Shown here piece after piece: positions 1 through 64,000 of a stretch of DNA of 64,000 nucleotides. A program made the translations under genes and the position numbers. Position 1 is the stretch's first letter. Each line of letters opens with the position of its first letter. The notes under the pieces were generated by a model. It saw nothing but the letters and a program-made list of their open reading frames with translations. It was not told the DNA's origin and did no database searches. Origin of the DNA: Erwinia tasmaniensis Et1/99 (lineage in GTDB: Bacteria > Pseudomonadota > Gammaproteobacteria > Enterobacterales > Enterobacteriaceae); the NCBI RefSeq assembly GCF_000026185.1, contig NC_010694.1, positions 3,100,001 through 3,164,000 of the forward strand, written 5' to 3'.

Positions 1-2017
1 CATCGTTGATGCCACGTAGCGCCGCATCCTGCGGATGCATCCACAGGGTTTCACGTCCAGCGGTTTTGTTAGCCTGCACGCTGGGCGTGGCGTCCATCTG
101 ACTGTGCAGGCGGTCATGCGGCTGAATTGAGATCATATGCAGCGGGAAGCGCTGCCCAATTTCCGCCCCCAGCCACTCCTGCGGCGGCCGCCACTCCGGG
201 TGCGGCGCGAAATCGGGCAGCTGATATCCGGCGATGGTTTCACTGAACAGCTCAATTTTACCGCTGGCGGTATTAATCGGGTGCTGGAGCGGATCCTGAC
301 GGAAATCCGCCATAAACACCCACGGCTTATCCGGCTGCGGGATCTCAACGTGCCCCTGCTGCCAGAAGGTTTCAAACGCCGGAAAATCAATCCCTTTGCC
401 GGAATGTGCCTGCGCACACTGCTGGTAAAGATGCGCTATCCACGCCATTTCATCACGCTTTTCAGTGAAGAGATCGCGGTAGCCCAGGCGCTCCGCCAGA
501 TCGGCAAAAATATCAAAGTCGTTACGCGCCTGGTGCTGGGGAGCAATCGCCTGGTGCATCGCCAGCACAAAACGGTCCTTCGACGAGCCGCCAATGTCAT
601 TGCGCTCCAGCGACGTGGTCACAGGCAGAACGATATCCGCCATCTGCGCGGCGGGCGTCCAGACAATATCCTGCACCACCACCGTATCGGGGCGCTGCCA
701 GCCCGCAACCAGACGGTTGAGCTGCTGATGATGGTGGAAAGGATTGCCGCCAGCCCAGTGAATAAGATGGATATCCGGGTAGGTATGGCTCTCCCCCCGA
801 AAGGTATATTCCGTGCCGGGATTGAGCAGCATATCGCTGATGCGCGCCACCGGGATCGCCCGGTCAGCAATCGGGTTGACTCCGGCTGACATCAGCGGGG
901 ACGGGCCTTCGGTGCGTGGATTACCCACGCTGTTCATTGAACCGTGGCCAAAGGAGAAGCCTGCACCCGGCAGGCCCGGCTGCCCGAGCATAGATGAGAG
1001 CGCAATCATCATCCAGTAAGGCTGCTCGCCACGGTGAGCGCGCTGTACCGCATAGGAGCAGGTAATAAAGCTGCGTTTGCCGCACAGCTGGCGCGCCAGC
1101 AGGGCAATACGCGCCGCCGGAATACCGGTAATGTGGCTGGCCCACTGCGGAGTTTTCGCCTGACCGTCGCTTTCGCCCAGCAGGTAGCCGCGCAGCTGCG
1201 GATACCCTACGCAGTGGGTTTGCAGGAAAGCGTTATCAACCGCGCCGAGGCGTTCAATTTCGTAGCCAAGCGCCAGCATCAGCGCCACGTCGGTATTCGG
1301 GCGAATGGGGATCCACTCGGCGTTAACGAATTCCGGGCAGTCGTCACGCATCGGGCTGATATTGATCACCGGCGTGCCTTTTGCCGCCAGCTGTAGCAAG
1401 GCGGGCTTCAGGCTGTGTTCTCCCGCCCCGCCGGACGCGACCTGACCATTTTTTAGCGCCAGCCCGCCAAAGGCGATAAACAGCTCACAGTGTGCCACCA
1501 CGCTGGGCCAGTCGGTGACGCGCCCGGTCAGCGGCATATAGGTGCCGATCACATAGGGCAGAAAGAACTGCGCGGCCCCCCAGCTGTAGTTGCCCTGCTG
1601 GTCAATGCCGCCGCCGCCGAGATGATAAAAGCGCCTGACCAGCGTGCGGGCATGATTAACACGCCCGGCAGAAGACCAGCCGTAGGAGCCGTTGAAGATA
1701 CCGCTGGCACCATAGCGCTCGCGCACTCGCCTGTTTTCATCCGCCACCAGGTCGAGCGCCGTTTCCCAGTCTACTGCGACAAAATCCTCACGCCCGCGCA
1801 GGGTTCTGTCACTTTTTTCGCGTGACTTAAGCCACGAGCGGCGCACCATCGGCTGACGGATACGCTTATCCGAGTAGACCAGTTCGGGAATGGAATCAAG
1901 CATGGGTGACGGGTCGCGGTCGGCAAAGAAAGGCTCACATCGCAGCAGTTTTCCGTGTTCAACAACGGCGCTGAAAGCTCCCCAGTGGGCGAGATGTGGC
2001 ACTTTTTTAATCGTCAT
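1..2017 (-). CDS. Molybdopterin S/N-oxide reductase, BisC/TorZ-like (3' end cut by window edge)
   Basis: Reading the minus strand from ATG at 2017 gives an uninterrupted frame of about 670 residues that runs off the left edge. It resembles the molybdopterin-guanine-dinucleotide reductases for DMSO, TMAO and biotin sulfoxide. The N-terminal part carries YGWSSAGR and then GNYSWGAAQ, where the serine is at the position of the molybdenum ligand in DMSO reductase and BisC. Further on are WAGGNPFHHHQ, ADIVLPVTTSLERND and TASGKIELFS, all typical of the family. The protein starts at MTIKKVPHLAHWG without a twin-arginine signal, so a cytoplasmic, BisC-like enzyme that repairs oxidised biotin or methionine derivatives is more likely than a periplasmic respiratory one. 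The C-terminal cofactor domain is missing only because of the window edge. Substrate is not determinable; bisC is the nearest named gene. Confidence 0.85.
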   Translation of the reverse strand, partial: MTIKKVPHLAHWGAFSAVVEHGKLLRCEPFFADRDPSPMLDSIPELVYSDKRIRQPMVRRSWLKSREKSDRTLRGREDFVAVDWETALDLVADENRRVRERYGASGIFNGSYGWSSAGRVNHARTLVRRFYHLGGGGIDQQGNYSWGAAQFFLPYVIGTYMPLTGRVTDWPSVVAHCELFIAFGGLALKNGQVASGGAGEHSLKPALLQLAAKGTPVINISPMRDDCPEFVNAEWIPIRPNTDVALMLALGYEIERLGAVDNAFLQTHCVGYPQLRGYLLGESDGQAKTPQWASHITGIPAARIALLARQLCGKRSFITCSYAVQRAHRGEQPYWMMIALSSMLGQPGLPGAGFSFGHGSMNSVGNPRTEGPSPLMSAGVNPIADRAIPVARISDMLLNPGTEYTFRGESHTYPDIHLIHWAGGNPFHHHQQLNRLVAGWQRPDTVVVQDIVWTPAAQMADIVLPVTTSLERNDIGGSSKDRFVLAMHQAIAPQHQARNDFDIFADLAERLGYRDLFTEKRDEMAWIAHLYQQCAQAHSGKGIDFPAFETFWQQGHVEIPQPDKPWVFMADFRQDPLQHPINTASGKIELFSETIAGYQLPDFAPHPEWRPPQEWLGAEIGQRFPLHMISIQPHDRLHSQMDATPSVQANKTAGRETLWMHPQDAALRGIND

Positions 2018-2165
2018 AGCGGGCTCCGTTCAACAGGCTGTTGGCGAAGGCAGAGTAGCATTTTTAACGCCGTCGCGGCACGCGCCGTTTATCTTCTCGA
2101 TTTGCGATGGGGGCAGTGTTTGCAGGCTTGCAGTCACCGGTGCTTTCCGCAACACTAGGTGGAAT

Positions 2166-2177
2166 GTAAACGTTTAC
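2166..2177. promoter_or_regulatory. GalR-type operator ahead of galR
   Basis: A perfect 12-bp palindrome GTAAACGTTTAC lies 19 bp before the galR start. It fits the core of the GalR/GalS consensus (GTGNAANCGNTTNCAC), so autoregulation is likely. LacI-family relatives such as Cra or PurR bind similar sequences and are not excluded. Confidence 0.6.
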
Positions 2178-2196
2178 CCAGGAAGGTTTTTAGCCG

Positions 2197-3201
2197 ATGG
2201 CCACGATAAAGGATGTTGCCAGACTCGCAGGCGTTTCGGTAGCCACCGTGTCCCGCGTGATCAATCACTCGCCTAAAGCCAGTGAAACTTCGCGCCTGGC
2301 GGTCACCCGCGCGATGACATCTTTGCAGTATCACCCCAACGCTAATGCACGCGCGCTTGCCCAGCAGTCCACCGAGACCATCGGGCTGGTGGTCGGTGAT
2401 GTCTCCGATCCCTTTTTTGGCGCGATGGTGAAGTCGGTGGACGAGATAGCCTGGCAGACCGGCAACTTTCTGTTGATTGGTAATGGCTACCACGATGAGC
2501 AGAAGGAGCGTCAGGCGATAGAACAGCTGATCCGCCACCGCTGCGCGGCGCTGGTGGTTCATGCTAAAAAGATCCCCGACCGCGAACTTCAGCCGCTGAT
2601 GGATCAGATCCCCGGCATGGTGCTACTCAATCGGGTGCTGCCGGGGTTTGAAACACGCTGTATTGCGCTGGATGACCGCTACGGCGGCTGGCTGGCAACG
2701 CGCTACCTTATCCAACAGGGGCACAAAAATATTGCCTTTATCTGTTCAAATCACGCCATCTCCGACGCCAGCGACCGCCTGCAGGGCTACCACGATGCGC
2801 TCAGGCAGCACAACCTGCCGTGTAACGATCGGCTGGTCGCCTTTGGTGAGCCGGATGAAGTCGGCGGCGAGCAGGCGATGACCGAACTGCTCGGCCACGG
2901 CAAAACCTTTAGCGCCGTGGCCTGTTATAACGACTCAATGGCGGCCGGGGCGCTGGCGGTATTAAGCGATAACGGCCTGCGGGTGCCGGAAGAGATGTCG
3001 CTAACGGGCTTTGATGATGTGCTGGTTTCCCGCTATGTCCGCCCGCGCCTGACCACCATTCGCTATCCTCTGGTCAATATGGCCCAGCAGGCGGCCACAT
3101 TAGCGCTGGCGCTGGCCCACGGCCAGCCGCTGCCGGAAGTGACGAACCTGTTCAGCCCAACATTGGTACGCCGCCATTCGGTGGCCGCGCCGGCGGGCTG
3201 A
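2197..3201 (+). CDS. galR: Galactose operon repressor GalR (LacI family)
   Basis: The 334-residue protein begins with the LacI-type headpiece ATIKDVARLAGVSVATVSRV, followed by the hinge helix near residues 50-58 and a periplasmic-binding-protein-like sugar domain. Length and start match E. coli GalR, and galR next to lysA/lysR is the standard enterobacterial arrangement. The start is supported by AGGAAGG at 2180-2186. GalR represses galactose uptake and catabolism genes and is released by galactose. A GalR-like operator lies immediately upstream and another precedes galP at 55.5 kb, so both sensor and transporter are in this window. It is convergent with lysA, 45 bp away. Confidence 0.93.
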   Translation: MATIKDVARLAGVSVATVSRVINHSPKASETSRLAVTRAMTSLQYHPNANARALAQQSTETIGLVVGDVSDPFFGAMVKSVDEIAWQTGNFLLIGNGYHDEQKERQAIEQLIRHRCAALVVHAKKIPDRELQPLMDQIPGMVLLNRVLPGFETRCIALDDRYGGWLATRYLIQQGHKNIAFICSNHAISDASDRLQGYHDALRQHNLPCNDRLVAFGEPDEVGGEQAMTELLGHGKTFSAVACYNDSMAAGALAVLSDNGLRVPEEMSLTGFDDVLVSRYVRPRLTTIRYPLVNMAQQAATLALALAHGQPLPEVTNLFSPTLVRRHSVAAPAG

Positions 3202-3246
3202 ATCGCGCGCAAGGGGCCAGCCACCTCCGGTGCGGCCGTGCGGCGC

Positions 3247-4500
3247 TTAAAGCTCCAGCGCCAGCAGTTCCGCCACGGTTTGTGCACGGCGGATCTGTCG
3301 TGGCTGCCCGTTTTCAAACAGGACTTCCGGCAGCAGCGGGCGGCTGTTGTAGTTGGACGACATTGAGGCACCATAAGCGCCGGTATCATGGAATACCAGA
3401 TAATCCCCCACCTGCACCGCCGGCAGCGCCCGTGTTTCCACCTTGCCGCCTTCGCGCTGGGTAAAGACATCGCCGGATTCACACAAAGGCCCTGCCACCA
3501 CGCTTTCCACGGTATTCACCTCATCCAGCGCGCGGCCATCGCCCGCTATCGCAGAAATATGGTGGTAGCTGCCGTACATTGACGGGCGCATCAGATCGTT
3601 AAATCCGGCGTCGACTAACACAAAGTGACGACTTCCCATATTTTTGACCGCCCTGACCTGGCTTACCAGCACGCCGGACTCTGCCACCAGGAAACGGCCC
3701 GGCTCTATTTCCAGCTTCACCGCGTGGCCGAGATGCTGTGCCACACGCTGACGTGCGGCGTCCCACAGGCCAAAATAGTGCTGGGTATCAATGGTTTCTT
3801 CACCAAAATGATAAGGGATCGACAGGCCGCCACCGGCCGAAATCGCCTGCAGGTCCTGACCAAAATCAATGACCTGGCTCACCATCGCATCACAAACCTG
3901 CTCCAAGTGCGCGTAGTCCACGCCGGAACCGATATGCATATGAATGCCCACCAGCTTCAGCTGATATTTCTGTATCGCTTCCAGCGCCAGCGCCATGTCG
4001 CCATGCCAGATCCCGTGCTTACTGTTCTCGCCGCCGGTGTTGGTTTTTTGACTGTGGCCGTGACCAAAACCGGGATTGACGCGCAGCCAGACAGGATGCC
4101 CGGCAGAAGCCTTGCCCAGCTGATGCAGCATATCGACAGAACCGGCGTTGACCGGTACTTTCAGCCCGACGATCCTGGCAAGCGTTGGCTCATCAAGCAG
4201 ATCGGCGGTAAAGACAATGTCATCGCCCCCCGCCTGATACCCGGCCGCCAGCGCCCGCTCTACTTCACCCAGCGATACCGAATCAACCTTCACGCCCGCT
4301 GACTGCATCAGGCGCAGGATATGAATGTTCGAACAGGCTTTCTGCGCGAAACGCACGACGTCGAACTGCTGTAGCTGGCTGATGCGTTCGCCGATAATGC
4401 TGGCGTCATAGGCCCATACCGGGCCGCCATATTGGCGTGCCAGCGGCAGCAGATTTTCCCCGGTCAGGGCGGTGGATGTATCGGTGAGCAGGCGCGGCAT
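3247..4500 (-). CDS. lysA: Diaminopimelate decarboxylase LysA
   Basis: This PLP enzyme converts meso-diaminopimelate to lysine, the last step of lysine biosynthesis, in the cytoplasm. The 417-residue protein has the alanine-racemase-like barrel with the PLP lysine in RFAQKACSNIHILRL near residue 50, HIGSGVDY, EIEPGRFL, and the substrate-binding GPLCESGDVF in the C-terminal beta domain. The open frame extends 14 codons further upstream, but MPRLL at 4500 is chosen because GGAG lies 7 bp before it and it aligns with the E. coli N-terminus. It is divergent from lysR, its expected activator. Confidence 0.97.
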   Translation of the reverse strand: MPRLLTDTSTALTGENLLPLARQYGGPVWAYDASIIGERISQLQQFDVVRFAQKACSNIHILRLMQSAGVKVDSVSLGEVERALAAGYQAGGDDIVFTADLLDEPTLARIVGLKVPVNAGSVDMLHQLGKASAGHPVWLRVNPGFGHGHSQKTNTGGENSKHGIWHGDMALALEAIQKYQLKLVGIHMHIGSGVDYAHLEQVCDAMVSQVIDFGQDLQAISAGGGLSIPYHFGEETIDTQHYFGLWDAARQRVAQHLGHAVKLEIEPGRFLVAESGVLVSQVRAVKNMGSRHFVLVDAGFNDLMRPSMYGSYHHISAIAGDGRALDEVNTVESVVAGPLCESGDVFTQREGGKVETRALPAVQVGDYLVFHDTGAYGASMSSNYNSRPLLPEVLFENGQPRQIRRAQTVAELLALEL

Positions 4501-4549
4501 AAACATTCTCCATAGGTTGATGACGCTATTACGCCACAGCAATATCCGG

Positions 4550-4570
4550 GATAAAAATATCTGTTTTATC
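4550..4570. promoter_or_regulatory. Inverted repeat in lysA-lysR divergent promoter (candidate LysR box)
   Basis: GATAAAA at 4550-4556 is the exact reverse complement of TTTTATC at 4564-4570, with a 7-bp spacer. This gives the T-N11-A interrupted dyad typical of LysR-type regulator sites and lies between the divergent starts of lysA (4500) and lysR (4623). LysR activating lysA from this interval is known in E. coli; assignment of this exact dyad is inference. Confidence 0.5.
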
Positions 4571-4622
4571 GAATTCTATTCATCCATGATATAGCCTGAC
4601 AAATTCGCAACAGCGAGAGTGA

Positions 4623-5546
4623 ATGATGGCCGGAGTTTCGCTACGCCATATAGAAATTTTTCATGCGGTGGTCACCGCGGGTAATTTGACCGAAGCGGCG
4701 GCGCTGCTGCATACCTCACAGCCTACCGTCAGTCGCGAGCTGGCCCGCTTTGAAAAGCTGGTCGGCCTGCGGCTATTTGAACGCATACGCGGCCGTTTGC
4801 AGCCAACGGTGCAGGGATTACACCTATTTGAAGAGGTTCAGCGATCCTGGTACGGGCTGGATCGTATTCTCAGCGCGGCCGAAGGATTGCGTCAGTTTCG
4901 CCAAGGGGAGCTGTCGATAGCCTGTCTGCCTGTCTTTGCGCAGTCGCTGCTGCCGCTGCTTTGCCAGCCATTTATGCAACGTTATCCCGATCTGAGCCTG
5001 AATATTATTCCGCAGGAGTCGCCGCTGTTGGAAGAGTGGCTGTCGGCACAGCGCTATGATATGGGATTGACTGAAACTACGCATACGCCGGCAGGCACCG
5101 AGCGCTGCGCGCTGTTTACCGGCGATGAAGTCTGCGTGCTGCCCCAGGGCCATCCGTTAGCCGGGCGCGACTGTCTGACGCCGCAGGACTTCGCCAGCCA
5201 AAACTATATCAGCCTGTCACGTAGCGACAGCTACCGGCAGCTGCTGGACGCGATGTTTCATGAACGGGGAATACAGCGGCGCATGGTGATGGAAACGCAC
5301 AGCGCAGCGTCGGTCTGCGCGATGGTCAGGGCTGGGGTCGGCGTGTCGATTGTCAACCCGCTGACGGCGCTCGATTACGCCAACGGCGGAGTGGTGATAA
5401 GACGTTTCAGCATCGCGGTGCCGTTCACCGTCAGTTTAATCCGACCGCGCCACCGGCCGGCATCGGCGCTGGTTGATGCTTTCAGCCAGCATCTGCATCA
5501 GCAGATCGGCCTGTTCAACCAGCGCCTGCAACGGCATCTTAATTAG
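4623..5546 (+). CDS. lysR: Lysine biosynthesis activator LysR
   Basis: This is the founding LysR-type regulator: an N-terminal winged helix (LTEAAALLHTSQPTVSREL, residues about 20-40) and a C-terminal diaminopimelate-sensing domain. It activates lysA in response to diaminopimelate and represses itself. The 307-residue frame opens with two adjacent ATG codons (4623 and 4626); the second aligns better with E. coli, so either may be used. Its stop overlaps the stop of the downstream convergent MFS gene by four bases (5543-5546). Confidence 0.96.
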   Translation: MMAGVSLRHIEIFHAVVTAGNLTEAAALLHTSQPTVSRELARFEKLVGLRLFERIRGRLQPTVQGLHLFEEVQRSWYGLDRILSAAEGLRQFRQGELSIACLPVFAQSLLPLLCQPFMQRYPDLSLNIIPQESPLLEEWLSAQRYDMGLTETTHTPAGTERCALFTGDEVCVLPQGHPLAGRDCLTPQDFASQNYISLSRSDSYRQLLDAMFHERGIQRRMVMETHSAASVCAMVRAGVGVSIVNPLTALDYANGGVVIRRFSIAVPFTVSLIRPRHRPASALVDAFSQHLHQQIGLFNQRLQRHLN

Positions 5547-6706
5547 GCATTGACCGTCTGCGGCTGTGCGCGTGAGCGGCGGAAGGTATACAGACAGACC
5601 AGCAGACCGATTAGCGCCAGTAACGCCGCGGATATCGGTACGGCCGTCAGGCCATATCCAGCGCCGATCGCCGCGCCGCCAACCCAGGCACCCAGAGCAT
5701 TGCCGAGATTAAATGCCGAAATATTCAGCGTAGAGACCAGATTCGGTGCCTCTTTACCGTGGCGTACCACGTTAATTTGCAGCGCCGGCACCATCGCAAA
5801 GGTGGCCATTGCCCACAGGAACAGGGTGATCTCCGCCAGCCACAGCGAATGGCTGGTCCAGCTGAACAGCAGCGAGAACAGCGCAATCAGCGAGAAGCAG
5901 AGGATCAGGCTGAACGATACCTTCCAGTCCGCCAGCCTGCCGCCGAGAATATTGCCAACGGTCAGGCCCGCGCCGATCAGAAATAGCGTCCAGCTGACAC
6001 CTCGCTTGCTGATCCCGGTAACCTCCAACAGCAGAGGCGCGATATAGCTGAACAGGGCGAACATCGCTGCGGCAAAAAAGACCGTCATCAGCAGCGACAG
6101 CCACAGCCTGCCGTTATTCAGCGCGCCGACTTCGGAGGCAAGATGAATCGGCTTTTCATTGCGATTGGTCGGCAGGCTGGCAATCAGGCCGATAATCGCC
6201 AGCACGCCAATCGCCGCCACGCCCCAGAAAGTGGCACGCCATCCAAACATCTGGCCAAACCAGGTACCCAGCGGTACCCCGAGCACGTTGGCCAGGGTTA
6301 AGCCGGTAAACATCAGCGCCACCGCCGATGCCTGCCTGCCCGGCGCCACCAGGCTGGCCGCCACCACTGCGCCGATACCGAAAAATGCGCCGTGGCACAG
6401 TGCCGTCACCACGCGGGCCAGCATCAGCAGGTTATAGTTGTAGGCCAGCGCACAGAAGATATTGCCGACGATAAAGATCGCCATCAATAGCATCAGCGTG
6501 CCCTTACGCGGCAGTCTGGCGGTCAGCAGTGCCATAATTGGCGCACCGATGGCCACGCCGAGCGCGTAGCCGCTAATCAGCCAGCCCGCTGAGGGTAGTG
6601 ATACCTGAAGATCGTTCGCCACTTCCGGCAACAGCCCCATAATGACAAATTCGGTGGTGCCGATAGCAAAAGCACTCAGCGCCAACGCCAGTAATGAAAC
6701 AGGCAT
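5543..6706 (-). CDS. MFS transporter, YdhP/AraJ-like drug or sugar efflux family
   Basis: A 387-residue protein with about twelve hydrophobic helices. The N-terminus ALALSAFAIGTTEFVIMGLL is the signature of the DHA1 efflux subgroup that includes YdhP, AraJ and sugar-efflux transporters. The frame opens with GTG at 6715, but the ATG at 6706 is preferred because GGGAG sits 8 bp before it. Substrate cannot be inferred. It is a single gene, tail to tail with lysR and not part of the lysine pathway on present evidence. Confidence 0.85.
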   Translation of the reverse strand: MPVSLLALALSAFAIGTTEFVIMGLLPEVANDLQVSLPSAGWLISGYALGVAIGAPIMALLTARLPRKGTLMLLMAIFIVGNIFCALAYNYNLLMLARVVTALCHGAFFGIGAVVAASLVAPGRQASAVALMFTGLTLANVLGVPLGTWFGQMFGWRATFWGVAAIGVLAIIGLIASLPTNRNEKPIHLASEVGALNNGRLWLSLLMTVFFAAAMFALFSYIAPLLLEVTGISKRGVSWTLFLIGAGLTVGNILGGRLADWKVSFSLILCFSLIALFSLLFSWTSHSLWLAEITLFLWAMATFAMVPALQINVVRHGKEAPNLVSTLNISAFNLGNALGAWVGGAAIGAGYGLTAVPISAALLALIGLLVCLYTFRRSRAQPQTVNA

Positions 6707-7207
6707 TTCATACACTCCCAGGAAAATAGAAAACCCGCTCTGTGCAGGTAGAAGAAAAGAACAATCAGGAAAAATTTAAGCTGATAGGGTGCCGCATCCT
6801 TGGTGGTAAATAACCCTACGACGCGGCAATACATTAAAGCATAGCGGGTCGATGTCGGATAGTTCGAGGTCGGTCAATTCGCAGCGGGAGCCCCCCCAGT
6901 CTGCTAAGGTCGGCATAACGCGCATAACACAGACCCTGCAAAAACTATGCGACACAGGTCTCATATACCCCGATTTCCTGCGTTATAATTTAGCTTATCG
7001 TGCTATCTCTCGATGGTTCCTGTACAATCCTTAATAAGGTTAATCCTAGTTTTAGCATGAAGGCGATGGCCTCCTGCCGCTCACGCCCTGCTACCAGCGC
7101 TATTGGCCGTGCGGATTGATTAAAGTTATGCGGCTGACTACCGATTAATCATGATTGACGGCATGGCCCTCCCGTGCAGCCCCCGACCGACCACCGAGGA
7201 ACACCCC
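6707..7207. other. 501-bp intergenic region with possible transposase remnant
   Basis: No convincing gene. On the minus strand, 6776-6886 encodes RCELTDLELSDIDPL, which resembles the start of IS5/IS1031-family transposases (pattern RYELTD-EW--I-PLLP), but the stretch is short and the rest is absent. It may be a decayed insertion sequence or chance. The remainder should hold the promoters of the MFS gene (minus) and the lipoprotein protease (plus). Confidence 0.3.
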
Positions 7208-7831
7208 ATGAGATACATCCTTTGCCTGTTAACCCTCTGCCTGGGGGGGTGTTCCGTTGGCGATTATCACTACAGCAGCGAAGCGCATCAACGGGTAGAT
7301 ATGACGGTGACCGGGATCCCAACGGTGTTAGGGATCGGCACTCTGGGCACCACTATTCCTTTGACGGCGGAATACAGCCTGACCGCCGGACACGTGGCGA
7401 AATATTCTCTATACCGCGTCAAGGCGTATAACCCTGATTGCGACCTGGCCGTTGTTTACCATAAAAATTCGCCCAACCCGCAGCCAAAATTTCGTAACGG
7501 CATGATTGGCGACAAGATCAATATGTATGGCTACAGTTTTATCTCGGCAATGCCGGTCGCTTCGACCGGAACTAACCTGATCAATACCGATATGATCAAC
7601 AGCTGGAATAAGGCTGGCTGCGTGGTCGTCGCCACCAATGCGGGCGTGGTGCAGGGAATGTCAGGGGGCGCGGTGTATAACGCTTCTGACGATTCGATTG
7701 CCGGAGTGATTGTTGGGTACGCGGCCAGTATTAGCGATAAGAAATCCGGTAAAACGCTGTATAAGGACGTTTCGCTGTATGTTCCCTACGCTGGCTTCAA
7801 AGACTGGCTCGATAAAACGCTAAAATCCTGA
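7208..7831 (+). CDS. Predicted lipoprotein with trypsin-like serine protease fold
   Basis: A 207-residue protein whose first 15 residues form a lipoprotein signal ending in the lipobox LGGC (Cys15). The mature part carries a chymotrypsin-like triad in the correct order: His62 in SLTAGHVAKY, Asp79 in CDLAVVY and Ser152 in GMSGGAV. The start at 7208 is chosen because GAGGA precedes it and it begins the signal peptide; the frame itself extends 19 codons further up. It should be membrane-anchored and face the periplasm or outside. I do not recognise a named family member, and it is absent from the equivalent E. coli locus. A weak hairpin (7826-7846) overlaps its stop. Proteolytic activity is inferred from motifs only. 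Confidence 0.75.
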   Translation: MRYILCLLTLCLGGCSVGDYHYSSEAHQRVDMTVTGIPTVLGIGTLGTTIPLTAEYSLTAGHVAKYSLYRVKAYNPDCDLAVVYHKNSPNPQPKFRNGMIGDKINMYGYSFISAMPVASTGTNLINTDMINSWNKAGCVVVATNAGVVQGMSGGAVYNASDDSIAGVIVGYAASISDKKSGKTLYKDVSLYVPYAGFKDWLDKTLKS

Positions 7832-7856
7832 CACCGCCCGTCAGGATTTCACCAGG

Positions 7857-7884
7857 CAAAAAAAAGCCAGCTATAAAAGCTGGC
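7857..7884 (-). terminator. Rho-independent terminator of prfB-lysS
   Basis: GCCAGCT (7866-7872) pairs with AGCTGGC (7878-7884) around a 5-nt loop; on the minus strand the stem is followed by a run of at least eight T, 20 bp after the lysS stop. Confidence 0.85.
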
Positions 7885-7903
7885 CTGATAAAGCAGTACG
7901 CGC

Positions 7904-9424
7904 TTATTTGCTGCCTGGACGCAGCGCCGGGAACAGGATCACGTCACGGATGGTATGGCTGTTGGTAAACAGCATCACCATGCGGTCGATACCGATGCCC
8001 AGGCCTGCGGTTGGCGGCAGGCCGTGCTCCAGCGCGGTGACGTAGTCTTCGTCGTAGAACATCGCTTCGTCATCCCCCGCGTCTTTCGCATTCACCTGCT
8101 GCAGGAAACGTTCCGCCTGGTCCTGAGCATCGTTCAGCTCCGAGAAGCCGTTGCCGATTTCGCGGCCGCCGATAAAGAACTCAAAGCGATCGGTGATTTC
8201 CGGGTCCATATCGTTACGACGCGCCAGCGGTGAGACCTCAGCCGGATATTCGGTAATAAAGGTAGGCTGGATCAGGTGAGCTTCCGCAGTTTCTTCGAAG
8301 ATCTCGGTTACCAGGCGGCCCAGCCCCCAGCTTTTCTCAACCTTAATCCCCAGAGACTGGGCGATGGCGACTGATTTATCGAAGTCCGCCAGATCGGCCA
8401 GATCGGTCTGTGGGCGATATTTCAGGATCGCTTCTTTCATCGTCAGCTTTTCAAAAGGCTTGCCGAAGTCAAACTGCTGGTCGCCGTAAGGCACCACGGT
8501 GCTGCCCAGCACGTCCTGCGCTAGCGTGCGGAACAGGCTTTCGGTCAGTTCGATCAGGTCTTTATAGTCGGCATACGCCATATAGAGTTCCATCATGGTG
8601 AACTCTGGGTTATGGCGTGGCGAAATACCTTCGTTACGGAAGTTGCGGTTGATTTCAAATACGCGATCGAAGCCCCCCACCACCAGACGCTTCAGGTACA
8701 GCTCCGGGGCAATACGCAGGTACATATCGAGATCCAGCGCATTGTGGTGAGTGATAAACGGTCGGGCAGACGCGCCGCCGGGGATCGCCTGCATCATCGG
8801 CGTTTCCACTTCCATAAAGTCGCGATCCACCATGAAACTGCGGATACCGGCCATGATTTGCGAGCGAATTTTGAACGTGTTGCGTGAATCGTCGTTAGCA
8901 ATCAGGTCAAGATAACGCTGACGGTAGCGGGTTTCCTGGTCGGCCAGGCCGTGGAACTTGTCCGGCAGCGGGCGCAGCGCTTTGGTCAGCAGGCGCAGTT
9001 CGCTACAGTGGATCGACAGCTCGCCGGTTTTGGTCTTGAACAACTTGCCGCGTGCGCCGAGGATATCGCCGAGATCCCACTTTTTGAACTGTTCGTTGTA
9101 GATACCTTCGGCTAAATCGTCACGGGAGACGTACAGCTGAATACGGCCGCCGACATCCTGCAAAGTAACAAAAGAGGCTTTGCCCATGATACGGCGCGTC
9201 ATCATGCGGCCCGCAACGCTGACTTCAATGCCCAGCGCTTCCAGCTCTTCGTTCTCTTTACCGTCAAATTCGGCGTGCAGCTGGTCAGATGTGCGATCGC
9301 GACGGAAGTCGTTCGGGAAGGCCAGGCCGGTTGCGCGCAGAGCCACCAGCTTTTCGCGCCGCGCTTTCAGTTCGTTGTTCAGCTCAAGTGCAGCATCCGG
9401 GGCCTGCGGTTGTTGTTCAGACAT
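7904..9424 (-). CDS. lysS: Lysyl-tRNA synthetase LysS (class II)
   Basis: Charges tRNA-Lys in the cytoplasm. The 506-residue protein has an N-terminal OB-fold anticodon domain (residues about 60-180) and a class II catalytic domain with [20 protein letters not shown] (motif 2) and [13 protein letters not shown] (motif 3). Length is that of E. coli LysS (505). AAGGAACT precedes the ATG. It lies 9 bp after prfB and is clearly co-transcribed with it. Confidence 0.98.
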
Positions 9425-9433
9425 GTGAGTTCC

Positions 9434-10532
9434 TTATAAACCTGCTTTCAAACTTGCTTCAATAAAACGATCCAGATCGCCGTCCAGAACCGCCTGAGTG
9501 TTACGCGTCTCTACGCTGGTGCGCAGGTCCTTGATGCGGGAGTCGTCCAGCACGTAAGAACGGATCTGGCTGCCCCAGCCGATGTCAGACTTGTTATCTT
9601 CCGCCGTCTGCTTATCCGCATTTTTCTTCTGCATCTCGTATTCGTACAGCTTGGCGCGCAGCTGTTTGAATGCCTGATCTTTGTTTTTATGCTGAGAGCG
9701 GTCGTTCTGACACTGCACCACAATGTTGGTCGGTAAGTGGGTAATACGCACCGCCGACTCGGTTTTGTTAACGTGCTGACCACCGGCACCGGAGGCGCGG
9801 TAGACGTCGATACGCAGGTCGGCCGGATTGATTTCGATATCAATATTGTCATCGACTTCCGGATAGATAAACACCGAGCTGAACGAGGTGTGGCGACGGC
9901 CGCCGGAATCGAACGGGCTTTTGCGCACCAGGCGATGCACGCCGGTTTCAGTACGCAACCAGCCGAACGCATAATCACCGATGATCTTGATGGTGGCGGA
10001 TTTAGTCCCGGCAACTTCCCCATCTGACTCTTCGATAATTTCGGTTTTAAAGCCTTTGGCCTCTGCCCAACGTAGATACATGCGCAGCAGCATGCTGGCC
10101 CAGTCCTGCGCTTCGGTGCCGCCGGAACCGGCCTGGATATCCATATAGCAGTCGGCGCTGTCATATTCGCCGGAAAACATACGGCGGAATTCCAGCTCGG
10201 CGAGCTTCTTGTCCAGCCCGTCAAGTTCGGCGACCGCCTCGTTGAAGGTCTCTTCGTCTTCGGCTTCCACCGCCAGCTCCAGCAGGCCGGAGACATCTTC
10301 CAGCCCTTGGGTCATCTGGTCGAGTGTGTCGACCACGGCTTCTAATGCGGAGCGTTCTTTACCCAGCGCCTGGGCGCGCTCGGGTTCATTCCAGACGTCA
10401 GGCTGTTCTAATTCAGCGTTAACTTCTTGCAGGCGTTCTTTCTTGGCATCATAGTCAAAGATACCCCCTGAGCACGGTGCTGCGCTCGGTGAGATCCTGA
10501 ATACGGTTTTTTACCGGATTAATTTCAAACAT
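9434..10532 (-). CDS. prfB: Peptide chain release factor 2 (RF2), programmed +1 frameshift
   Basis: RF2 reads UAA and UGA stops. Translation starts at ATG 10532, runs 25 codons, meets an in-frame TGA at 10455-10457, and must shift +1 to continue for 340 more residues, giving 365 as in E. coli. The downstream frame contains the SPF recognition tripeptide (KSPFDSGG) and the catalytic GGQ loop ([12 protein letters not shown]). A gene caller that ignores the shift reports only about 300 residues starting at MVDTLDQM. It is the first gene of prfB-lysS. Confidence 0.98.
10454..10469 (-). promoter_or_regulatory. RF2 autoregulatory +1 frameshift site
   Basis: On the minus strand the sequence reads AGGGGGTATCTTTGAC: an internal Shine-Dalgarno-like AGGGGG, then the slippery CTT and the UGA followed by C. 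This is the canonical element by which low RF2 lets the ribosome slip and complete RF2. Confidence 0.97.
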
Positions 10533-10660
10533 GATTTTGAGATCTTTTTAGGTGATCGAAAAGGGCTTAAATGTAACCACGCAGTTTAACTGAAACAGCG
10601 CACGGTTTGTAGTATTGAACACGCTTTGCTGGCCGTGCCGCCATGAAATGGAGAACCTGA

Positions 10661-11284
10661 ATGTCCATCACCGATGCCCTGCTGGCTTTTACCTTTTCTG
10701 CTGCACTGCTCACCCTGACACCAGGATTGGATACCGCCCTGATCTTGCGCACCTCGACGATTGAGGGGACACGGAAAGCAATTCAGACTCAGATAGGCAT
10801 CAATGCGGGCTGTCTGGCGTGGGCCGCAGCCGTCGCTTGCGGGCTGGGCGCGCTGATAGCCGTCTCTGAACTGGCCTATAATCTGCTGAAGTGGACCGGT
10901 GCCGCGTATCTCGCTTGGCTGGGGGTAAAAATGCTGTTCAAGCCGCGCAGCAAAATGGGCGAAGTCAGGCTGGCGCAAGGTAAGCAAAACGGCTTCCTAC
11001 GCGGTTTTTTTGGCAACCTGCTTAATCCTAAAGTTGGCATCTTCTATGTCTCCTTCCTGCCGCAGTTTATTCCGACCGGACATTCGCCGGTGCTGTGGAC
11101 ATTTGGCCTGGTACTGATCCATTTACTGCTCGGCACCCTGTGGTCGGCTCTGCTGATTGGCTGCACGCGCCGCCTGTCCAGCGTGCTGAAACGTGGAAAG
11201 GTTGTGAAGTGGCTGGACCGCTCCACAGGTGCTGTGTTTCTACTGTTTGCAGCCAGGCTGGCGCTAAGCCGCCGGCCGGGGTAA
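10661..11284 (+). CDS. LysE/RhtB-family amino-acid exporter
   Basis: A 207-residue protein with about six membrane helices and the family signature LLTLTPGLDTALILRTS near the N-terminus plus GNLLNPKVGIFYVSFLPQF in the middle. Members export amino acids such as threonine, homoserine, leucine or lysine. GGAGA lies 7 bp before the ATG. It is inserted between recJ and prfB, which are adjacent in E. coli, and is transcribed opposite to both. Substrate is unknown. Confidence 0.88.
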   Translation: MSITDALLAFTFSAALLTLTPGLDTALILRTSTIEGTRKAIQTQIGINAGCLAWAAAVACGLGALIAVSELAYNLLKWTGAAYLAWLGVKMLFKPRSKMGEVRLAQGKQNGFLRGFFGNLLNPKVGIFYVSFLPQFIPTGHSPVLWTFGLVLIHLLLGTLWSALLIGCTRRLSSVLKRGKVVKWLDRSTGAVFLLFAARLALSRRPG

Positions 11285-11299
11285 TCCCGAACGGTTAAG

Positions 11300-13018
11300 C
11301 TACAGCGCCCAGATATGGTCGACGATCAGCTGCACGTTGCGGTTGCCGCGGAACTCATTGACGTCGAGCTTGTATGCCAGCTCAACCTGCTTCACGCTCG
11401 GGTCCGGCCACAGCGCGGTATCCACGTTAAACGCGATACCGTCCAGCAGCGGACCGCCGCCAAGCGGCTCAATCATCATCTTCAGGTGACGTTCCCCCAC
11501 CAGCCGCTGCTGTAGCAGCTTAAACCGGCCGTCAAAGGTCGGTTCCGGGAATGCCTGGCCCCAGGGACCGGCTTCACGCAGCAGTTCCGCAGTGGGCAAT
11601 GTCAACTCCTGCGCCATCAGCTCACCGTCAGACCACACCACGCCCTGTAGCGATTCCGCATCCAGCCAGTCGCCGACCAGATCGGCAAAACGCTGGCGGA
11701 ACTCGTCAAACCTGGCCTCTTCCAGCGATAAACCGGCCGCCATCGCGTGGCCGCCGAATTTGACGATCAGCCCCGGATGCAGCGTATCCAGCCGCTCCAG
11801 CGCATCGCGCATATGCAGCCCGGTAACGGAACGACCGGAGCCTTTCAGCATGCCGTCACCCGCCGGAGCAAAAGCAATCACCGGGCGGTGAAAGCGCTCC
11901 TTCAGCCGGGAGGCAAGAATACCCACCACGCCCTGATGCCATTCAGGATGGTACATAGCAATGCCGAGCGGCAGCGTTTCGCTGGTACTCTCCAGACGGT
12001 TGCACAGCGTCAGCGCTTCCGACTGCATGCCCTGCTCAATCTCTTTACGCGTTTGGTTGAGCGCATCCAGCTCGCTGGCCAGCATGCGTGCCTGCCCAAG
12101 ATCCTCGCTGAGCAGCAGCGCCACTCCAACCGACATATCGTCCAGCCGGCCGGCGGCATTTAGCCGTGGCCCGAGGGCAAAGCCTAGATCACTGGCGGCC
12201 AGCTGCCGCGCATCACGATTGGCAATCTCCAGCAGGGCACGAATACCGGGACGGCACTTACCTGCACGAATACGGCTGAGCCCCTGCCATACCAGGATGC
12301 GGTTATTGGCATCTAACGGCACCACGTCAGCAACGGTGCCGAGCGCCACTAAATCCAGCAGTTCCGCCAGGTTCGGTAAGCCGTTCGCGCCGCCGTCACG
12401 CAGCCGGGCGCGCAATGCCAGCATCAGGTAAAACGCCACGCCCACTCCTGCCAGCGCGCGTGAAGGAAAGGTGCAGTCATTCAGATTAGGGTTAACGATC
12501 GCGTCAGCATCCGGCAGGATCTCGCCCGGCAGATGGTGATCGGTAACGATCACCGCAATGCCTTTTTGATGGGCCAGGGCGACACCTGCAAGCGATGAAA
12601 TACCGTTATCGACGGTAACGATCAGCTGTGCCCCGCGTGCCGCCGCCTGCTCCACCACTTCAGGGCTTAAACCGTAGCCGTCATCAAAACGGTTGGGCAC
12701 CAGATATTTGACGTTTTGCCCGCCCATCCCGCGCAGCGACAGAACGGCCAGCGCGGTACTGGTCGCGCCGTCTGCGTCAAAATCGCCGACGATCATAATG
12801 CACAGGTTATCTGCCAGCGCCTTTTGCAGGAGGGTGACCGCCCTTTCAATCCCGCTAAGGGATTGGAAAGGGTGCAGGTTTTTCGCGCCACGCTCCAGTT
12901 CACCGGCACAGGAGACGCCGCGATGGGCGTACAGGCGGCGTAGTAACGGGTGCAGATCGGCGGGAAGTGCAGCAACCTCCGTCGCCTCTCGGCGACGGAG
13001 TTCGGTTTTACTGTTCAC
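11300..13018 (-). CDS. recJ: Single-strand-specific 5'-3' exonuclease RecJ
   Basis: Degrades 5' single strands in RecF-pathway recombination, base excision and mismatch repair. The 572-residue protein has the DHH phosphoesterase motifs VGDFDADGATST and TDHHLPG, the DHHA1 motif GGHAMAAGLSL and a C-terminal OB-fold region. The start is GTG at 13018, five bases after the dsbC stop, giving the same N-terminal alignment as the E. coli protein, which also begins with GTG. Part of the xerD-dsbC-recJ run. Confidence 0.97.
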   Translation of the reverse strand: MNSKTELRRREATEVAALPADLHPLLRRLYAHRGVSCAGELERGAKNLHPFQSLSGIERAVTLLQKALADNLCIMIVGDFDADGATSTALAVLSLRGMGGQNVKYLVPNRFDDGYGLSPEVVEQAAARGAQLIVTVDNGISSLAGVALAHQKGIAVIVTDHHLPGEILPDADAIVNPNLNDCTFPSRALAGVGVAFYLMLALRARLRDGGANGLPNLAELLDLVALGTVADVVPLDANNRILVWQGLSRIRAGKCRPGIRALLEIANRDARQLAASDLGFALGPRLNAAGRLDDMSVGVALLLSEDLGQARMLASELDALNQTRKEIEQGMQSEALTLCNRLESTSETLPLGIAMYHPEWHQGVVGILASRLKERFHRPVIAFAPAGDGMLKGSGRSVTGLHMRDALERLDTLHPGLIVKFGGHAMAAGLSLEEARFDEFRQRFADLVGDWLDAESLQGVVWSDGELMAQELTLPTAELLREAGPWGQAFPEPTFDGRFKLLQQRLVGERHLKMMIEPLGGGPLLDGIAFNVDTALWPDPSVKQVELAYKLDVNEFRGNRNVQLIVDHIWAL

Positions 13019-13023
13019 GACAA

Positions 13024-13725
13024 TCAGCCACCCTTTTTCTGACCGTCGAGGTATTTCTTCAGTTCCTGCGGCCCTTGGTAGCCGGGGATCAGGGTGCCAT
13101 CTTGCAACAGAATAGCCGGAGTACCCTGAATACCGTACTGGGCGCCCAGCTTGAACTGCTGTGCAAGGTCAATCTTGCAGTCGGCCGCCTTCACTTCTTC
13201 ACCTTTCATTGCCGCATCAAGGGCCTTGTTACGATCGGCTGCGCACCAGATCGATTTCATCTTTTGCGCTACCGGGCCTTCCATCCCTTCACGCGGGAAG
13301 GCCAGATAGCGTACGGTGATCCCCAGCGCGTTATAGTCCGCCATCTGCTGATGCAGCTTATGGCAGTAGCCACAGGTGATATCGGTAAACACCGTCACCA
13401 CATGCTGCTCTTTCGCCGCTTTGTAAACGATCATCTCTTTGCTCAGCGCGTCCACTTTCTTGTCCAGCAGCTGGTTGGTGACGTTAACCGGGCGGCTGCC
13501 GCTGACATCATAAAGTGGCCCCTGAATAAAATGTTTGCCGTCGTCGGTGACGTACAGCACACCGCTTTCGCTCAGCACGGTTTTAAATCCCGGCAAAGGT
13601 GAAGGCTGGATCTCGGTCTGCTGTAAGCCCAGTTTGCTCAACGACTGCTGGATCGCTGCGTCATCAGCGTTGGCCAGTCCGCTGAAAGCGGCTAACAGTA
13701 TCGGAAGTAACAAATGCTTTTTCAT
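13024..13725 (-). CDS. dsbC: Periplasmic thiol:disulfide isomerase DsbC
   Basis: Shuffles wrong disulfides in the periplasm and is kept reduced by DsbD. The 233-residue precursor has a Sec signal (about 20 residues, cleaved after LANA), an N-terminal dimerisation domain and a thioredoxin domain with the CGYC active site (DITCGYCHKLH) and the cis-proline GTPA motif near the C-terminus. A second disulfide is suggested by Cys in SIWCAAD and AADCKID. Located between xerD and recJ exactly as in E. coli. Confidence 0.97.
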   Translation of the reverse strand: MKKHLLLPILLAAFSGLANADDAAIQQSLSKLGLQQTEIQPSPLPGFKTVLSESGVLYVTDDGKHFIQGPLYDVSGSRPVNVTNQLLDKKVDALSKEMIVYKAAKEQHVVTVFTDITCGYCHKLHQQMADYNALGITVRYLAFPREGMEGPVAQKMKSIWCAADRNKALDAAMKGEEVKAADCKIDLAQQFKLGAQYGIQGTPAILLQDGTLIPGYQGPQELKKYLDGQKKGG

Positions 13726-13770
13726 AACTATGTCCTTATCGCCTCATAGACGGGCTGTTTTAACGCTGAT

Positions 13771-14664
13771 TCAGGCGCGCGGATGATGCTGCTGATGCAG
13801 CTGCCGCAGGCGCTCTGTCGCTACATGTGTATAAATCTGTGTCGTCGATAAATCGCTGTGACCTAACAACATCTGTACGACACGTAAATCTGCCCCGTGG
13901 TTCAGCAAATGGGTTGCAAAAGCATGGCGCAGAACGTGGGGTGACAGTTTGTCGCTGTCGATGCCCGCCAGTGTGGCGTAATGTTTAATGCGATGCCAGA
14001 AGGTTTGACGCGTCATTTGTTTCGCACGGTTACTGGGGAACAGCACGTCAAGCGTCTGCCCGTTGAGCAGCCACGGGCGGCCGTACTCAATAAACTGCTC
14101 TATCCAGTGCACCGCCTCTTCCCCCATTGGCACCAGACGTTCTTTATTCCCTTTCCCCAACACCCTTACCACGCCCTGACGCAGGCTGATATCACTCAGG
14201 GTCAGCCCGACCAGTTCAGTGACGCGCAGCCCCGTGGCGTACAGCAGCTCCAGCATTGCCTTATCGCGCAGCTCAATCGGCTGTTCCAGGCATGGCGACT
14301 GTAATAATCTTTCTACCTGGGCCTCTGACAGATCTTTCGGCAGGCGCTGCGGCAGTTTAGGCGAGGAAAGCAGCGCGCTGGGATCGTCTTCACGCAGCTT
14401 TTCCCGGTAAAGATACTGGAACAGACGCCGCATGGCGCTAAGCAAACGGGCAGAGCTGCTCGCCTTGTAGCCGCCTTCCAGGCGCTGCGCCAGAAACGCC
14501 CGGAGGTCGATCGCTTGCGCATTCAGCAACGACAGCGGCTGACAGGCCAGCCAGTCACAGAGCGAGCGCAGATCGAGGCGATAAGAAGCCACGGTATTTT
14601 GCGCCAGATTGCGCTCTATCCACAGGGCATCAAGGAATTGCTCAATCAGATCGTTATCCTGCAC
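13771..14664 (-). CDS. xerD: Site-specific tyrosine recombinase XerD
   Basis: With XerC resolves chromosome dimers at dif, activated by FtsK. The 297-residue protein has the SAM-like core-binding domain and catalytic domain with the RKHRH-Y residues: R in ATGLRVTELVGL, K in GKGNKERLVP, HVLRH, LLGHSDLSTTQIYTH with the nucleophilic Tyr. The frame extends 19 codons upstream, but the GTG at 14664 is chosen because AAGGGGAG lies a few bases ahead and it aligns with the 298-residue E. coli protein. Confidence 0.97.
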   Translation of the reverse strand: MQDNDLIEQFLDALWIERNLAQNTVASYRLDLRSLCDWLACQPLSLLNAQAIDLRAFLAQRLEGGYKASSSARLLSAMRRLFQYLYREKLREDDPSALLSSPKLPQRLPKDLSEAQVERLLQSPCLEQPIELRDKAMLELLYATGLRVTELVGLTLSDISLRQGVVRVLGKGNKERLVPMGEEAVHWIEQFIEYGRPWLLNGQTLDVLFPSNRAKQMTRQTFWHRIKHYATLAGIDSDKLSPHVLRHAFATHLLNHGADLRVVQMLLGHSDLSTTQIYTHVATERLRQLHQQHHPRA

Positions 14665-14882
14665 CGCTCTCCCCTTTACAGCAGCCTGACGCAACAACAG
14701 GATATTAAGCGCATTCATCACTCAATTTCTGTCCAAATATCGGGCTGTTATGCCGACCATTGCCTATTATGCCTTATTTATGCACTTCTCTGATATCGTT
14801 GCCGGCAGCCTTTAAGGAAAATAAGGCTGGGGTGGGATAAGGTGAAGTGAGCGTTCCGGGTCACAATTAAAATGGAGTCACT

Positions 14883-15836
14883 ATGTTTATTGGCGTTCTG
14901 TTTGCGCTGGCGGCGGGCATGATGTGGGGGCTGATCTTCGTCGGCCCCGTCATTATACCGGACTACCCGGCAGCACTGCAGTCGACCGCCCGTTATTTAG
15001 CATTCGGGCTTGTTGCCTTACCGCTGGCCTGGGCCGACCGTCGCCGACTACGGCATTTAAGCAAGGCAGACTGGCTGGAGGCGTTGAAACTGACAGTTAT
15101 TGGTAACCTGCTGTATTACTTCTGCCTGGCCAGCGCTATTCAGCGTACCGGCGCGCCGGTTTCGACCATGATTATCGGCACGTTACCGGTGGTGATATCC
15201 GTGGCGGCCAACCTCTTTTATGGCCGCGAGGAAGGGCAACTCTCCTGGCGAAAGTTAACCCCGGCTCTGCTGGTCATTGCGCTGGGGCTGGTGCTGGTCA
15301 ATATTGCTGAGTTAACGGCGAACGTAGTCCCTGTTGACCCATGGCATTACGGCAGCGGTCTGGCGCTGGCCGTTATCGCCGTAGCATGCTGGACGTGGTT
15401 TCCTTTGCGTAACGCTCGCTGGCTACGCAAGCACCCGGCAACACGGCCTGCTACCTGGGCCACGGCACAGGGCGTGGTAACTCTTCCGCTGGCGCTGCTC
15501 GGCTATGTGGCAGTGTGTGGGCAATTAAGCGCTACCGATACCGCTTTTCGCTTGCCGTTCGGCCCCCGGCCTGAAGTGTTTATCCCACTGATGATCGCCA
15601 TTGGCGTGCTGTGTTCGTGGATTGGCTCGCTCTGCTGGAACGAGGCCAGCCAGCGTTTGCCAACGGTTTTAGTTGGGCCATTAATTGTCTTCGAGATCCT
15701 GGCCGGGTTGACGTATACTTTTTTGCTGCGTCAGGCGTGGCCTCCGCTACTCACTATCGCCGGGATTGCCTGCCTGATTGCTGGCGTTATCGCAGCTATG
15801 CGAGTCAAGCCGGGGGGGCCAAAAGCCCAGATTTAA
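14883..15836 (+). CDS. EamA/DMT-superfamily permease
   Basis: A 317-residue integral membrane protein with ten predicted helices in two EamA repeats; the first opens with ALAAGMMWGLIFVGPVII and the second ends with LAGLTYTFLLRQAWPPLLTIAG. Members export amino acids, metabolites or drugs. GGAG is placed 6 bp before the ATG. It separates xerD from fldB, neighbours in E. coli, so it is an accessory insertion or a lineage-specific gene. Substrate unknown. Confidence 0.85.
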   Translation: MFIGVLFALAAGMMWGLIFVGPVIIPDYPAALQSTARYLAFGLVALPLAWADRRRLRHLSKADWLEALKLTVIGNLLYYFCLASAIQRTGAPVSTMIIGTLPVVISVAANLFYGREEGQLSWRKLTPALLVIALGLVLVNIAELTANVVPVDPWHYGSGLALAVIAVACWTWFPLRNARWLRKHPATRPATWATAQGVVTLPLALLGYVAVCGQLSATDTAFRLPFGPRPEVFIPLMIAIGVLCSWIGSLCWNEASQRLPTVLVGPLIVFEILAGLTYTFLLRQAWPPLLTIAGIACLIAGVIAAMRVKPGGPKAQI

Positions 15837-16019
15837 CTGCATCAAGTCATTGTGCATATTGTCACTGATATGCACACCGCTTTGACACTTCTGTTATCCG
15901 GCGGGAGTGGGTATTTTCCGGTTTGGCAAATTTGTCCTGCGGGGTTTGGCAACGGTAACAGTATCATTTAAGCTGTATCTGGCTAACTCTAATGCAACTT
16001 ACTGATTTTAAAAAATAAT

Positions 16020-16538
16020 ATGAATATTGGTCTTTTTTACGGCTCCAGCACCTGTTACACCGAAATGGCGGCAGAGAAGATCCGCGACTTTATCGGCGAA
16101 GATCTGGTGACGCTGCACAATCTCAAAGATGACTCCCCAACCCTGATGGAACAGTATGATTTGCTGATCCTCGGTATCCCTACCTGGGATTTTGGCGAGT
16201 TGCAGGAAGACTGGGAGGCGGTCTGGACCGATCTGCCAGAGCTTAATCTGCAGGGAAAAATCGTGGCGCTGTATGGCATGGGCGATCAGGGGGAATACAG
16301 CGAATGGTTCCTCGATGCGCTGGGCATGCTGCACGAAGTGCTAACCCCTTCCGGCGTTCAGTTTGTCGGGTACTGGCCACTGTCAGGCTACGAATTCGCC
16401 AGTAAAAAACCCCTTACCGCCGACGGTAAGCAGTTTGTTGGCCTGGCTCTGGATGATATTAACCAGTTTGAGCAAACCGATGAGCGTATCGCCCAATGGT
16501 GTGAGCAGATCCTGACCGAGATGGAACGGCTGCTGTAA
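16020..16538 (+). CDS. fldB: Flavodoxin 2 FldB
   Basis: An FMN electron carrier of 172 residues. The phosphate-binding loop is [18 protein letters not shown] at the N-terminus, and [14 protein letters not shown] and [18 protein letters not shown] match the FMN isoalloxazine contacts of long-chain flavodoxins. In E. coli it is a SoxRS-responsive gene. The ribosome site is poor (AAAAAATAAT before the ATG). Divergent partner of the xerD side and upstream of cptA as in E. coli. Confidence 0.96.
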
Positions 16539-16663
16539 TCGTTCCTGCGCGGCTGCCTGTCACCCGACATTGAGTTTGGGTTGCCCGCTGGCCGTCCTGC
16601 CCCCTTCTCTGCCAGCCATGATTTCCGGAGCACAGGCTCGGCAAAACCGGTCAGAGGGTAACA

Positions 16664-17077
16664 TTATTCATTGTCTGCTTCCCTGTCGATCAGCAGCTGC
16701 ATGCGCAGGCAACGCCAGCTGCTGTTTTCCATACCGTCGGCGAACAGCCACAGCCGTTCACGCTCCCCTTTGGCATCACGCAGTGACAGCAGGATCGCCT
16801 GTCGGGTCAGCCACGGGCGGGAAAGGATGCGCCACTCGCGCTGACGCCAGCGTAGCGCACGTCCGCCCAGCAGGGCGATGTTCCCCTGGCGGCGGCGGAT
16901 ACGCCGCAGACTGCGAAGGCAATCCAGCAGCACTAAAGCCAGTAGCAGCATCCGCACGGGGGTTGCGCTGACAGGCCATGAGGCAAGCAGCAGCGCCAGC
17001 ATGACCATACCATGCAGCAGCAGCGAAGACCGCCGCGCCAGCGTTGACTTCCGTAGCTCAGATTGCCACAGGACCAC
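16664..17077 (-). CDS. cptA: CptA/YgfX inner-membrane partner of SdhE
   Basis: A 137-residue protein with two N-terminal membrane helices (residues about 15-55) and a cytoplasmic tail rich in Arg and Trp; MVLWQSELR is the conserved start of the YgfX family. It has been described as a toxin of a proposed CptAB system affecting MreB/FtsZ and, in Serratia, as an envelope partner of SdhE. The start is GTG at 17077 and overlaps the 3' end of sdhE by 20 bp, so the two are translationally coupled. Confidence 0.93.
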
Positions 17078-17324
17078 GTTGTTTGTTTCTCTGCTGGATC
17101 AGCAATACCATCCTTTTCAGCTCTGCATCTGCCGGCTCTCCGTGATTCATCAGCCAGTTGAACAGGTCGGGATCGTCGCTCTCCAGCAGGCGGACGAACA
17201 GACGCTTGTCGCCGTCGTTCAGCGAGTCAAATTCGTACTCAAAAAACGGCATGATAGAGATATCCAGTTCGCGCATGCCGCGACGGCATGCCCAGTGAAT
17301 ACGTGATTTATTTGTAATATCCAT
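17058..17324 (-). CDS. sdhE: FAD assembly factor SdhE
   Basis: Promotes covalent flavinylation of succinate dehydrogenase and fumarate reductase flavoproteins. The 88-residue protein has the diagnostic RGMRELD (flavinylation) motif near residues 15-21 and [12 protein letters not shown]. The open frame begins four codons earlier, but [11 protein letters not shown] at 17324 equals the E. coli N-terminus. First gene of sdhE-cptA, divergent from ygfZ. Confidence 0.96.
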
Positions 17325-17548
17325 GTCACTCTGCAACGTTTAACCAAACATAGCGCGTAGTGTAGCGCCTTTTTGCTTCGCTGTTGATGCAGCAATGATC
17401 ATCATGCGAGATGGTGCGCAAACGGCATAAAACGTGATCGGGCTATCGCGCCTTTTGTGCCGCATCCCTGGAAACAGGTTGCAAAGCGGGGCCGCTCTTT
17501 TAACATGAGTATCAGATTTCACCACACTGCTTAATTTAGGACTGGATC

Positions 17549-18535
17549 ATGCCAAGTATTTCTTTCCCGCCTCGTCAACCGGTGGCATCGACTCGTCTGC
17601 CGCTGACGCTGATTTCACTGGAAGCGTGGGCGCTGGTCAACGCCAGCGGTGCCGACCATATCAGCTATCTGCAAGGCCAGGTTACGCTGGACGTGGCAGA
17701 CATGCCCGCCAGCCAGCACCGCCCTGCCGCGCACTGTGATGCGAAAGGTAAAATGTGGAGTAACCTGCGCCTGTTCCACCGCATGGATGGCCTGGCCTAC
17801 ATTGAACGCCGCAGCCTGCGCGATAACCAGCTGAGCGAACTGAAAAAGTATGCGGTGTTTGCCAAAATCACCCTGGCCGCCGATGACGAGTCCGTCCTGC
17901 TTGGCGTGGCGGGTTTCCAGGCCAGAGCCGCGCTGGCAAATCTGTTCAGCACGCTGCCGGATGCCGGATCCCCGGTAATACAGCAGGATGACAGTACGCT
18001 ACTGTGGTTCGACCTGCCTGCCGAGCGTTTTTTGCTGGTGACCCCGGCAGAAAAGGCCGCCGAGATCGCTGAAAAACTGGCGGGTGAGGCCCAGCTTAAC
18101 GACAGCACTCAATGGCTGGCGCTGGATATCGAAGCCGGTTTTCCGGTGATTGACGCTGCCACCAGCGCGCAGTTTATTCCGCAGGCCACCAACCTACAGG
18201 CACTGGGGGCGATCAGCTTTAAGAAAGGCTGCTACACCGGGCAGGAGATGGTGGCACGCGCCAAATTCCGTGGTGCCAATAAACGCGCCCTCTACTGGCT
18301 GGCCGGAACGGCGGGCGTTGTCCCTGTGGCAAACGATGCGCTGGAGATGAAAATGGGCGAAAACTGGCGGCGCACCGGCACGATCCTTGCCGCCTGCCAG
18401 CTCGACAATGGTGACGTCTGGGTACAGGCGGTGCTGAATAACGATCTGGCAGCCGATACCGTGCTGCGCGTGCAGGGAGATAACGGCGGGCAGCTGGCTA
18501 TCCAGCCGCTGCCCTACGACATTACCGCCGGGTAA
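17549..18535 (+). CDS. ygfZ: Folate-binding iron-sulfur protein YgfZ
   Basis: Supports repair or assembly of Fe-S enzymes and tRNA modification by MiaB. The 328-residue protein is related to the GcvT fold and carries the diagnostic motif [18 protein letters not shown] with its essential cysteine near residue 227. The stop codon directly abuts the stop of the convergent trhA gene with no base between them (18535/18536). Confidence 0.95.
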
Positions 18536-19195
18536 TCATCCCGGCGTGACGTACAGATAAATGGCAAGGAAGTGGCAAAGCGAGCCGCCGAGAACAAACC
18601 CATGCCAGATAGCGTGGTTATAGGGGATGCGCTTAGCGACATAGAAGACAATCCCGAGAGAATAGATAATCCCTCCGGCGGCCAGCAGCCAGACGCTGCC
18701 TGCCGGCAGGCGCATCACCATTTGATACAGTACGATCACCGACAGCCAGCCCATCAGGATATAGGTGACCAGTGAAAGCGCCGCGAAACGGTGAGCAAAC
18801 GCCAGCTTAAAGATAACCCCAACCAGCGCCAGTCCCCAGATTATCGCCATCAGCCAGTATGCCAGCGGCGACTTCAGCCCAACCAGCAGAAATGGCGTAT
18901 AGGTTCCGGCAATCAACAGATAAATAGCCGAATGGTCCAGTTTTTTTAGCCAAAACTTTGCCCGTTTACCTGGGATAGCGTGGTACAGCGTAGAGGCCAG
19001 AAACAGCAGGATGATTGTGCCGCCATACAGACTGTAGCTGGCGATGGCCAGCGCATCCGCCCCGGCATCTCTTGCCTGGTTTAGCATCAGCACTAAACCA
19101 ACAATACCCAGCAGGCAGCCCACCGCGTGACTAATACTATTGGCCACCTCTTCCGCCAGTGAATACCCCGTCGTCACCACTTTTTCTTTAACCAT
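18536..19195 (-). CDS. trhA: TrhA/YqfA, hemolysin III family membrane protein
   Basis: A 219-residue protein with seven predicted helices and the PAQR-like metal motifs STLYHAIPG near residue 70 and [16 protein letters not shown] near the C-terminus. E. coli TrhA (formerly YqfA) influences membrane energetics and fatty-acid composition. Single gene with its promoter at 19196-19400, divergent from the HD-domain gene. Confidence 0.94.
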
Positions 19196-19408
19196 AGTTG
19201 ATATATATCCTTACTTACCCGCCTCCGTCACCACAGAATGCCGCAACGGAAAATGCATCGCCTCTATCCTGGCTGAGAATAGTTTCAGTGTACAGCTGTA
19301 CGCTAAAATAGCGTATTTCACCGTTCCGCACACATTCCTACAGGAAATACGCAATCGTTTACTTTAGAATATTCATCACTATTTTTGGAAGATAAGTGAG
19401 ATCGGTAA

Positions 19409-20017
19409 ATGTCTGACAGGGTAATTCCTTTAGATTTCGGCGCGATGACAGAGGTTGTGCAGTTCCTGATGGAGCTTGATAAGCTTAAAACCGTGGAGCG
19501 TCGTACCCGCCTGCTGGGCAATACGCGCCAGGAAAATTCGGCCGAGCATAGCTGGCACCTGGCCATGGCGGCGATGAGCCTCGCGCCCTTTGCTCCGCAA
19601 GCCGTGGATCTCCCGCATGTGATACGGATGGCGCTGTTGCATGACGTGGTGGAAATTGATGCAGGTGACGTGATGGTTTACGACATCGCCGCGCGTGAGG
19701 CGGTTCAGCAGCAGGAAGTGGCTGCCGCAGAGCGCATATTTGGCCTGCTGCCCGACGGGCTGAAGCAGCGCTTTCGCGCGTTGTGGGATGAGTATGAAGC
19801 GGGGGAAAGCGTTGATGCCCGCTTTGCCAATATGCTCGACCGTGCGTTACCGATCATGCTCAACCTGCATGATGAGGGCCAGAGCTGGCGCGAAAATGGC
19901 ATCCGTCTGGAACAGGTTGAAGCGCGGAATGTGCAGCTGGCCAGCCAGTGGCCGGAACTGTGGCATCACCTGAAAAAACATCTTGATGACGCACAGGCTA
20001 AGGGCTGGTTGCTGTAA
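19409..20017 (+). CDS. HD-domain phosphohydrolase, HDDC2-like
   Basis: A 202-residue cytoplasmic protein with the HD metal motif: His47 in ENSAEHSWH, His78-Asp79 in ALLHDVVEIDAGD, and a later Asp in ANMLDRALP. This is the HDDC2 / YfbR relative group, whose members are 5'-deoxynucleotidases or related nucleotide phosphatases. It is not the E. coli YfbR orthologue by sequence. The Shine-Dalgarno is weak, so the internal Met13 is an alternative start. Convergent with ygfF. Confidence 0.8.
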   Translation: MSDRVIPLDFGAMTEVVQFLMELDKLKTVERRTRLLGNTRQENSAEHSWHLAMAAMSLAPFAPQAVDLPHVIRMALLHDVVEIDAGDVMVYDIAAREAVQQQEVAAAERIFGLLPDGLKQRFRALWDEYEAGESVDARFANMLDRALPIMLNLHDEGQSWRENGIRLEQVEARNVQLASQWPELWHHLKKHLDDAQAKGWLL

Positions 20018-20105
20018 CGTCTCCCCTGTCAGACAGAGAGCTGGCTGCGGCCGGCCCTTTATCTGCTGAACGGCGAGGCGATGCGGTGCTCACCGGCGCT
20101 GCTTT

Positions 20106-20849
20106 TTATCGTCCTCCCGCTGCATCAACGATCGACCCGGTAATATACGAGGCGCTATCACTAAGCAGCCAGGCGATGGCGTGGGCGATCTCTGACGGCT
20201 GACCACCACGCTGCATCGGAATGGCAGGCGCAACGCGATCTACCCGCTGCGGCTCCCCGCCATCGGCATGCATCTCTGTGTAAATAAATCCTGGCCGCAC
20301 GCCGTTAACCCGGATGCCCTGCGCCGCGACCTCCAGCGCTAACCCTTTGGTCAGGGTATCCATTGCCCCTTTCGAGGCGGCATAGTCGACATACTCACCC
20401 GGAGCCCCCAGCCGCGCAGCGGCCGAAGAGACGTTGACAATCGCCCCGCCGCTGCCGCCGTGACGCCTGGCCATACGTTTCACCGCCTCGCGGCAACAGA
20501 TAAAACTGCCGGTGACGTTAGTCGCAAAAACCTGGTTGATACGTGCGGCGCTTAGCTGCTCCAGCGTGGCCTGCTGAAACAGTATCCCGGCATTATTCAC
20601 CAGCGCGGTAAGCCGTCCCGGCTGGCGGTCAATACTGGCAAACATCGCCACCACCTCGTCCTCATTTGAAATGTCGGCCTGAATGGCAAACGCACTGCCG
20701 CCCTGCCATTCAATCTCCTGTACTACCTCATGAGCCGCGTCAGCACGCCGGGCGAAATTCACCGCAACGTGCCAGCCCTGTTGCGCCAGCAGTAGTGCGG
20801 TCGCCCGACCTATGCCGCGACTGGCCCCGGTGACCAAAGCAATGTTCAT
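20106..20849 (-). CDS. ygfF: Short-chain dehydrogenase YgfF
   Basis: A 247-residue SDR enzyme: NAD(P) loop TGASRGIGRAT at residues 7-17, NNAGILF near 87, active-site Tyr-Lys in YVDYAASKG near 155-163. It aligns along its whole length with E. coli YgfF (247 residues), an NAD(P)-dependent sugar oxidoreductase of uncertain physiological substrate. The gcvP terminator sits just upstream of its start, so it likely has its own weak promoter or relies on read-through. Confidence 0.92.
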   Translation of the reverse strand: MNIALVTGASRGIGRATALLLAQQGWHVAVNFARRADAAHEVVQEIEWQGGSAFAIQADISNEDEVVAMFASIDRQPGRLTALVNNAGILFQQATLEQLSAARINQVFATNVTGSFICCREAVKRMARRHGGSGGAIVNVSSAAARLGAPGEYVDYAASKGAMDTLTKGLALEVAAQGIRVNGVRPGFIYTEMHADGGEPQRVDRVAPAIPMQRGGQPSEIAHAIAWLLSDSASYITGSIVDAAGGR

Positions 20850-20862
20850 ATCAGAACCTCAA

Positions 20863-20900
20863 TAAGAAAAGGGGTTGAGCGTAAAAAACGGCTCACCCCT
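20863..20900 (-). terminator. Rho-independent terminator of gcvTHP
   Basis: On the minus strand AGGGGTGAGC (20900-20891) pairs with GCTCAACCCCT (20880-20870) with one bulge, followed by TTTTCTT. It lies 27 bp after the gcvP stop and inside the ygfF leader. Confidence 0.8.
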
Positions 20901-20926
20901 TATACGGCAGTGTGCATCAGCAACGA

Positions 20927-23806
20927 TTACGGGTATTCGCTTAGCGGTACACAGGAACAGAACAGATTGCGGTCGCCGTAAACATCATCCAGCCGTTTCA
21001 CCGTTGGCCAGTACTTATTTGCACTACCGGCCGGGAACACCGCCAGCTCACGCGTGTAAGGGTGGCTCCACTCGCCGACAATATCCATCTGGGTATGCGG
21101 TGCGTTGACCAGCGGGTTATCGGCAGCGGGCCATTCGCCGTTCGCCACGCGGTCGATCTCACTGCGGATCGCCAACATGGCGTCAATAAAGCGGTCAAGT
21201 TCAACTTTGCTTTCGGACTCGGTTGGCTCCACCATCAGGGTGCCTGCAACCGGGAATGACATGGTTGGCGCATGAAAACCGTAGTCGATCAGACGCTTGG
21301 CGATATCCAGCTCGCTGATACCGGTCTGTTCTTTGATTGGCCGGATATCGAGAATGCACTCGTGCGCCACGCGCCCATCACGCCCGGCATACAGGATCGG
21401 ATACGCCGACCGCAGACGGCGGGCAATATAGTTGGCGTTGAGGATGGCCACCGAGCTGGCCTGCTTCAACCCTTCCGCGCCCATCATGCGAATATACATC
21501 CAGCTGATAGGCAGTATCGAGGCGCTACCGAACGGTGCGGCGGACACCGCCCCCTGGGCGGTCAGTACTCCGTCCAGCTGCACCACGCTGTGCCCCGGCA
21601 CAAACGGTGCCAGGTGCGCCTTGACGCCGATGGGGCCCATGCCGGGGCCGCCGCCGCCGTGGGGAATGCAGAAGGTCTTGTGCAGGTTGAGGTGCGACAC
21701 ATCTGCGCCAATATACCCCGGCGTGGTGATACCCACCTGAGCATTCATATTGGCACCGTCCAGGTAAACCTGGCCACCGAACTGGTGAACAATCTGACAG
21801 ACTTCACGAATGGTCTCTTCGTACACGCCGTGGGTTGACGGGTAGGTGACCATGATGCAGGAGAGCGCATCTCCCGCCTGTCCGGCCTTATTGCGCAGAT
21901 CGTGCAGATCAATATTGCCCTGCTTATCACAGGCGACGACGACAACCGTCATCCCCGCCATCTGTGCCGAAGCCGGGTTTGTTCCGTGGGCCGACGCGGG
22001 GATCAGGCAGATATGGCGCGCGGACTGCCCGCGGCTTTCGTGATAACGCCGAATGGCCAGCAGCCCGGCATATTCACCCTGTGCACCGGAGTTGGGCTGC
22101 ATGCAGAGCGCATCATAGCCGGTCAGCTGGATCAGCCATTGGGAGAGCTGGCCGATCATTTGCAGATATCCGCCCGCCTGCTCCGCCGGGCAGAACGGAT
22201 GCAGCTCGGCGAATTCAGGCCAGGTGATCGGGATCATCTCTGCCGCCGCGTTAAGTTTCATCGTGCAGGAGCCAAGCGGGATCATCGCCTGATTCAGCGC
22301 CAGGTCTTTGCGCTCCAGGCTGTGCATATAGCGCATCATCTCGGTTTCGCTATGATGGCGGTTAAATACCGGATGGGTAAGGATCGCATCCTGACGCAGC
22401 ATGTCTGCCGGGATGGCGTTTGCATCGGCATCCAGCGCGTCAATGCTTAATCCGTGCTGCGCGCCGAGCAGGATGGAGAACAGCGCCAGCACGTCCTCAC
22501 GGGTGGTGGTTTCATCCAGCGTCATGCCGACCGCGTTGTGCAGGTCGCTGCGCAGATTGATACCAAAACTGAGCGCGCGCTCAAGTATCGCCGCTTTATC
22601 CGCCACTTCAACCGTCAGGGTGTCAAACCAGCTGGTGTACCGCAGCTTAAGCCCGCCCTGCCGTAGGCCAGCGGCGAGGATATCGGTCAGACGGTGAATG
22701 CGGCCGGCAATGCGCTTCAGGCCAGACGGGCCATGAAACACCGCGTACAGGCTGGCGATGTTGGCCAGCAGCACCTGTGAGGTACATATGTTGGAGTTGG
22801 CTTTTTCACGGCGGATATGCTGTTCACGCGTCTGCATCGCCATGCGCAGTGCGCTGTTGCCCGCCGCATCACGCGAAACGCCGATAATACGCCCCGGCAT
22901 CGAGCGTTTATGTTCATCACGCGCGGCAAAGAAGGCCGCATGCGGGCCGCCGTAGCCCATCGGTACGCCGAAGCGCTGCGCGGAGCCGAAAACGATATCA
23001 GCGCCCTGGCTGCCCGGTGACCGTAATAGCACCAGCGTCATCAGGTCGGCGGCCACGCTCACCACCACCTTGCGGTTTTTCAGCGCGGCAATCAGCACGC
23101 CGTAGTCATGGACTTCGCCGCCGGTTCCCACCTGCTGCAACAGCACGCCGAACACATCTTCCCGCTCCAGCACTTTCTCCGCTTTATCCACCAGCACGTC
23201 AAAACCGAAGGTTTGCGCGCGGGTACGCACCACGTCCAGCGTCTGCGGGTGAATATCATCAGCGACAAAGAAACGGTTGGCGTTTTTCAGCCTGCTGACC
23301 CGCTTCGCCATCGCCATCGCTTCGGCGGCAGCGGTCGCTTCATCCAGCAGTGAAGCGGAGGCGATATCCAGCCCGGTCAGATCCAGGGTTAGCTGCTGAA
23401 AATTAAGCAGCGCCTCAAGACGCCCCTGGGAAACTTCAGGCTGGTAAGGTGTATAGGTGGTGTACCAGCCGGGATTTTCCAGCATGTTGCGCAGGATAAC
23501 CGGTGGCGTCAGCACCGGGGTGTAACCCATGCCAATACAGGATTTATAGCGCTGGTTTTGCGCAGCAATCGCCTTCAACTCGGCCAGCGCCAGATGCTCG
23601 GTCAGCGCCAGATGCTCGGTCAGCGCTTCGCCAATCGGTGGCGGGCCGGGAAGCTGAATGTCGGCAGGCACAATCGAGGTAATCAGATCGGGCAAGGACG
23701 CAGCGCCAATGGCGCGCAGCATGGCCGACTGCTGCTCCTGCGACGGGCCGATATGGCGCTGGATAAAAGCGCCGTGATGTTCAAGCTGGCTGAGTGTCTG
23801 GGTCAT
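20927..23806 (-). CDS. gcvP: Glycine dehydrogenase (decarboxylating), P-protein GcvP
   Basis: PLP enzyme that decarboxylates glycine and loads the aminomethyl group on lipoyl-GcvH. The 959-residue protein keeps the landmarks [15 protein letters not shown] and the PLP lysine in [18 protein letters not shown]. The open frame extends over 80 codons upstream into gcvH-gcvP spacer sequence, but [12 protein letters not shown] at 23806 is the true start by alignment, with AGGAT ahead. Residues about 62-73 are duplicated ([12 protein letters not shown]) relative to the single unit in E. coli (see the repeat entry). Last gene of gcvTHP. Confidence 0.97.
23585..23626. repeat. 18-bp in-frame tandem repeat inside gcvP (2.3 copies)
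   Basis: CAGCGCCAGATGCTCGGT at 23585-23602 is repeated exactly at 23603-23620, followed by six more bases of a third copy. On the coding strand it duplicates LTEHLA. E. coli GcvP has one corresponding unit (TEYAAL), so the duplication is recent. The two copies are identical at DNA level. Confidence 0.95.
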
Positions 23807-23841
23807 GGGCAAGAGATCCTGCATAGGGCGGGGAAGACGGA

Positions 23842-23862
23842 GCGCGGGGCACCGCCCCGCGC
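23842..23862. other. Perfect GC hairpin between gcvH and gcvP
   Basis: GCGCGGGGC (23842-23850) and GCCCCGCGC (23854-23862) form a 9-bp all-GC stem with a 3-nt loop in the 70-bp gcvH-gcvP spacer. No T run follows, so it is not a simple terminator; it may stabilise or process the mRNA to set different GcvH and GcvP levels. Confidence 0.6.
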
Positions 23863-23876
23863 CGGTGGTGACAAAG

Positions 23877-24263
23877 CTATTCAGCGATCGCGGTCTGATA
23901 AGCCGTAGCGTCCAGCAGGGTTGCCAGCTCGCCCTCATCGCTCGCTTTAAGACGGAACAGCCAGCCGTCGCCGTACGGAGCGCTGTTGACCCGCTCCGGC
24001 TCTGAGGCCAGCGCGCTATTAACCTCAATGATTTCGCCACTGAGCGGAGCATAAATATCCGAAGCCGCTTTTACCGATTCTGCCACGGCACAGTCATCGC
24101 CCTGTCTGTAATGATTGCCCACTTCAGGCAGATCGACAAACACCATGTCACCAAGCAGCTCCTGTGCATGTTCAGTGATCCCCACGCTGTAGCTGCCGTC
24201 CGCTTCTTTGCGCACCCATTCATGGCTGTCGCGATATTTCAGTTCGTTTGGTACATTGCTCAT
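23877..24263 (-). CDS. gcvH: Glycine cleavage system H protein GcvH
   Basis: Lipoylated shuttle carrying the aminomethyl arm between P, T and L proteins. The 128-residue protein has the lipoyl-lysine in [15 protein letters not shown] (Lys at about 65) within the barrel-sandwich hybrid fold. Middle gene of gcvTHP, 23 bp after gcvT. Confidence 0.97.
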
Positions 24264-24286
24264 TCACATATCTCCGGGAGACAAAA

Positions 24287-25384
24287 TTAGTTCGTTACCG
24301 GTTTACCGGCGCGGACAAAAACAGGTTTGGTCACGGTCACCGGCATCGCGCGGTTGCGAATTTGCACCACCGCCTGTTCGCCAATGCCGGCCGGAACGCG
24401 GGCGAGGGCAATGCTGCACCCCAGAGTGGGGGAGAACGAACCGCTGGTGATAACGCCCTCAAGCATGTTGCCATCGGCATCGCTGAAGCGCACCGGAAGC
24501 GCGTTACGCAGCACGCCTTTTTCAGTCATGATCAGACCGACCAGCCGTTCCGTGCCTTTGGTGCGCTGTATCTCCAGCATCTCGCGCCCGATAAACTGGC
24601 GGTCTGACGGTTCCCAGCCGATGGTCCAGCTCATATTGGCCGCAAGCGGGGAGACCTTCTCGTCCATCTCCTGCCCATACAGGTTCATACCGGCCTCAAG
24701 ACGCAGCGTATCGCGTGCGCCAAGCCCGGCGGGCCTGACTCCGGCGGCCAGCAGCTGCTGCCAGAATTCGGCCGCCAGCTCATTCGGCAGGGCGATTTCA
24801 TAGCCCGGTTCGCCGGTATAGCCGGTCGTCGCGATAAACAGTTCACCCGCCTGCACGCCAAAGAAGGGTTTCATCGCGCTGACGGCATCACGCTGGGCGT
24901 CATCAAACACGCTTTGCGCTTTTTGCTGCGCGTTCGGCCCCTGAACCGCGATCAGCGACAGATCGTCGCGTTCGGTCAGCTGAACGCCGTACGCCGCCGC
25001 ATGCTCTACGATCCACGCCAGATCCTTCTCGCGGGTTGCCGAATTAACCACCAGGCGGAAGAAATCTTCGCTGATAAAATAGACGATCAGATCGTCGATC
25101 ACCCCAGCGGAGGCGTTTAGCATCGCGCTATACAGGGCTTTACCCGGCTGGGTCAGTTTGGCGACGTCGTTTGCCAGCAGATAGCGCAAAAACTCGCGCG
25201 TGCGAGCACCATGCAGATCGACAATGGTCATATGAGAAACGTCGAACATGCCGGCATCACGGCGAACCGCATGGTGTTCATCCATTTGCGAACCGTAGTG
25301 CAGCGGCATCATCCATCCGTGAAAATCCACCATCCTTGCACCGCTGGCCTGGTGCTGTGCGAATAACGGGGTTTGCTGGGTCAT
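24287..25384 (-). CDS. gcvT: Aminomethyltransferase GcvT (T protein)
   Basis: Transfers the methylene group from GcvH to tetrahydrofolate, releasing ammonia. The 365-residue protein has [20 protein letters not shown] at the N-terminus, with the catalytic Asp in DDLIVY near residue 97, and [14 protein letters not shown]. Two in-frame ATG codons exist (25390, 25384); the second is preferred since AGG ends directly at the first. First gene of gcvTHP. Confidence 0.97.
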
Positions 25385-25783
25385 ATTCATCCTGTGACTG
25401 ATATCCGGTTGCTGAAGAGCGCCTGTTACCGCCAGCGGCGGCCGAACGCAAACGTTACCCTTCCGCTGAACTTATCACCGTTTCTGTTCATTAACCATAA
25501 GGTAAACGAGGTCGAATCCGGGCTAAGGCAAAAAATACCACCGTTGAGTTTCTAGTTTTTTTCACTAGAAAAACGCGAATTAACGCACATTAATGGCAAT
25601 CAGGCGGCAAAAATGCAGTTTAAAAATAGAGGATTTATGAATGCCAAATAAAAAATCACTGCGAAGGATCGCTTGTGACATTATTTTAACTAATGCGAAT
25701 AGCCAAGTGAAATTAGAATATTTCAAATGATGTGCGAAAATGGTGCGCCAATATAACCGCTATCTCAATATGAACTTTGTGAC
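25385..25783. other. gcvT upstream region (399 bp) with inverted repeat
   Basis: No gene. It holds the gcvTHP promoter, in E. coli controlled by GcvA, GcvR, Lrp, PurR and CRP. A perfect inverted repeat TTTCTAG (25549-25555) / CTAGAAA (25565-25571) with a 9-nt spacer is a candidate regulator site; AT-rich tracts at 25600-25720 would suit Lrp. No tandem glycine-riboswitch fold was recognised. The left part is the 3' flank of the Abi gene. Confidence 0.4.
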
Positions 25784-26782
25784 TTAAAGACGAACAAAAT
25801 CCGGGCCGATCACTGCTACAATGCGGCCCCGATCCGTAAGGCGGATAACCCTCTGCTGCCGCAAGCTGGAAAGCAGCAACCTGGCTTCCCGGCTGCCGCT
25901 GACGTTCAGGCTGCTGCTTATCTGTTCCCTGCCGGTAAAACTGTACAGGCCGTCTGCGGTGGCCAGCGTTTCGAAGCGCCGGTGATGTCCCTCCGCCAGA
26001 AATGCGGCATACCGTGCCGGGCTCACCCACGATAAGGCGTCCAGCGTGTCATGCCAGGCCATCAGAAGAAGGTGAAGTGAGGCGTTCGTGCCGTACACGG
26101 GACGAAGATAGTCCGGTTTTCCCGTGATCGGATCTGCATACTGAAATTTCCAGATGGCTTCATGATGTGCCAGGCGATTACGCAGCTCGCGGATACGGCT
26201 GAACTTACGGGCGATGATATGGCGTGGCGTGCCCGGCGGCGTGCCGGGAAAGACATCTGCGATCAGGTGCGGCCACAGCAGGCTACGGTTGCGAGGCTCG
26301 TCATATTCCGGCGTCAGAAAGTTGGTCCAGAAGCCGAAGTCCAGCCCGGAGATGACGCGCTCAGCCGTCACCGCCTTTCCTGCATCCGTTATACGTTTCG
26401 AGACTTTCCGGATACAGTCCTCTTCCCAGGCGGTCCTGTCGTAAACCGGCATGCCGCGGCGGTAGCGGATGTTGCCCTGCCGATCCAGCGCATAGCGTTT
26501 GTCCTGACGGATCCAGGCTTTGTCACCCATGTAACGCGGCAGGTCAAATATCCAGTTGGCATCAGTGCGCCACAGGTTTACCGCACCAGGAGGTGGATTA
26601 TGACGGATAGCATAATCAATACTGTTACGTAGCGTGACCTCAAGGCAGTGCATCAGGGGCTGCATTGCACTACAGAGCGTCTTATTCCAGTTGTACCCGC
26701 CCAGCGCTTCGTCCGGCTTCAGCTTAAGCACATCGGTGTAAATTTTCAGGCGCTCGGCTGAAATATAGTCTTCGAAGTTCAT
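25784..26782 (-). CDS. Abi_2-type abortive infection protein with HEPN motif
   Basis: A 332-residue soluble protein. Residues 1-230 resemble the Abi_2 (AbiD/AbiF) family: LEVTLRNSIDYAI near 47-59, DFGFWTNFL at 148-155, LWPHLIADVFPG, then RIRELRNRLAHHEAI. The R201-N-R-L-A-H206 segment fits the HEPN RNase motif (R-x4-6-H), so RNA cleavage during phage attack is the likely activity. The last about 70 residues (GREQISSSLNVSGSREAR onward) look like a winged helix, which I do not know from classical Abi_2 proteins. The frame opens at TTG 26800, but GGAG 6 bp before ATG 26782 decides the start. It is alone, between gcvT and the ubi operon, with no methylase or antitoxin beside it. Family assignment is from motif memory. 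Confidence 0.75.
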   Translation of the reverse strand: MNFEDYISAERLKIYTDVLKLKPDEALGGYNWNKTLCSAMQPLMHCLEVTLRNSIDYAIRHNPPPGAVNLWRTDANWIFDLPRYMGDKAWIRQDKRYALDRQGNIRYRRGMPVYDRTAWEEDCIRKVSKRITDAGKAVTAERVISGLDFGFWTNFLTPEYDEPRNRSLLWPHLIADVFPGTPPGTPRHIIARKFSRIRELRNRLAHHEAIWKFQYADPITGKPDYLRPVYGTNASLHLLLMAWHDTLDALSWVSPARYAAFLAEGHHRRFETLATADGLYSFTGREQISSSLNVSGSREARLLLSSLRQQRVIRLTDRGRIVAVIGPDFVRL

Positions 26783-26797
26783 GAAAGGCTCCGGTGC

Positions 26798-26830
26798 CAA
26801 TAGCCGAAGCTATTGACCATATCGTCAATA
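26798..26830 (-). promoter_or_regulatory. Palindrome and UUCG hairpin in the abi leader
   Basis: TATTGAC (26811-26817) and GTCAATA (26824-26830) form a 20-bp dyad, and CAATAGC (26798-26804) and GCTATTG (26809-26815) form a stem closed by UUCG on the transcript, just before the Shine-Dalgarno. They may be an operator and a translation-limiting hairpin respectively. Function is inferred. Confidence 0.4.
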
Positions 26831-27007
26831 CTTGTTAGTATCGATTTTATCAAGGCTCAGATTTCTTCGGACCTGAGCGTACAGTTAGTACCGGAAAAGC
26901 CACCCTCGCGGTGGATTTTCTCGTTTCACCTATCAAACTCCCGCATATAATCTCCCTCCGGCTGCTTTTGCCTGTTGCGCAATGGCAATCGCTTTAAATA
27001 ACCGACA

Positions 27008-27310
27008 TCAGCTCGAATTACTCACCCGCCGCTCAATAGCACGGACAACGACGTTGTAAAAGACCAGAGATACAATCAGGCTAATGACGACCAGGCTTAA
27101 CAGGATGAAGCCCTGCCGATCGTTATCACCGAGCGCTGTCGCGGCGCTTTGCCAGATATTCGTGTTGGCGTAGATGATCTGGCTAACCCACGTCAACAAG
27201 AAATAGAGCACAATAAAGGCCATCAAAAAAATAAGCAGCTTAAATCCGGTCGGCACACGCTTAGTTAGCCTCTTCTTGTTATTAATAACAGGCTTCCCTT
27301 TCAGTGGCAT
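27008..27310 (-). CDS. Hypothetical membrane protein, 100 residues
   Basis: Not recognised. A basic N-terminal tail (NNKKRLTKRVP) is followed by two hydrophobic helices at about residues 22-45 and 66-90, ending in an Arg-rich short tail. The start ATG follows AAGGAG by only two bases, so a slightly later start is possible. It lies between the Abi gene and ubiI on the same strand as both, but with spacers of 225 and 80 bp, so it may be a single-gene unit. Confidence 0.6.
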   Translation of the reverse strand: MPLKGKPVINNKKRLTKRVPTGFKLLIFLMAFIVLYFLLTWVSQIIYANTNIWQSAATALGDNDRQGFILLSLVVISLIVSLVFYNVVVRAIERRVSNSS

Positions 27311-27390
27311 AGCTCCTTACCTCTTCTCATCCATAAAGATGAACAAATTCGCTCTGACCGCGCTGGCGGCTGGGATGAAAAAAACCGGCG

Positions 27391-28593
27391 CTAACGCAGC
27401 CAGTCAGGCAGATCGTGCAGGCCCATCGCCTGTTTTAACAGCCGTGGCTTAACCCCCGGCAGGTTATCCGCCAGCGCCAGGCCGATATCACGCAGGATTT
27501 TTTTCGCCGAATGATTACCCTCAAACAGTTCGCGAAACCCCTGCATGCTGGCCAGCATCACGGCGGCGCTATGCTTACGGCGGCGCTCGTAGCGGCGTAG
27601 ATAGAGGTGCTGACCAATATCTTTTCCCTGCTGGTGCAGGCGGCGCACTTCACCGATTAATTCAGCCGCATCCATAAAGCCAAGGTTAACCCCCTGCCCC
27701 GCCAGCGGATGAATGGTATGGGCGGCATCGCCGACCAGCGCCAGACGATGGGCAGCAAAGCTACGCGCATAGCGCCCCATTAATGGGAAGGTTTTACGCT
27801 CGCTGGCCAGCTCGCACAGGCCGAGCCGCAGGTCGAAGGTCACCGACAACTGCTGATTAAATAGCGCTTCCGGCATCTCATTCAGACGTGAAGACTCCTG
27901 TGGCGGCAGCGACCAGACGATAGAGCTAAGATGCGGATCGCTAAGCGGCAAAAAGGCCAGGATGCCGTCACCGTGAAACACCTGACGCGCTACCGACTGG
28001 TGCGGTTTTTCCGTGCGGACATTGGCGACCAGCGCATGATGCTGATAATCCCAGAAGGTCAGTGGGATATCGGCTTTATTGCGCAGCCATGAGTTGGCAC
28101 CGTCTGCCGCCACCAGCAGGCGCGCGGTCATCATGCTGCCATCGCGTAAGGTAACAAAGGCTTCGTTATCGCCAAAGGCCACCTGCTGTAGCTCGGCAGG
28201 GGCTATGAGCGTGATATCACTCAGGCTCTGCGCACGCTGCCACAGCGCCTGATGGATCACCCGGTTTTCAACGATATGCCCAAGATGCGCCAGCCCCTGC
28301 TGCTCGTCGTCAAAGGCGATATGACCGAAGCTGTCGCGGTCCCAGACCTCCATTCCGTGATAGGCGCTGGCGCGCCTGTTCAGAACATCACTCCAGACGC
28401 CAAGATGTTGTAGCAAACGCTCGCTGGCCGCGTTAATTGCCGAAACACGCAGCGCAGGCTGCGCATCGTCCGCGGGTGCAACGGGCTGTTCACGCTCCAG
28501 CACCGCCACGCGCAGTCCACTGCCCTGTAAACCACAGGCTACCGCCAGTCCCACCATGCCGCCACCGGCGATGATCACATCATAGCTTTGCAT
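27391..28593 (-). CDS. ubiI: Ubiquinone C5 hydroxylase UbiI (VisC)
   Basis: FAD mono-oxygenase for the C5 hydroxylation step of aerobic ubiquinone synthesis. The 400-residue protein has the dinucleotide motif IIAGGGMVGLAVACGLQGSG at the start, the DG motif LLVAADGANSWLRN near 165 and the second FAD motif LVGDAAHTIHPLAGQGVN near 290. The open frame starts 16 codons earlier, but MQSYDVI at 28593 matches the 400-residue E. coli protein and avoids overlapping ubiH. Fourth gene of ygfB-pepP-ubiH-ubiI. Confidence 0.97.
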   Translation of the reverse strand: MQSYDVIIAGGGMVGLAVACGLQGSGLRVAVLEREQPVAPADDAQPALRVSAINAASERLLQHLGVWSDVLNRRASAYHGMEVWDRDSFGHIAFDDEQQGLAHLGHIVENRVIHQALWQRAQSLSDITLIAPAELQQVAFGDNEAFVTLRDGSMMTARLLVAADGANSWLRNKADIPLTFWDYQHHALVANVRTEKPHQSVARQVFHGDGILAFLPLSDPHLSSIVWSLPPQESSRLNEMPEALFNQQLSVTFDLRLGLCELASERKTFPLMGRYARSFAAHRLALVGDAAHTIHPLAGQGVNLGFMDAAELIGEVRRLHQQGKDIGQHLYLRRYERRRKHSAAVMLASMQGFRELFEGNHSAKKILRDIGLALADNLPGVKPRLLKQAMGLHDLPDWLR

Positions 28594-28606
28594 TACTGCT
28601 TTCTCC

Positions 28607-29785
28607 TCAACGCTTAACCCAGCCCAATGTGCGCTCGGCAAGCAAATTACGTAACGGCGGCAGGTTATCCATCGCCATCAGCCCCAGATTGCGTCCGATA
28701 ACCAGCGGCGAATAGCGGTTGGCAAACATTCTGACCAGCCCATCGGTCAGGCCGATGGTGGCTCGTGCGTCCGGCTGACGACGCTGCTGGTAGCGTTGCA
28801 GCGTCGCATAATCTCCCACGCCCCGATCGCTGCGCCAGGCCGCCGCCAGCGTTTCCGCCAGCGACATCACGTCACGTATGCCGAGATTAAACCCCTGACC
28901 GGCGATAGGATGCAGCGTCTGCGCGGCATTGCCGACCAGCGCCAGACGATGAGAAATATGCCGGGTGGCGGTCTGTAGCCGCAGCGGATAGCTGTGCCGC
29001 TGCCCTACCTGCTGCAACCGCCCAAGCCGCCAGCCAAAGGCGCGCTGCAGGCGAGCGAGGAACTCCTCATTGCTCCAGCCGTCCACCGCCGCTTTGTCCG
29101 CCAGCGGATGGCACCACACCAGCGAGCTGCGGCCATCGGACATCGGCAACAGCGCCAGCGGTCCGTGCTCGGTAAAACGTTCAAAAGCCCGCCCATGATG
29201 CGCAAGCTCGCTGGAAATATTGGCAATCACCGCCAGCTGCTGGTAATCCGCGCTTTGCCACTGCATACCGCAGGCTGCGGCAACCTGTGAGCGAACGCCG
29301 TCCGCCGCGACCAGTAATTCCCCCGTGAGGCGTTCGCCGCTGGCCAACGTAACGCTGACGCTATTCTGCGAGCGTTCCACCCCGGCGACCTTATCCGGGC
29401 AGCACAGGGTGACACCGGGTGACTGCTGTAAAAGGGCAAACAGCCTTTGCCCCACCTCGTGCAGTTCCACCACATGCCCTAACGCCGATACGCCGTAGTC
29501 GGCAGCATCGAGCGAAACAAAACTCGCGTGACCGCGATCGCTGACGTGAACCCGGGTAATGGCGGTAGCGACCGGAGCCAGTAACGGCCAGAGATCGATC
29601 GCGGCCAGCTGCTGACAGGTGCCTTCAGCCAGGGCAATAGCGCGGCCATCATAGCCCGGATGTGTGCGGCCAACGGGCTCGTTGGCTTCCACCAGCGTTA
29701 CCGCCAGCTTTCCCTGGGTTAAATGAGAGATAGCCAGCGCCAGCGTGGCGCCGGCCATCCCTCCTCCTGCAATAATAATGCTCAT
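28607..29785 (-). CDS. ubiH: Ubiquinone C6 hydroxylase UbiH (2-octaprenyl-6-methoxyphenol hydroxylase)
   Basis: FAD mono-oxygenase paralogous to UbiI, acting at another ring position in ubiquinone synthesis. The 392-residue protein has IIAGGGMAGATLALAISHL, the LVAADGVRSQVAAACG motif and LVGNAAQTLHPIAGQGFNLG. Its ATG overlaps the pepP stop by four bases (ATGA), and it ends 13 bp before ubiI. Confidence 0.97.
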   Translation of the reverse strand: MSIIIAGGGMAGATLALAISHLTQGKLAVTLVEANEPVGRTHPGYDGRAIALAEGTCQQLAAIDLWPLLAPVATAITRVHVSDRGHASFVSLDAADYGVSALGHVVELHEVGQRLFALLQQSPGVTLCCPDKVAGVERSQNSVSVTLASGERLTGELLVAADGVRSQVAAACGMQWQSADYQQLAVIANISSELAHHGRAFERFTEHGPLALLPMSDGRSSLVWCHPLADKAAVDGWSNEEFLARLQRAFGWRLGRLQQVGQRHSYPLRLQTATRHISHRLALVGNAAQTLHPIAGQGFNLGIRDVMSLAETLAAAWRSDRGVGDYATLQRYQQRRQPDARATIGLTDGLVRMFANRYSPLVIGRNLGLMAMDNLPPLRNLLAERTLGWVKR

Positions 29786-31098
29786 GGCCGTTTCGCTGCC
29801 GCCATCAGTGCCTCGATTTCATCGGCATCTTTGACCACCGAGTCAGTCAGGTTCTCATTGCCATCGGCGGTGATAATAATGTCATCTTCAATGCGAATGC
29901 CGATACCGCGATACTCCGGCGGTACATCAGCATCCGGGGCGATATACAGACCCGGTTCAATGGTCAGCACCATTCCCGGTTGCAGAACACGGTCACGATC
30001 GACACCGTAGTGGCCCACGTCATGCACGTCCAGCCCAAGCCAGTGGCTTAGGCCATGCATAAAGAACTGGCGGTGGGCATTTTCAGCAATCAGGATGTCC
30101 ACATCGCCCTGCATTATTCCCAGCTTGACCAGCCCACTGACCATCACCTGCACCGCTTGCGCCGTCACCTCACGGATGCTGGTGCCGGGGCGATACAACG
30201 CCAACGCACGGTTGAGTGAGGCCAGCACAATATCGTAGACCGCACGCTGCGGGGCGCTAAATTTGCCCCCTACCGGGAAAGTCCGCGTGATATCTCCGGC
30301 ATAGCCTTTAAATTCACATCCGGCATCGATCAGCACCAGCTGGCCATCGCGCATCTGGCTTTCGTTTTCGGTGTAGTGCAGGATGCAGGCATTCTCGCCC
30401 GACCCGACAATGGTGTTGTAGGAGGGAAAACGTGCGCCGTGGCGGTTGAATTCGTGTTGAATTTCCCCCTCCAGCTGATACTCGAACATACCGGGGCGCG
30501 ATTGCTGCATGGCTCGCGTATGGGCCAGCGCGCTGATACGCCCCGCCTCACGCAATACGGCCTGTTCTTCAGGGGATTTAATCAGGCGCAGTTCATGCAC
30601 CCACGGACGCCAGTCGGTAAGCGTGGTCGGGGCAGAGAGATTCTGGCGTGAACCGCTACGCAGTTTCTCCAGCGCGCTGAAGACGATGCGGTCAGCAAAG
30701 GCGTATTGCCCCTGGGCGTGATAAACAACATCCAGTCCGTTCAGCAACAGGTGAGTCTGGTCGGCTATATCATCCCAGGGTAAGGCACGATCCACCGCCA
30801 GCGAGGCAGGCGCGGCGTCCTGCCCGAGGCGGCGTCCAAACCAGATTTCAGCGGTGAGGTCACGCACCCGGTTGAACAACACGCTGTGGCTGTGGTTATC
30901 CGCGCTTTTTATCAGCATCAGCATCGCTTCCGGTTCGTTAAAACCGGTGAAATACCAAAAATCGCTGTTCTGCCGATAAGGATATTCGCTGTCGTTGCTG
31001 CGAGTGACTTCCGGGGCGGCAAAAATTAACGCCGCGCTGGCCGGGGCCATTTTCGCTAACAGCGCCTGGCGGCGGCGCAAAAATTCCTGCTGTGTCAT
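29782..31098 (-). CDS. pepP: Xaa-Pro aminopeptidase PepP
   Basis: Removes the N-terminal residue before proline. The 438-residue protein has an N-terminal creatinase-like domain (SEYPYRQNSDFWYFTGFNEP) and a pita-bread catalytic domain with the metal ligands in LIDAGCEFKGYAGDITRTFP, HGLSHWLGLDVHDVG, EPGLYI and GIRIEDDI. AGGAGG lies 4 bp before the ATG. Conserved neighbour of the ubi hydroxylases. Confidence 0.97.
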   Translation of the reverse strand: MTQQEFLRRRQALLAKMAPASAALIFAAPEVTRSNDSEYPYRQNSDFWYFTGFNEPEAMLMLIKSADNHSHSVLFNRVRDLTAEIWFGRRLGQDAAPASLAVDRALPWDDIADQTHLLLNGLDVVYHAQGQYAFADRIVFSALEKLRSGSRQNLSAPTTLTDWRPWVHELRLIKSPEEQAVLREAGRISALAHTRAMQQSRPGMFEYQLEGEIQHEFNRHGARFPSYNTIVGSGENACILHYTENESQMRDGQLVLIDAGCEFKGYAGDITRTFPVGGKFSAPQRAVYDIVLASLNRALALYRPGTSIREVTAQAVQVMVSGLVKLGIMQGDVDILIAENAHRQFFMHGLSHWLGLDVHDVGHYGVDRDRVLQPGMVLTIEPGLYIAPDADVPPEYRGIGIRIEDDIIITADGNENLTDSVVKDADEIEALMAAAKRP

Positions 31099-31149
31099 TC
31101 AACCTCCTGAATACAAATCCGTTAAATCACCGCTGACGGCGGGTTGCCC

Positions 31150-31728
31150 TTAATGCAGCGTCGGTTTTTTCATTACGACGTTAGTCGGTGCAGACACTCG
31201 GGTAAAGGTATCGTGACACAGTAATGCCGCTACACGCACATATTCCACAACCTCTTCCAGAGACTGCTCCAGCTCTTCCTGATCTTCATCTTCATCATAA
31301 CCGAGCTGGGCAATAGTGCGTAAATCATCGATCGCTTCGCCGGTTTCGCCCTTCACCTTGTCGAGTTTTGGCTGCGTGACACCTAATCCCAACAGGAAAT
31401 GATTTACCCAGCCAGCAAGCGCATCGGCGCGGTCAAACACGCTGATGTCATCATCTTCCGGCAGGTAGAGCTGAAACAGGAAGCCATCATCTTCCAGCGC
31501 ATTGCTCGTCGCGTCGTGCAGCTGCTGCAAAGGCTGAGCCAGCGTCTGTGACCAGGCTATCCCCTCATTTGTCAGATCGTGCACCTGGGTTTGCCAGCGG
31601 TCACCGCTGCCACCGCAGATTAAACCGCTGATCAGACCATGCATTTCGGCAGGGGTCATGGCAACGCCCTGCTGGGTAAGTACTGAGGCCAGAGCGTTGT
31701 AGCCCGGCATAATGTTGGTTAGTGACAT
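31150..31728 (-). CDS. ygfB: YgfB (UPF0149 family)
   Basis: A 192-residue acidic, mainly helical cytoplasmic protein, same length as E. coli YgfB, with the conserved blocks [35 protein letters not shown] and [20 protein letters not shown]. Pseudomonas YgfB modulates beta-lactamase regulation; no biochemical activity is settled. First gene of ygfB-pepP-ubiH-ubiI, divergent from zapA. Confidence 0.95.
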
Positions 31729-31898
31729 ACGTTTTGGCCGTCGTTGGCTGAATAAGTTCGTGTTATGCTACCACCAGGTGCCTCGATGATTCCAGAAAGG
31801 GGTTGTTTCTTATATTTGGGGTAGTTATAGTGACGCCCGTTCCAAGCCCTTGAGCGGCAAGGATGATTGCGGGTACAGTAATCAGTCAGGATGGTGGC

Positions 31899-32228
31899 AT
31901 GTCTGCACAACCGGTAGATCTTCAAATTTTTGGCCGTTCATTACGAGTAAATTGTCCGCCGGAACAGCAAGATGCGCTGAACCTGGCTGCTGAAGACCTC
32001 AATCAACGGTTGCAAGACTTAAAAGTTCGCACTAGAGTCACGAATACCGAGCAGTTAGTTTTTATTGCTGCACTGAATATTTGCCACGAGTTGGCGCAGG
32101 AGAAATCCAAAACTCGTGACTATGCGTCAAATATGGAGCAGCGCATCCGGATGCTGCAACAGACCATTGAACAGGCGTTGCTTGAACAGGGTCGCATTAC
32201 TGAACGTACCGGAACGAACTTCGAATAA
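31899..32228 (+). CDS. zapA: Cell division protein ZapA
   Basis: Cross-links FtsZ protofilaments at the Z ring. The 109-residue protein begins [20 protein letters not shown] and ends with a long coiled coil ([20 protein letters not shown]). The frame reaches back to 31863, but ATG 31899 gives the exact E. coli length and N-terminus. Followed by ssrS and fau, the conserved order. Confidence 0.97.
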
Positions 32229-32269
32229 CACTTTAACGTTAGCTATGATAGAGTGACGTTGAAGGACAA

Positions 32270-32453
32270 AATTCTCTGAGGTGTTTGCAAGCGGGCCAGT
32301 CCCCTGAGCCGATATTTCATACCAAACAGAGTGTGGCGCTCTGTAACCTGTGTGTATGCTCGGTCCGTCCGAGAAACCTGATGGTTACGACGGCATGCTC
32401 ACCTTGAACCAAGGGTTCAAGGGTTACAGCCTGCGGCGGCATCTCGGAGATCC
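32270..32453 (+). ncRNA. ssrS: 6S RNA
   Basis: About 184 nt closely matching E. coli 6S RNA: 5' end TTCTCTGAGGTGTTTGCAAG, the block GCGGGCCAGTCCCCTGAGCC, GCTCGGTCCGTCCGAGAAAC, CCTTGAACCAAGGGTTCAAG and the 3' strand GGCGGCATCTCGGAGATCC that closes the long hairpin with the 5' end. It traps sigma-70 RNA polymerase in stationary phase. It sits between zapA and fau, the usual place, and the two are normally one transcript. Ends are estimated. Confidence 0.97.
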
Positions 32454-32586
32454 CTCTTTTTATTTCTGTTCTATCCCACCATTGACAGTTCCCGCACGAC
32501 CCGGCAACCTGCCCTTTCCGAACAAATAATCTGCGTTTACGCTAAGCAAGCACACCGAACCCGGTGTTCAGGACCTGCCTGGATTT

Positions 32587-33174
32587 ATGAATCTCAACCC
32601 GTGCGATCGTCATCATATCCGTGACAATATCCGCCGGCTGCGTCGCCAGCTCAGCGACGAGCAGCAGCAGCTTGCCGCCATGCAGGTCGCCGAACGTGCG
32701 CTCAGTTTTGCTCCGATACGGCAGGCGCATAACATTGCGCTGTTCCTTTCTGTCGATGGCGAACTGAATACAGGCCCGCTGATAGCCCGCCTCTGGCAGC
32801 GCCAGCAACAGGTTTATCTACCGGTGCTGCACCCCTTCTCGCCGGGTAACCTGCTGTTTATACGCTACGACGAACATACCCAGCTGAAAAATAACCGCCT
32901 GCGCATCCCGGAACCGCCGCTGGACGTTCGTCGGCTTCTGCCGCTCAGTCAGCTGGACGTGGTCATGGTGCCGCTGGTGGCCTTTGATAACACCGGGCAG
33001 CGCCTGGGTATGGGCGGAGGATTTTACGACAGGACGTTGCAGAGCTGGCGGCAGCACGGTTTCTTACCGGTGGGGCTGGCTCATGACTGTCAGCGGGTTG
33101 AGCAGCTGCCAGTGGCAAGCTGGGATGTGCCCCTGCCAGCGCTGATCACGCCGTCAAAAATCTGGCAGTGGTGA
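32587..33174 (+). CDS. fau: 5-formyltetrahydrofolate cyclo-ligase Fau (YgfA)
   Basis: Converts 5-formyl-THF to 5,10-methenyl-THF with ATP. The 195-residue protein shows the family motifs NIALFLSVDGELNTGPLI near residues 48-65 and RLGMGGGFYDRTL near 137-150. Co-transcribed with 6S RNA in relatives. Convergent with serA. Confidence 0.95.
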   Translation: MNLNPCDRHHIRDNIRRLRRQLSDEQQQLAAMQVAERALSFAPIRQAHNIALFLSVDGELNTGPLIARLWQRQQQVYLPVLHPFSPGNLLFIRYDEHTQLKNNRLRIPEPPLDVRRLLPLSQLDVVMVPLVAFDNTGQRLGMGGGFYDRTLQSWRQHGFLPVGLAHDCQRVEQLPVASWDVPLPALITPSKIWQW

Positions 33175-33198
33175 TGGCTGGAGATTAATCGGCGGACT

Positions 33199-33233
33199 TG
33201 CCCCCGACCTTACGTCGGTGGGCAGACCTTTTG
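33199..33233. terminator. Hairpin terminator between fau and serA
   Basis: TGCCCCCGAC (33199-33208) pairs with GTCGGTGGGCA (33214-33224) with one bulge, then AGACCTTTT on the plus strand. It could end fau transcripts; the T run is short. Confidence 0.6.
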
Positions 33234-33244
33234 CTAGCGAAACG

Positions 33245-34483
33245 TTAGTAAAGCAGACGTGTGCGGACGGTGCCGGGGATCGACTTCATCAGCTGCAACG
33301 CTTTATCGGCGATTTCCTGCGGCGCTTCGACGTCAATCACCACATATCCCATTTTCGGGGTAGTTTGCAGATACTGGGCGAGGATATTGATGCCCTGCTC
33401 CGCAAAGATTTGGTTAATCGCCGTCAGTACGCCCGGACGGTTTTCGTGAATATGCATCAGGCGGCTGGCGTTGGCACCGTGCATGGGCAGTGAAGCTTCA
33501 GGGAAGTTAACCGCTGAAAGCGTAGAGCCGTTATCAGAGTATTTCGCCAACTTACCCGCGACTTCAATACCGATATTCTCCTGCGCTTCCTGAGTAGAAC
33601 CGCCGATATGTGGCGTCAGGATGACGTTATCAAACTCGCACAGTGGAGAATTGAACGGATCGCTGTTGGTAGCCGGCTCCACGGGGAAGACGTCAATTGC
33701 CGCGCCCGCCAGGTGCTTAGACGCCAGCGCATTGCACAGAGCAGGAATATCGACCACCGTACCGCGTGAGGCGTTGATCAGCAGCGCGCCTGGCTTCATC
33801 TGCGACAGCTGTTCCGCGCCCATCATATCTTGGGTGGACAGGGTTTCCGGCACATGCAGGCTTACCACGTCGCTCATGTTAAGCAGGTCAGAAAGATGTT
33901 GAACCTGGGTGGCATTACCCAGCGGCAGCTTGCTTTCGATATCATAGAAGAAGACGTGCATACCGAGGCTTTCGGCCAGTACGCCCAGCTGCATGCCAAT
34001 ATGACCATAGCCAATGATGCCCAGCTTTTTGCCACGCGCTTCATAAGAGCCAACCGCCAGTTTGTGCCACTGACCGCGGTGCGCCTTGGCGTTTGCCGCA
34101 GGAACACCGCGCAGCATTAGCAGCAGCTCGCCGATAACCAGTTCAGCCACGGAACGAGTATTGGAGAATGGCGCGTTGAACACCGGGATACCGCGTATTG
34201 CCGCAGCGCCCAGATCGACCTGATTAGTCCCAATGCAGAAGCAGCCAACCGCCACCAGCTTCTCCGCCGCGGCGAAAATCTCTTCAGTAAGGTGGGTACG
34301 CGAACGCAGTCCGATGAAGTGCGCATCGCGGATAGACTCTTTCAGTGCTTCGCTATCCAGTGCGCCCTTGTGAAATTCGATGTTGGTGTAGCCTGCCGAG
34401 CGCAGATTATCAATTGCACTCTGATGCACGCCTTCCACCAAGAGGAATTTAATCTTGTCTTTCTCCAGTGATACTTTTGCCAT
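33245..34483 (-). CDS. serA: D-3-phosphoglycerate dehydrogenase SerA
   Basis: First committed enzyme of serine biosynthesis, feedback-inhibited by serine. The 412-residue protein has the NAD loop GIIGYGHIGMQLG near 160, INASRGTVVDIPAL with the catalytic region near 240, TPHIGGSTQEAQ, and a C-terminal ACT domain (RPGVLTAINQIFAEQGINIL) that binds serine. A CRP-like site lies about 300 bp upstream. Confidence 0.98.
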   Translation of the reverse strand: MAKVSLEKDKIKFLLVEGVHQSAIDNLRSAGYTNIEFHKGALDSEALKESIRDAHFIGLRSRTHLTEEIFAAAEKLVAVGCFCIGTNQVDLGAAAIRGIPVFNAPFSNTRSVAELVIGELLLMLRGVPAANAKAHRGQWHKLAVGSYEARGKKLGIIGYGHIGMQLGVLAESLGMHVFFYDIESKLPLGNATQVQHLSDLLNMSDVVSLHVPETLSTQDMMGAEQLSQMKPGALLINASRGTVVDIPALCNALASKHLAGAAIDVFPVEPATNSDPFNSPLCEFDNVILTPHIGGSTQEAQENIGIEVAGKLAKYSDNGSTLSAVNFPEASLPMHGANASRLMHIHENRPGVLTAINQIFAEQGINILAQYLQTTPKMGYVVIDVEAPQEIADKALQLMKSIPGTVRTRLLY

Positions 34484-34869
34484 TTCCCGTTCCCGACCTT
34501 ATTTAGCAGACCTCAGATGTGGCTGTATCCCCTCCCCGGCCTGTTGTCGGTAAGCTGGCCGCCCGCTTGGTGACGTCATCACAGGGAAGGCAGCTCCGTG
34601 CTGCAACAGGAGATCGGGTGAGGATATAAGATAGCCTTCTGCCAAAATAACAAAATTTACGCCAGCAGCAATACAAACGATTGCCTGGCCGCCAGTACTT
34701 CAGACCCGTCTGCCAGCACAAATCGATAGAAAATTGTGGTGCAGCCCCAGCTCTCAGGAGGATCGCGTAGCCAGAAAGCAGAATGTGACATAAGTCACTA
34801 AATTTCAGCCATGAAATAAATTTTGTATTTGATGCAGAAATAGCAGACGCCGACACGGCACCTGATAGA
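34484..34869. other. serA-rpiA spacer (386 bp)
   Basis: No gene supported; a 117-codon minus-strand frame here (34503-34856) has no recognisable product and lacks a ribosome site. It contains the serA promoters and a CRP-type site. Confidence 0.5.
34784..34799. promoter_or_regulatory. CRP-like site upstream of serA
   Basis: TGTGA-CATAAG-TCACT at 34784-34799 fits the CRP half-sites with the 6-nt spacer. CRP and Lrp control of serA is known in E. coli; the distance to the start (about 300 bp) is compatible with an upstream serA promoter. Confidence 0.55.
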
Positions 34870-35529
34870 TCATTTTTTGATGGTCTTCACACCATCGGCA
34901 GTGCCAATTAACGCCACATCGGCACCCCGAGCGGCAAACAGGCCCACCGTCACCACGCCGGTCAGCGCGTTGATCGCCGTTTCCAGCCTGATGGGGTCAA
35001 TAATACTGAGGTTATACACGTCGAGAATAATATTGCCGTTGTCGGTGATCACATCTTGACGGTACTCCGGCAGACCGCCGAGCTTTACCAGCTCGCGCGC
35101 GACGTAGGAGCGTGCCATCGGGATCACTTCCACCGGCAGCGGAAAGTGCCCCAGCACATCAACCTGCTTCGACTCATCAGCAATACAGATAAAACGATCG
35201 GCAACCGCAGCAATGATTTTCTCGCGCGTCAGCGCGGCACCACCACCTTTGATCATCTGCATTTGTCCGTTTATCTCATCGGCACCATCAACATAGAGCG
35301 AGAGAGCATCGATCTCGTTGAGGTCGAAAACGGGGATGCCATACGCTTTTAGCCTGGCGGTAGACATCTCCGAGCTGGAAACCGTTCCCTCGATTTGATG
35401 TTTAATCGACGCCAGCGCATCAATAAAATGCGCGGCGGTCGAGCCTGTGCCTACCCCAACAATAGTACCCGGCGTGACGTAATCAAGCGCGGCCCAGCCA
35501 ACGGCCTTTTTCAGTTCATCCTGCGTCAT
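34870..35529 (-). CDS. rpiA: Ribose-5-phosphate isomerase A
   Basis: Interconverts ribose-5-P and ribulose-5-P. The 219-residue protein has [23 protein letters not shown] and [13 protein letters not shown]. The frame extends 66 codons upstream, but [11 protein letters not shown] at 35529 is the E. coli N-terminus and length. Divergent from argP. Confidence 0.98.
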
Positions 35530-35731
35530 GGTATGTTCAAAACCTGTGCTGCCACTCTGTGCGCGTAGTATAAAGCAAGCCCAATAAAAAAACCGTCTGT
35601 ACCACGTCAGATTGTCAAGAATGGAATGTGCCCCGCAAAGTGCCGGATTCATAATCTGGCATTCGCGCCGCGCAAGTTGCAGAATATATGGCATAGTGAC
35701 CCACCACACCTGAAAGAGAGTGCACAAATTA

Positions 35732-36631
35732 ATGAAACGCCCGGATTACCGAACGCTTCAGGCGCTGGACGCAGTGATTCGAGAGCGCGGCTTTGAACGC
35801 GCGGCACAAAAGCTGTGTATTACCCAGTCAGCGGTTTCACAGCGCATTAAACAGCTGGAGAATATGTTCGGTCAGCCGCTGCTGGTGCGAACCGTACCGC
35901 CACGCCCAACGGAGCAAGGGCAAAAGCTGCTGGCGCTACTGCATCAGGTTGAGCTGCTGGAGGAGGAGTGGCTGGGGGATGATAACAGCGGCACAACCCC
36001 GCTGCTGCTGTCGCTGGCGGTGAACGCCGACAGCCTGGCGACCTGGCTGCTGCCCGCGCTGAAAACGGTACTGACCGATTCCCCGGTGCGTTTAAATATT
36101 CAGGTGGAGGATGAAACCCGTACTCAGGAGCGCCTGCGCCGTGGTGAAGTGGTCGGTGCGGTCAGTATCCAGCCGCAGCCGCTGCCCAGCTGCCTGGTCG
36201 ATCGGCTGGGGGCGCTTGACTATCTGTTTGTCGGTTCAAAAGAGTTTGCCGCTCGCTACTTCCCGAACGGCGTGACGCGCTCCGCCTTGCTGAAAGCCCC
36301 GGCGGTCGCTTTTGACCATCTGGATGATATGCATCAGGCCTTCTTACAGCAGAATTTCGATCTGTCGCCGGGCAGCGTACCCTGCCATATCGTTAACTCG
36401 TCGGAAGCCTTTGTGCAGCTGGCGCGCCAGGGAACCACCTGCTGTATGATCCCGCATCTGCAGATTGAACGCGAGCTGGCGGAGGGGGAATTAATCGATT
36501 TAACCCCAGGGCTGTTGCAGCGCCGCATGCTTTACTGGCACCGTTTTTCCCCGGAAAGCCGCCTGATGCGTAAGGTAACAGACGCCCTGCTGGCACATGG
36601 CCACCGCGTTCTGCGTCAGGATACGGCATAG
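35732..36631 (+). CDS. argP: LysR-type regulator ArgP (IciA)
   Basis: Activates argO and several lysine genes in response to arginine, inhibited by lysine. The 299-residue protein has the helix-turn-helix [20 protein letters not shown] and is nearly identical to E. coli ArgP through the N-terminal 90 residues. The frame can open at GTG 35720, but the ATG at 35732 aligns with E. coli. The target gene argO is 900 bp downstream on the other strand. Confidence 0.96.
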
Positions 36632-36682
36632 TTGGGTTTTGCGGGGCGGCCGAGGAATAAGCGGCCGCCCGCAGAACTCGCG

Positions 36683-37408
36683 TTACGGATTGCGCTGTAA
36701 TTCAAACACCACGTCAACCTGATCGTCAAAGTGAATACTCTGCTGCTCATAGGTTTGTGCGGCAGAAGTCATTACGGCGGCATCAGCCGTTTTATACATC
36801 CGTGCCATCGGCATCGGCTGGTAGTTAGCGACATGATAGCGAATGCTGTAGATCTGCCCCAGCTTAGTGCCAAAGCCCTGCGCCAGTTCACCGGCCTGCT
36901 GGGTCGCATCCGCAATCGCCGCCTTACGCGCCTGGTTGCGGTACTGCTCTGGATTAGCGACGCCCAGCTCAACCCCGCTAATTTCATTCAGGCCTGACTT
37001 CAGCGCGCCATCAAGCAGTTCATTCAGCTTTTCAAGGTGACGCAGCGTCACCTGTACCTGGCGCACCGCACGGTAGCCTTTCAGCACTGACTTACCGTCT
37101 TTCTGATAGTCGTATTCTGGCTGAGTACGCAGGTTCGCCGCGTTAACATCTTTCTTATCGATGCCATTTTTGTTCAGGAAATCAAAATATTGCTGTACGC
37201 GGGTATCGGCCTGCTTTTTGGCATCTCCGGCATCTTTAGCGGAAACGTTAACTTCAATGGCAAGGGTAGCGATATCCGGCGTGGCATCAACGCTGGATTT
37301 TCCTGAAGTAACCACATGCGGTCCGTTCGGTAGTTCGTCCGCCTGCACTGCCAGTGGCAAAGTACCTAATCCCAATACGGCGGCCAGGGCCAGTTTAGTG
37401 AGCTTCAC
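36683..37408 (-). CDS. yggE: Periplasmic SIMPL-domain protein YggE
   Basis: A 241-residue exported protein of the SIMPL (DUF541) family: signal peptide of about 23 residues ending in VQA, then HVVTSGKSSVDATPDIATL. E. coli YggE is linked to oxidative-stress tolerance. The long frame starts at 37435, but the GTG at 37408 directly begins the signal peptide and has GGAG 7 bp ahead. Convergent with argP; a GC-rich hairpin (36640-36673) lies between them. Confidence 0.9.
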   Translation of the reverse strand: MKLTKLALAAVLGLGTLPLAVQADELPNGPHVVTSGKSSVDATPDIATLAIEVNVSAKDAGDAKKQADTRVQQYFDFLNKNGIDKKDVNAANLRTQPEYDYQKDGKSVLKGYRAVRQVQVTLRHLEKLNELLDGALKSGLNEISGVELGVANPEQYRNQARKAAIADATQQAGELAQGFGTKLGQIYSIRYHVANYQPMPMARMYKTADAAVMTSAAQTYEQQSIHFDDQVDVVFELQRNP

Positions 37409-37539
37409 TGCGTTCTCCATGCGGTCTGTCGTCAATTTCTGTCAATGGCGGGCGAGCTTCGTCGGAATGCCGCCAGCCCGTTTTGCTGTGCCAATGCACG
37501 TCATACTATGACCGCACCTTCGCCAGTGAGTTCCCACCA

Positions 37540-38157
37540 TCAGGAGGAGATAGCCTGCCATGCCAGTTTGACGGCAAGCGCCCACATCACTGACCCGACC
37601 AGCAGATTGATCGTACGCTGGGCGCGCGTGGTGTTAAGCAAAGGCGCTAACCATGCCGCCAGCAGCGCCAGGCCAAAAAACCACAGCAGCGATGCGCTGA
37701 CAGAGCCGAGAGCAAACCAGCGACGTGCCTCTGACGGCATTTGGCCACCGAGGCTGCCAAGCACGACAAACGTATCAAGGTAGACGTGCGGATTCAGCCA
37801 GGTTACCGCAATCAAAGTCACAATAATGCGCCAGCGCCCGTGTTGTAACGCCCCCTCTGAAGCCATGTGAATATGGCCACGCCAGGCATTATGCAGCGCT
37901 CCCCAGCCGTACCACAGCAGGAACGCCACGCCGCCCCATGTGACCAGGTTAAGCAGCAAAACCGACTGACTCAACAGGGCGCTACCACCAAAAATACCGC
38001 CACAAATCAGTAGAATATCACTCAAAGCGCAGAGCGCCGCCGTCATCAGGTGGAACCGTCGACGGATCCCCTGATTCAATACGAATATATTCTGCGGGCC
38101 CAGCGGCAGGATAAGCGCTGCTCCCATAGCAACGCCTTGAAAGTAAACGGATAACAT
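37540..38157 (-). CDS. argO: Arginine exporter ArgO (YggA, LysE family)
   Basis: Inner-membrane exporter of arginine and canavanine. The 205-residue protein has six helices and the family motif [35 protein letters not shown] matches the central block. Its activator ArgP is encoded nearby. GAGGA lies before the ATG. Confidence 0.96.
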
Positions 38158-38344
38158 TAAGGATCCTCACCGGTTATTTTTCGGCAAGTGTATAGCGGAG
38201 GGATTATTAGGGGAAATTCAAAGAATTAATAGTCAATAAGTAATATTAATAAAACCAGTGAGTTAACAGGGCTGACCGCTAAGATCAGCCCTGGAAGAGA
38301 CCAGACCATCATTCTGCTGAAAGTCTGACTACCGCGTCATCAGG

Positions 38345-39226
38345 CTATTCCTGTTGGGCGGGTTTTTCCGCAGCTTCGGCGGATTTGTTCTGATGAAAGT
38401 GCACGTCCATCTGCGGGTATGGAATACCGATTTTGTTAGCATCCAACGCAATCTTGAAGTTTTTCATCAGGTCCCAGTAGACGTTTTGCATATCGTCTAA
38501 CTTGCTCCAGCAGCGTACGATGACATTAACGGATGAACCGGCAAGTTCATTAACGCCTATCTGTACTCCGCGAGACTGCACCACACGCGGCTCGGCATCG
38601 ACCACCTCGCGCAGTACCTTAAACACCCGATCGATATCCGCATCGTAGGCAACGCCGATGATAAATTCGTTACGACGCTCCGGCTCACGCGAGTAGTTGA
38701 TAATATTGCCGCCGATGATTTTACCGTTTGGCACGACGATAATTTTGCCATCGGTGCTTCGCAGCGTGCTGGAGAAGATCTGCACCTGCAGTACCGTACC
38801 GCTCACACCACCGAGGTCAACAAACTCACCCGCACGGAATGGACGGAAGGTGACCAGCAGCACGCCTGCCGCAAGGTTACCCAGAGAGCCCTGTAACGCC
38901 ATCGCAAAGGCTAAGCTGGCAGCAGCCAGTGCTGCAATAACCGATGCGGTTTCAACGCCCACTCGCCCCAAAGCCGCTATCAGCGTAAAGGCAATAATAC
39001 CGTAACGAACCAGCCCGGAAAGAAAATCAGCTACGGTGGGGTCGATATGCCGTGCCACCAGCAGCCTGTTAGCGGTTTTAGCAATAAAGCGCGCCGCCAC
39101 CATACCGACAGTCATGATAACAATTGCCGCGACGATATTGACCACGTAACCAATCAGCAGCGCCTGATTACGCACCAGCCAGCTACCGGCGCTGTTAATG
39201 CCGTCTACCACATTCAAATTGTCCAT
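38345..39226 (-). CDS. mscS: Small-conductance mechanosensitive channel MscS, altered pore helix
   Basis: Opens on membrane tension to release solutes in osmotic down-shock. The 293-residue protein aligns collinearly with E. coli MscS: three N-terminal helices, then the beta and alpha/beta vestibule ending [10 protein letters not shown]. In TM3a, E. coli glycines 101, 104 and 108 are replaced by Ala, Ser and Ala, and Val107 by Phe and Leu109 by Met, so the segment reads [15 protein letters not shown]. These glycines pack neighbouring pore helices in the E. coli channel, so gating is probably changed. Gly113 and Gly121 are kept. Confidence 0.95.
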
Positions 39227-39365
39227 TTCCCTTTCCTGTTATTAGCCCAATGCAGGCGTTCAAATTTTTGTCGTGATCACGACAACCGCCGGAGTAAGGG
39301 TAAAACAATAAAGTGAAATGTGCCAAGTAAGTGGCGAGATTGCTTAGATTTCCTGCAAAATGCGC

Positions 39366-39390
39366 AAAAAAAAAGGCCCCTTTGGGGCCT
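39366..39390 (-). terminator. Rho-independent terminator of the epd-pgk-fbaA block
   Basis: AGGCCCC (39374-39380) and GGGGCCT (39384-39390) with a 3-nt loop; on the minus strand a run of nine T follows. It lies 20 bp after the fbaA stop. T residues also flank the other side, so it could act in both directions. Confidence 0.92.
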
Positions 39391-39409
39391 TTTTTGCACA
39401 AACGTTTAA

Positions 39410-40489
39410 TTACAGTACGTCGACGGCGTTCAGTTCTTTGAATGCCTGCTCCAGACGAACAATCATTGAAGCCTGGGAAGCGCGCAGCCATACGCGCGGG
39501 TCGTAAAACTTCTTGTTTGGCTTATCTGCGCCTTCCGGGTTGCCCAGCTGCGCCTGAAGGTAGCCTTCATTCTTTTTATAGTACTGCAGGATGCCGTCCC
39601 AGGTTGCCCATTGGGTATCGGTATCGATGTTCATTTTGATCACGCCGTAGCTGATTGATTCCTGAATCTCGGCGGCTGAAGAACCAGAACCACCGTGGAA
39701 CACGAAGTCCAGTGAGTTGTGCTCAAGATTGTGCTTCTTACTAACGAACTCCTGCGAGTCACGCAGGATAGTCGGGGTCAGCTTAACGTTGCCCGGCTTG
39801 TATACGCCGTGCACGTTACCGAAAGAGGCCGCAATGGTGAAACGCGGGCTGATTTTGGTCAGCTCGGTGTAAGCGTAATCCACGTCTTCTGGCTGGGTGT
39901 AGAGTGCAGAAGCGTCCATATGGCTGTTATCAACGCCATCTTCTTCACCACCGGTGCAGCCCAGTTCGATTTCCAGGGTCATGTCGATTTTCGCCATGCG
40001 CGCCAGGTACTTGCTGGAAATTTCGATGTTTTCTTCCAGAGACTCTTCAGACAGGTCAATCATGTGAGAAGAGAACAGTGGCTTACCGGTTTTGGCGAAG
40101 TGTGCTTCACCCGCGTCGAGCAGACCGTCGATCCACGGCAGCAGTTTCTTCGCGCAGTGGTCAGTATGCAGGATCACCGGCACGCCGTAGTGCTCGGCCA
40201 TCAGGTGTACATGATGTGCGCCAGAGATGGCGCCAAAAATGGCAGCTGCCTGTGGCTGGTCTGATTTCAGACCTTTGCCCGCGATAAAGCCTGCACCGCC
40301 GTTAGAGAACTGGATAATGACCGGCGCTTTCACTTTCGCAGCGGTTTCCAACACGGCATTGATAGAATCAGTACCCACGCAGTTCACTGCTGGCAGAGCG
40401 AATTTGTTCTCTTTCGCCACTTTGAAGATTTTCTGCACGTCGTCACCGGTGACAACGCCTGGTTTTACGAAATCGAAAATTTTAGACAT
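39410..40489 (-). CDS. fbaA: Class II fructose-bisphosphate aldolase
   Basis: Zinc-dependent cleavage of fructose-1,6-bisphosphate. The 359-residue protein has the zinc and substrate motifs HTDHCAKKLLPWIDG, ELGCTGGEEDG and FHGGSGSS. The frame starts 17 codons further up, but MSKIFDFVKPGVV at 40489 is the E. coli start. Last gene of epd-pgk-fbaA. Confidence 0.98.
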   Translation of the reverse strand: MSKIFDFVKPGVVTGDDVQKIFKVAKENKFALPAVNCVGTDSINAVLETAAKVKAPVIIQFSNGGAGFIAGKGLKSDQPQAAAIFGAISGAHHVHLMAEHYGVPVILHTDHCAKKLLPWIDGLLDAGEAHFAKTGKPLFSSHMIDLSEESLEENIEISSKYLARMAKIDMTLEIELGCTGGEEDGVDNSHMDASALYTQPEDVDYAYTELTKISPRFTIAASFGNVHGVYKPGNVKLTPTILRDSQEFVSKKHNLEHNSLDFVFHGGSGSSAAEIQESISYGVIKMNIDTDTQWATWDGILQYYKKNEGYLQAQLGNPEGADKPNKKFYDPRVWLRASQASMIVRLEQAFKELNAVDVL

Positions 40490-40571
40490 GTTAGCTTGTC
40501 CTGTTTTTGTCGGTCGTTTAAATGGAATCTGTTCAATCAATCAGGCGGGGAACTTCGCCCCGCCACGGGGT

Positions 40572-41735
40572 TTACTGCTTTGCACGCTCTTCCAGCATGG
40601 CAACCGCTGGCAGAACTTTACCTTCTACGAATTCGAGGAAGGCACCGCCACCGGTAGAGATATAAGAGATTTTATCTTCGATACCAAACAGGTCGATGGC
40701 TGCCAGCGTATCACCACCGCCGGCAATGGAAAATGCGTCGCTGTCTGCAATCGCATTCGCAACGATTTCAGTCCCTTTACGGAAGTTAGGGAATTCGAAT
40801 ACGCCTACCGGACCGTTCCACAAAATGGTTTTAGCATCTTTCAGCAGGTTAGCCATTGCCAGTGCGGTTTCGTCACCAAAGTCCATGATCTCTTCATTAT
40901 CCTGAACTTCAGACACTTTTTTCACGGTAGATGGCGCAGTTTCAGAGAACTCCGTGCCAACGCGGGAATCAACCGGAACCGGGATACCGTATTCATCACG
41001 CAGTTTTTTCGCCGCATCAACAAAATCCGGCTCGTACAGGGATTTACCCACGTTATTCTCAATGGCGACGAAGGTGTTGGCGATGCCGCCGCCGACGATA
41101 ACGGTGTCAGCAATCTTAACCAGCGAGTTGAGAACATCAAACTTGGTGGAAACTTTCGATCCCCCCACCACTGCCACCATCGGGCGCGCAGGGCTTTTCA
41201 ACGCTTTGCCTAAGGCTTCAAGTTCAGCTGACAGCAGCGGGCCTGCACAGGCAACCGGAGCAAACTTGCCCACGCCGTGGGTAGAAGCCTGCGCGCGGTG
41301 CGCGGTGCCGAAGGCGTCCATCACGAAGATGTCGCACAGTGCGGCATATTTTTTGGAGAGGGTTTCGTCGTCTTTCTTTTCGCCTTTGTTAAAGCGAACG
41401 TTCTCCAGCACCACCAGCTTACCAGCGGCAAGTTCAACGCCGTCAAGGTAGTCTTTAGCCAGGGAGACATTCTCTGCACCCAGCTTCTCTTTCAGATAGT
41501 TCACTACCGGCAGCAGAGAGAACTCTTCATTGTATTCACCTTCGGTCGGGCGGCCCAGATGGGATGTCACCATCACTTTAGCGCCCTGCTTCAGCGCCGC
41601 TTCGATGGTCGGCAGAGAAGCGCGAATACGTGCATCAGACGTCACTTTCCCTTCTTTTACCGGCACGTTCAGATCGGCACGGATCAGAACACGTTTACCA
41701 GCAAGATCCAGATCGGTCATCTTAATTACAGACAT
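40572..41735 (-). CDS. pgk: Phosphoglycerate kinase
   Basis: Makes ATP from 1,3-bisphosphoglycerate. The 387-residue protein has the N-terminal substrate basic patch [21 protein letters not shown], and the nucleotide loop [13 protein letters not shown] near the C-terminus. AGAGGG precedes the ATG. Lies 82 bp before fbaA and 21 bp after epd, the conserved operon. Confidence 0.98.
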
Positions 41736-41756
41736 GGTGAACCCTCTCGTTGATTC

Positions 41757-42803
41757 TCAAAGTTTTATTGACGCAGCCGCGTCCAGGCTGAAACCGCTGG
41801 CGGCCATCGCTAACGTGGTATCGATCATGCGGTTAGCAAAGCCCCATTCGTTGTCACACCAGACTAACGTCTTAATCAGGTGTTGACCACTGACCCGAGT
41901 TTGCGTGCCATCAACGATGGCACTGTGCGGATCGTGATTAAAATCAATAGAGACTAACGGTAATTCCGTGTAGTCGACTATACCACTAAACGCCCCTAAT
42001 GATGCACTGTGCAGCAGAGCATTGACTTCGCTGGCTTTCACCGCGTCGCGTACGCTGACGCTAAGATCGATAGCCGTGACGTTGATGGTCGGTACGCGTA
42101 CCGCTATTGCTTCAAAGCGGTCATTAAATTTCGGGAATATGCGCGTGATCCCGGCGGCCAGGCGCGTATCGACCGGAATAATCGACTGACTGGCGGCGCG
42201 GGTACGGCGCAGATCCGGGTGATAAGCATCAATTACCTGCTGGTCGTGCATCGCCGAGTGAATGGTGGTTACCGTACCCGATTCAATCCCCCAGGCATCA
42301 TCCAGCAGTTTGATTATCGGAATAATGCAGTTAGTGGTGCAGGAGGCATTGGATACCAGTAAATGCTCTGGCAGAAGCTCTTTTTCATTGACGCCGTACA
42401 CCACCGTGGCATCCAAATCATGACCGCCAGGATGCGAGAACAACACTTTTCTGGCACCGGCCTTCAGGTGAGCTTCTCCATCGGCACGACTGCCGTAAAC
42501 CCCGGTGCAGTCCAATACGATATCAACGTTCAGCTCGCGCCACGGCAGACTGCCAATCTCCGGGATATGCAGCAGGCGAATAGTGTCATCGCCGACCGTC
42601 AACAGGTCGCGCTCCTGACGCACGTCCCAGGCGAAACGCCCGTGGCTGGTATCATATTTCAGCAGGTGCGCCATTCCGGCCGCATCAGCCAGTTCATTGA
42701 TCGCAACCGCGCTGATTTCAGCCCGTCGCCCGGTTTCATAGAGCGCACGTAAAACGTTGCGCCCAATGCGACCAAAACCATTAATGGCAATGCGAACGGT
42801 CAT
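41757..42803 (-). CDS. epd: Erythrose-4-phosphate dehydrogenase Epd
   Basis: Oxidises erythrose-4-P for pyridoxal phosphate synthesis; a GAPDH relative. The 348-residue protein has the NAD loop [17 protein letters not shown] and the catalytic cysteine in [10 protein letters not shown], with the His in HSAMHDQQ. First gene of epd-pgk-fbaA. The adjacent tktA supplies or consumes erythrose-4-P. Confidence 0.96.
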
Positions 42804-43038
42804 AGCACTCCAAATCTGAATTCATCTTGAAATTGGACAATCAGCCTGAGCCAGCAGTCGGAAATTGTACAGAAAATTCTGCGCTAAAACATTGAACGCT
42901 GCCGCCAACGGCCTGCATACAGAATGAAACTGAAACGCTTCAGCTAGAGTAATAGATGTGAGGAATAATGGGAATGACTGGGATCAATTGTGGCACGTAA
43001 CTTTCGATCTGCGTCACAAAATTAGCAATTAGTGGGGA

Positions 43039-43063
43039 ATGGGCGGATCGTCGATCCGCCCAT
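43039..43063. terminator. Strong hairpin after tktA
   Basis: ATGGGCGGATC (43039-43049) and GATCCGCCCAT (43053-43063) form a perfect 11-bp stem with a 3-nt loop, 11 bp past the tktA stop on the minus strand. The T run is poor, so termination or mRNA stabilisation are both possible. Confidence 0.6.
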
Positions 43064-43073
43064 TTATGTAGCG

Positions 43074-45065
43074 TTACAGCAGCTCTTTCGCTTTGGCAAC
43101 CACGTTATCAACGGTGAAGCCAAATAGCTCAAACAGTTGCTCTGCCGGAGCCGACTCGCCGAAGCTGGTCATGGCAACAATGGCACCGTTCAAGCCGGTA
43201 TATTTGAACCAGTAATCGGCGATACCGGCCTCAATCGCCACGCGGGCGCTGACAGCTTTCGGCAACACGGATTCACGGTAGGCCGCATCCTGCTTGTCGA
43301 AGGCATCGGTAGACGGCATGGAAACCACACGCGCTTTACGCCCTTCAGCAGTCAGCTTGTCATATGCCCCCACCGCCAGCTCCACTTCGGAACCGGTAGC
43401 GATAAAGATCACTTCCGGCGTTCCCGCGCAATCTTTCAGTACATAGGCACCACGGGCTACGTTCGCCAGCTGTTCAGCGGTACGATCCTGCTGCGCCAGG
43501 TTCTGGCGTGAGAGGATCAGTGCCGTTGGGCCGTCATGGCGTTCAATGGCATATTTCCACGCGATAGCGGATTCAACCTGGTCACACGGACGCCAGGTAC
43601 TTATGTTTGGCGTCACACGCAGGCTCGCCAACTGTTCGACAGGCTGATGAGTCGGGCCATCTTCACCCAGTCCGATTGAGTCATGGGTATAAACCATTAC
43701 CTGACGAATTTTCATCAGTGCGGCCATACGCACGGCGTTTCGCGCATACTCAACAAACATCAGGAAGGTCGCCGTATAAGGCAGGAAACCACCGTGCAGC
43801 GTAATGCCGTTAGCAATGGCGGTCATACCGAATTCGCGCACGCCATAGTGGATATAGTTACCCGCAGCGTCTTCGTTGATCGGCTTAGAGCCGGACCACA
43901 TGGTCAGGTTGCTTGGAGCCAGGTCAGCGGAGCCGCCCAGGTACTCCGGCAGCAATTTACCGAAGGCTTCGATGGCGTTCTGCGAGGCTTTGCGGCTGGC
44001 GATTTTCGCAGGATTAGCCTGCAGCTGCTCGACGAACTTCTGCGATTCAGCAGCCCAGTTGGCCGGCAGTTCGTTTTTGACACGACGCTTGAACTCTTCG
44101 GCCAGCTCTGGGAAAGCCTGTGCATAGGCCGCAAACTTGTCGTTCCAGGCCGCTTCTTTGGCTTGGCCGGCTTCTTTAGCATCCCACTGCGCGTAGATAT
44201 TTTGTGGGATCTCAAACGGCGCGTGATCCCAACCCAGCTGCTTACGGGTCAGGGCAATTTCTTCATCTCCCAGCGGTGCGCCGTGAGAGTCGTGCGTACC
44301 GGCTTTGTTCGGTGAACCGAAACCGATGACGGTTTTGCACATCAACAGGGAAGGTTTGTCGCTAACCGCTTTGGCTTCTTCCACCGCTTTTTTAATCGCG
44401 TCCGCATCGTGGCCGTCCACGCCGCGCACAACGTGCCAGCCGTATGACTCGAAGCGTTGCGCCGTATCGTCGGTGAACCAGCCGTCAATGTGGCCGTCAA
44501 TGGAGATCCCGTTATCGTCATAGAAAGCCACCAGCTTGCCCAACTTGAGCGTCCCCGCCAGCGAGCATACTTCATGTGAGATGCCTTCCATCATGCAGCC
44601 GTCACCCATGAACACGTAAGTGTTATGGTCAACCACGTCATGGCCCGGACGGTTAAACTGTGCCGCCAGCGTGCGCTCCGCAATCGCAAAACCGACCGCG
44701 TTAGCGATACCCTGTCCCAATGGCCCTGTGGTGGTTTCTACGCCTGCGGTATAACCATATTCTGGGTGACCTGGGGTTTTGGAATGCAGCTGGCGGAAGT
44801 TAGCCAGCTCGCTAATAGGCAAATCATAACCGCTGAGATGCAGCAGGCTGTAGATCAGCATAGAGCCATGACCGTTTGACAGCACGAAACGGTCGCGGTC
44901 GGCCCACAGCGGGTTAGTTGGGTTATGATTGAGGAATTCACGCCACAGCACTTCAGCGATATCAGCCATGCCCATTGGCGCGCCAGGGTGGCCAGATTTG
45001 GCTTTTTGCACCGCATCCATACTTAATGCGCGAATGGCGTTGGCAAGCTCTTTGCGAGAGGACAT
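43074..45065 (-). CDS. tktA: Transketolase TktA
   Basis: Thiamine diphosphate enzyme of the non-oxidative pentose phosphate pathway. The 663-residue protein has [19 protein letters not shown], the TPP motif [37 protein letters not shown] and the C-terminal domain. GGAG precedes the ATG. Order epd-tktA-loiP is as in E. coli. Confidence 0.98.
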
Positions 45066-45351
45066 TTTCTACTCCAGGTCGGATTTAACGCTTCGCCGCA
45101 CTTAACCTATTGTAATGAATGAGTTATGGGGCAAAGCCGAAGGAAAGTCGATCATCAATGTACATGAAATGCGGGTGACATGTACATGGCGCTGGCGGTA
45201 AAAAAAATCACATAACTTGCGATTCTGGCGCAAGCCGACTATGCAATCAGAGCAACAAACGTTATAAACGCCTTTCGCGCAGGGCTAATTCCCGGCGAAA
45301 CATAACAACATTTTGTTTTTACTCATTTGTTACCTTAATGGATAAACTGGA

Positions 45352-46104
45352 ATGACGAAACGTATCACTTGTATCGTGCTGGCGCTGTCTGGCTTACTTT
45401 CCGGCTGTCAAAATTTGGACAGCAATGCCCTGATGCAGTCTGGCAGCCAGGCTTGGCAGGCCGCGACCCTTAGCGATGCGCAGGTGAGAGAGCTGAGCGA
45501 CAAGTCCTGCCAGCAGATGGACGGCGAGGCTCAGATTGCCCCTGACAGCAACCCCTATGCACAACGCCTGAAAAAGATCGCCGCCGCGCTTGGGGATAAC
45601 ATCAACGGCACCCCGGCCGACTATAAAGTTTATCTGACTAAAGACGTCAACGCGTGGGCGATGGCGAACGGCTGCATCCGCGTATACAGCGGCCTGATGG
45701 ATTTGATGAACGATAACGAAGTCGAAGGCGTTCTGGGCCACGAAATGGGTCACGTGGCGCTGGGTCACTCGCGTAAAGCCATGCAGCTGGCCTGGGCTAC
45801 CACCGCGGCGCGCGGCGCTGCTGCCTCCGTCGGCGGGGCGGCGGCTTCACTCTCGCAGTCCCAGCTGGGCGATCTGGGAGAAAAGTTGGTCAACGCGCAA
45901 TTCTCCCAGAGCCAGGAATCTCAGGCTGATGATTACTCTTTCGACCTGATGAAAAAACGCAGCATCGATCCCCAAGGGCTGGTCACCAGCTTTGAGAAAC
46001 TGGCGAAGATGGAAGGCACCCACACCAGCAGCATGTTTGACTCGCACCCCGCCTCGCAGGCGCGTGCTGACCATATCAGACAGCGTATTGCCGCAGGTAA
46101 GTAA
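45352..46104 (+). CDS. loiP: Outer-membrane metalloprotease LoiP (YggG)
   Basis: A zinc protease induced at low osmolarity. The 250-residue lipoprotein has signal and lipobox LLSGC (Cys19), and the M48 active site HEMGHVALGH near residue 130, with a third ligand Glu in SQESQADDYSFDLM. A small GGGCGG/CCGCCC hairpin follows at 46116-46133. In E. coli the next gene region leads to speB; here an AT-rich insertion follows. Confidence 0.93.
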   Translation: MTKRITCIVLALSGLLSGCQNLDSNALMQSGSQAWQAATLSDAQVRELSDKSCQQMDGEAQIAPDSNPYAQRLKKIAAALGDNINGTPADYKVYLTKDVNAWAMANGCIRVYSGLMDLMNDNEVEGVLGHEMGHVALGHSRKAMQLAWATTAARGAAASVGGAAASLSQSQLGDLGEKLVNAQFSQSQESQADDYSFDLMKKRSIDPQGLVTSFEKLAKMEGTHTSSMFDSHPASQARADHIRQRIAAGK

Positions 46105-46210
46105 CATCGAACAGAGGGCGGGTAAAGCCGCCCCGTATGGCTGAAATTATGCCTTTCGTTATAGTCATTTAAAATGCTAAATGCGTTTTGAAAACTACTG
46201 GGTTCATACC

Positions 46211-46843
46211 CTAACCAAAAATTGAAAATATTGATTTAATAATAAAAACAACACCTATAAGTAAAAGTAAAGAGCCGGTAAAAAACTCAATCCTGTTGCG
46301 AATACTATCATCTTTGGCTAATTTATAGAGTTTCCCAATCAGGCTAACAAACGCGACCCACCAAACAACACCCACCAATATATCAATGATACCCAGAGTA
46401 ATCACCTGAGAGATGACATTACCTTTCTCGCTAACAAATTGGGGAAGTATACTAATAAAAAAAACAGCAACCTTTGGGTTTAGAATATTCGCAGTCATTC
46501 CACTGAGAAAAGCCCCCTTATTGAATCTTTGGGGAGGAGTGTCCTCAATACTCTTATCACGATTAGAATACAACTCTTTTAACGATGAAAAACCAAGCCA
46601 TGTAATATATATTCCACCAAGGAGTTGGATAATATAAAAGGCATCCTTCGAGGCGAGAAAGATAGCTGAGGCCCCGATGACCGCAAGGATCATATGAAAG
46701 AAGAGACCGCACTGAACGCCCAATGCTGAAAGCATTCCCTCTCTTTTACTTCTAAATGTATTCTTCGATATTATCAACCAATCAGGACCAGGTGTCACGT
46801 AAGACAGTAAAGCAACAAAAATATAAAGCAAATAAACGGACAT
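46211..46843 (-). CDS. LysE/RhtB-family amino-acid exporter in AT-rich cassette
   Basis: A 210-residue protein with six predicted helices and the family signature LLSYVTPGPDWLIISKNTF, plus ANILNPKVAVFFISILPQF. It is clearly richer in AT than the flanking core genes. The frame opens ten codons up, but ATG 46843 has GAGGG 7 bp ahead. It starts 14 bp after the stop of the 2-oxoglutarate oxygenase on the same strand, so they form an operon, and it is a good candidate to export the oxygenase product. Substrate unproven. Confidence 0.85.
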   Translation of the reverse strand: MSVYLLYIFVALLSYVTPGPDWLIISKNTFRSKREGMLSALGVQCGLFFHMILAVIGASAIFLASKDAFYIIQLLGGIYITWLGFSSLKELYSNRDKSIEDTPPQRFNKGAFLSGMTANILNPKVAVFFISILPQFVSEKGNVISQVITLGIIDILVGVVWWVAFVSLIGKLYKLAKDDSIRNRIEFFTGSLLLLIGVVFIIKSIFSIFG

Positions 46844-46857
46844 GCTCAACCCTCTAT

Positions 46858-47841
46858 TTAAAATTTCCTGCAAATCATTCTTGGATTACCTTCCGCAGTA
46901 ACAGATTCTAATTTCACCCTATCTTCTAAAACACATGCCCGGAGCAGCCAACGGTCAAAGCCATCATATCGAGGCGTAAAGCTGGTCCTTCCATGAATTG
47001 CTCTATTATTATCAATAATAAATAAATCACCAGACTCAAGAGAGACATAACATTTAGCGTGGTTAGCAGCTTTTGCCAATTTTTTTAAGACTTCGTTAGC
47101 TTCATTATCAATACCCTCCATAAGATCTAAATCATAACAAATATGGTCATGATTATTTATTTTAAAAACAGAAACTATACGTCCATTTCCTTTTTCACCA
47201 TGCTTACTCCCAAAAGAATAATCCACTCCCGTTTTAAATCTTTCTTCTGAAAGCACAGATATATCTCCATCACTTAAATAAGATTTAATCCTTCTTGTGC
47301 TGGATGTAAATGTCTTCGCTTTTTTATCATGATCGGGCCTGATACAAAGTAAAATTATATAATCTGGTTTCTCATGATGAAAAGCTATTTCCGTGTGAAA
47401 ATTAAGGAGAGACTTTGAGCTTTCTGATGAAAGATGGTATTCATGCTCTTTTGATGGGATTATATTTTGAAAAATAGCACCTTTTTTCTCCTGTTTATAT
47501 GAAACTAAATACCCTAACTGTTCACCCACCATGGAGATAATACGCTCTCGATAAAAATGGCAAGCATCAGGAATAGAAAAATTATCATTGGGCGTTAATA
47601 TATTGTCGGAAATAACATTAAAACCACGAATGAGAAGTACGCCATAGTCATTGCTATAGTTTCTGAAATCATATAAAGCTTCAATGATTTTACTGGGGAG
47701 TTGACAAGAGTATAGGTAGGACTCTTTAATAAATTTACAAGGTTGAGCATAAGGAGAATACGCAGATACTCCTAACAATTCATCAATGTAAATAGAGTTA
47801 AGATCTAAGAGGTGTTCGCCCGATATTTTGGATATGTCCAT
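46858..47841 (-). CDS. Fe(II)/2-oxoglutarate oxygenase, AsnO/VioC-like amino-acid hydroxylase
   Basis: A 327-residue soluble protein of the TauD/clavaminate-synthase superfamily. The iron triad is His149-x-Glu151 (LLNFHTEIAFHHEKPDY) and His283 (NNRAIHGR); Arg297, 14 residues after the last His, should bind 2-oxoglutarate, as in L-asparagine oxygenase AsnO and L-arginine hydroxylase VioC. Glu in place of Asp in the HxE motif is characteristic of that subgroup, which hydroxylates free amino acids. CYDLDLMEG (Asp237, Asp239) is near the substrate-contacting Asp region of VioC. Substrate could be Arg, Asn, Lys or another residue. AT-rich composition and lack of an E. coli counterpart here suggest horizontal acquisition. 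Partner exporter is downstream. Confidence 0.85.
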   Translation of the reverse strand: MDISKISGEHLLDLNSIYIDELLGVSAYSPYAQPCKFIKESYLYSCQLPSKIIEALYDFRNYSNDYGVLLIRGFNVISDNILTPNDNFSIPDACHFYRERIISMVGEQLGYLVSYKQEKKGAIFQNIIPSKEHEYHLSSESSKSLLNFHTEIAFHHEKPDYIILLCIRPDHDKKAKTFTSSTRRIKSYLSDGDISVLSEERFKTGVDYSFGSKHGEKGNGRIVSVFKINNHDHICYDLDLMEGIDNEANEVLKKLAKAANHAKCYVSLESGDLFIIDNNRAIHGRTSFTPRYDGFDRWLLRACVLEDRVKLESVTAEGNPRMICRKF

Positions 47842-48486
47842 ATAGCCACCTGCATCGTCAAGAGATTAGGGTATGTAAATATATAAAGACAGGTCAACCT
47901 GAACCCCTTTTACCACAGGCTTAACCCCCCTGTCGAGTGTTAAAGAAACAACAATTTACGCTATCCAAATCAACAGGCATACCCGGCGACACGGCTATAA
48001 ACAGGTTAAATGGGGCCGCAGTGCTAATAGAGAAAATAATACTAGAATATCTATTACGCCATAAGTGTTTGTACTATACAAAGTAATAACGGTTTTTGGG
48101 TGCCCCAATCATGGACGTAACGTCTGAGATTAGGTAAGCAAAAAACTTGCACGACTGAGATCTCCCGATGGCCATTTCCATCCAGCCTGTATTCCAGCTA
48201 ATCGCCAAGAGCCTTACCAGATAACAGCATTGCCGGGCAGAGAGTTATTGTTTTCCCCATATAGCCGATCTTACCCGGTAATAGTGGGCACTCGACGAAA
48301 TCAGTAAATGCTGAACATCGGATCCGCGTTAAGCCTGCCCTGTGTTTCATGCTATTGTCGATGATGTCGTTATCCGCGATACAAATCTCTGCTATATAAA
48401 TAAATGCTCTTTTATAAGGCGATATATAAAATCAGATCCGCATCACCGAACAGAGAGCAAATAAACGCATAAATTGCGCGTTCAGC
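47842..48486. other. 645-bp AT-rich non-coding stretch
   Basis: No gene recognised. The promoter of the oxygenase-exporter operon should be near 47850-47900. An 18-codon frame with start ATG at 48169 (MAISIQPVFQLIAKSLTR) has no Shine-Dalgarno and is not supported. Several AT-rich repeats such as TATATAAATAAATGC and GATATATAAAATC occur near 48390-48435. It may contain mobile-element debris, but I see no intact ends. Confidence 0.4.
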
Positions 48487-48756
48487 TTGCCATCAGGGAG
48501 AGAGGGTTATCAACAGCTGCAACATCATCCACGCTTTTTTGTCTTCTACTGTATCGGTATTTTTTTCGTCTGTTTATGCCGAAGAGACTTTTTCTGCGAT
48601 GAAAGCAGAGACGCCGATATCCATTCTAAGATAGAGAATTTCTTTCCTGCCAGACACAAATGGTCGATAAGTACTGGCAAAAATATTATCAATAGCGGCG
48701 ATAAAGGAACGTCTCCCGCTGACGCTAACCGGCTTCCTGAATACTGTTCTAAATAA
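48487..48756 (+). pseudogene. Possible decayed exported small protein
   Basis: Two reading frames together look like one broken gene: HAFLSSTVSVFFSSVYAEET (48530-48589) is shaped like a signal peptide with cleavage after VYA, and it stops at 48624-48632 in that frame; the adjacent frame continues ENFFPARHKWSISTGKNI to a stop at 48754. No ATG/GTG/TTG fits the first part well. I interpret it as a frameshifted secreted protein. It is upstream and on the same strand as the small membrane protein and C39 peptidase, so it could have been their substrate. Weakly supported. Confidence 0.3.
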
Positions 48757-48771
48757 TGCGAGGACATTGAT

Positions 48772-49092
48772 ATGTGGCTGGTTGCCAATTTACTTGTTGT
48801 TATAACGTGGTTTGGCATTTTTGCATTCAATAACGAAATAGAAACCCCCAATAAGATATTCCATATTATAAAGACGGTCTTTCTTGGATACGCGCTATTT
48901 TTTCACGGCTACGCAGAACCCTACTTCTTAATCATTTGTGCTTTTGTAATATTTGGTATAATCATAACCCACCTGAGAAACATCAATAAAATCATCGTAA
49001 AAGATTTCTCCACCCTGTATATGACCTATATCATGTTGCCATTCCCTTTGGAAATGCGCATCATTCTGTTATGGGCGGGTGTTATTGAGTGA
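48772..49092 (+). CDS. Small membrane protein of C39 cluster
   Basis: A 106-residue hydrophobic protein with three predicted helices (about residues 4-20, 32-62 and 84-103) and a lysine-containing loop. GAGGA lies 10 bp before the ATG. Its TGA stop overlaps the ATG of the C39 peptidase by one base (49092), so the two are translationally coupled. I do not recognise the family. AT-rich. Confidence 0.6.
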   Translation: MWLVANLLVVITWFGIFAFNNEIETPNKIFHIIKTVFLGYALFFHGYAEPYFLIICAFVIFGIIITHLRNINKIIVKDFSTLYMTYIMLPFPLEMRIILLWAGVIE

Positions 49093-49636
49093 TGATAAAG
49101 ACAAACATCCTCATATTACTACTATTAGTAAATACTATCCATCTGACTAATGCCTCATACCAGGAACAGAGGTTTCAGGGCATCGATAAACAACTGTTTG
49201 ATAGTACCTGTGGTATAGCTTCTGTTTCTAATATCCTCAAGAAAAGTTACTCAGTGTATAAAAATGAAGTGGACCTGCTCGCGTTGATAGAAATCAAGCC
49301 AGAGTATTCGTTTGTGGATTTATCACTAATAGCCAAAGAGTTCGGCATCCCAATATCAGGGGTAAAGATAATCATTCAACCGTTTAAAATAATCCACTCA
49401 CCCTGTTGCATATCAACCGCTTTGGCAGTGCTCATTTCGTCATATTAAAAGGTATTGATGACACATGGGTGCAAATCGATGACCCTGGGTGGGGAGGGCT
49501 AAATTATACCCGCGCACAATTTGAAAATTACTGGTTACATGAAGATGGCCTGGGGCGTGCGTTACTATTCTTAAAAGATGAGAAAATACTTATCAACAGC
49601 AATAGAATTCATTCTAAAAAAATTCTAACTCAATAA
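49092..49636 (+). pseudogene. C39-family cysteine peptidase, frameshifted
   Basis: The first frame gives a signal peptide (MIKTNILILLLLVNTIHLTN) and the C39 nucleophile block FDSTCGIASVSNILK (Cys40), then ends at 49448 with unrelated residues. The -1 frame, open from 49388, resumes family sequence HINRFGSAHFVILKGIDD with the catalytic His and DDPGWGG with the Asp, to the stop at 49636. The two halves form one complete peptidase if one base is restored near 49400-49406. Such stand-alone exported C39 peptidases resemble FapD of amyloid secretion systems and bacteriocin-processing domains. No slippery heptamer is present, so decay or a sequencing error is more likely than recoding. Confidence 0.7.
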
Positions 49637-49658
49637 CCAACGATCAGAAGATATTTTT

Positions 49659-49697
49659 CCGGATCAATGTCTGTCAGGCTGACAGACATTGATCCGG
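49659..49697. repeat. 18-bp perfect inverted repeat between C39 remnant and speB
   Basis: CCGGATCAATGTCTGTCA (49659-49676) and TGACAGACATTGATCCGG (49680-49697) form a perfect stem with a 3-nt loop. The T tract lies on the 5' side for the plus strand and appears as A on the minus, so it is not a normal intrinsic terminator. A second stem GGGCGGG/CCCGCCC follows at 49695-49712, between it and the speB stop. Confidence 0.9.
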
Positions 49698-49719
49698 GCG
49701 GGTCTCCCCGCCCTTACAC

Positions 49720-50643
49720 TTATTTGATCTTATTGGCAGCCTGGACGTGCAGCATATCCAATGCCAGGCTGGCAGCCGCCAGCGCGGTAATTTCAGACTG
49801 GTCGTAACCCGGAGCCACTTCTACCAGGTCCATCCCCACGATGTTCATGCCCTGCAGGCCACGGATCAGCTTGCTGGCTTTATCGCTGGTCAGGCCGCCG
49901 ATGACCGGCGTGCCGGTACCAGGCGCATGGGCCGGGTCGAGGCAATCAATATCAAAGGTCAGATAGACAGGCAGATCGCCGACGATCTGTTTTACCTGCG
50001 CCAGAATGTCGTCCACGCTACGATCGTTAACCTGCGCCGCATCCAGCACGTTAAAGCCCAGCGAAGGATCAAACTCGGTACGAATACCAATCTGCACCGA
50101 GTGTTCAGGAGAGATCAAACCTTCTTTCGGTGCCGTATAGAACATGGTGCCGTGATCGAAGGTGGGGCCGTTGGAATACGTATCCGTATGCGCGTCAAAA
50201 TGCACCAGCGCCATTTTACCGAACGTTTTCGCATGCGCGCGCAGCAGCGGCAGGCTGATATAGTGGTCGCCGCCAAAGGTGAGCATGCGCTTACCCTTCG
50301 CCAGCAGCTTTTCAGCATGAGCCTGCAACTTATCGCTGAAATCCTGCGCGTCACCAAAGGCATAAACCAGATCGCCACAGTCAATGACCTTCAGCTGCTG
50401 GCGCAGATCGAACTGCCACGGCCAGCGGCAGCCCTCCCAGGCCAGATTGGTGGAGATCTGCCGGATGGCACCGGGGCCAAGACGGCTGCCGGGGCGGCCA
50501 GAAGTGGCGGCATCAAAAGGCACGCCGGTGATCACCCACTCCGCATCGCTGTCATACGGCTGGAAGTTGAGCGGAAAACGCATAAAACCGAAGGCGTTGG
50601 AAACCAGAGAGTTGTCATACTCATGGTTTAAGGTGTTGTTCAT
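49720..50643 (-). CDS. speB: Agmatinase SpeB
   Basis: Hydrolyses agmatine to putrescine and urea. The 307-residue ureohydrolase has the manganese motifs [21 protein letters not shown] and [21 protein letters not shown] precedes the ATG. It acts directly after SpeA, encoded upstream on the same strand with a YidB-family gene between them. Confidence 0.98.
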
Positions 50644-50766
50644 AGCAAATCCTCGTTAAACGGCGGCGTCTTAGCGCTGCCCTGTCCGTTTACCCGGTAT
50701 AGAAAAAATCCCTTCTGCGTCAAGCTTAACGTAGAAGGGATCGGAAATTAATATTTCGTAACGGCG

Positions 50767-51228
50767 TTACTTTTTAGCAAAAATACCGTCAACGAACTTA
50801 CCCAAATCATTGCCATCGGCATTGTTCAGGCTTTGTTCCGCTTCCGGCTTCAACTCACCGTCTGGCGAAGCATGATCGAAAAATTGCGGCAAGAACTGTT
50901 GCAGCTTGCTCACCGCATCTTCCGGAGTGGTGCCCAGTTTGTCAGCCAGCGATTGCAGCTCGCTGTGACCAAAAGCAGACTGTAACTGGCTGGTGGCAAC
51001 CGGCTGATTTTCGCCGCTGCCAAGCCAGCTTTCCGCCAGGCCACCCAGACCGCCCTGCTGCAACTTGGCCAGCACCGCCTGAAAACCACCCTGCGATTGT
51101 ACCCACTGCAGGATCGCCATCATCGCCAGGCTGCCCAACTTACCGCCCATGCCCGACTCGCTGCCAGAGTTTGGCTCTTTGTCAGCGCCGCCGAGTGCAT
51201 TATTGATTAAGCTGTCTAATAAACCCAT
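50767..51228 (-). CDS. YidB-family (DUF937) protein
   Basis: A 153-residue protein beginning GLLDSLINNALGG with a Gly-rich segment, then MAILQWVQSQGGFQAVLAKLQQGGLGG and LADKLGTTPEDAVSKLQQFLPQFF, the hallmark of the YidB/DUF937 family, whose function is unknown. GGAG precedes the ATG. It sits between speA and speB, which are adjacent in E. coli. Whether it is part of the spe unit is not known; spacers of 67 and 123 bp allow both. Confidence 0.85.
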   Translation of the reverse strand: MGLLDSLINNALGGADKEPNSGSESGMGGKLGSLAMMAILQWVQSQGGFQAVLAKLQQGGLGGLAESWLGSGENQPVATSQLQSAFGHSELQSLADKLGTTPEDAVSKLQQFLPQFFDHASPDGELKPEAEQSLNNADGNDLGKFVDGIFAKK

Positions 51229-51295
51229 GTCTCGCTCCTTTATCTTCCATTTCAGGGACTATCAATCGTAAAAACGTTGCCATCAGGTTGTTACG

Positions 51296-53272
51296 TTACT
51301 CATCTTCCAGATAAGTATAGCCATAGAGTCCCGCTTCGAACTCTTCAAGGAACTGCGCGCGCAGATCTTCGTCCAGATCGCTCTGTTTGATCTGATTACG
51401 GAAGTGCGTCAGCAGCTCCGCCGGGTTGAGCTGCACGTACTCCAGCATATCCGCTACGGTATCCCCTTCATCCGACAGCTGAACCTCAACGCTGCCGTCA
51501 GCAAAGGCAAACACATCCACCGCTTCAGTGTCGCCGAAAAGGTTGTGCATATTGCCGAGGATCTCCTGGTAAGCACCGACCATAAAGAAGCCGAGCATCG
51601 GAGGATTATCCACATCGTACTGCGGCATCGGCATGGTGGTGGCAATGCCGTCGCCGTCGATGTAATGATCGATGGTGCCGTCGGAGTCACAGGTGATATC
51701 CAGCAGTACCGCCCGGCGCTCCGGAACTTTGTTCAATCCTTCCAGCGGCAGCACCGGGAAAAGCTGATCGATACCCCATGCGTCCGGCATCGACTGGAAC
51801 AGCGAGAAGTTGACGTAGATTTTATCCGCCATACGCTCCTGTAACTCGTCGATAATCGGACGGTGCGCACGGTTGCTTGGGTCCAGGTGCTGCTGGATAT
51901 AGTGGCAAATGCTCAGATACAGCTGTTCGGCCCAGGCGCGTTGGGTCAGATCGTAGGTTCCCTGCGAGTAGCCGGTATGGATATCAAACAGATCCATCTG
52001 GCTGTCGTGCAGCCACTCACGCAGCGAGCGGCGATTACTCGGCTCGTGCATCTCCTGCCAGGTATCCCACATGCTGACAATTGGACGCGGCGCGTCTTCA
52101 ACCGGCGGCTGGGGTTCGCTGAATTCGTTTCGTTCCACGCCAATAATATTGGAAACCAGCACCGTGTGGTGCGCGGTCACGGCACGCCCGGATTCGGTGA
52201 TCACCGTCGGATGCGGCAGATCATGCTCATCACAAGCCGCGCCAATGGCCCAGATCACGTTATTGGCGTATTCGTTCAGGCCATAGTTAACCGAGCAGTC
52301 GCTTTGTGAACGTGTGCCTTCGTAGTCCACGCCCAGACCGCCACCCACGTCAAAGCACTGGATATTAACGCCAAGCTTGGCCAGTTCGACATAAAAACGC
52401 GCCGATTCCCGCACGCCGGTGGCGATATCACGAATGTTCGCCATTTGTGAACCGAGGTGGAAATGCAGCAGCTGCAGGCTTTCCATGCGGCCCGCTTCAC
52501 GCATAATTTCTACCAGCTTTAATACCTGGGTTGCAGACAGGCCAAACTTCGATTTTTCACCGCCGCTCGACTGCCATTTACCGGAACCTTGCGAAGCAAG
52601 ACGGGCACGGATACCCAGACGCGGCACCACGTTCAGCCGCTCGGCCTCCTCAAGTACCAGCTTCACTTCCGTCATTTTTTCCAGCACCAGATAGACCTTG
52701 TGGCCCATCTTCTCGCCAATCAGGGCAAGGCGGATATATTCACGGTCTTTATAGCCATTACAGACGATAACCGAACGCGTCATGCCCGCATGGGCCAGCA
52801 CGGCCATCAGTTCGGCTTTGGAACCGGCCTCCAGCCCCAGCGGCTCGCCGGAGTTAATCAGCGACTCAATAACGCGCTTATGCTGGTTAACCTTGATCGG
52901 GTATACCAGGAAGTAGTCGCCGTTGTAGCCATAGGATTCGCGCGCGCGCTTGAACGCGGCGTTAATTGAACGCAGGCGGTGCTGCAAAATTTGTGGGAAG
53001 CAGAACAGGGCCGGCAGACGCTGGCCTTCGGCCTCGCGCTCTTTCACCAGTTTAGCCAAATCGACGCGGGCTTCCGGCACGTCAGGATCGGGACAGACGC
53101 TGATATGCCCCAGCTCGTTCACGTCGTAATAGTTGTTACCCCACCAGGCAATATTGTAGGTACGCAACATTCTGCTGGCATCCTGGTCGCTGATGGCGAC
53201 CTCCTGCATGGAGCGTAATCCACCCTGTTCGCCTGCTGACGAACCCATAATTTTCTTCATGTCGTCAGACAT
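51296..53272 (-). CDS. speA: Biosynthetic arginine decarboxylase SpeA
   Basis: PLP enzyme making agmatine from arginine. The 658-residue protein has the PLP lysine in [45 protein letters not shown] and GPL-type C-terminal sequences as in E. coli SpeA (same length). The open frame begins at a TTG four codons up, but ATG 53272 has GAGG 6 bp ahead. A long 5' region to metK may include a leader ORF. Confidence 0.98.
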
Positions 53273-53555
53273 CGCAAACCTCAAGTTGTGTTAAAGCAAA
53301 ACGGCTGGCAGCCACAGGAGCACCCTGCAGCAAGAATTTATCGATTAACGGCCTGCACGGCCGCGCACGCGAATGGGGTGCTGAAATCGTTTTTTGCAGT
53401 GTTACATTGTAAGACAAGTCGCAGACTCCGTGTTGCGGGCCAGAGAACTTATGGGGAAAACTCTCAATATCATCCGAGAGAACCGCACCTAATTTAACCG
53501 TTATCGCATGCACATTATAGCCAGACGGCGGACGTAGGGCCGCGGAATTTACCGA

Positions 53556-53681
53556 TTAGGGTGCAGCAGAGTAAACGGGCGGATAACTTCGCCGCAATCG
53601 TTCGGCACAGATGATGGGAGTAAGAAAATTGAATACGCCAGGATGGCGTAATGGGGCGGATAAAGCGAACTGGTGGTTCAT
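53556..53681 (-). CDS. Candidate leader peptide upstream of speA (41 residues)
   Basis: On the minus strand GGAGGTGAT (53697-53689), a nine-base match to the anti-Shine-Dalgarno end of 16S rRNA, stands 7 bp before ATG 53681. The frame encodes 41 residues beginning MNHQFALSAPLRHPG and ending ERLRRSYPPVYSAAP before TAA. It is too short to appear in ordinary gene lists. It lies 283 bp before the speA start on the same strand, so it could be an upstream ORF sensing arginine or polyamines; Arg (5) and Pro (7) are frequent. No homologue known to me; it could be fortuitous. Confidence 0.35.
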   Translation of the reverse strand: MNHQFALSAPLRHPGVFNFLTPIICAERLRRSYPPVYSAAP

Positions 53682-53927
53682 TACCGTTATCACCTCCACA
53701 CCTGCCTTCTCGGCACGCGGATAAAGCTGAAAATGAGGCTAAAAGCCTGCATATGACCATCGCCACCGATGGCTCTTTAGCGGCGTTTTATACAGCCCCT
53801 AAGGTCAAAATGCAAAATCTAAATGAGCTAAACAGGCGCAGTAGCAGGATATTTTATTGCTCATGGCCTTGAGTAACATTCATCCGGCAAAAAATGCTGG
53901 CAATCCGCTTAACGAGTAACCTAAAAT

Positions 53928-53975
53928 AGACGTCCAGAAGTTAATCCGTCTATATCGGTCAACTTCTCACCGTCT
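53928..53975. promoter_or_regulatory. MetJ operator array ahead of metK
   Basis: Six contiguous 8-bp units: AGACGTCC, AGAAGTTA, ATCCGTCT, ATATCGGT, CAACTTCT, CACCGTCT. All but the fourth match the met box AGACGTCT at 5-7 of 8 positions. MetJ with S-adenosylmethionine represses metK in E. coli. Confidence 0.85.
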
Positions 53976-54091
53976 TACTACTGCTCATGGCTTTGCCTGT
54001 GGGGGCGTTAAGTCTGAGTTGACAGACTTGTGACCAGTCTTCGCGCTATGCAGTTGATTTTTAACCCGTTAAATTCAAGGTAAAGAATAAA

Positions 54092-55246
54092 ATGGCTAAA
54101 CACCTTTTTACATCCGAGTCCGTATCAGAAGGACATCCCGATAAAATCGCCGATCAGATCTCTGATGCCGTGCTTGATGCCATCCTCGAGCAGGACCCCA
54201 AAGCTCGCGTGGCTTGCGAAACCTATGTGAAAACCGGCATGGTTCTGGTTGGCGGTGAAATCACCACCAGCGCATGGGTCGATATCGAAGAGATCACTCG
54301 TCAGACCGTGCGTGATATCGGCTATGTTCATTCCGATATGGGCTTTGATGCCAACTCCTGTGCGGTGTTGAGCGCCATTGGTAAACAGTCACCGGACATC
54401 AACCAGGGCGTAGACCGCACCGATCCCCTGGAACAGGGTGCCGGCGATCAGGGCCTGATGTTTGGCTACGCCACCAACGAAACTGACGTACTGATGCCTG
54501 CACCGGTGACCTATGCTCACCGCCTGGTACAGCGCCAGTCTGAAGTACGTAAGAGCGGCGCATTGCCGTGGCTGCGCCCGGACGCAAAAAGTCAGATCAC
54601 CTTCCAGTACGACGACGGCAAGATCGTGGGCATTGATGCGGTAGTTCTGTCTACCCAGCATGCGGAAGACATCTCGCAAAAAGAGCTGCAGGAAGCGGTG
54701 ATGGAAGAGATCATCAAGCCGGTACTGCCGACAGAGTGGATCAATGCCAGCACCAAGTACCATATCAACCCGACCGGCCGTTTCGTCATCGGTGGCCCAA
54801 TGGGCGACTGCGGCCTGACCGGTCGTAAAATCATCGTGGATACCTACGGCGGCATGGCTCGTCACGGCGGTGGCGCATTCTCGGGTAAAGATCCGTCAAA
54901 AGTTGACCGCTCTGCGGCCTATGCTGCCCGCTATGTGGCCAAAAATATCGTTGCCGCTGGCCTGGCCGATCGCTGTGAAATTCAGGTTTCCTACGCTATC
55001 GGCGTCGCAGAACCGACGTCAATCATGGTAGAAACGTTTGGTACGGAGAAAATCTCTACCGAAACGCTGACCCTGCTGGTGCGCGAATTCTTCGATCTGC
55101 GTCCTCACGGTCTGATCCAGATGCTGGATCTGCTGCACCCAATTTACCGCGAAACCGCTGCTTACGGTCACTTTGGCCGTGAACACTTCCCGTGGGAAAA
55201 AACCGATAAAGCGGCGCAGCTGCGCGAGGCCGCTGGCCTGAAATAA
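54092..55246 (+). CDS. metK: S-adenosylmethionine synthetase MetK
   Basis: Makes S-adenosylmethionine from methionine and ATP. The 384-residue protein has [31 protein letters not shown] and [19 protein letters not shown]. Repressed by MetJ through the upstream array. Its product is the precursor of decarboxylated SAM, used with putrescine from SpeA/SpeB in spermidine synthesis. Confidence 0.98.
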
Positions 55247-55266
55247 CGTCACCGGTTGAGCTTCAG

Positions 55267-55294
55267 GGGCATCCCATAGGGGATGCCCTTTTTT
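55267..55294 (+). terminator. Rho-independent terminator of metK
   Basis: GGGCATCCC (55267-55275) and GGGATGCCC (55280-55288) with a 4-nt loop, then TTTTTT; 20 bp after the metK stop. Confidence 0.95.
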
Positions 55295-55508
55295 ATGCCT
55301 GGTTGTTAACGATTACATCTGTGTGAAGGTGACTTTTCAGTCGATTAGGTGCTGATAGTTTCAACAACTGGGCACAGGGCAAATTATTTTCAGCTCTGTC
55401 TGATATTTTTCGGCTTTAGAAATCGTACAGACTACCCTTTGCTACGGCTTGCGGGTTAAAACGCCCGGCAACAGGGATAAAGACGCTTTTTTCTGCAAGA
55501 ATTTAGTT

Positions 55509-55520
55509 GTAACCGGTTAC
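55509..55520. promoter_or_regulatory. GalR/GalS operator of galP
   Basis: A palindrome GTAACCGGTTAC with flanking T and AC (TGTAACCGGTTACAC) fits the GalR consensus. Same type as the operator before galR at 2166. Confidence 0.7.
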
Positions 55521-55525
55521 ACTGG

Positions 55526-55541
55526 TGTGATCTGTCGCACA
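55526..55541. promoter_or_regulatory. CRP site of galP
   Basis: TGTGA-TCTGTC-GCACA, 5 bp after the GalR operator; CRP-cAMP with GalR control of galP is established in E. coli. Confidence 0.7.
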
Positions 55542-55672
55542 GTCTTGCGTGGCCGAGTTTTCTACCATTTGACACCTCAACAATTCAGGTTGCAGAAAGC
55601 GGCTGACGCGCCTGCGGCTTGAAGAATGGCTGTTTATAACAACAATATGCGGTACTACCTAACGGAGGCGTT

Positions 55673-57070
55673 ATGCCTGAAAAGAAAAAACGAAGCAGAA
55701 CTTCAAACAAGGCCATGACCCTGTTCGTCTGCTTCCTTGCGGCACTGGCCGGCCTGCTGTTCGGTCTGGATATCGGCGTAATTGCCGGGGCACTTCCTTT
55801 TATCGCCAAAGATTTTAGCGTCACGCCCCATCAGCAGGAGTGGATAGTCAGCTCGATGATGTTTGGCGCCGCTATTGGTGCGGTCGGCAGCGGCTGGATG
55901 TCCTCTTATCTCGGGCGCAAAAAAAGCCTGATGATCGGCGCCGTACTGTTTGTTATCGGCTCCCTGTGGTCAGCGCTTTCCCCTAACCCGGAGATGCTGA
56001 TCGTCGCCCGCGTGTTGCTGGGCCTGGCCGTTGGCGTGGCGTCATACACCGCACCGCTCTATCTTTCTGAAATTGCTCCAGAAAAAATTCGCGGCAGCAT
56101 GATTTCGCTCTATCAGTTAATGATTACTATCGGTATTCTCGGTGCTTACCTTTCCGACACGGCCTTTAGCTATAGCGGCGAATGGCGCTGGATGCTGGGC
56201 GTGATTACCATTCCTGCCCTGCTATTGCTGGTTGGCGTCTTCTTCCTCCCCAACAGCCCGCGCTGGCTGGCGGCCAAAGGCGATTTCCGCAGTGCCCAGC
56301 GCGTGCTGGATCGCTTGCGTGATACCAGCGAGCAGGCTAAACGCGAGCTGGATGAGATCCGCGAGAGCCTGAAGATAAAACAGTCCGGCTGGTCGCTGTT
56401 CAAGGACAACAGCAACTTCCGTCGCGCGGTATATCTGGGCGTGCTGTTGCAGGTCATGCAGCAGTTCACCGGCATGAACGTGATCATGTATTACGCACCG
56501 AAAATTTTTGAAATTGCCGGATTTGCTAATACTACCCAGCAAATGTGGGGGACGGTGATTGTTGGTTTGATTAACGTGCTGGCCACCTTTATTGCTATCG
56601 GCCTGGTGGATCGCTGGGGGCGTAAACCGACGCTTATCCTCGGCTTTATGGTCATGGCTCTGGGCATGGGCGTGCTGGGGACGATGCTGCACTTCGGTAT
56701 TAGTTCCAGCAGCGGACAGTACTTTGCTATCGCCATGCTGCTGATGTTTATCATCGGCTTCGCCATGAGCGCCGGCCCGCTTATCTGGGTGCTGTGTTCA
56801 GAGATCCAGCCGCTGAAAGGGCGTGATTTCGGCATTACCGTTTCTACTGCCACTAACTGGATTGCAAACATGATTGTCGGGGCAACGTTCCTGACCATGC
56901 TGAACAATCTCGGTAACGCGAATACCTTCTGGGTTTACGGGGCACTGAACCTGTTCTTTATTGTTCTTACCCTGTGGCTAATCCCGGAAACCAAAAATAT
57001 TTCGCTGGAGCACATCGAGCGCAATCTGCTGAACGGCAAGAAGCTGCGCGATATTGGTCAGCATGACTAA
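55673..57070 (+). CDS. galP: Galactose:proton symporter GalP
   Basis: A 465-residue sugar-porter MFS protein with twelve helices and the signature [24 protein letters not shown] after helix 2, [32 protein letters not shown], and the C-terminal [12 protein letters not shown]. Close to E. coli GalP (464). Imports galactose and glucose. Expected to be controlled by GalR and CRP. Confidence 0.96.
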
Positions 57071-57100
57071 CCCTGTCTTAATCCATTGATTAGACAATAA

Positions 57101-57127
57101 AACAGGCCAGCACACTGCTGGCCTGTT
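57101..57127. terminator. Hairpin after galP
   Basis: AACAGGCCAGCA (57101-57112) and TGCTGGCCTGTT (57116-57127), a perfect 12-bp stem with 3-nt loop, 31 bp after galP. T run is weak (TTAGTT). Confidence 0.75.
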
Positions 57128-57292
57128 AGTTAACAGAGCCGCATCGGCCTCATCCTCATACCCAATCCTCCATGCCTCCTGTTCCCTGCCGCACAACGGC
57201 CAGCCTCATCAATAAACCCTTATCCTTTTGTTCTGACAACGGCAGTGGCGCGCGGCTTGAATTGACCGCCGGCACGCCGTATTCTTGCGCGG

Positions 57293-57805
57293 ATGAAACC
57301 CGAAAGAATCCCAATTTGCCTGCAACAGGCCGTGATGCTCAGGCTGCGTGAAAAACTTCAGCAGGCTAATCTGCGGCTGGAGCGCAACTATCCTGAACCC
57401 GCACTGCATTACAGGCAGCGCGGCACGGCGGCGGGAACGGCCTGGCTGCAAAGTTGGGAGATCCGCCTTAATCCGGTGCTGCTGCTGGAAAACCAGCAGG
57501 CGTTTATTGATGAGGTTGTACCGCACGAACTGGCGCACCTGCTGGTTTGGAAGCATTTTGGCCGCGTTGCGCCACACGGCAAAGAATGGAAATGGATGAT
57601 GGAAAGCGTCCTTGGCCTGCCCGCACGCCGTACCCATCAGTTCGCGATAGCCTCTGTGCGCAGCCGCACTTTTCCTTACCGCTGTGGCTGCCAGCAGCAT
57701 CAATTGAGCGTGCGCCGTCATAACCGGGTAGTCAGGGGGGAGAGCGAGTATCGCTGTCTGCATTGTGGTACTTCTCTTAGGCCGGGCGAGTTCCAGAAGT
57801 CTTAA
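57293..57805 (+). CDS. sprT: SprT zinc-metalloprotease-like protein
   Basis: A 170-residue protein of the SprT family with the zinc motif [16 protein letters not shown] near residues 75-90 and a C-terminal zinc ribbon (CGC, YRCLHCG). Related to eukaryotic Spartan, which degrades DNA-protein crosslinks; role in bacteria is little known. Weak Shine-Dalgarno. First gene of sprT-endA. Confidence 0.93.
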
Positions 57806-57927
57806 AAAAGCCCATAACTGCCTGAAGAACGTACGATATAACGCTTATCTATCAAGCCACCATTCGTTATAACCGGCACGTCTGTTACTCTCCATTACCG
57901 TTTTATGGATTACAGATTTACCTGAAC

Positions 57928-58641
57928 ATGTCTCGCAACTATTTGGCCTTACTGGCGTTCATCCTGCCCTGCTTTCCCCTTTTTTCCCACGCTCTTAGCC
58001 TGGATAACTACCACCAAAATAATTTTAGCCAGGCCAAAGCCTGGGCTGCGCAGATCCACCATGATGCCCCTGGGTCATTTTATTGCGGCTGTACCATTCA
58101 CTGGCAGGGGAAAAAGGGCGTGCCCGACCTGGCCTCCTGCGGCTATCAGGTACGTAAAAGTGCCACCCGCGCCAGCCGTATCGAATGGGAGCATGTTGTT
58201 CCCGCCTGGACTTTTGGCCATCAGCGCCTGTGCTGGCAGGACGGTGGACGTAAAAACTGCGCCAAAGATCCTGTCTATCGCCGGATGGAAAGCGACCTGC
58301 ACAACCTGCAACCGTCCATCGGCGAGGTCAACGGCGATCGCGGTAACTTCATGTACGGACAGTGGCGCGGCGGTGAGCAGCAGTATGGCCAGTGTGCCAT
58401 GAAGGTTGATTTCAAAAATAAAGTGGCGGAACCGCCAGAGCGGGCGCGTGGTGCTATCGCCCGAACCTGGTTCTATATGCGTGACCAGTATCAGCTGCGC
58501 ATGTCAAAACAGCAGACCCAGCTGATGACCGCCTGGGACAGGCTTTACCCGGCCACGCAATGGGAGTGCGAACGCGATCGACGGATTGCCCGTGTGCAGG
58601 GAAATCATAATCCTTATGTACAGCAGGCTTGCCAGCGGTAA
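57928..58641 (+). CDS. endA: DNA-specific endonuclease I EndA
   Basis: Periplasmic nuclease. The 237-residue precursor has a signal of about 22 residues (cleavage after SHA), then the ββα-metal catalytic block [14 protein letters not shown] with the His, and [24 protein letters not shown]. Many cysteines (e.g. CGCTIHW, SCGY) form disulfides as in E. coli. Confidence 0.96.
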
Positions 58642-58694
58642 AATCGCTGGCCTAAACTGCTCAGCATTGATGCGTAAACTTTGACAGGATTTCC

Positions 58695-59426
58695 ATGCGT
58701 ATACCCCGCATTTATCACCCCGCGCCGCTAGACGCCGGCAATGAGATAGCCCTTAGTGAAGAGGCGGCTAATCACGTTGGCCGCGTGCTGCGAATGGGGC
58801 CCGGCCAGAGGCTGGAGCTGTTTGATGGTACCGATCTGACTTTTGCCGCTGAAATTACTCAGGCCGACAAAAAAAATGTTCATGTCAGAATTCACACGGC
58901 ACGCGATGACAGCCGCGAGTCGCCGCTGCATCTTCATCTTGGACAGGTGATGTCGCGCGGGGAAAAAATGGAATTTACCATCCAGAAAGCAGTCGAACTG
59001 GGAGTGAATGTCATCACCCCGTTGTTTTCAGAGCGCTGTGGCGTCAAGCTGGATGCAGAACGCCTGGCGAAAAAGATCCAGCAGTGGCAGAAAATCGCTA
59101 TCGCCGCCTGTGAACAATGTGGGCGCAACCGCATTCCTGAAGTACGCCAGGCGATGACGCTGGAAGCGTGGTGCGCCGAACAGGATCGGGGCCTGAAACT
59201 CAACCTTCACCCGCGTGCGGATCACAGCATTAATACGCTGCCGCTGCCAGTAGAGCGCGTGCGGCTGTTGATTGGCCCGGAGGGGGGGCTTTCTGCCGAT
59301 GAGATTAGCATGACGGCACGATATGGTTTTACTGATATTCTGCTAGGCCCGCGCGTGCTGCGTACCGAGACAACCGCCCTGACGGCTATCACTGCCCTGC
59401 AGGTGCGTTTTGGCGATTTAGGCTGA
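58695..59426 (+). CDS. rsmE: 16S rRNA m3U1498 methyltransferase RsmE
   Basis: SPOUT-family enzyme that methylates U1498 of 16S rRNA. The 243-residue protein has an N-terminal PUA-like domain and the deep-trefoil-knot motifs [13 protein letters not shown] and [17 protein letters not shown] at the C-terminus. Lies between endA and gshB, as in E. coli. Confidence 0.96.
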
Positions 59427-59445
59427 AGGCGCTGTACTTTGTTCA

Positions 59446-59466
59446 CTCATCGGATCATCCGATGAG
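59446..59466. other. Perfect hairpin in the rsmE-gshB spacer
   Basis: CTCATCGGA and TCCGATGAG around a 3-nt loop; no T run, so a stabilising or processing element is as likely as a terminator. Confidence 0.5.
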
Positions 59467-59542
59467 CGTTCAGATGATGTATAACTTGTCTGAACACGGC
59501 ATCCATTTAAAATGGCAAAAATAGCTCAAAGCGGAGAGAACA

Positions 59543-60487
59543 ATGATTAAGCTTGGCATAGTGATGGATCCGATAACCTCCATCAATATTAAAAAAGATT
59601 CCAGCTTTGCTATGCTGCTGGAAGCACAAAACCGTGGTTACGAAATTCACTATATGGAGATGAACGATCTCTATTTGCGCGGCGGTGAAGGCCGGGCTCG
59701 TACGCGCCTGCTAAGCGTAGAGCAGAATTATGACCAATGGTTTACGTTCGGCAATGAACAGGATATCGCCCTGTCGGACCTGAACGTGGTGCTGATGCGT
59801 AAGGATCCGCCGTTTGACACCGAGTTTATCTACGCCACCTATATTCTTGAGCGTGCAGAAGAAAAAGGCACGCTGATCGTCAACAAACCGCAAAGCCTGC
59901 GTGACTGTAATGAGAAGCTTTTCACCGCATGGTTTGCCGAGCTAACCCCTGATACGCTGGTTACCCGCAACGCCAGCCAGATCCGTGAATTCTGGCAGCA
60001 GCATGGTGACATTATCCTCAAACCGCTGGATGGAATGGGCGGCGCGTCGATATTCCGCGTTAAGCAGGAAGATCCTAACCTGTCGGTCATCGTTGAAACC
60101 CTCACCGGGCATGGTAGCGCCTACTGCATGGCGCAAAATTATCTGCCGGCAATCAAAGACGGCGATAAGCGCGTGCTGGTGGTCGACGGTGAGCCAGTCC
60201 CCTATTGCCTGGCGCGCATTCCCAAATCGGGTGAAACGCGTGGCAACCTGGCTGCCGGGGGGCGTGGCGAAGCACGACCTCTTTCTGATAGCGACTGGGA
60301 AATAGCGCGTCGCGTTGCGCCCGTGCTGAAGCAGAAGGGTCTTATCTTTGTTGGCCTGGACATTATTGGCGATAAGCTGACTGAAATTAACGTCACCAGT
60401 CCAACCTGCATTCGTGAGATCGAAGCCGCGTTTCCGATCTCTGTTACCGCAATGCTGATGGATGCTATTGAAAAACGCCTCGCCTGA
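59543..60487 (+). CDS. gshB: Glutathione synthetase GshB
   Basis: ATP-grasp enzyme joining glycine to gamma-glutamylcysteine. The 314-residue protein shows MDPITSINIKKDSSFAMLLE at the N-terminus, ILKPLDGMGGASIFRV and the C-terminal LTEINVTSPTCIREIE. GGAG precedes the ATG. In the gshB-yqgE-ruvX set. Confidence 0.98.
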   Translation: MIKLGIVMDPITSINIKKDSSFAMLLEAQNRGYEIHYMEMNDLYLRGGEGRARTRLLSVEQNYDQWFTFGNEQDIALSDLNVVLMRKDPPFDTEFIYATYILERAEEKGTLIVNKPQSLRDCNEKLFTAWFAELTPDTLVTRNASQIREFWQQHGDIILKPLDGMGGASIFRVKQEDPNLSVIVETLTGHGSAYCMAQNYLPAIKDGDKRVLVVDGEPVPYCLARIPKSGETRGNLAAGGRGEARPLSDSDWEIARRVAPVLKQKGLIFVGLDIIGDKLTEINVTSPTCIREIEAAFPISVTAMLMDAIEKRLA

Positions 60488-60576
60488 TTGTTACTGCGGG
60501 GGCGGATTGCCCCACGGCTAACCTTTAATGCCCGCCGATTTAGCGCGGGTATTAACCAGACTACAGAACATTAAGT

Positions 60577-61140
60577 ATGAATTTACAGCACCATTTTTTG
60601 ATTGCCATGCCCACCCTGCAGGACCCGCTGTTCAAACGTTCAGTGGTTTACATCTGTGAACACAACGCTGACGGCGCTATGGGGCTGATCGTTAATAAGC
60701 CGATGGAAAATCTGACGGTTGAGGGCATTCTAAAGAAACTCAAAATTGCCCCCACCGCACGCGAACCTGACATCAGGCTGGATAAGCCGGTGTTCTCCGG
60801 TGGCCCGCTGGCAGAGGATCGCGGTTTCATTCTGCACTCGGCACAGAAGACCTTTACCTCCAGCATTCGCGTGTCGGATAACACGGTGATCACCACCTCA
60901 CGTGACGTGCTGGAAACACTCGGCACCGCCGAACAGCCGGATAATGTACTGGTTGCCCTGGGCTATTGCGCCTGGGAAAAAGATCAGCTGGAACAGGAAC
61001 TGCTGGAAAATGCCTGGTTAACGAGTCCAGCTAACAGCAATATTTTATTTCATACCCCGATAGCCGAACGCTGGCGCGAAGCAGCGAAAAGCATCGGCGT
61101 CGATATTCACAATATTGCCAGTGAAGCAGGACATGCATAA
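60577..61140 (+). CDS. yqgE: YqgE/AlgH family protein
   Basis: A 187-residue protein with the family motifs [20 protein letters not shown] and [19 protein letters not shown]. coli YqgE has no settled biochemical role; AlgH of Pseudomonas affects alginate. Its stop overlaps the start of ruvX by one base (61140), so they are translationally coupled. Confidence 0.95.
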
Positions 61141-61562
61141 TGAGTAGTCAGACCTTTCTGTCATTTGACTTCGGTACAAAAAGTATCGGCGTTGCCATCG
61201 GCCAGCGGTTAACGGGCACGGCCCGACCGCTAAACGCGCTGAAGGCCCAGGACGGCATACCTGACTGGAACAGGATCGAAGCCCTGCTGAAGGAGTGGCA
61301 GCCGGAGCGGGTTGTGGTCGGGCTACCGCTGAATATGGACGGTAGCGAACAGCCGTTAACGGCGCGTGCGCGTAAATTTGCCAACCGCCTGCACGGGCGC
61401 TTCGGCGTGCAGGTTGACCTGCACGATGAACGCCTCAGCACCGTAGAAGCGCGAGCGGAGCTGTTTGAACGCGGCGGTTTTCGCGCGCTGAGCAAGGGCA
61501 ACGTTGACTCGCTATCCGCGGTTATCATCTTAGAAAGCTGGTTTGAAAATCAGTATGTATAA
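61140..61562 (+). CDS. ruvX: RuvX/YqgF Holliday-junction resolvase-like pre-16S rRNA nuclease
   Basis: A 140-residue RNase H-fold protein; [17 protein letters not shown] carries the first catalytic Asp and [13 protein letters not shown] the following acidic pair. In E. coli it takes part in 16S rRNA 5' processing. Essential in many bacteria. Last gene of the conserved yqgE-ruvX pair. Confidence 0.96.
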
Positions 61563-61619
61563 GGATGGCAGGCGGCCACGCCCGGACTGAACAACGGCAA
61601 AAAATATTTTCTCCCGACC

Positions 61620-61645
61620 GCAACCTTTCCGCTGGCGTCAGCGAA
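61620..61645 (+). promoter_or_regulatory. Possible ECF (sigma-F-like) promoter of the peroxiredoxin operon
   Basis: GCAACC (61620-61625), exactly 16 bp, then CGAA (61642-61645). This fits the GTAACC-N16-CGAA pattern I recall for Caulobacter sigma-F, with one mismatch. It lies 55 bp before the peroxiredoxin start, in front of a cluster that ends with an ECF sigma gene. The assignment is inference. Confidence 0.45.
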
Positions 61646-61699
61646 ACTTAGGTTAAGGTCAGCAGGCGCTAACGCCTGCCCCACACTGGAGAAACCGTA

Positions 61700-62263
61700 A
61701 TGCGTCAGAAAAGCACCCTTAACACCCTGGCTGCCGCAGCCATTCTTAGCCTCACACTGCCCGTCACCTCTGCACTTGCTGCCCTGCAAACGGGTGTGAA
61801 AGCCCCTGATTTTCAGCTAAACGCAGCGCTGGCGGGTAAGCCAACAACGTTCTCGCTACAGCAGTCATTACAGAAAGGGCCGGTGGTGCTCTACTTCTTC
61901 CCGGCTGCATTCAGCGCGGGCTGTACCCTGGAAGCACACGCCTTCGCCGAGGCGACCGATGAATTCAAAAAGCAGGGGGCGACCGTCATCGGCGTTACCG
62001 CCGGTAATGTTGACCAAATCGCCAAATTTTCCCAGCTGGAGTGCCGTGACAAATTCACGATAGCCGCCGATCCGGGTGCCAAAGTCGCGGGAGAATACCA
62101 GAGCACGATGCAGTTCAACGGTAAAACCCTGTCCGACCGCACCTCTTACGTTATCGCTCCTGACGGCAAAATTTTGCTCAGCTACAGCGATAAAAACCCA
62201 CAGGCGCACATCCAGAAAGCGATGGATGCAGTCAAAAAATACCGTCAGGCCAACCCGGCTTAA
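61700..62263 (+). CDS. Periplasmic peroxiredoxin (AhpC/TSA family)
   Basis: A 187-residue protein with a Sec signal (cleavage near residue 27) and a thioredoxin-fold peroxidase domain; the peroxidatic Cys75 sits in FFPAAFSAGCTLEAHAF, matching the P-x3-S-x2-C pattern, with a possible resolving Cys115 in QLECRDKF. It should reduce peroxides in the periplasm. GGAG precedes the ATG. It is followed 24 bp later by a DsbD-type transporter, which probably supplies its electrons, and then an ECF sigma factor. It has no counterpart next to ruvX in E. coli. Confidence 0.88.
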   Translation: MRQKSTLNTLAAAAILSLTLPVTSALAALQTGVKAPDFQLNAALAGKPTTFSLQQSLQKGPVVLYFFPAAFSAGCTLEAHAFAEATDEFKKQGATVIGVTAGNVDQIAKFSQLECRDKFTIAADPGAKVAGEYQSTMQFNGKTLSDRTSYVIAPDGKILLSYSDKNPQAHIQKAMDAVKKYRQANPA

Positions 62264-62287
62264 CGCCTCTTTCTAAGTAGGTTTATT

Positions 62288-63526
62288 ATGCTGACTGCTA
62301 TCGCTGCCGCCCTGCTGGGCGGCATCATTCTCAATCTGATGCCGTGCGTTTTCCCGGTCATTTCGCTCAAGGCGCTAAGCCTGATCCGTCATCACGATCG
62401 GCCCGCTCAGGCCAGAGCCGAAGGTCTGGCCTTTCTGGGCGGCGTGGTAATAACCATGCTTGCGCTGGCTGGCGCACTGATGTTGGCCCGTTCCGGCGGC
62501 TCGGCGGTCGGCTGGGGGTTCCAGCTGCAGTCACCGCTGGTGATTGCGCTTCTTGCTCTGGTCATGCTGGCATCGGCGCTCAATCTGTTCGGCCTGTTTG
62601 AGATTGGCCTTTCTGTGCAGAGGGTCGGTGAAGTGGGCGGTACGCGCTCAGGTCTGACGGGCTCCGCACTGACCGGTGCGCTGGCGATTATCGTTGCCAC
62701 ACCCTGTAGCGCGCCCTTTATGGCCAGCGCCATCGGCTACGCGTTGACTCAACCAACGCCGGTCAGTCTGGTGATTTTTATTGCGCTGGCGCTGGGCTTC
62801 GCCGCGCCGTTTACATTAATCTCCTTCTTTCCGCTGCTGGCACGCATATTGCCCGCACCGGGCGCCTGGATGGTCACGCTAAAACATGGACTCGCATTTC
62901 CGATGCTGGGGGCGGTAGCCTGGCTTATCTGGGTTCTTGAGCGGCAGGCGGGTTCACTGGCGCTGGCGGCGATCCTGGCATGCTGCATCATACTCAGCTT
63001 TGCCGCCTGGCTTTATGGTAAAGCTCAGAAACGCCGTATGATGGGCAAACGCCACTGGCCGATGCATATCGCCAGCGCCATATTCGCTTTGCTGGTTGTG
63101 CCGCCGCTGGCCAATATTGGAACGTTTTCCCACCGGGATACCCCTGCTGAAAACGCTGAAGCCGCGGCAACGGTGGCCTGGTCACCGCAGAAGGTGGATG
63201 CGGTAAAAGGGCAGGGGCAACCGGTTCTGGTCAACTTCACCGCGTCCTGGTGCATCACTTGCCAGGTGAACGATCGTACCTCGCTGTCGACCGAGGCGGT
63301 TAAATCCGCGATAGCGCGCACCGGCACTATTTATATGATCGCCGACTCAACGAACTACAATCCTGATGTCGAACAGGCGCTCAGCGATTTTGGTCGCGGC
63401 GGTCTGCCGCTGTATGTTGTTTATCCTGCAGACGGCGGTAAACCGGTGGTGCTGCCACAGGTGCTGACGCCTCATATCGTTATTTCCGCGCTCGAAAGTG
63501 CCACGATGAATAGGAAAAAAACATGA
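62288..63526 (+). CDS. DsbD-type transmembrane thiol transporter lacking the alpha domain
   Basis: Moves reducing power from cytoplasmic thioredoxin across the inner membrane. The 412-residue protein starts at once with the membrane (beta) domain: Cys20 in LNLMPCVFPVI and Cys140 in IVATPCSAPF are the pair in DsbD, within about eight helices. A C-terminal thioredoxin (gamma) domain carries the active site CITC (Cys322, Cys325). The periplasmic N-terminal alpha domain of E. coli DsbD is absent and there is no signal peptide for it. ScsB of Caulobacter, a DsbD relative, reduces an envelope peroxiredoxin; the neighbouring peroxiredoxin suggests the same partnership here. Its stop TGA overlaps ATG of a 15-codon frame of no known significance. 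Confidence 0.85.
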   Translation: MLTAIAAALLGGIILNLMPCVFPVISLKALSLIRHHDRPAQARAEGLAFLGGVVITMLALAGALMLARSGGSAVGWGFQLQSPLVIALLALVMLASALNLFGLFEIGLSVQRVGEVGGTRSGLTGSALTGALAIIVATPCSAPFMASAIGYALTQPTPVSLVIFIALALGFAAPFTLISFFPLLARILPAPGAWMVTLKHGLAFPMLGAVAWLIWVLERQAGSLALAAILACCIILSFAAWLYGKAQKRRMMGKRHWPMHIASAIFALLVVPPLANIGTFSHRDTPAENAEAAATVAWSPQKVDAVKGQGQPVLVNFTASWCITCQVNDRTSLSTEAVKSAIARTGTIYMIADSTNYNPDVEQALSDFGRGGLPLYVVYPADGGKPVVLPQVLTPHIVISALESATMNRKKT

Positions 63527-63599
63527 GTCAGTTGATGATAAAAAGCCATCGCTATGTGCCATTACCTTAAGCATTGGCCCTTTTGTTTCAGGGCTGCCA

Positions 63600-64000
63600 A
63601 TGGCAGAAGGTGAAGCACAGGCGCGGGCCTGGCCAGCACTGATGGCCCGTGCTCAGGCTGGCGACAAGGCCGCCTATAACCGGCTTTTGAAAGCGATGGT
63701 GCCCGCCATCAGGGCATTTGTGCGCAGAAAAATCTGCGATGAGGCGCTGATTGAAGACGTGGTTCAGGAAACGTTACTGGCGATCCATCGCGTGCGTCAT
63801 ACCTACGACCCACAGCGCCCTATTCTTCCCTGGGTGGCGGCCATCACCTCCGCGCGGTCAATTGATGCGTTGCGCCAGTCTGGCCGCCGTCTGGAGGTGC
63901 AGGATGAGGACGCGCTACTCAATCGGGCCGCAGAGCCAGACGGCTTTGAATCCGCCGGACGCGAAGAAAATGACGTTTTGACCGGATATCTGGGCAGCCT
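63600..64000 (+). CDS. ECF RNA polymerase sigma factor (3' end cut by window edge)
   Basis: From ATG 63600 the frame stays open to the right edge (about 133 residues): sigma2 domain with AAYNRLLKAMVPAIRAFVRRK, the core-binding DEALIEDVVQETLLAIHRV and the -10 region RPILPWVAAITSARSIDALR. The last pattern is typical of ECF sigmas related to Caulobacter sigma-F (ECF16), normally controlled by a membrane anti-sigma of the DUF1109/NrsF type. If so, that gene should lie just beyond the window. The short ribosome site (CAGGG 8 bp ahead) leaves the exact start open. It is 74 bp after the thiol transporter. Confidence 0.88.
   Translation, partial: MAEGEAQARAWPALMARAQAGDKAAYNRLLKAMVPAIRAFVRRKICDEALIEDVVQETLLAIHRVRHTYDPQRPILPWVAAITSARSIDALRQSGRRLEVQDEDALLNRAAEPDGFESAGREENDVLTGYLGS

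Follow-up and report, generated by a model that had tools for sequence, protein, structure and literature searches.

The Two-Gene Locus and Its Site of Insertion

The stretch of DNA analyzed here, referred to as the window, comprises 64 kb of the 3,883,467-base chromosome of Erwinia tasmaniensis Et1/99, a non-pathogenic epiphyte whose genome totals 4,067,864 bases in 6 contigs. At 46211-47841 there are two open reading frames on the minus strand, a dioxygenase gene first and an exporter gene second with a spacing of 14 bp (Table 1), just as an earlier, sequence-only reading of this DNA had described them. The Shine-Dalgarno-like AGAGGG lies 6 nt upstream of the exporter ATG, and an in-frame TTG at 46873, if taken as the exporter start, would overlap the dioxygenase stop. 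Promoter and terminator prediction was uninformative, with 10 promoter-like sites compared to 8.0 ± 2.4 in shuffled sequence.

Table 1. Features at the locus, in window coordinates.
Feature	Position	Strand	Description	Basis
loiP	45352-46104	+	flanks the low-GC insert	
Low-GC insert	46105-49719		lies between loiP and speB	
LysE/RhtB-family exporter	46211-46843	-	210 aa from ATG	ORF, profile matches
Intergenic gap	46844-46857	-	14 bp, holds the Shine-Dalgarno-like AGAGGG of the exporter	
CSL-type Fe(II)/2OG dioxygenase	46858-47841	-	327 aa	ORF, profile matches, motifs, predicted fold
AT-rich remains	48772-49448		beside speB; 106-aa ORF without a family; truncated 119-aa C39-peptidase-like, FapD-like ORF	
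Segment similar to another Erwinia locus	49354-49758		matches the G409 locus (L051) at 83%, not E. piriflorinigrans	
speB	49720-50643	-	flanks the low-GC insert	

The GC content drops to 35–41% in the loiP–speB interval, with 34.3% in the dioxygenase gene and 37.6% in the exporter gene, and GC3 is 26% and 36%, respectively, compared to 63–70% in tktA, loiP and speB. This composition, the presence of the pair or its remains in only 3 of 37 Erwinia genomes and its position as an insert between loiP and speB support the proposal, already made from the letters alone, that the pair was acquired horizontally. Intact copies that are 86% (dioxygenase) and 88% (exporter) identical occupy the same site in E. 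piriflorinigrans, and the dN/dS values between the two species are 0.18 and 0.11, next to 0.09 for loiP and 0.01 for speB. Both E. tasmaniensis genes evolve under purifying selection, and with these ratios and an intact same-site copy in a second species, the pair is more than two chance open reading frames.

Within the 37 Erwinia genomes, that of Et1/99 included, the pair is intact in two (Et1/99 and E. piriflorinigrans) and eroded in a third, G409, where the last 67 dioxygenase residues and an exporter gene carrying a stop are left. A close dioxygenase match is absent from the other 34, six of which hold only remote CSL paralogues of 23–31% identity. A search of genome contigs for related loci returned a single one, that of E. 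piriflorinigrans, and no near match to the pair was found in E. coli genomes. A family-wide sample of 392 genomes gave 23 dioxygenase matches at 1e-3, with identities of at least 48% only in Et1/99, one Xenorhabdus (G315) and one Photorhabdus (G361). On the Erwinia contig G392:C33 (L052), a remote CSL dioxygenase (31%) is found at about 8203-10400 with an ATP-grasp-like protein and an MFS transporter, an arrangement that resembles a dipeptide-antibiotic cluster.

Within the genus, the loiP–speB junction (loci L053–L082) is a site of variable insertions that is empty in some species. The loiP gene is present in 33 of the 37 genomes, and speB lies at most 137 bp from it in 13 of the 30 congener loci that were read; other junctions hold, depending on the species, IpdC-like, monooxygenase-like, porin-like or chemoreceptor-like genes, as named from their sequences. 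In the AT-rich remains beside speB of E. tasmaniensis, the match to PF03412 scores 21.9 bits (cut-off 22). No gene of NRPS size occurs within the 64-kb window, in agreement with the earlier statement that none is nearby, and the six ORFs of at least 450 aa are presumably lysS, recJ, gcvP, tktA, speA and a sugar/MFS transporter. An NRPS-linked tailoring enzyme was rejected on this basis. A system for anti-phage defense was rejected because PADLOC gave a single sub-noise match and nothing else.

The Predicted Active Site and the Exporter Family

The dioxygenase matches TauD (PF02668) with 59.8 bits (cut-off 27), and beside this, only a sub-threshold match to the CsiD model was obtained. The best NCBIfam models all remain below their equivalog cut-offs, namely clavaminate synthase Cs1 (207 of 450 bits), GntD (169 of 345) and VioC (121 of 418.6). 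The best solved relatives by sequence are CAS1 (1e-43), CAS3, KDO1 and AsnO, and a predicted model of the enzyme (pLDDT 88, pTM 0.91) gave KDO1 as the top Foldseek match (TM 0.88), followed by AsnO and CAS1, and then by NapI, OrfP and VioC. The model has the jelly-roll fold of the CSL family, with TM scores of 0.85–0.89 to KDO1, AsnO and CAS, so that structure prediction bore out the amino-acid hydroxylase fold expected earlier. That expectation had been built on an HxE...H iron triad and an Arg 14 residues later, and these are H149, E151, H283 and R297, with the three iron ligands aligning to H144/E146/H279 of CAS1 and H178/E180/H314 of KDO1. In a 30-row alignment (A1) of the window protein and 29 of its 32 matches, H149 and E151 do not vary, and the conservation of H283 and R297 is 90% or higher. 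Every row of a 35-row alignment retains the iron triad; R297 is kept in 34 rows, E118 in 33, and both DXXD and D239 in 32, the nearest relative (P0001) having Glu in place of D239. In the corresponding 35-row tree, which excludes P0029 (truncated), P0031 and P0032 and for which fused proteins were trimmed to their last 345 residues, the Erwinia rows grouped with Xenorhabdus and Photorhabdus at 93/78, below the starred level, and at 97/87 once P0011 was included.

The active sites of CSL enzymes have been described by a numbered scheme, in which, according to the accessible part of PMC6224419, E or Q at P2 is the ligand of the amino group, and DXXD is an acidic pocket that marks basic substrates. 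Positions in the Erwinia enzyme were mapped onto this scheme from pairwise alignments to solved relatives, and the alignment recovers the assignments published for AsnO (E125, N146, D241) and KDO1 (T167, S236) in that part of PMC6224419. On this mapping, R297 is the P18 Arg (2OG), R301 the P19 Arg (substrate carboxylate) and E118 the P2 amino-group residue, while the DXXD sub-pocket (P12–P15) consists of D207, Y208, S209 and D237, with D239 as a second Asp, as in the CSL subgroup for basic amino acids. The DXXD positions are D234/E235/S236/D268 in KDO1 and P/P/S/D in AsnO; K119 (P3) is as in AsnO, and E118 as in both AsnO and KDO1. The earlier placement in an "AsnO/VioC group" holds for the amino end of the pocket, which is AsnO/KDO1-like, but was too narrow, as the Erwinia enzyme has the DXXD basic pocket and AsnO does not. 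Judging from the predicted pocket (E118, DXXD and the conserved residues), the substrate is most likely a free, basic amino acid of the Lys/Orn/Arg class. C3 is the commonest site of attack in the CSL family, and by analogy with AsnO, KDO1 and VioC, hydroxylation would probably occur there.

The second protein matches LysE (PF01810) over residues 15–203 of 210 with 101.4 bits (cut-off 25.6). It reaches none of the equivalog cut-offs (TIGR00949, RhtB, RhtC, LeuE, LysE, ArgO), and the best subfamily model is that of the homoserine/threonine exporter TIGR00949, at 126.8 bits with a cut-off of 183.95. Its identity is 46.7% to the cluster exporter of Xenorhabdus and 45.2% to that of Photorhabdus, compared to 33–34% for the two best other Erwinia LysE paralogues compared and at most 37% for the non-orthologous Erwinia exporters among the matches listed. 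With the dioxygenase 48–51% and the exporter 45–47% identical to the Xenorhabdus/Photorhabdus pair, the two appear to have diverged in step. The exporter adjoins the dioxygenase in 3 of 3 Erwinia genomes with any dioxygenase trace, and the linkage is kept in 7 of 7 Xenorhabdus/Photorhabdus carriers despite a swapped gene order. The idea that the exporter is always linked thus applies to the close relatives, but not to the remoter matches of 32–42% identity, where no transporter was seen in two of four.

An AlaX-Like Gene in Xenorhabdus and Photorhabdus

Among 30 Xenorhabdus genomes (around G315), six carry a close homologue of the dioxygenase, as does one of 12 Photorhabdus genomes (around G361). 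In all seven carriers, a gene for an AlaX-like protein, the LysE gene and the dioxygenase gene stand in this order on one strand, adjacent to thyA-lgt in Xenorhabdus and to glpD-glpR in Photorhabdus. The dioxygenase of these genera is 558–559 aa long and has an extra 230-aa N-terminal part that the Erwinia enzyme does not have; its predicted model is weaker (pLDDT 76), and the structure comparison covered residues 231–557. In G447, a transposase-like insert lies between the N-terminal and catalytic parts. This 230-aa domain (L043 3096-4775; P0003–P0013) is common to the Xenorhabdus, Photorhabdus and Acetobacter enzymes and is perhaps, from its sequence, a degenerate DUF4350-like domain, yet DUF4350 was dropped as its identity, the pointers to it being P0020 (22.0 vs. 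30.4 bits) and a motif seen by eye. The putative clavaminate synthase XNC1_2155 of X. nematophila was rejected as a candidate for the present gene, as the available portion of PMC5313471 places it in a PKS/NRPS cluster, and the homologue lies beside thyA. The remote CSL paralogues of these genera adjoin NRPS-size or other biosynthetic genes.

The AlaX-like protein scores far below the cut-offs of the NCBIfam models, with 37.6 bits for alaS and, for AlaX-M (NF040865, cut-off 300), 30.9 bits in Xenorhabdus and 24.7 in Photorhabdus, while PF07973 gives 24.0 bits at a cut-off of 24 in Xenorhabdus and 17.6 in Photorhabdus. It matches the solved AlaX 2e1b at 7e-6, and none of the 25 aligned rows departs from the zinc motifs HxxxH and CxxxH. 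By its motifs, the protein is of the AlaRS-type editing family, and by the curated test, it is not an AlaX-M. It showed no domain of the FthB type (INS superfamily) or of the CtdA type (B3/4), the Pfam and NCBIfam matches above noise being AlaRS/AlaX-type only. A search with the Xenorhabdus query, run without a positive control, found no AlaX-like gene in the 37 Erwinia genomes, though elsewhere this query did retrieve a relative of 33% identity; PF07973 in the E. tasmaniensis genome marks only an AlaRS-like ORF and a 642-aa ThrRS-like ORF.

An AlaX-like match is present in 21 of the 42 Xenorhabdus/Photorhabdus genomes, 7 with the dioxygenase and 14 without a whole one, and wherever the dioxygenase occurs among the 42, an AlaX-like gene occurs as well. 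Of the 14, 13 have the AlaX-like gene at the same place, 11 of them full-length, and these form a loss series: AlaX and LysE beside a broken dioxygenase (two genomes), AlaX with a 29–35 aa LysE stub (two), AlaX alone (eight) and a broken AlaX (one). In one of the stub genomes, G448, the first 30 or so AlaX residues are missing at the contig end, and there is one stop upstream. The 14th genome, G443, was left out of the 13 same-place loci, its AlaX-like gene being a 33% relative elsewhere, near aspS. Over 14 pairs with an orphan copy, the dN/dS of AlaX is 0.11–0.24, and the orphan copies are therefore not freely decaying. This persistence fits an immunity gene, and it fits a generally useful proofreading gene as well.

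A class-wide survey of 369 genomes gave four further dioxygenase matches at 1e-30, of 32–42% identity. In G754 (42%), a POT transporter, the dioxygenase, an amino-acid permease, an AlaX-like protein (31% identical to that of Xenorhabdus) and an EamA exporter are encoded on one strand by near-overlapping genes. In G472 (34%), a MatE transporter gene follows the dioxygenase gene after 3 bp, and in G555 (40%, with a contig end near) and G823 (32%), neither a transporter nor AlaX was seen beside the dioxygenase, leaving AlaX in one of the four. Remote CSL paralogues served as a control, and the same queries found AlaX or LysE at none of 31 such loci, most of which were read for 1.5 kb per side and six also to about 9 kb per side; MFS transporters occurred at two of these six, so other exporter families do occur there. 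On plasmid pY0017 of Sulfobacillus thermotolerans (L131, 4673-7868), an argininosuccinate-synthase-like gene, a CSL dioxygenase (32.5%) and a DMT transporter follow one another, with recombinase genes on the flanks.

AlaX-like genes were also met in other settings. There were seven matches on plasmids, of which the contexts of four were opened, with an NRPS-type cluster in one and none in three. The one is on plasmid p5 of Azospirillum argentinense (L141, 4893-5795), where an AlaX-like "metal-dependent hydrolase" is part of a cluster with an aminotransferase, an adenylation protein, a carrier protein, a diiron oxygenase and an NRPS. Nine of 398 phylum genomes have AlaX-like genes, and eight of these belong to a single genus of the same taxonomic order (L144–L152), in which the gene lies directly downstream of a der/engA-like gene in 8 of 8 matches. 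Given these lone copies and the one near aspS in G443, the AlaX-like family is not dedicated to antimetabolites.

Proposed Function and Comparison with Known Systems

The preferred reading, to which a probability of roughly 45% may be given, is that the pair is a two-gene operon, gained horizontally, through which a free amino acid is hydroxylated and released as an antimetabolite, with AlaX protecting the producer where it is present. The dioxygenase would hydroxylate a free L-amino acid in the cytosol, probably at C3, and the LysE/RhtB protein would export the product; a neighboring cell would then import it, an aminoacyl-tRNA synthetase would accept it, and it would be incorporated into protein. 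Only in Xenorhabdus, Photorhabdus and one more lineage would the AlaX-like protein strip tRNA of the false amino acid, its gene staying on as an orphan protector where the rest is lost. Erwinia, having no AlaX-like gene, would have to depend on export or on a synthetase that tolerates the product. The AlaRS-type editing site recognizes the beta-hydroxyl of serine, and for this reason a beta-hydroxylated amino acid would be a natural quarry for AlaX-like editing.

The antimetabolite role is made more likely by the AlaX-like neighbor in the relatives, that is, by its place in every one of the seven carriers and also in G754, by the loss series and by its absence from the 31 control loci, to which can be added the AlaX-like gene within the NRPS-type cluster of the Azospirillum plasmid and the precedents described in the available portions of PMC3684760, PMC10018355, PMC11295145 and PMC8498466. 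On the other side stand the 37 Erwinia genomes without AlaX, the erosion of the pair in G409 and its lack in 34 of the 37, the lone AlaX-like genes in other genera, the three of four plasmid contexts without a cluster, and the remoter dioxygenases, mostly without AlaX. The sub-cut-off, homoserine/threonine-like subfamily signal of the exporter also does not indicate a basic substrate. In addition, the AlaX proteins known so far act on Ser- and Gly-tRNAAla, as far as the accessible text of PMC11295145 goes. A basic amino acid is not normally charged to the tRNAs that they edit, and an AlaX protein that removed a hydroxylated one would have to have acquired a new specificity. A more far-reaching version is more doubtful. 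In it, a CSL dioxygenase that converts an ordinary free amino acid to a false one, an exporter of exchangeable family (LysE or EamA) and an AlaX immunity gene that outlives the weapon would form a portable two- to four-gene weapon module evolving like a toxin and its antidote, of which Erwinia carries the weapon only.

A serious rival, though on the whole an unlikely one, is that the operon protects its carrier against a toxic amino acid of a plant, insect, nematode or competitor, with the dioxygenase inactivating it, the exporter expelling it and AlaX clearing mischarged tRNA. The retention of AlaX as the last gene fits this equally well, but the enzyme is the first part lost in the loss series, hydroxylation by itself seldom destroys an amino acid, and the characterized CSL relatives (CAS, VioC, AsnO, OrfP, CmnC and GntD) are biosynthetic enzymes. 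Examples of such protection do exist, as the available portions of PMC10018355 and PMC8498466 describe the stand-alone tRNA editing protein CtdA beside canavanine-degradation genes and E. coli LysO and ArgO, which protect by exporting thialysine and canavanine.

It is less probable still that the association has some other cause, with AlaX carrying out general Ser/Gly-tRNAAla proofreading and surviving on its own merit, and the dioxygenase and exporter serving a separate metabolic purpose, for instance amino-acid overflow. The stand-alone genes beside der (8 of 8, in one genus) and near aspS, the purifying selection on orphan AlaX copies and the life of the Erwinia pair without AlaX would all suit this explanation, but AlaX adjoins in 7 of 7 carriers and once more in G754 with another exporter family, is found at 0 of 31 remote CSL loci, and is missing from 21 of 42 related genomes, which would be odd for general proofreading. 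Equally improbable is an exported hydroxy-amino acid that is a signal or nutrient-like molecule for a plant, insect or nematode host and not a poison, since a tRNA-editing neighbor has no obvious place in a signaling operon, even though the PimT amino-acid exporter secretes a quorum-sensing inducer in Streptomyces (available portion of PMC2698837) and the carriers are plant- or insect-associated, like those of the Hil operon, for which signal molecules have been floated (accessible part of PMC3684760).

If the antimetabolite reading is true, enterobacteria that live with flowers and insects would have a biosynthetic unit of very small size for amino-acid antimetabolites, one that cluster finders keyed to NRPS and PKS genes would probably overlook, and an AlaX-like gene with an amino-acid-modifying enzyme and an exporter would be a handle for finding others. 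Whether an AlaRS-type editing domain confers self-resistance to a hydroxylated amino acid would become a testable question. On the weapon-module version, editing of the AlaX type would provide resistance to a hydroxylated amino acid of natural origin.

Among solved structures, the closest fold is that of KDO1 (PDB 6f2a/6f2e), the free L-lysine 3-hydroxylase of Catenulispora, which has in common with the Erwinia enzyme the E at P2, the DXXD (DESD in KDO1, DYSD in Erwinia) and a second Asp two residues on, but is 27% identical and has Gly in place of Lys at P3. AsnO (PDB 2og5-2og7), a free L-asparagine 3-hydroxylase, also at TM 0.88, shares E and K at P2 and P3, but in it PPSD replaces DXXD and makes a pocket for a neutral side chain. 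AsnO feeds an NRPS.

For the AlaX-like protein, the closest parallel in logic is FthB, the fluorothreonyl-tRNA deacylase of Streptomyces cattleya, with which tRNA editing protects the producer of an antimetabolite; homology was rejected, as the accessible text of PMC11295145 relates FthB to ProXp-ST1 of the INS superfamily, in contrast to the AlaRS/AlaX type found here, and the logic alone is common. CtdA, a canavanyl-tRNAArg deacylase, is likewise a stand-alone editing protein, directed against a basic amino-acid analogue and encoded beside the relevant metabolism, but it is a B3/4-domain protein and is linked to canavanine use, not production, in the available part of PMC10018355. Searches of the open-licence literature found no report that joins a CSL dioxygenase to an exporter and an AlaX-type protein, and none of AlaX-type editing as resistance to a natural hydroxylated amino acid.

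The nearest published systems are the Hil operon of Pantoea ananatis, Rahnella and Xenorhabdus nematophila and the IDO operon of Bacillus thuringiensis, each with a hydroxylase of free isoleucine and an exporter, so the earlier claim that no system of this form had been described in enterobacteria does not stand, although both operons are made up of other families (available portion of PMC3684760). They resemble the Erwinia pair in the proposed hydroxylation of a free amino acid, in having the exporter within the operon and in their plant- and insect-associated carriers, and an antimicrobial role has been proposed for the product, according to the same portion of PMC3684760. They differ, as described there, in having PF13640 or PF10014 dioxygenases, an RhtA or MFS exporter and, in addition, a reductase and often a ligase, whereas the Erwinia pair has a PF02668 CSL enzyme, in which PF13640 and PF10014 had no match, a LysE exporter and no further enzyme, with AlaX in its relatives. 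The principle of a hydroxylase plus an exporter is therefore already in print, and the CSL dioxygenase with a LysE exporter, joined by AlaX in relatives, is a variant of it.
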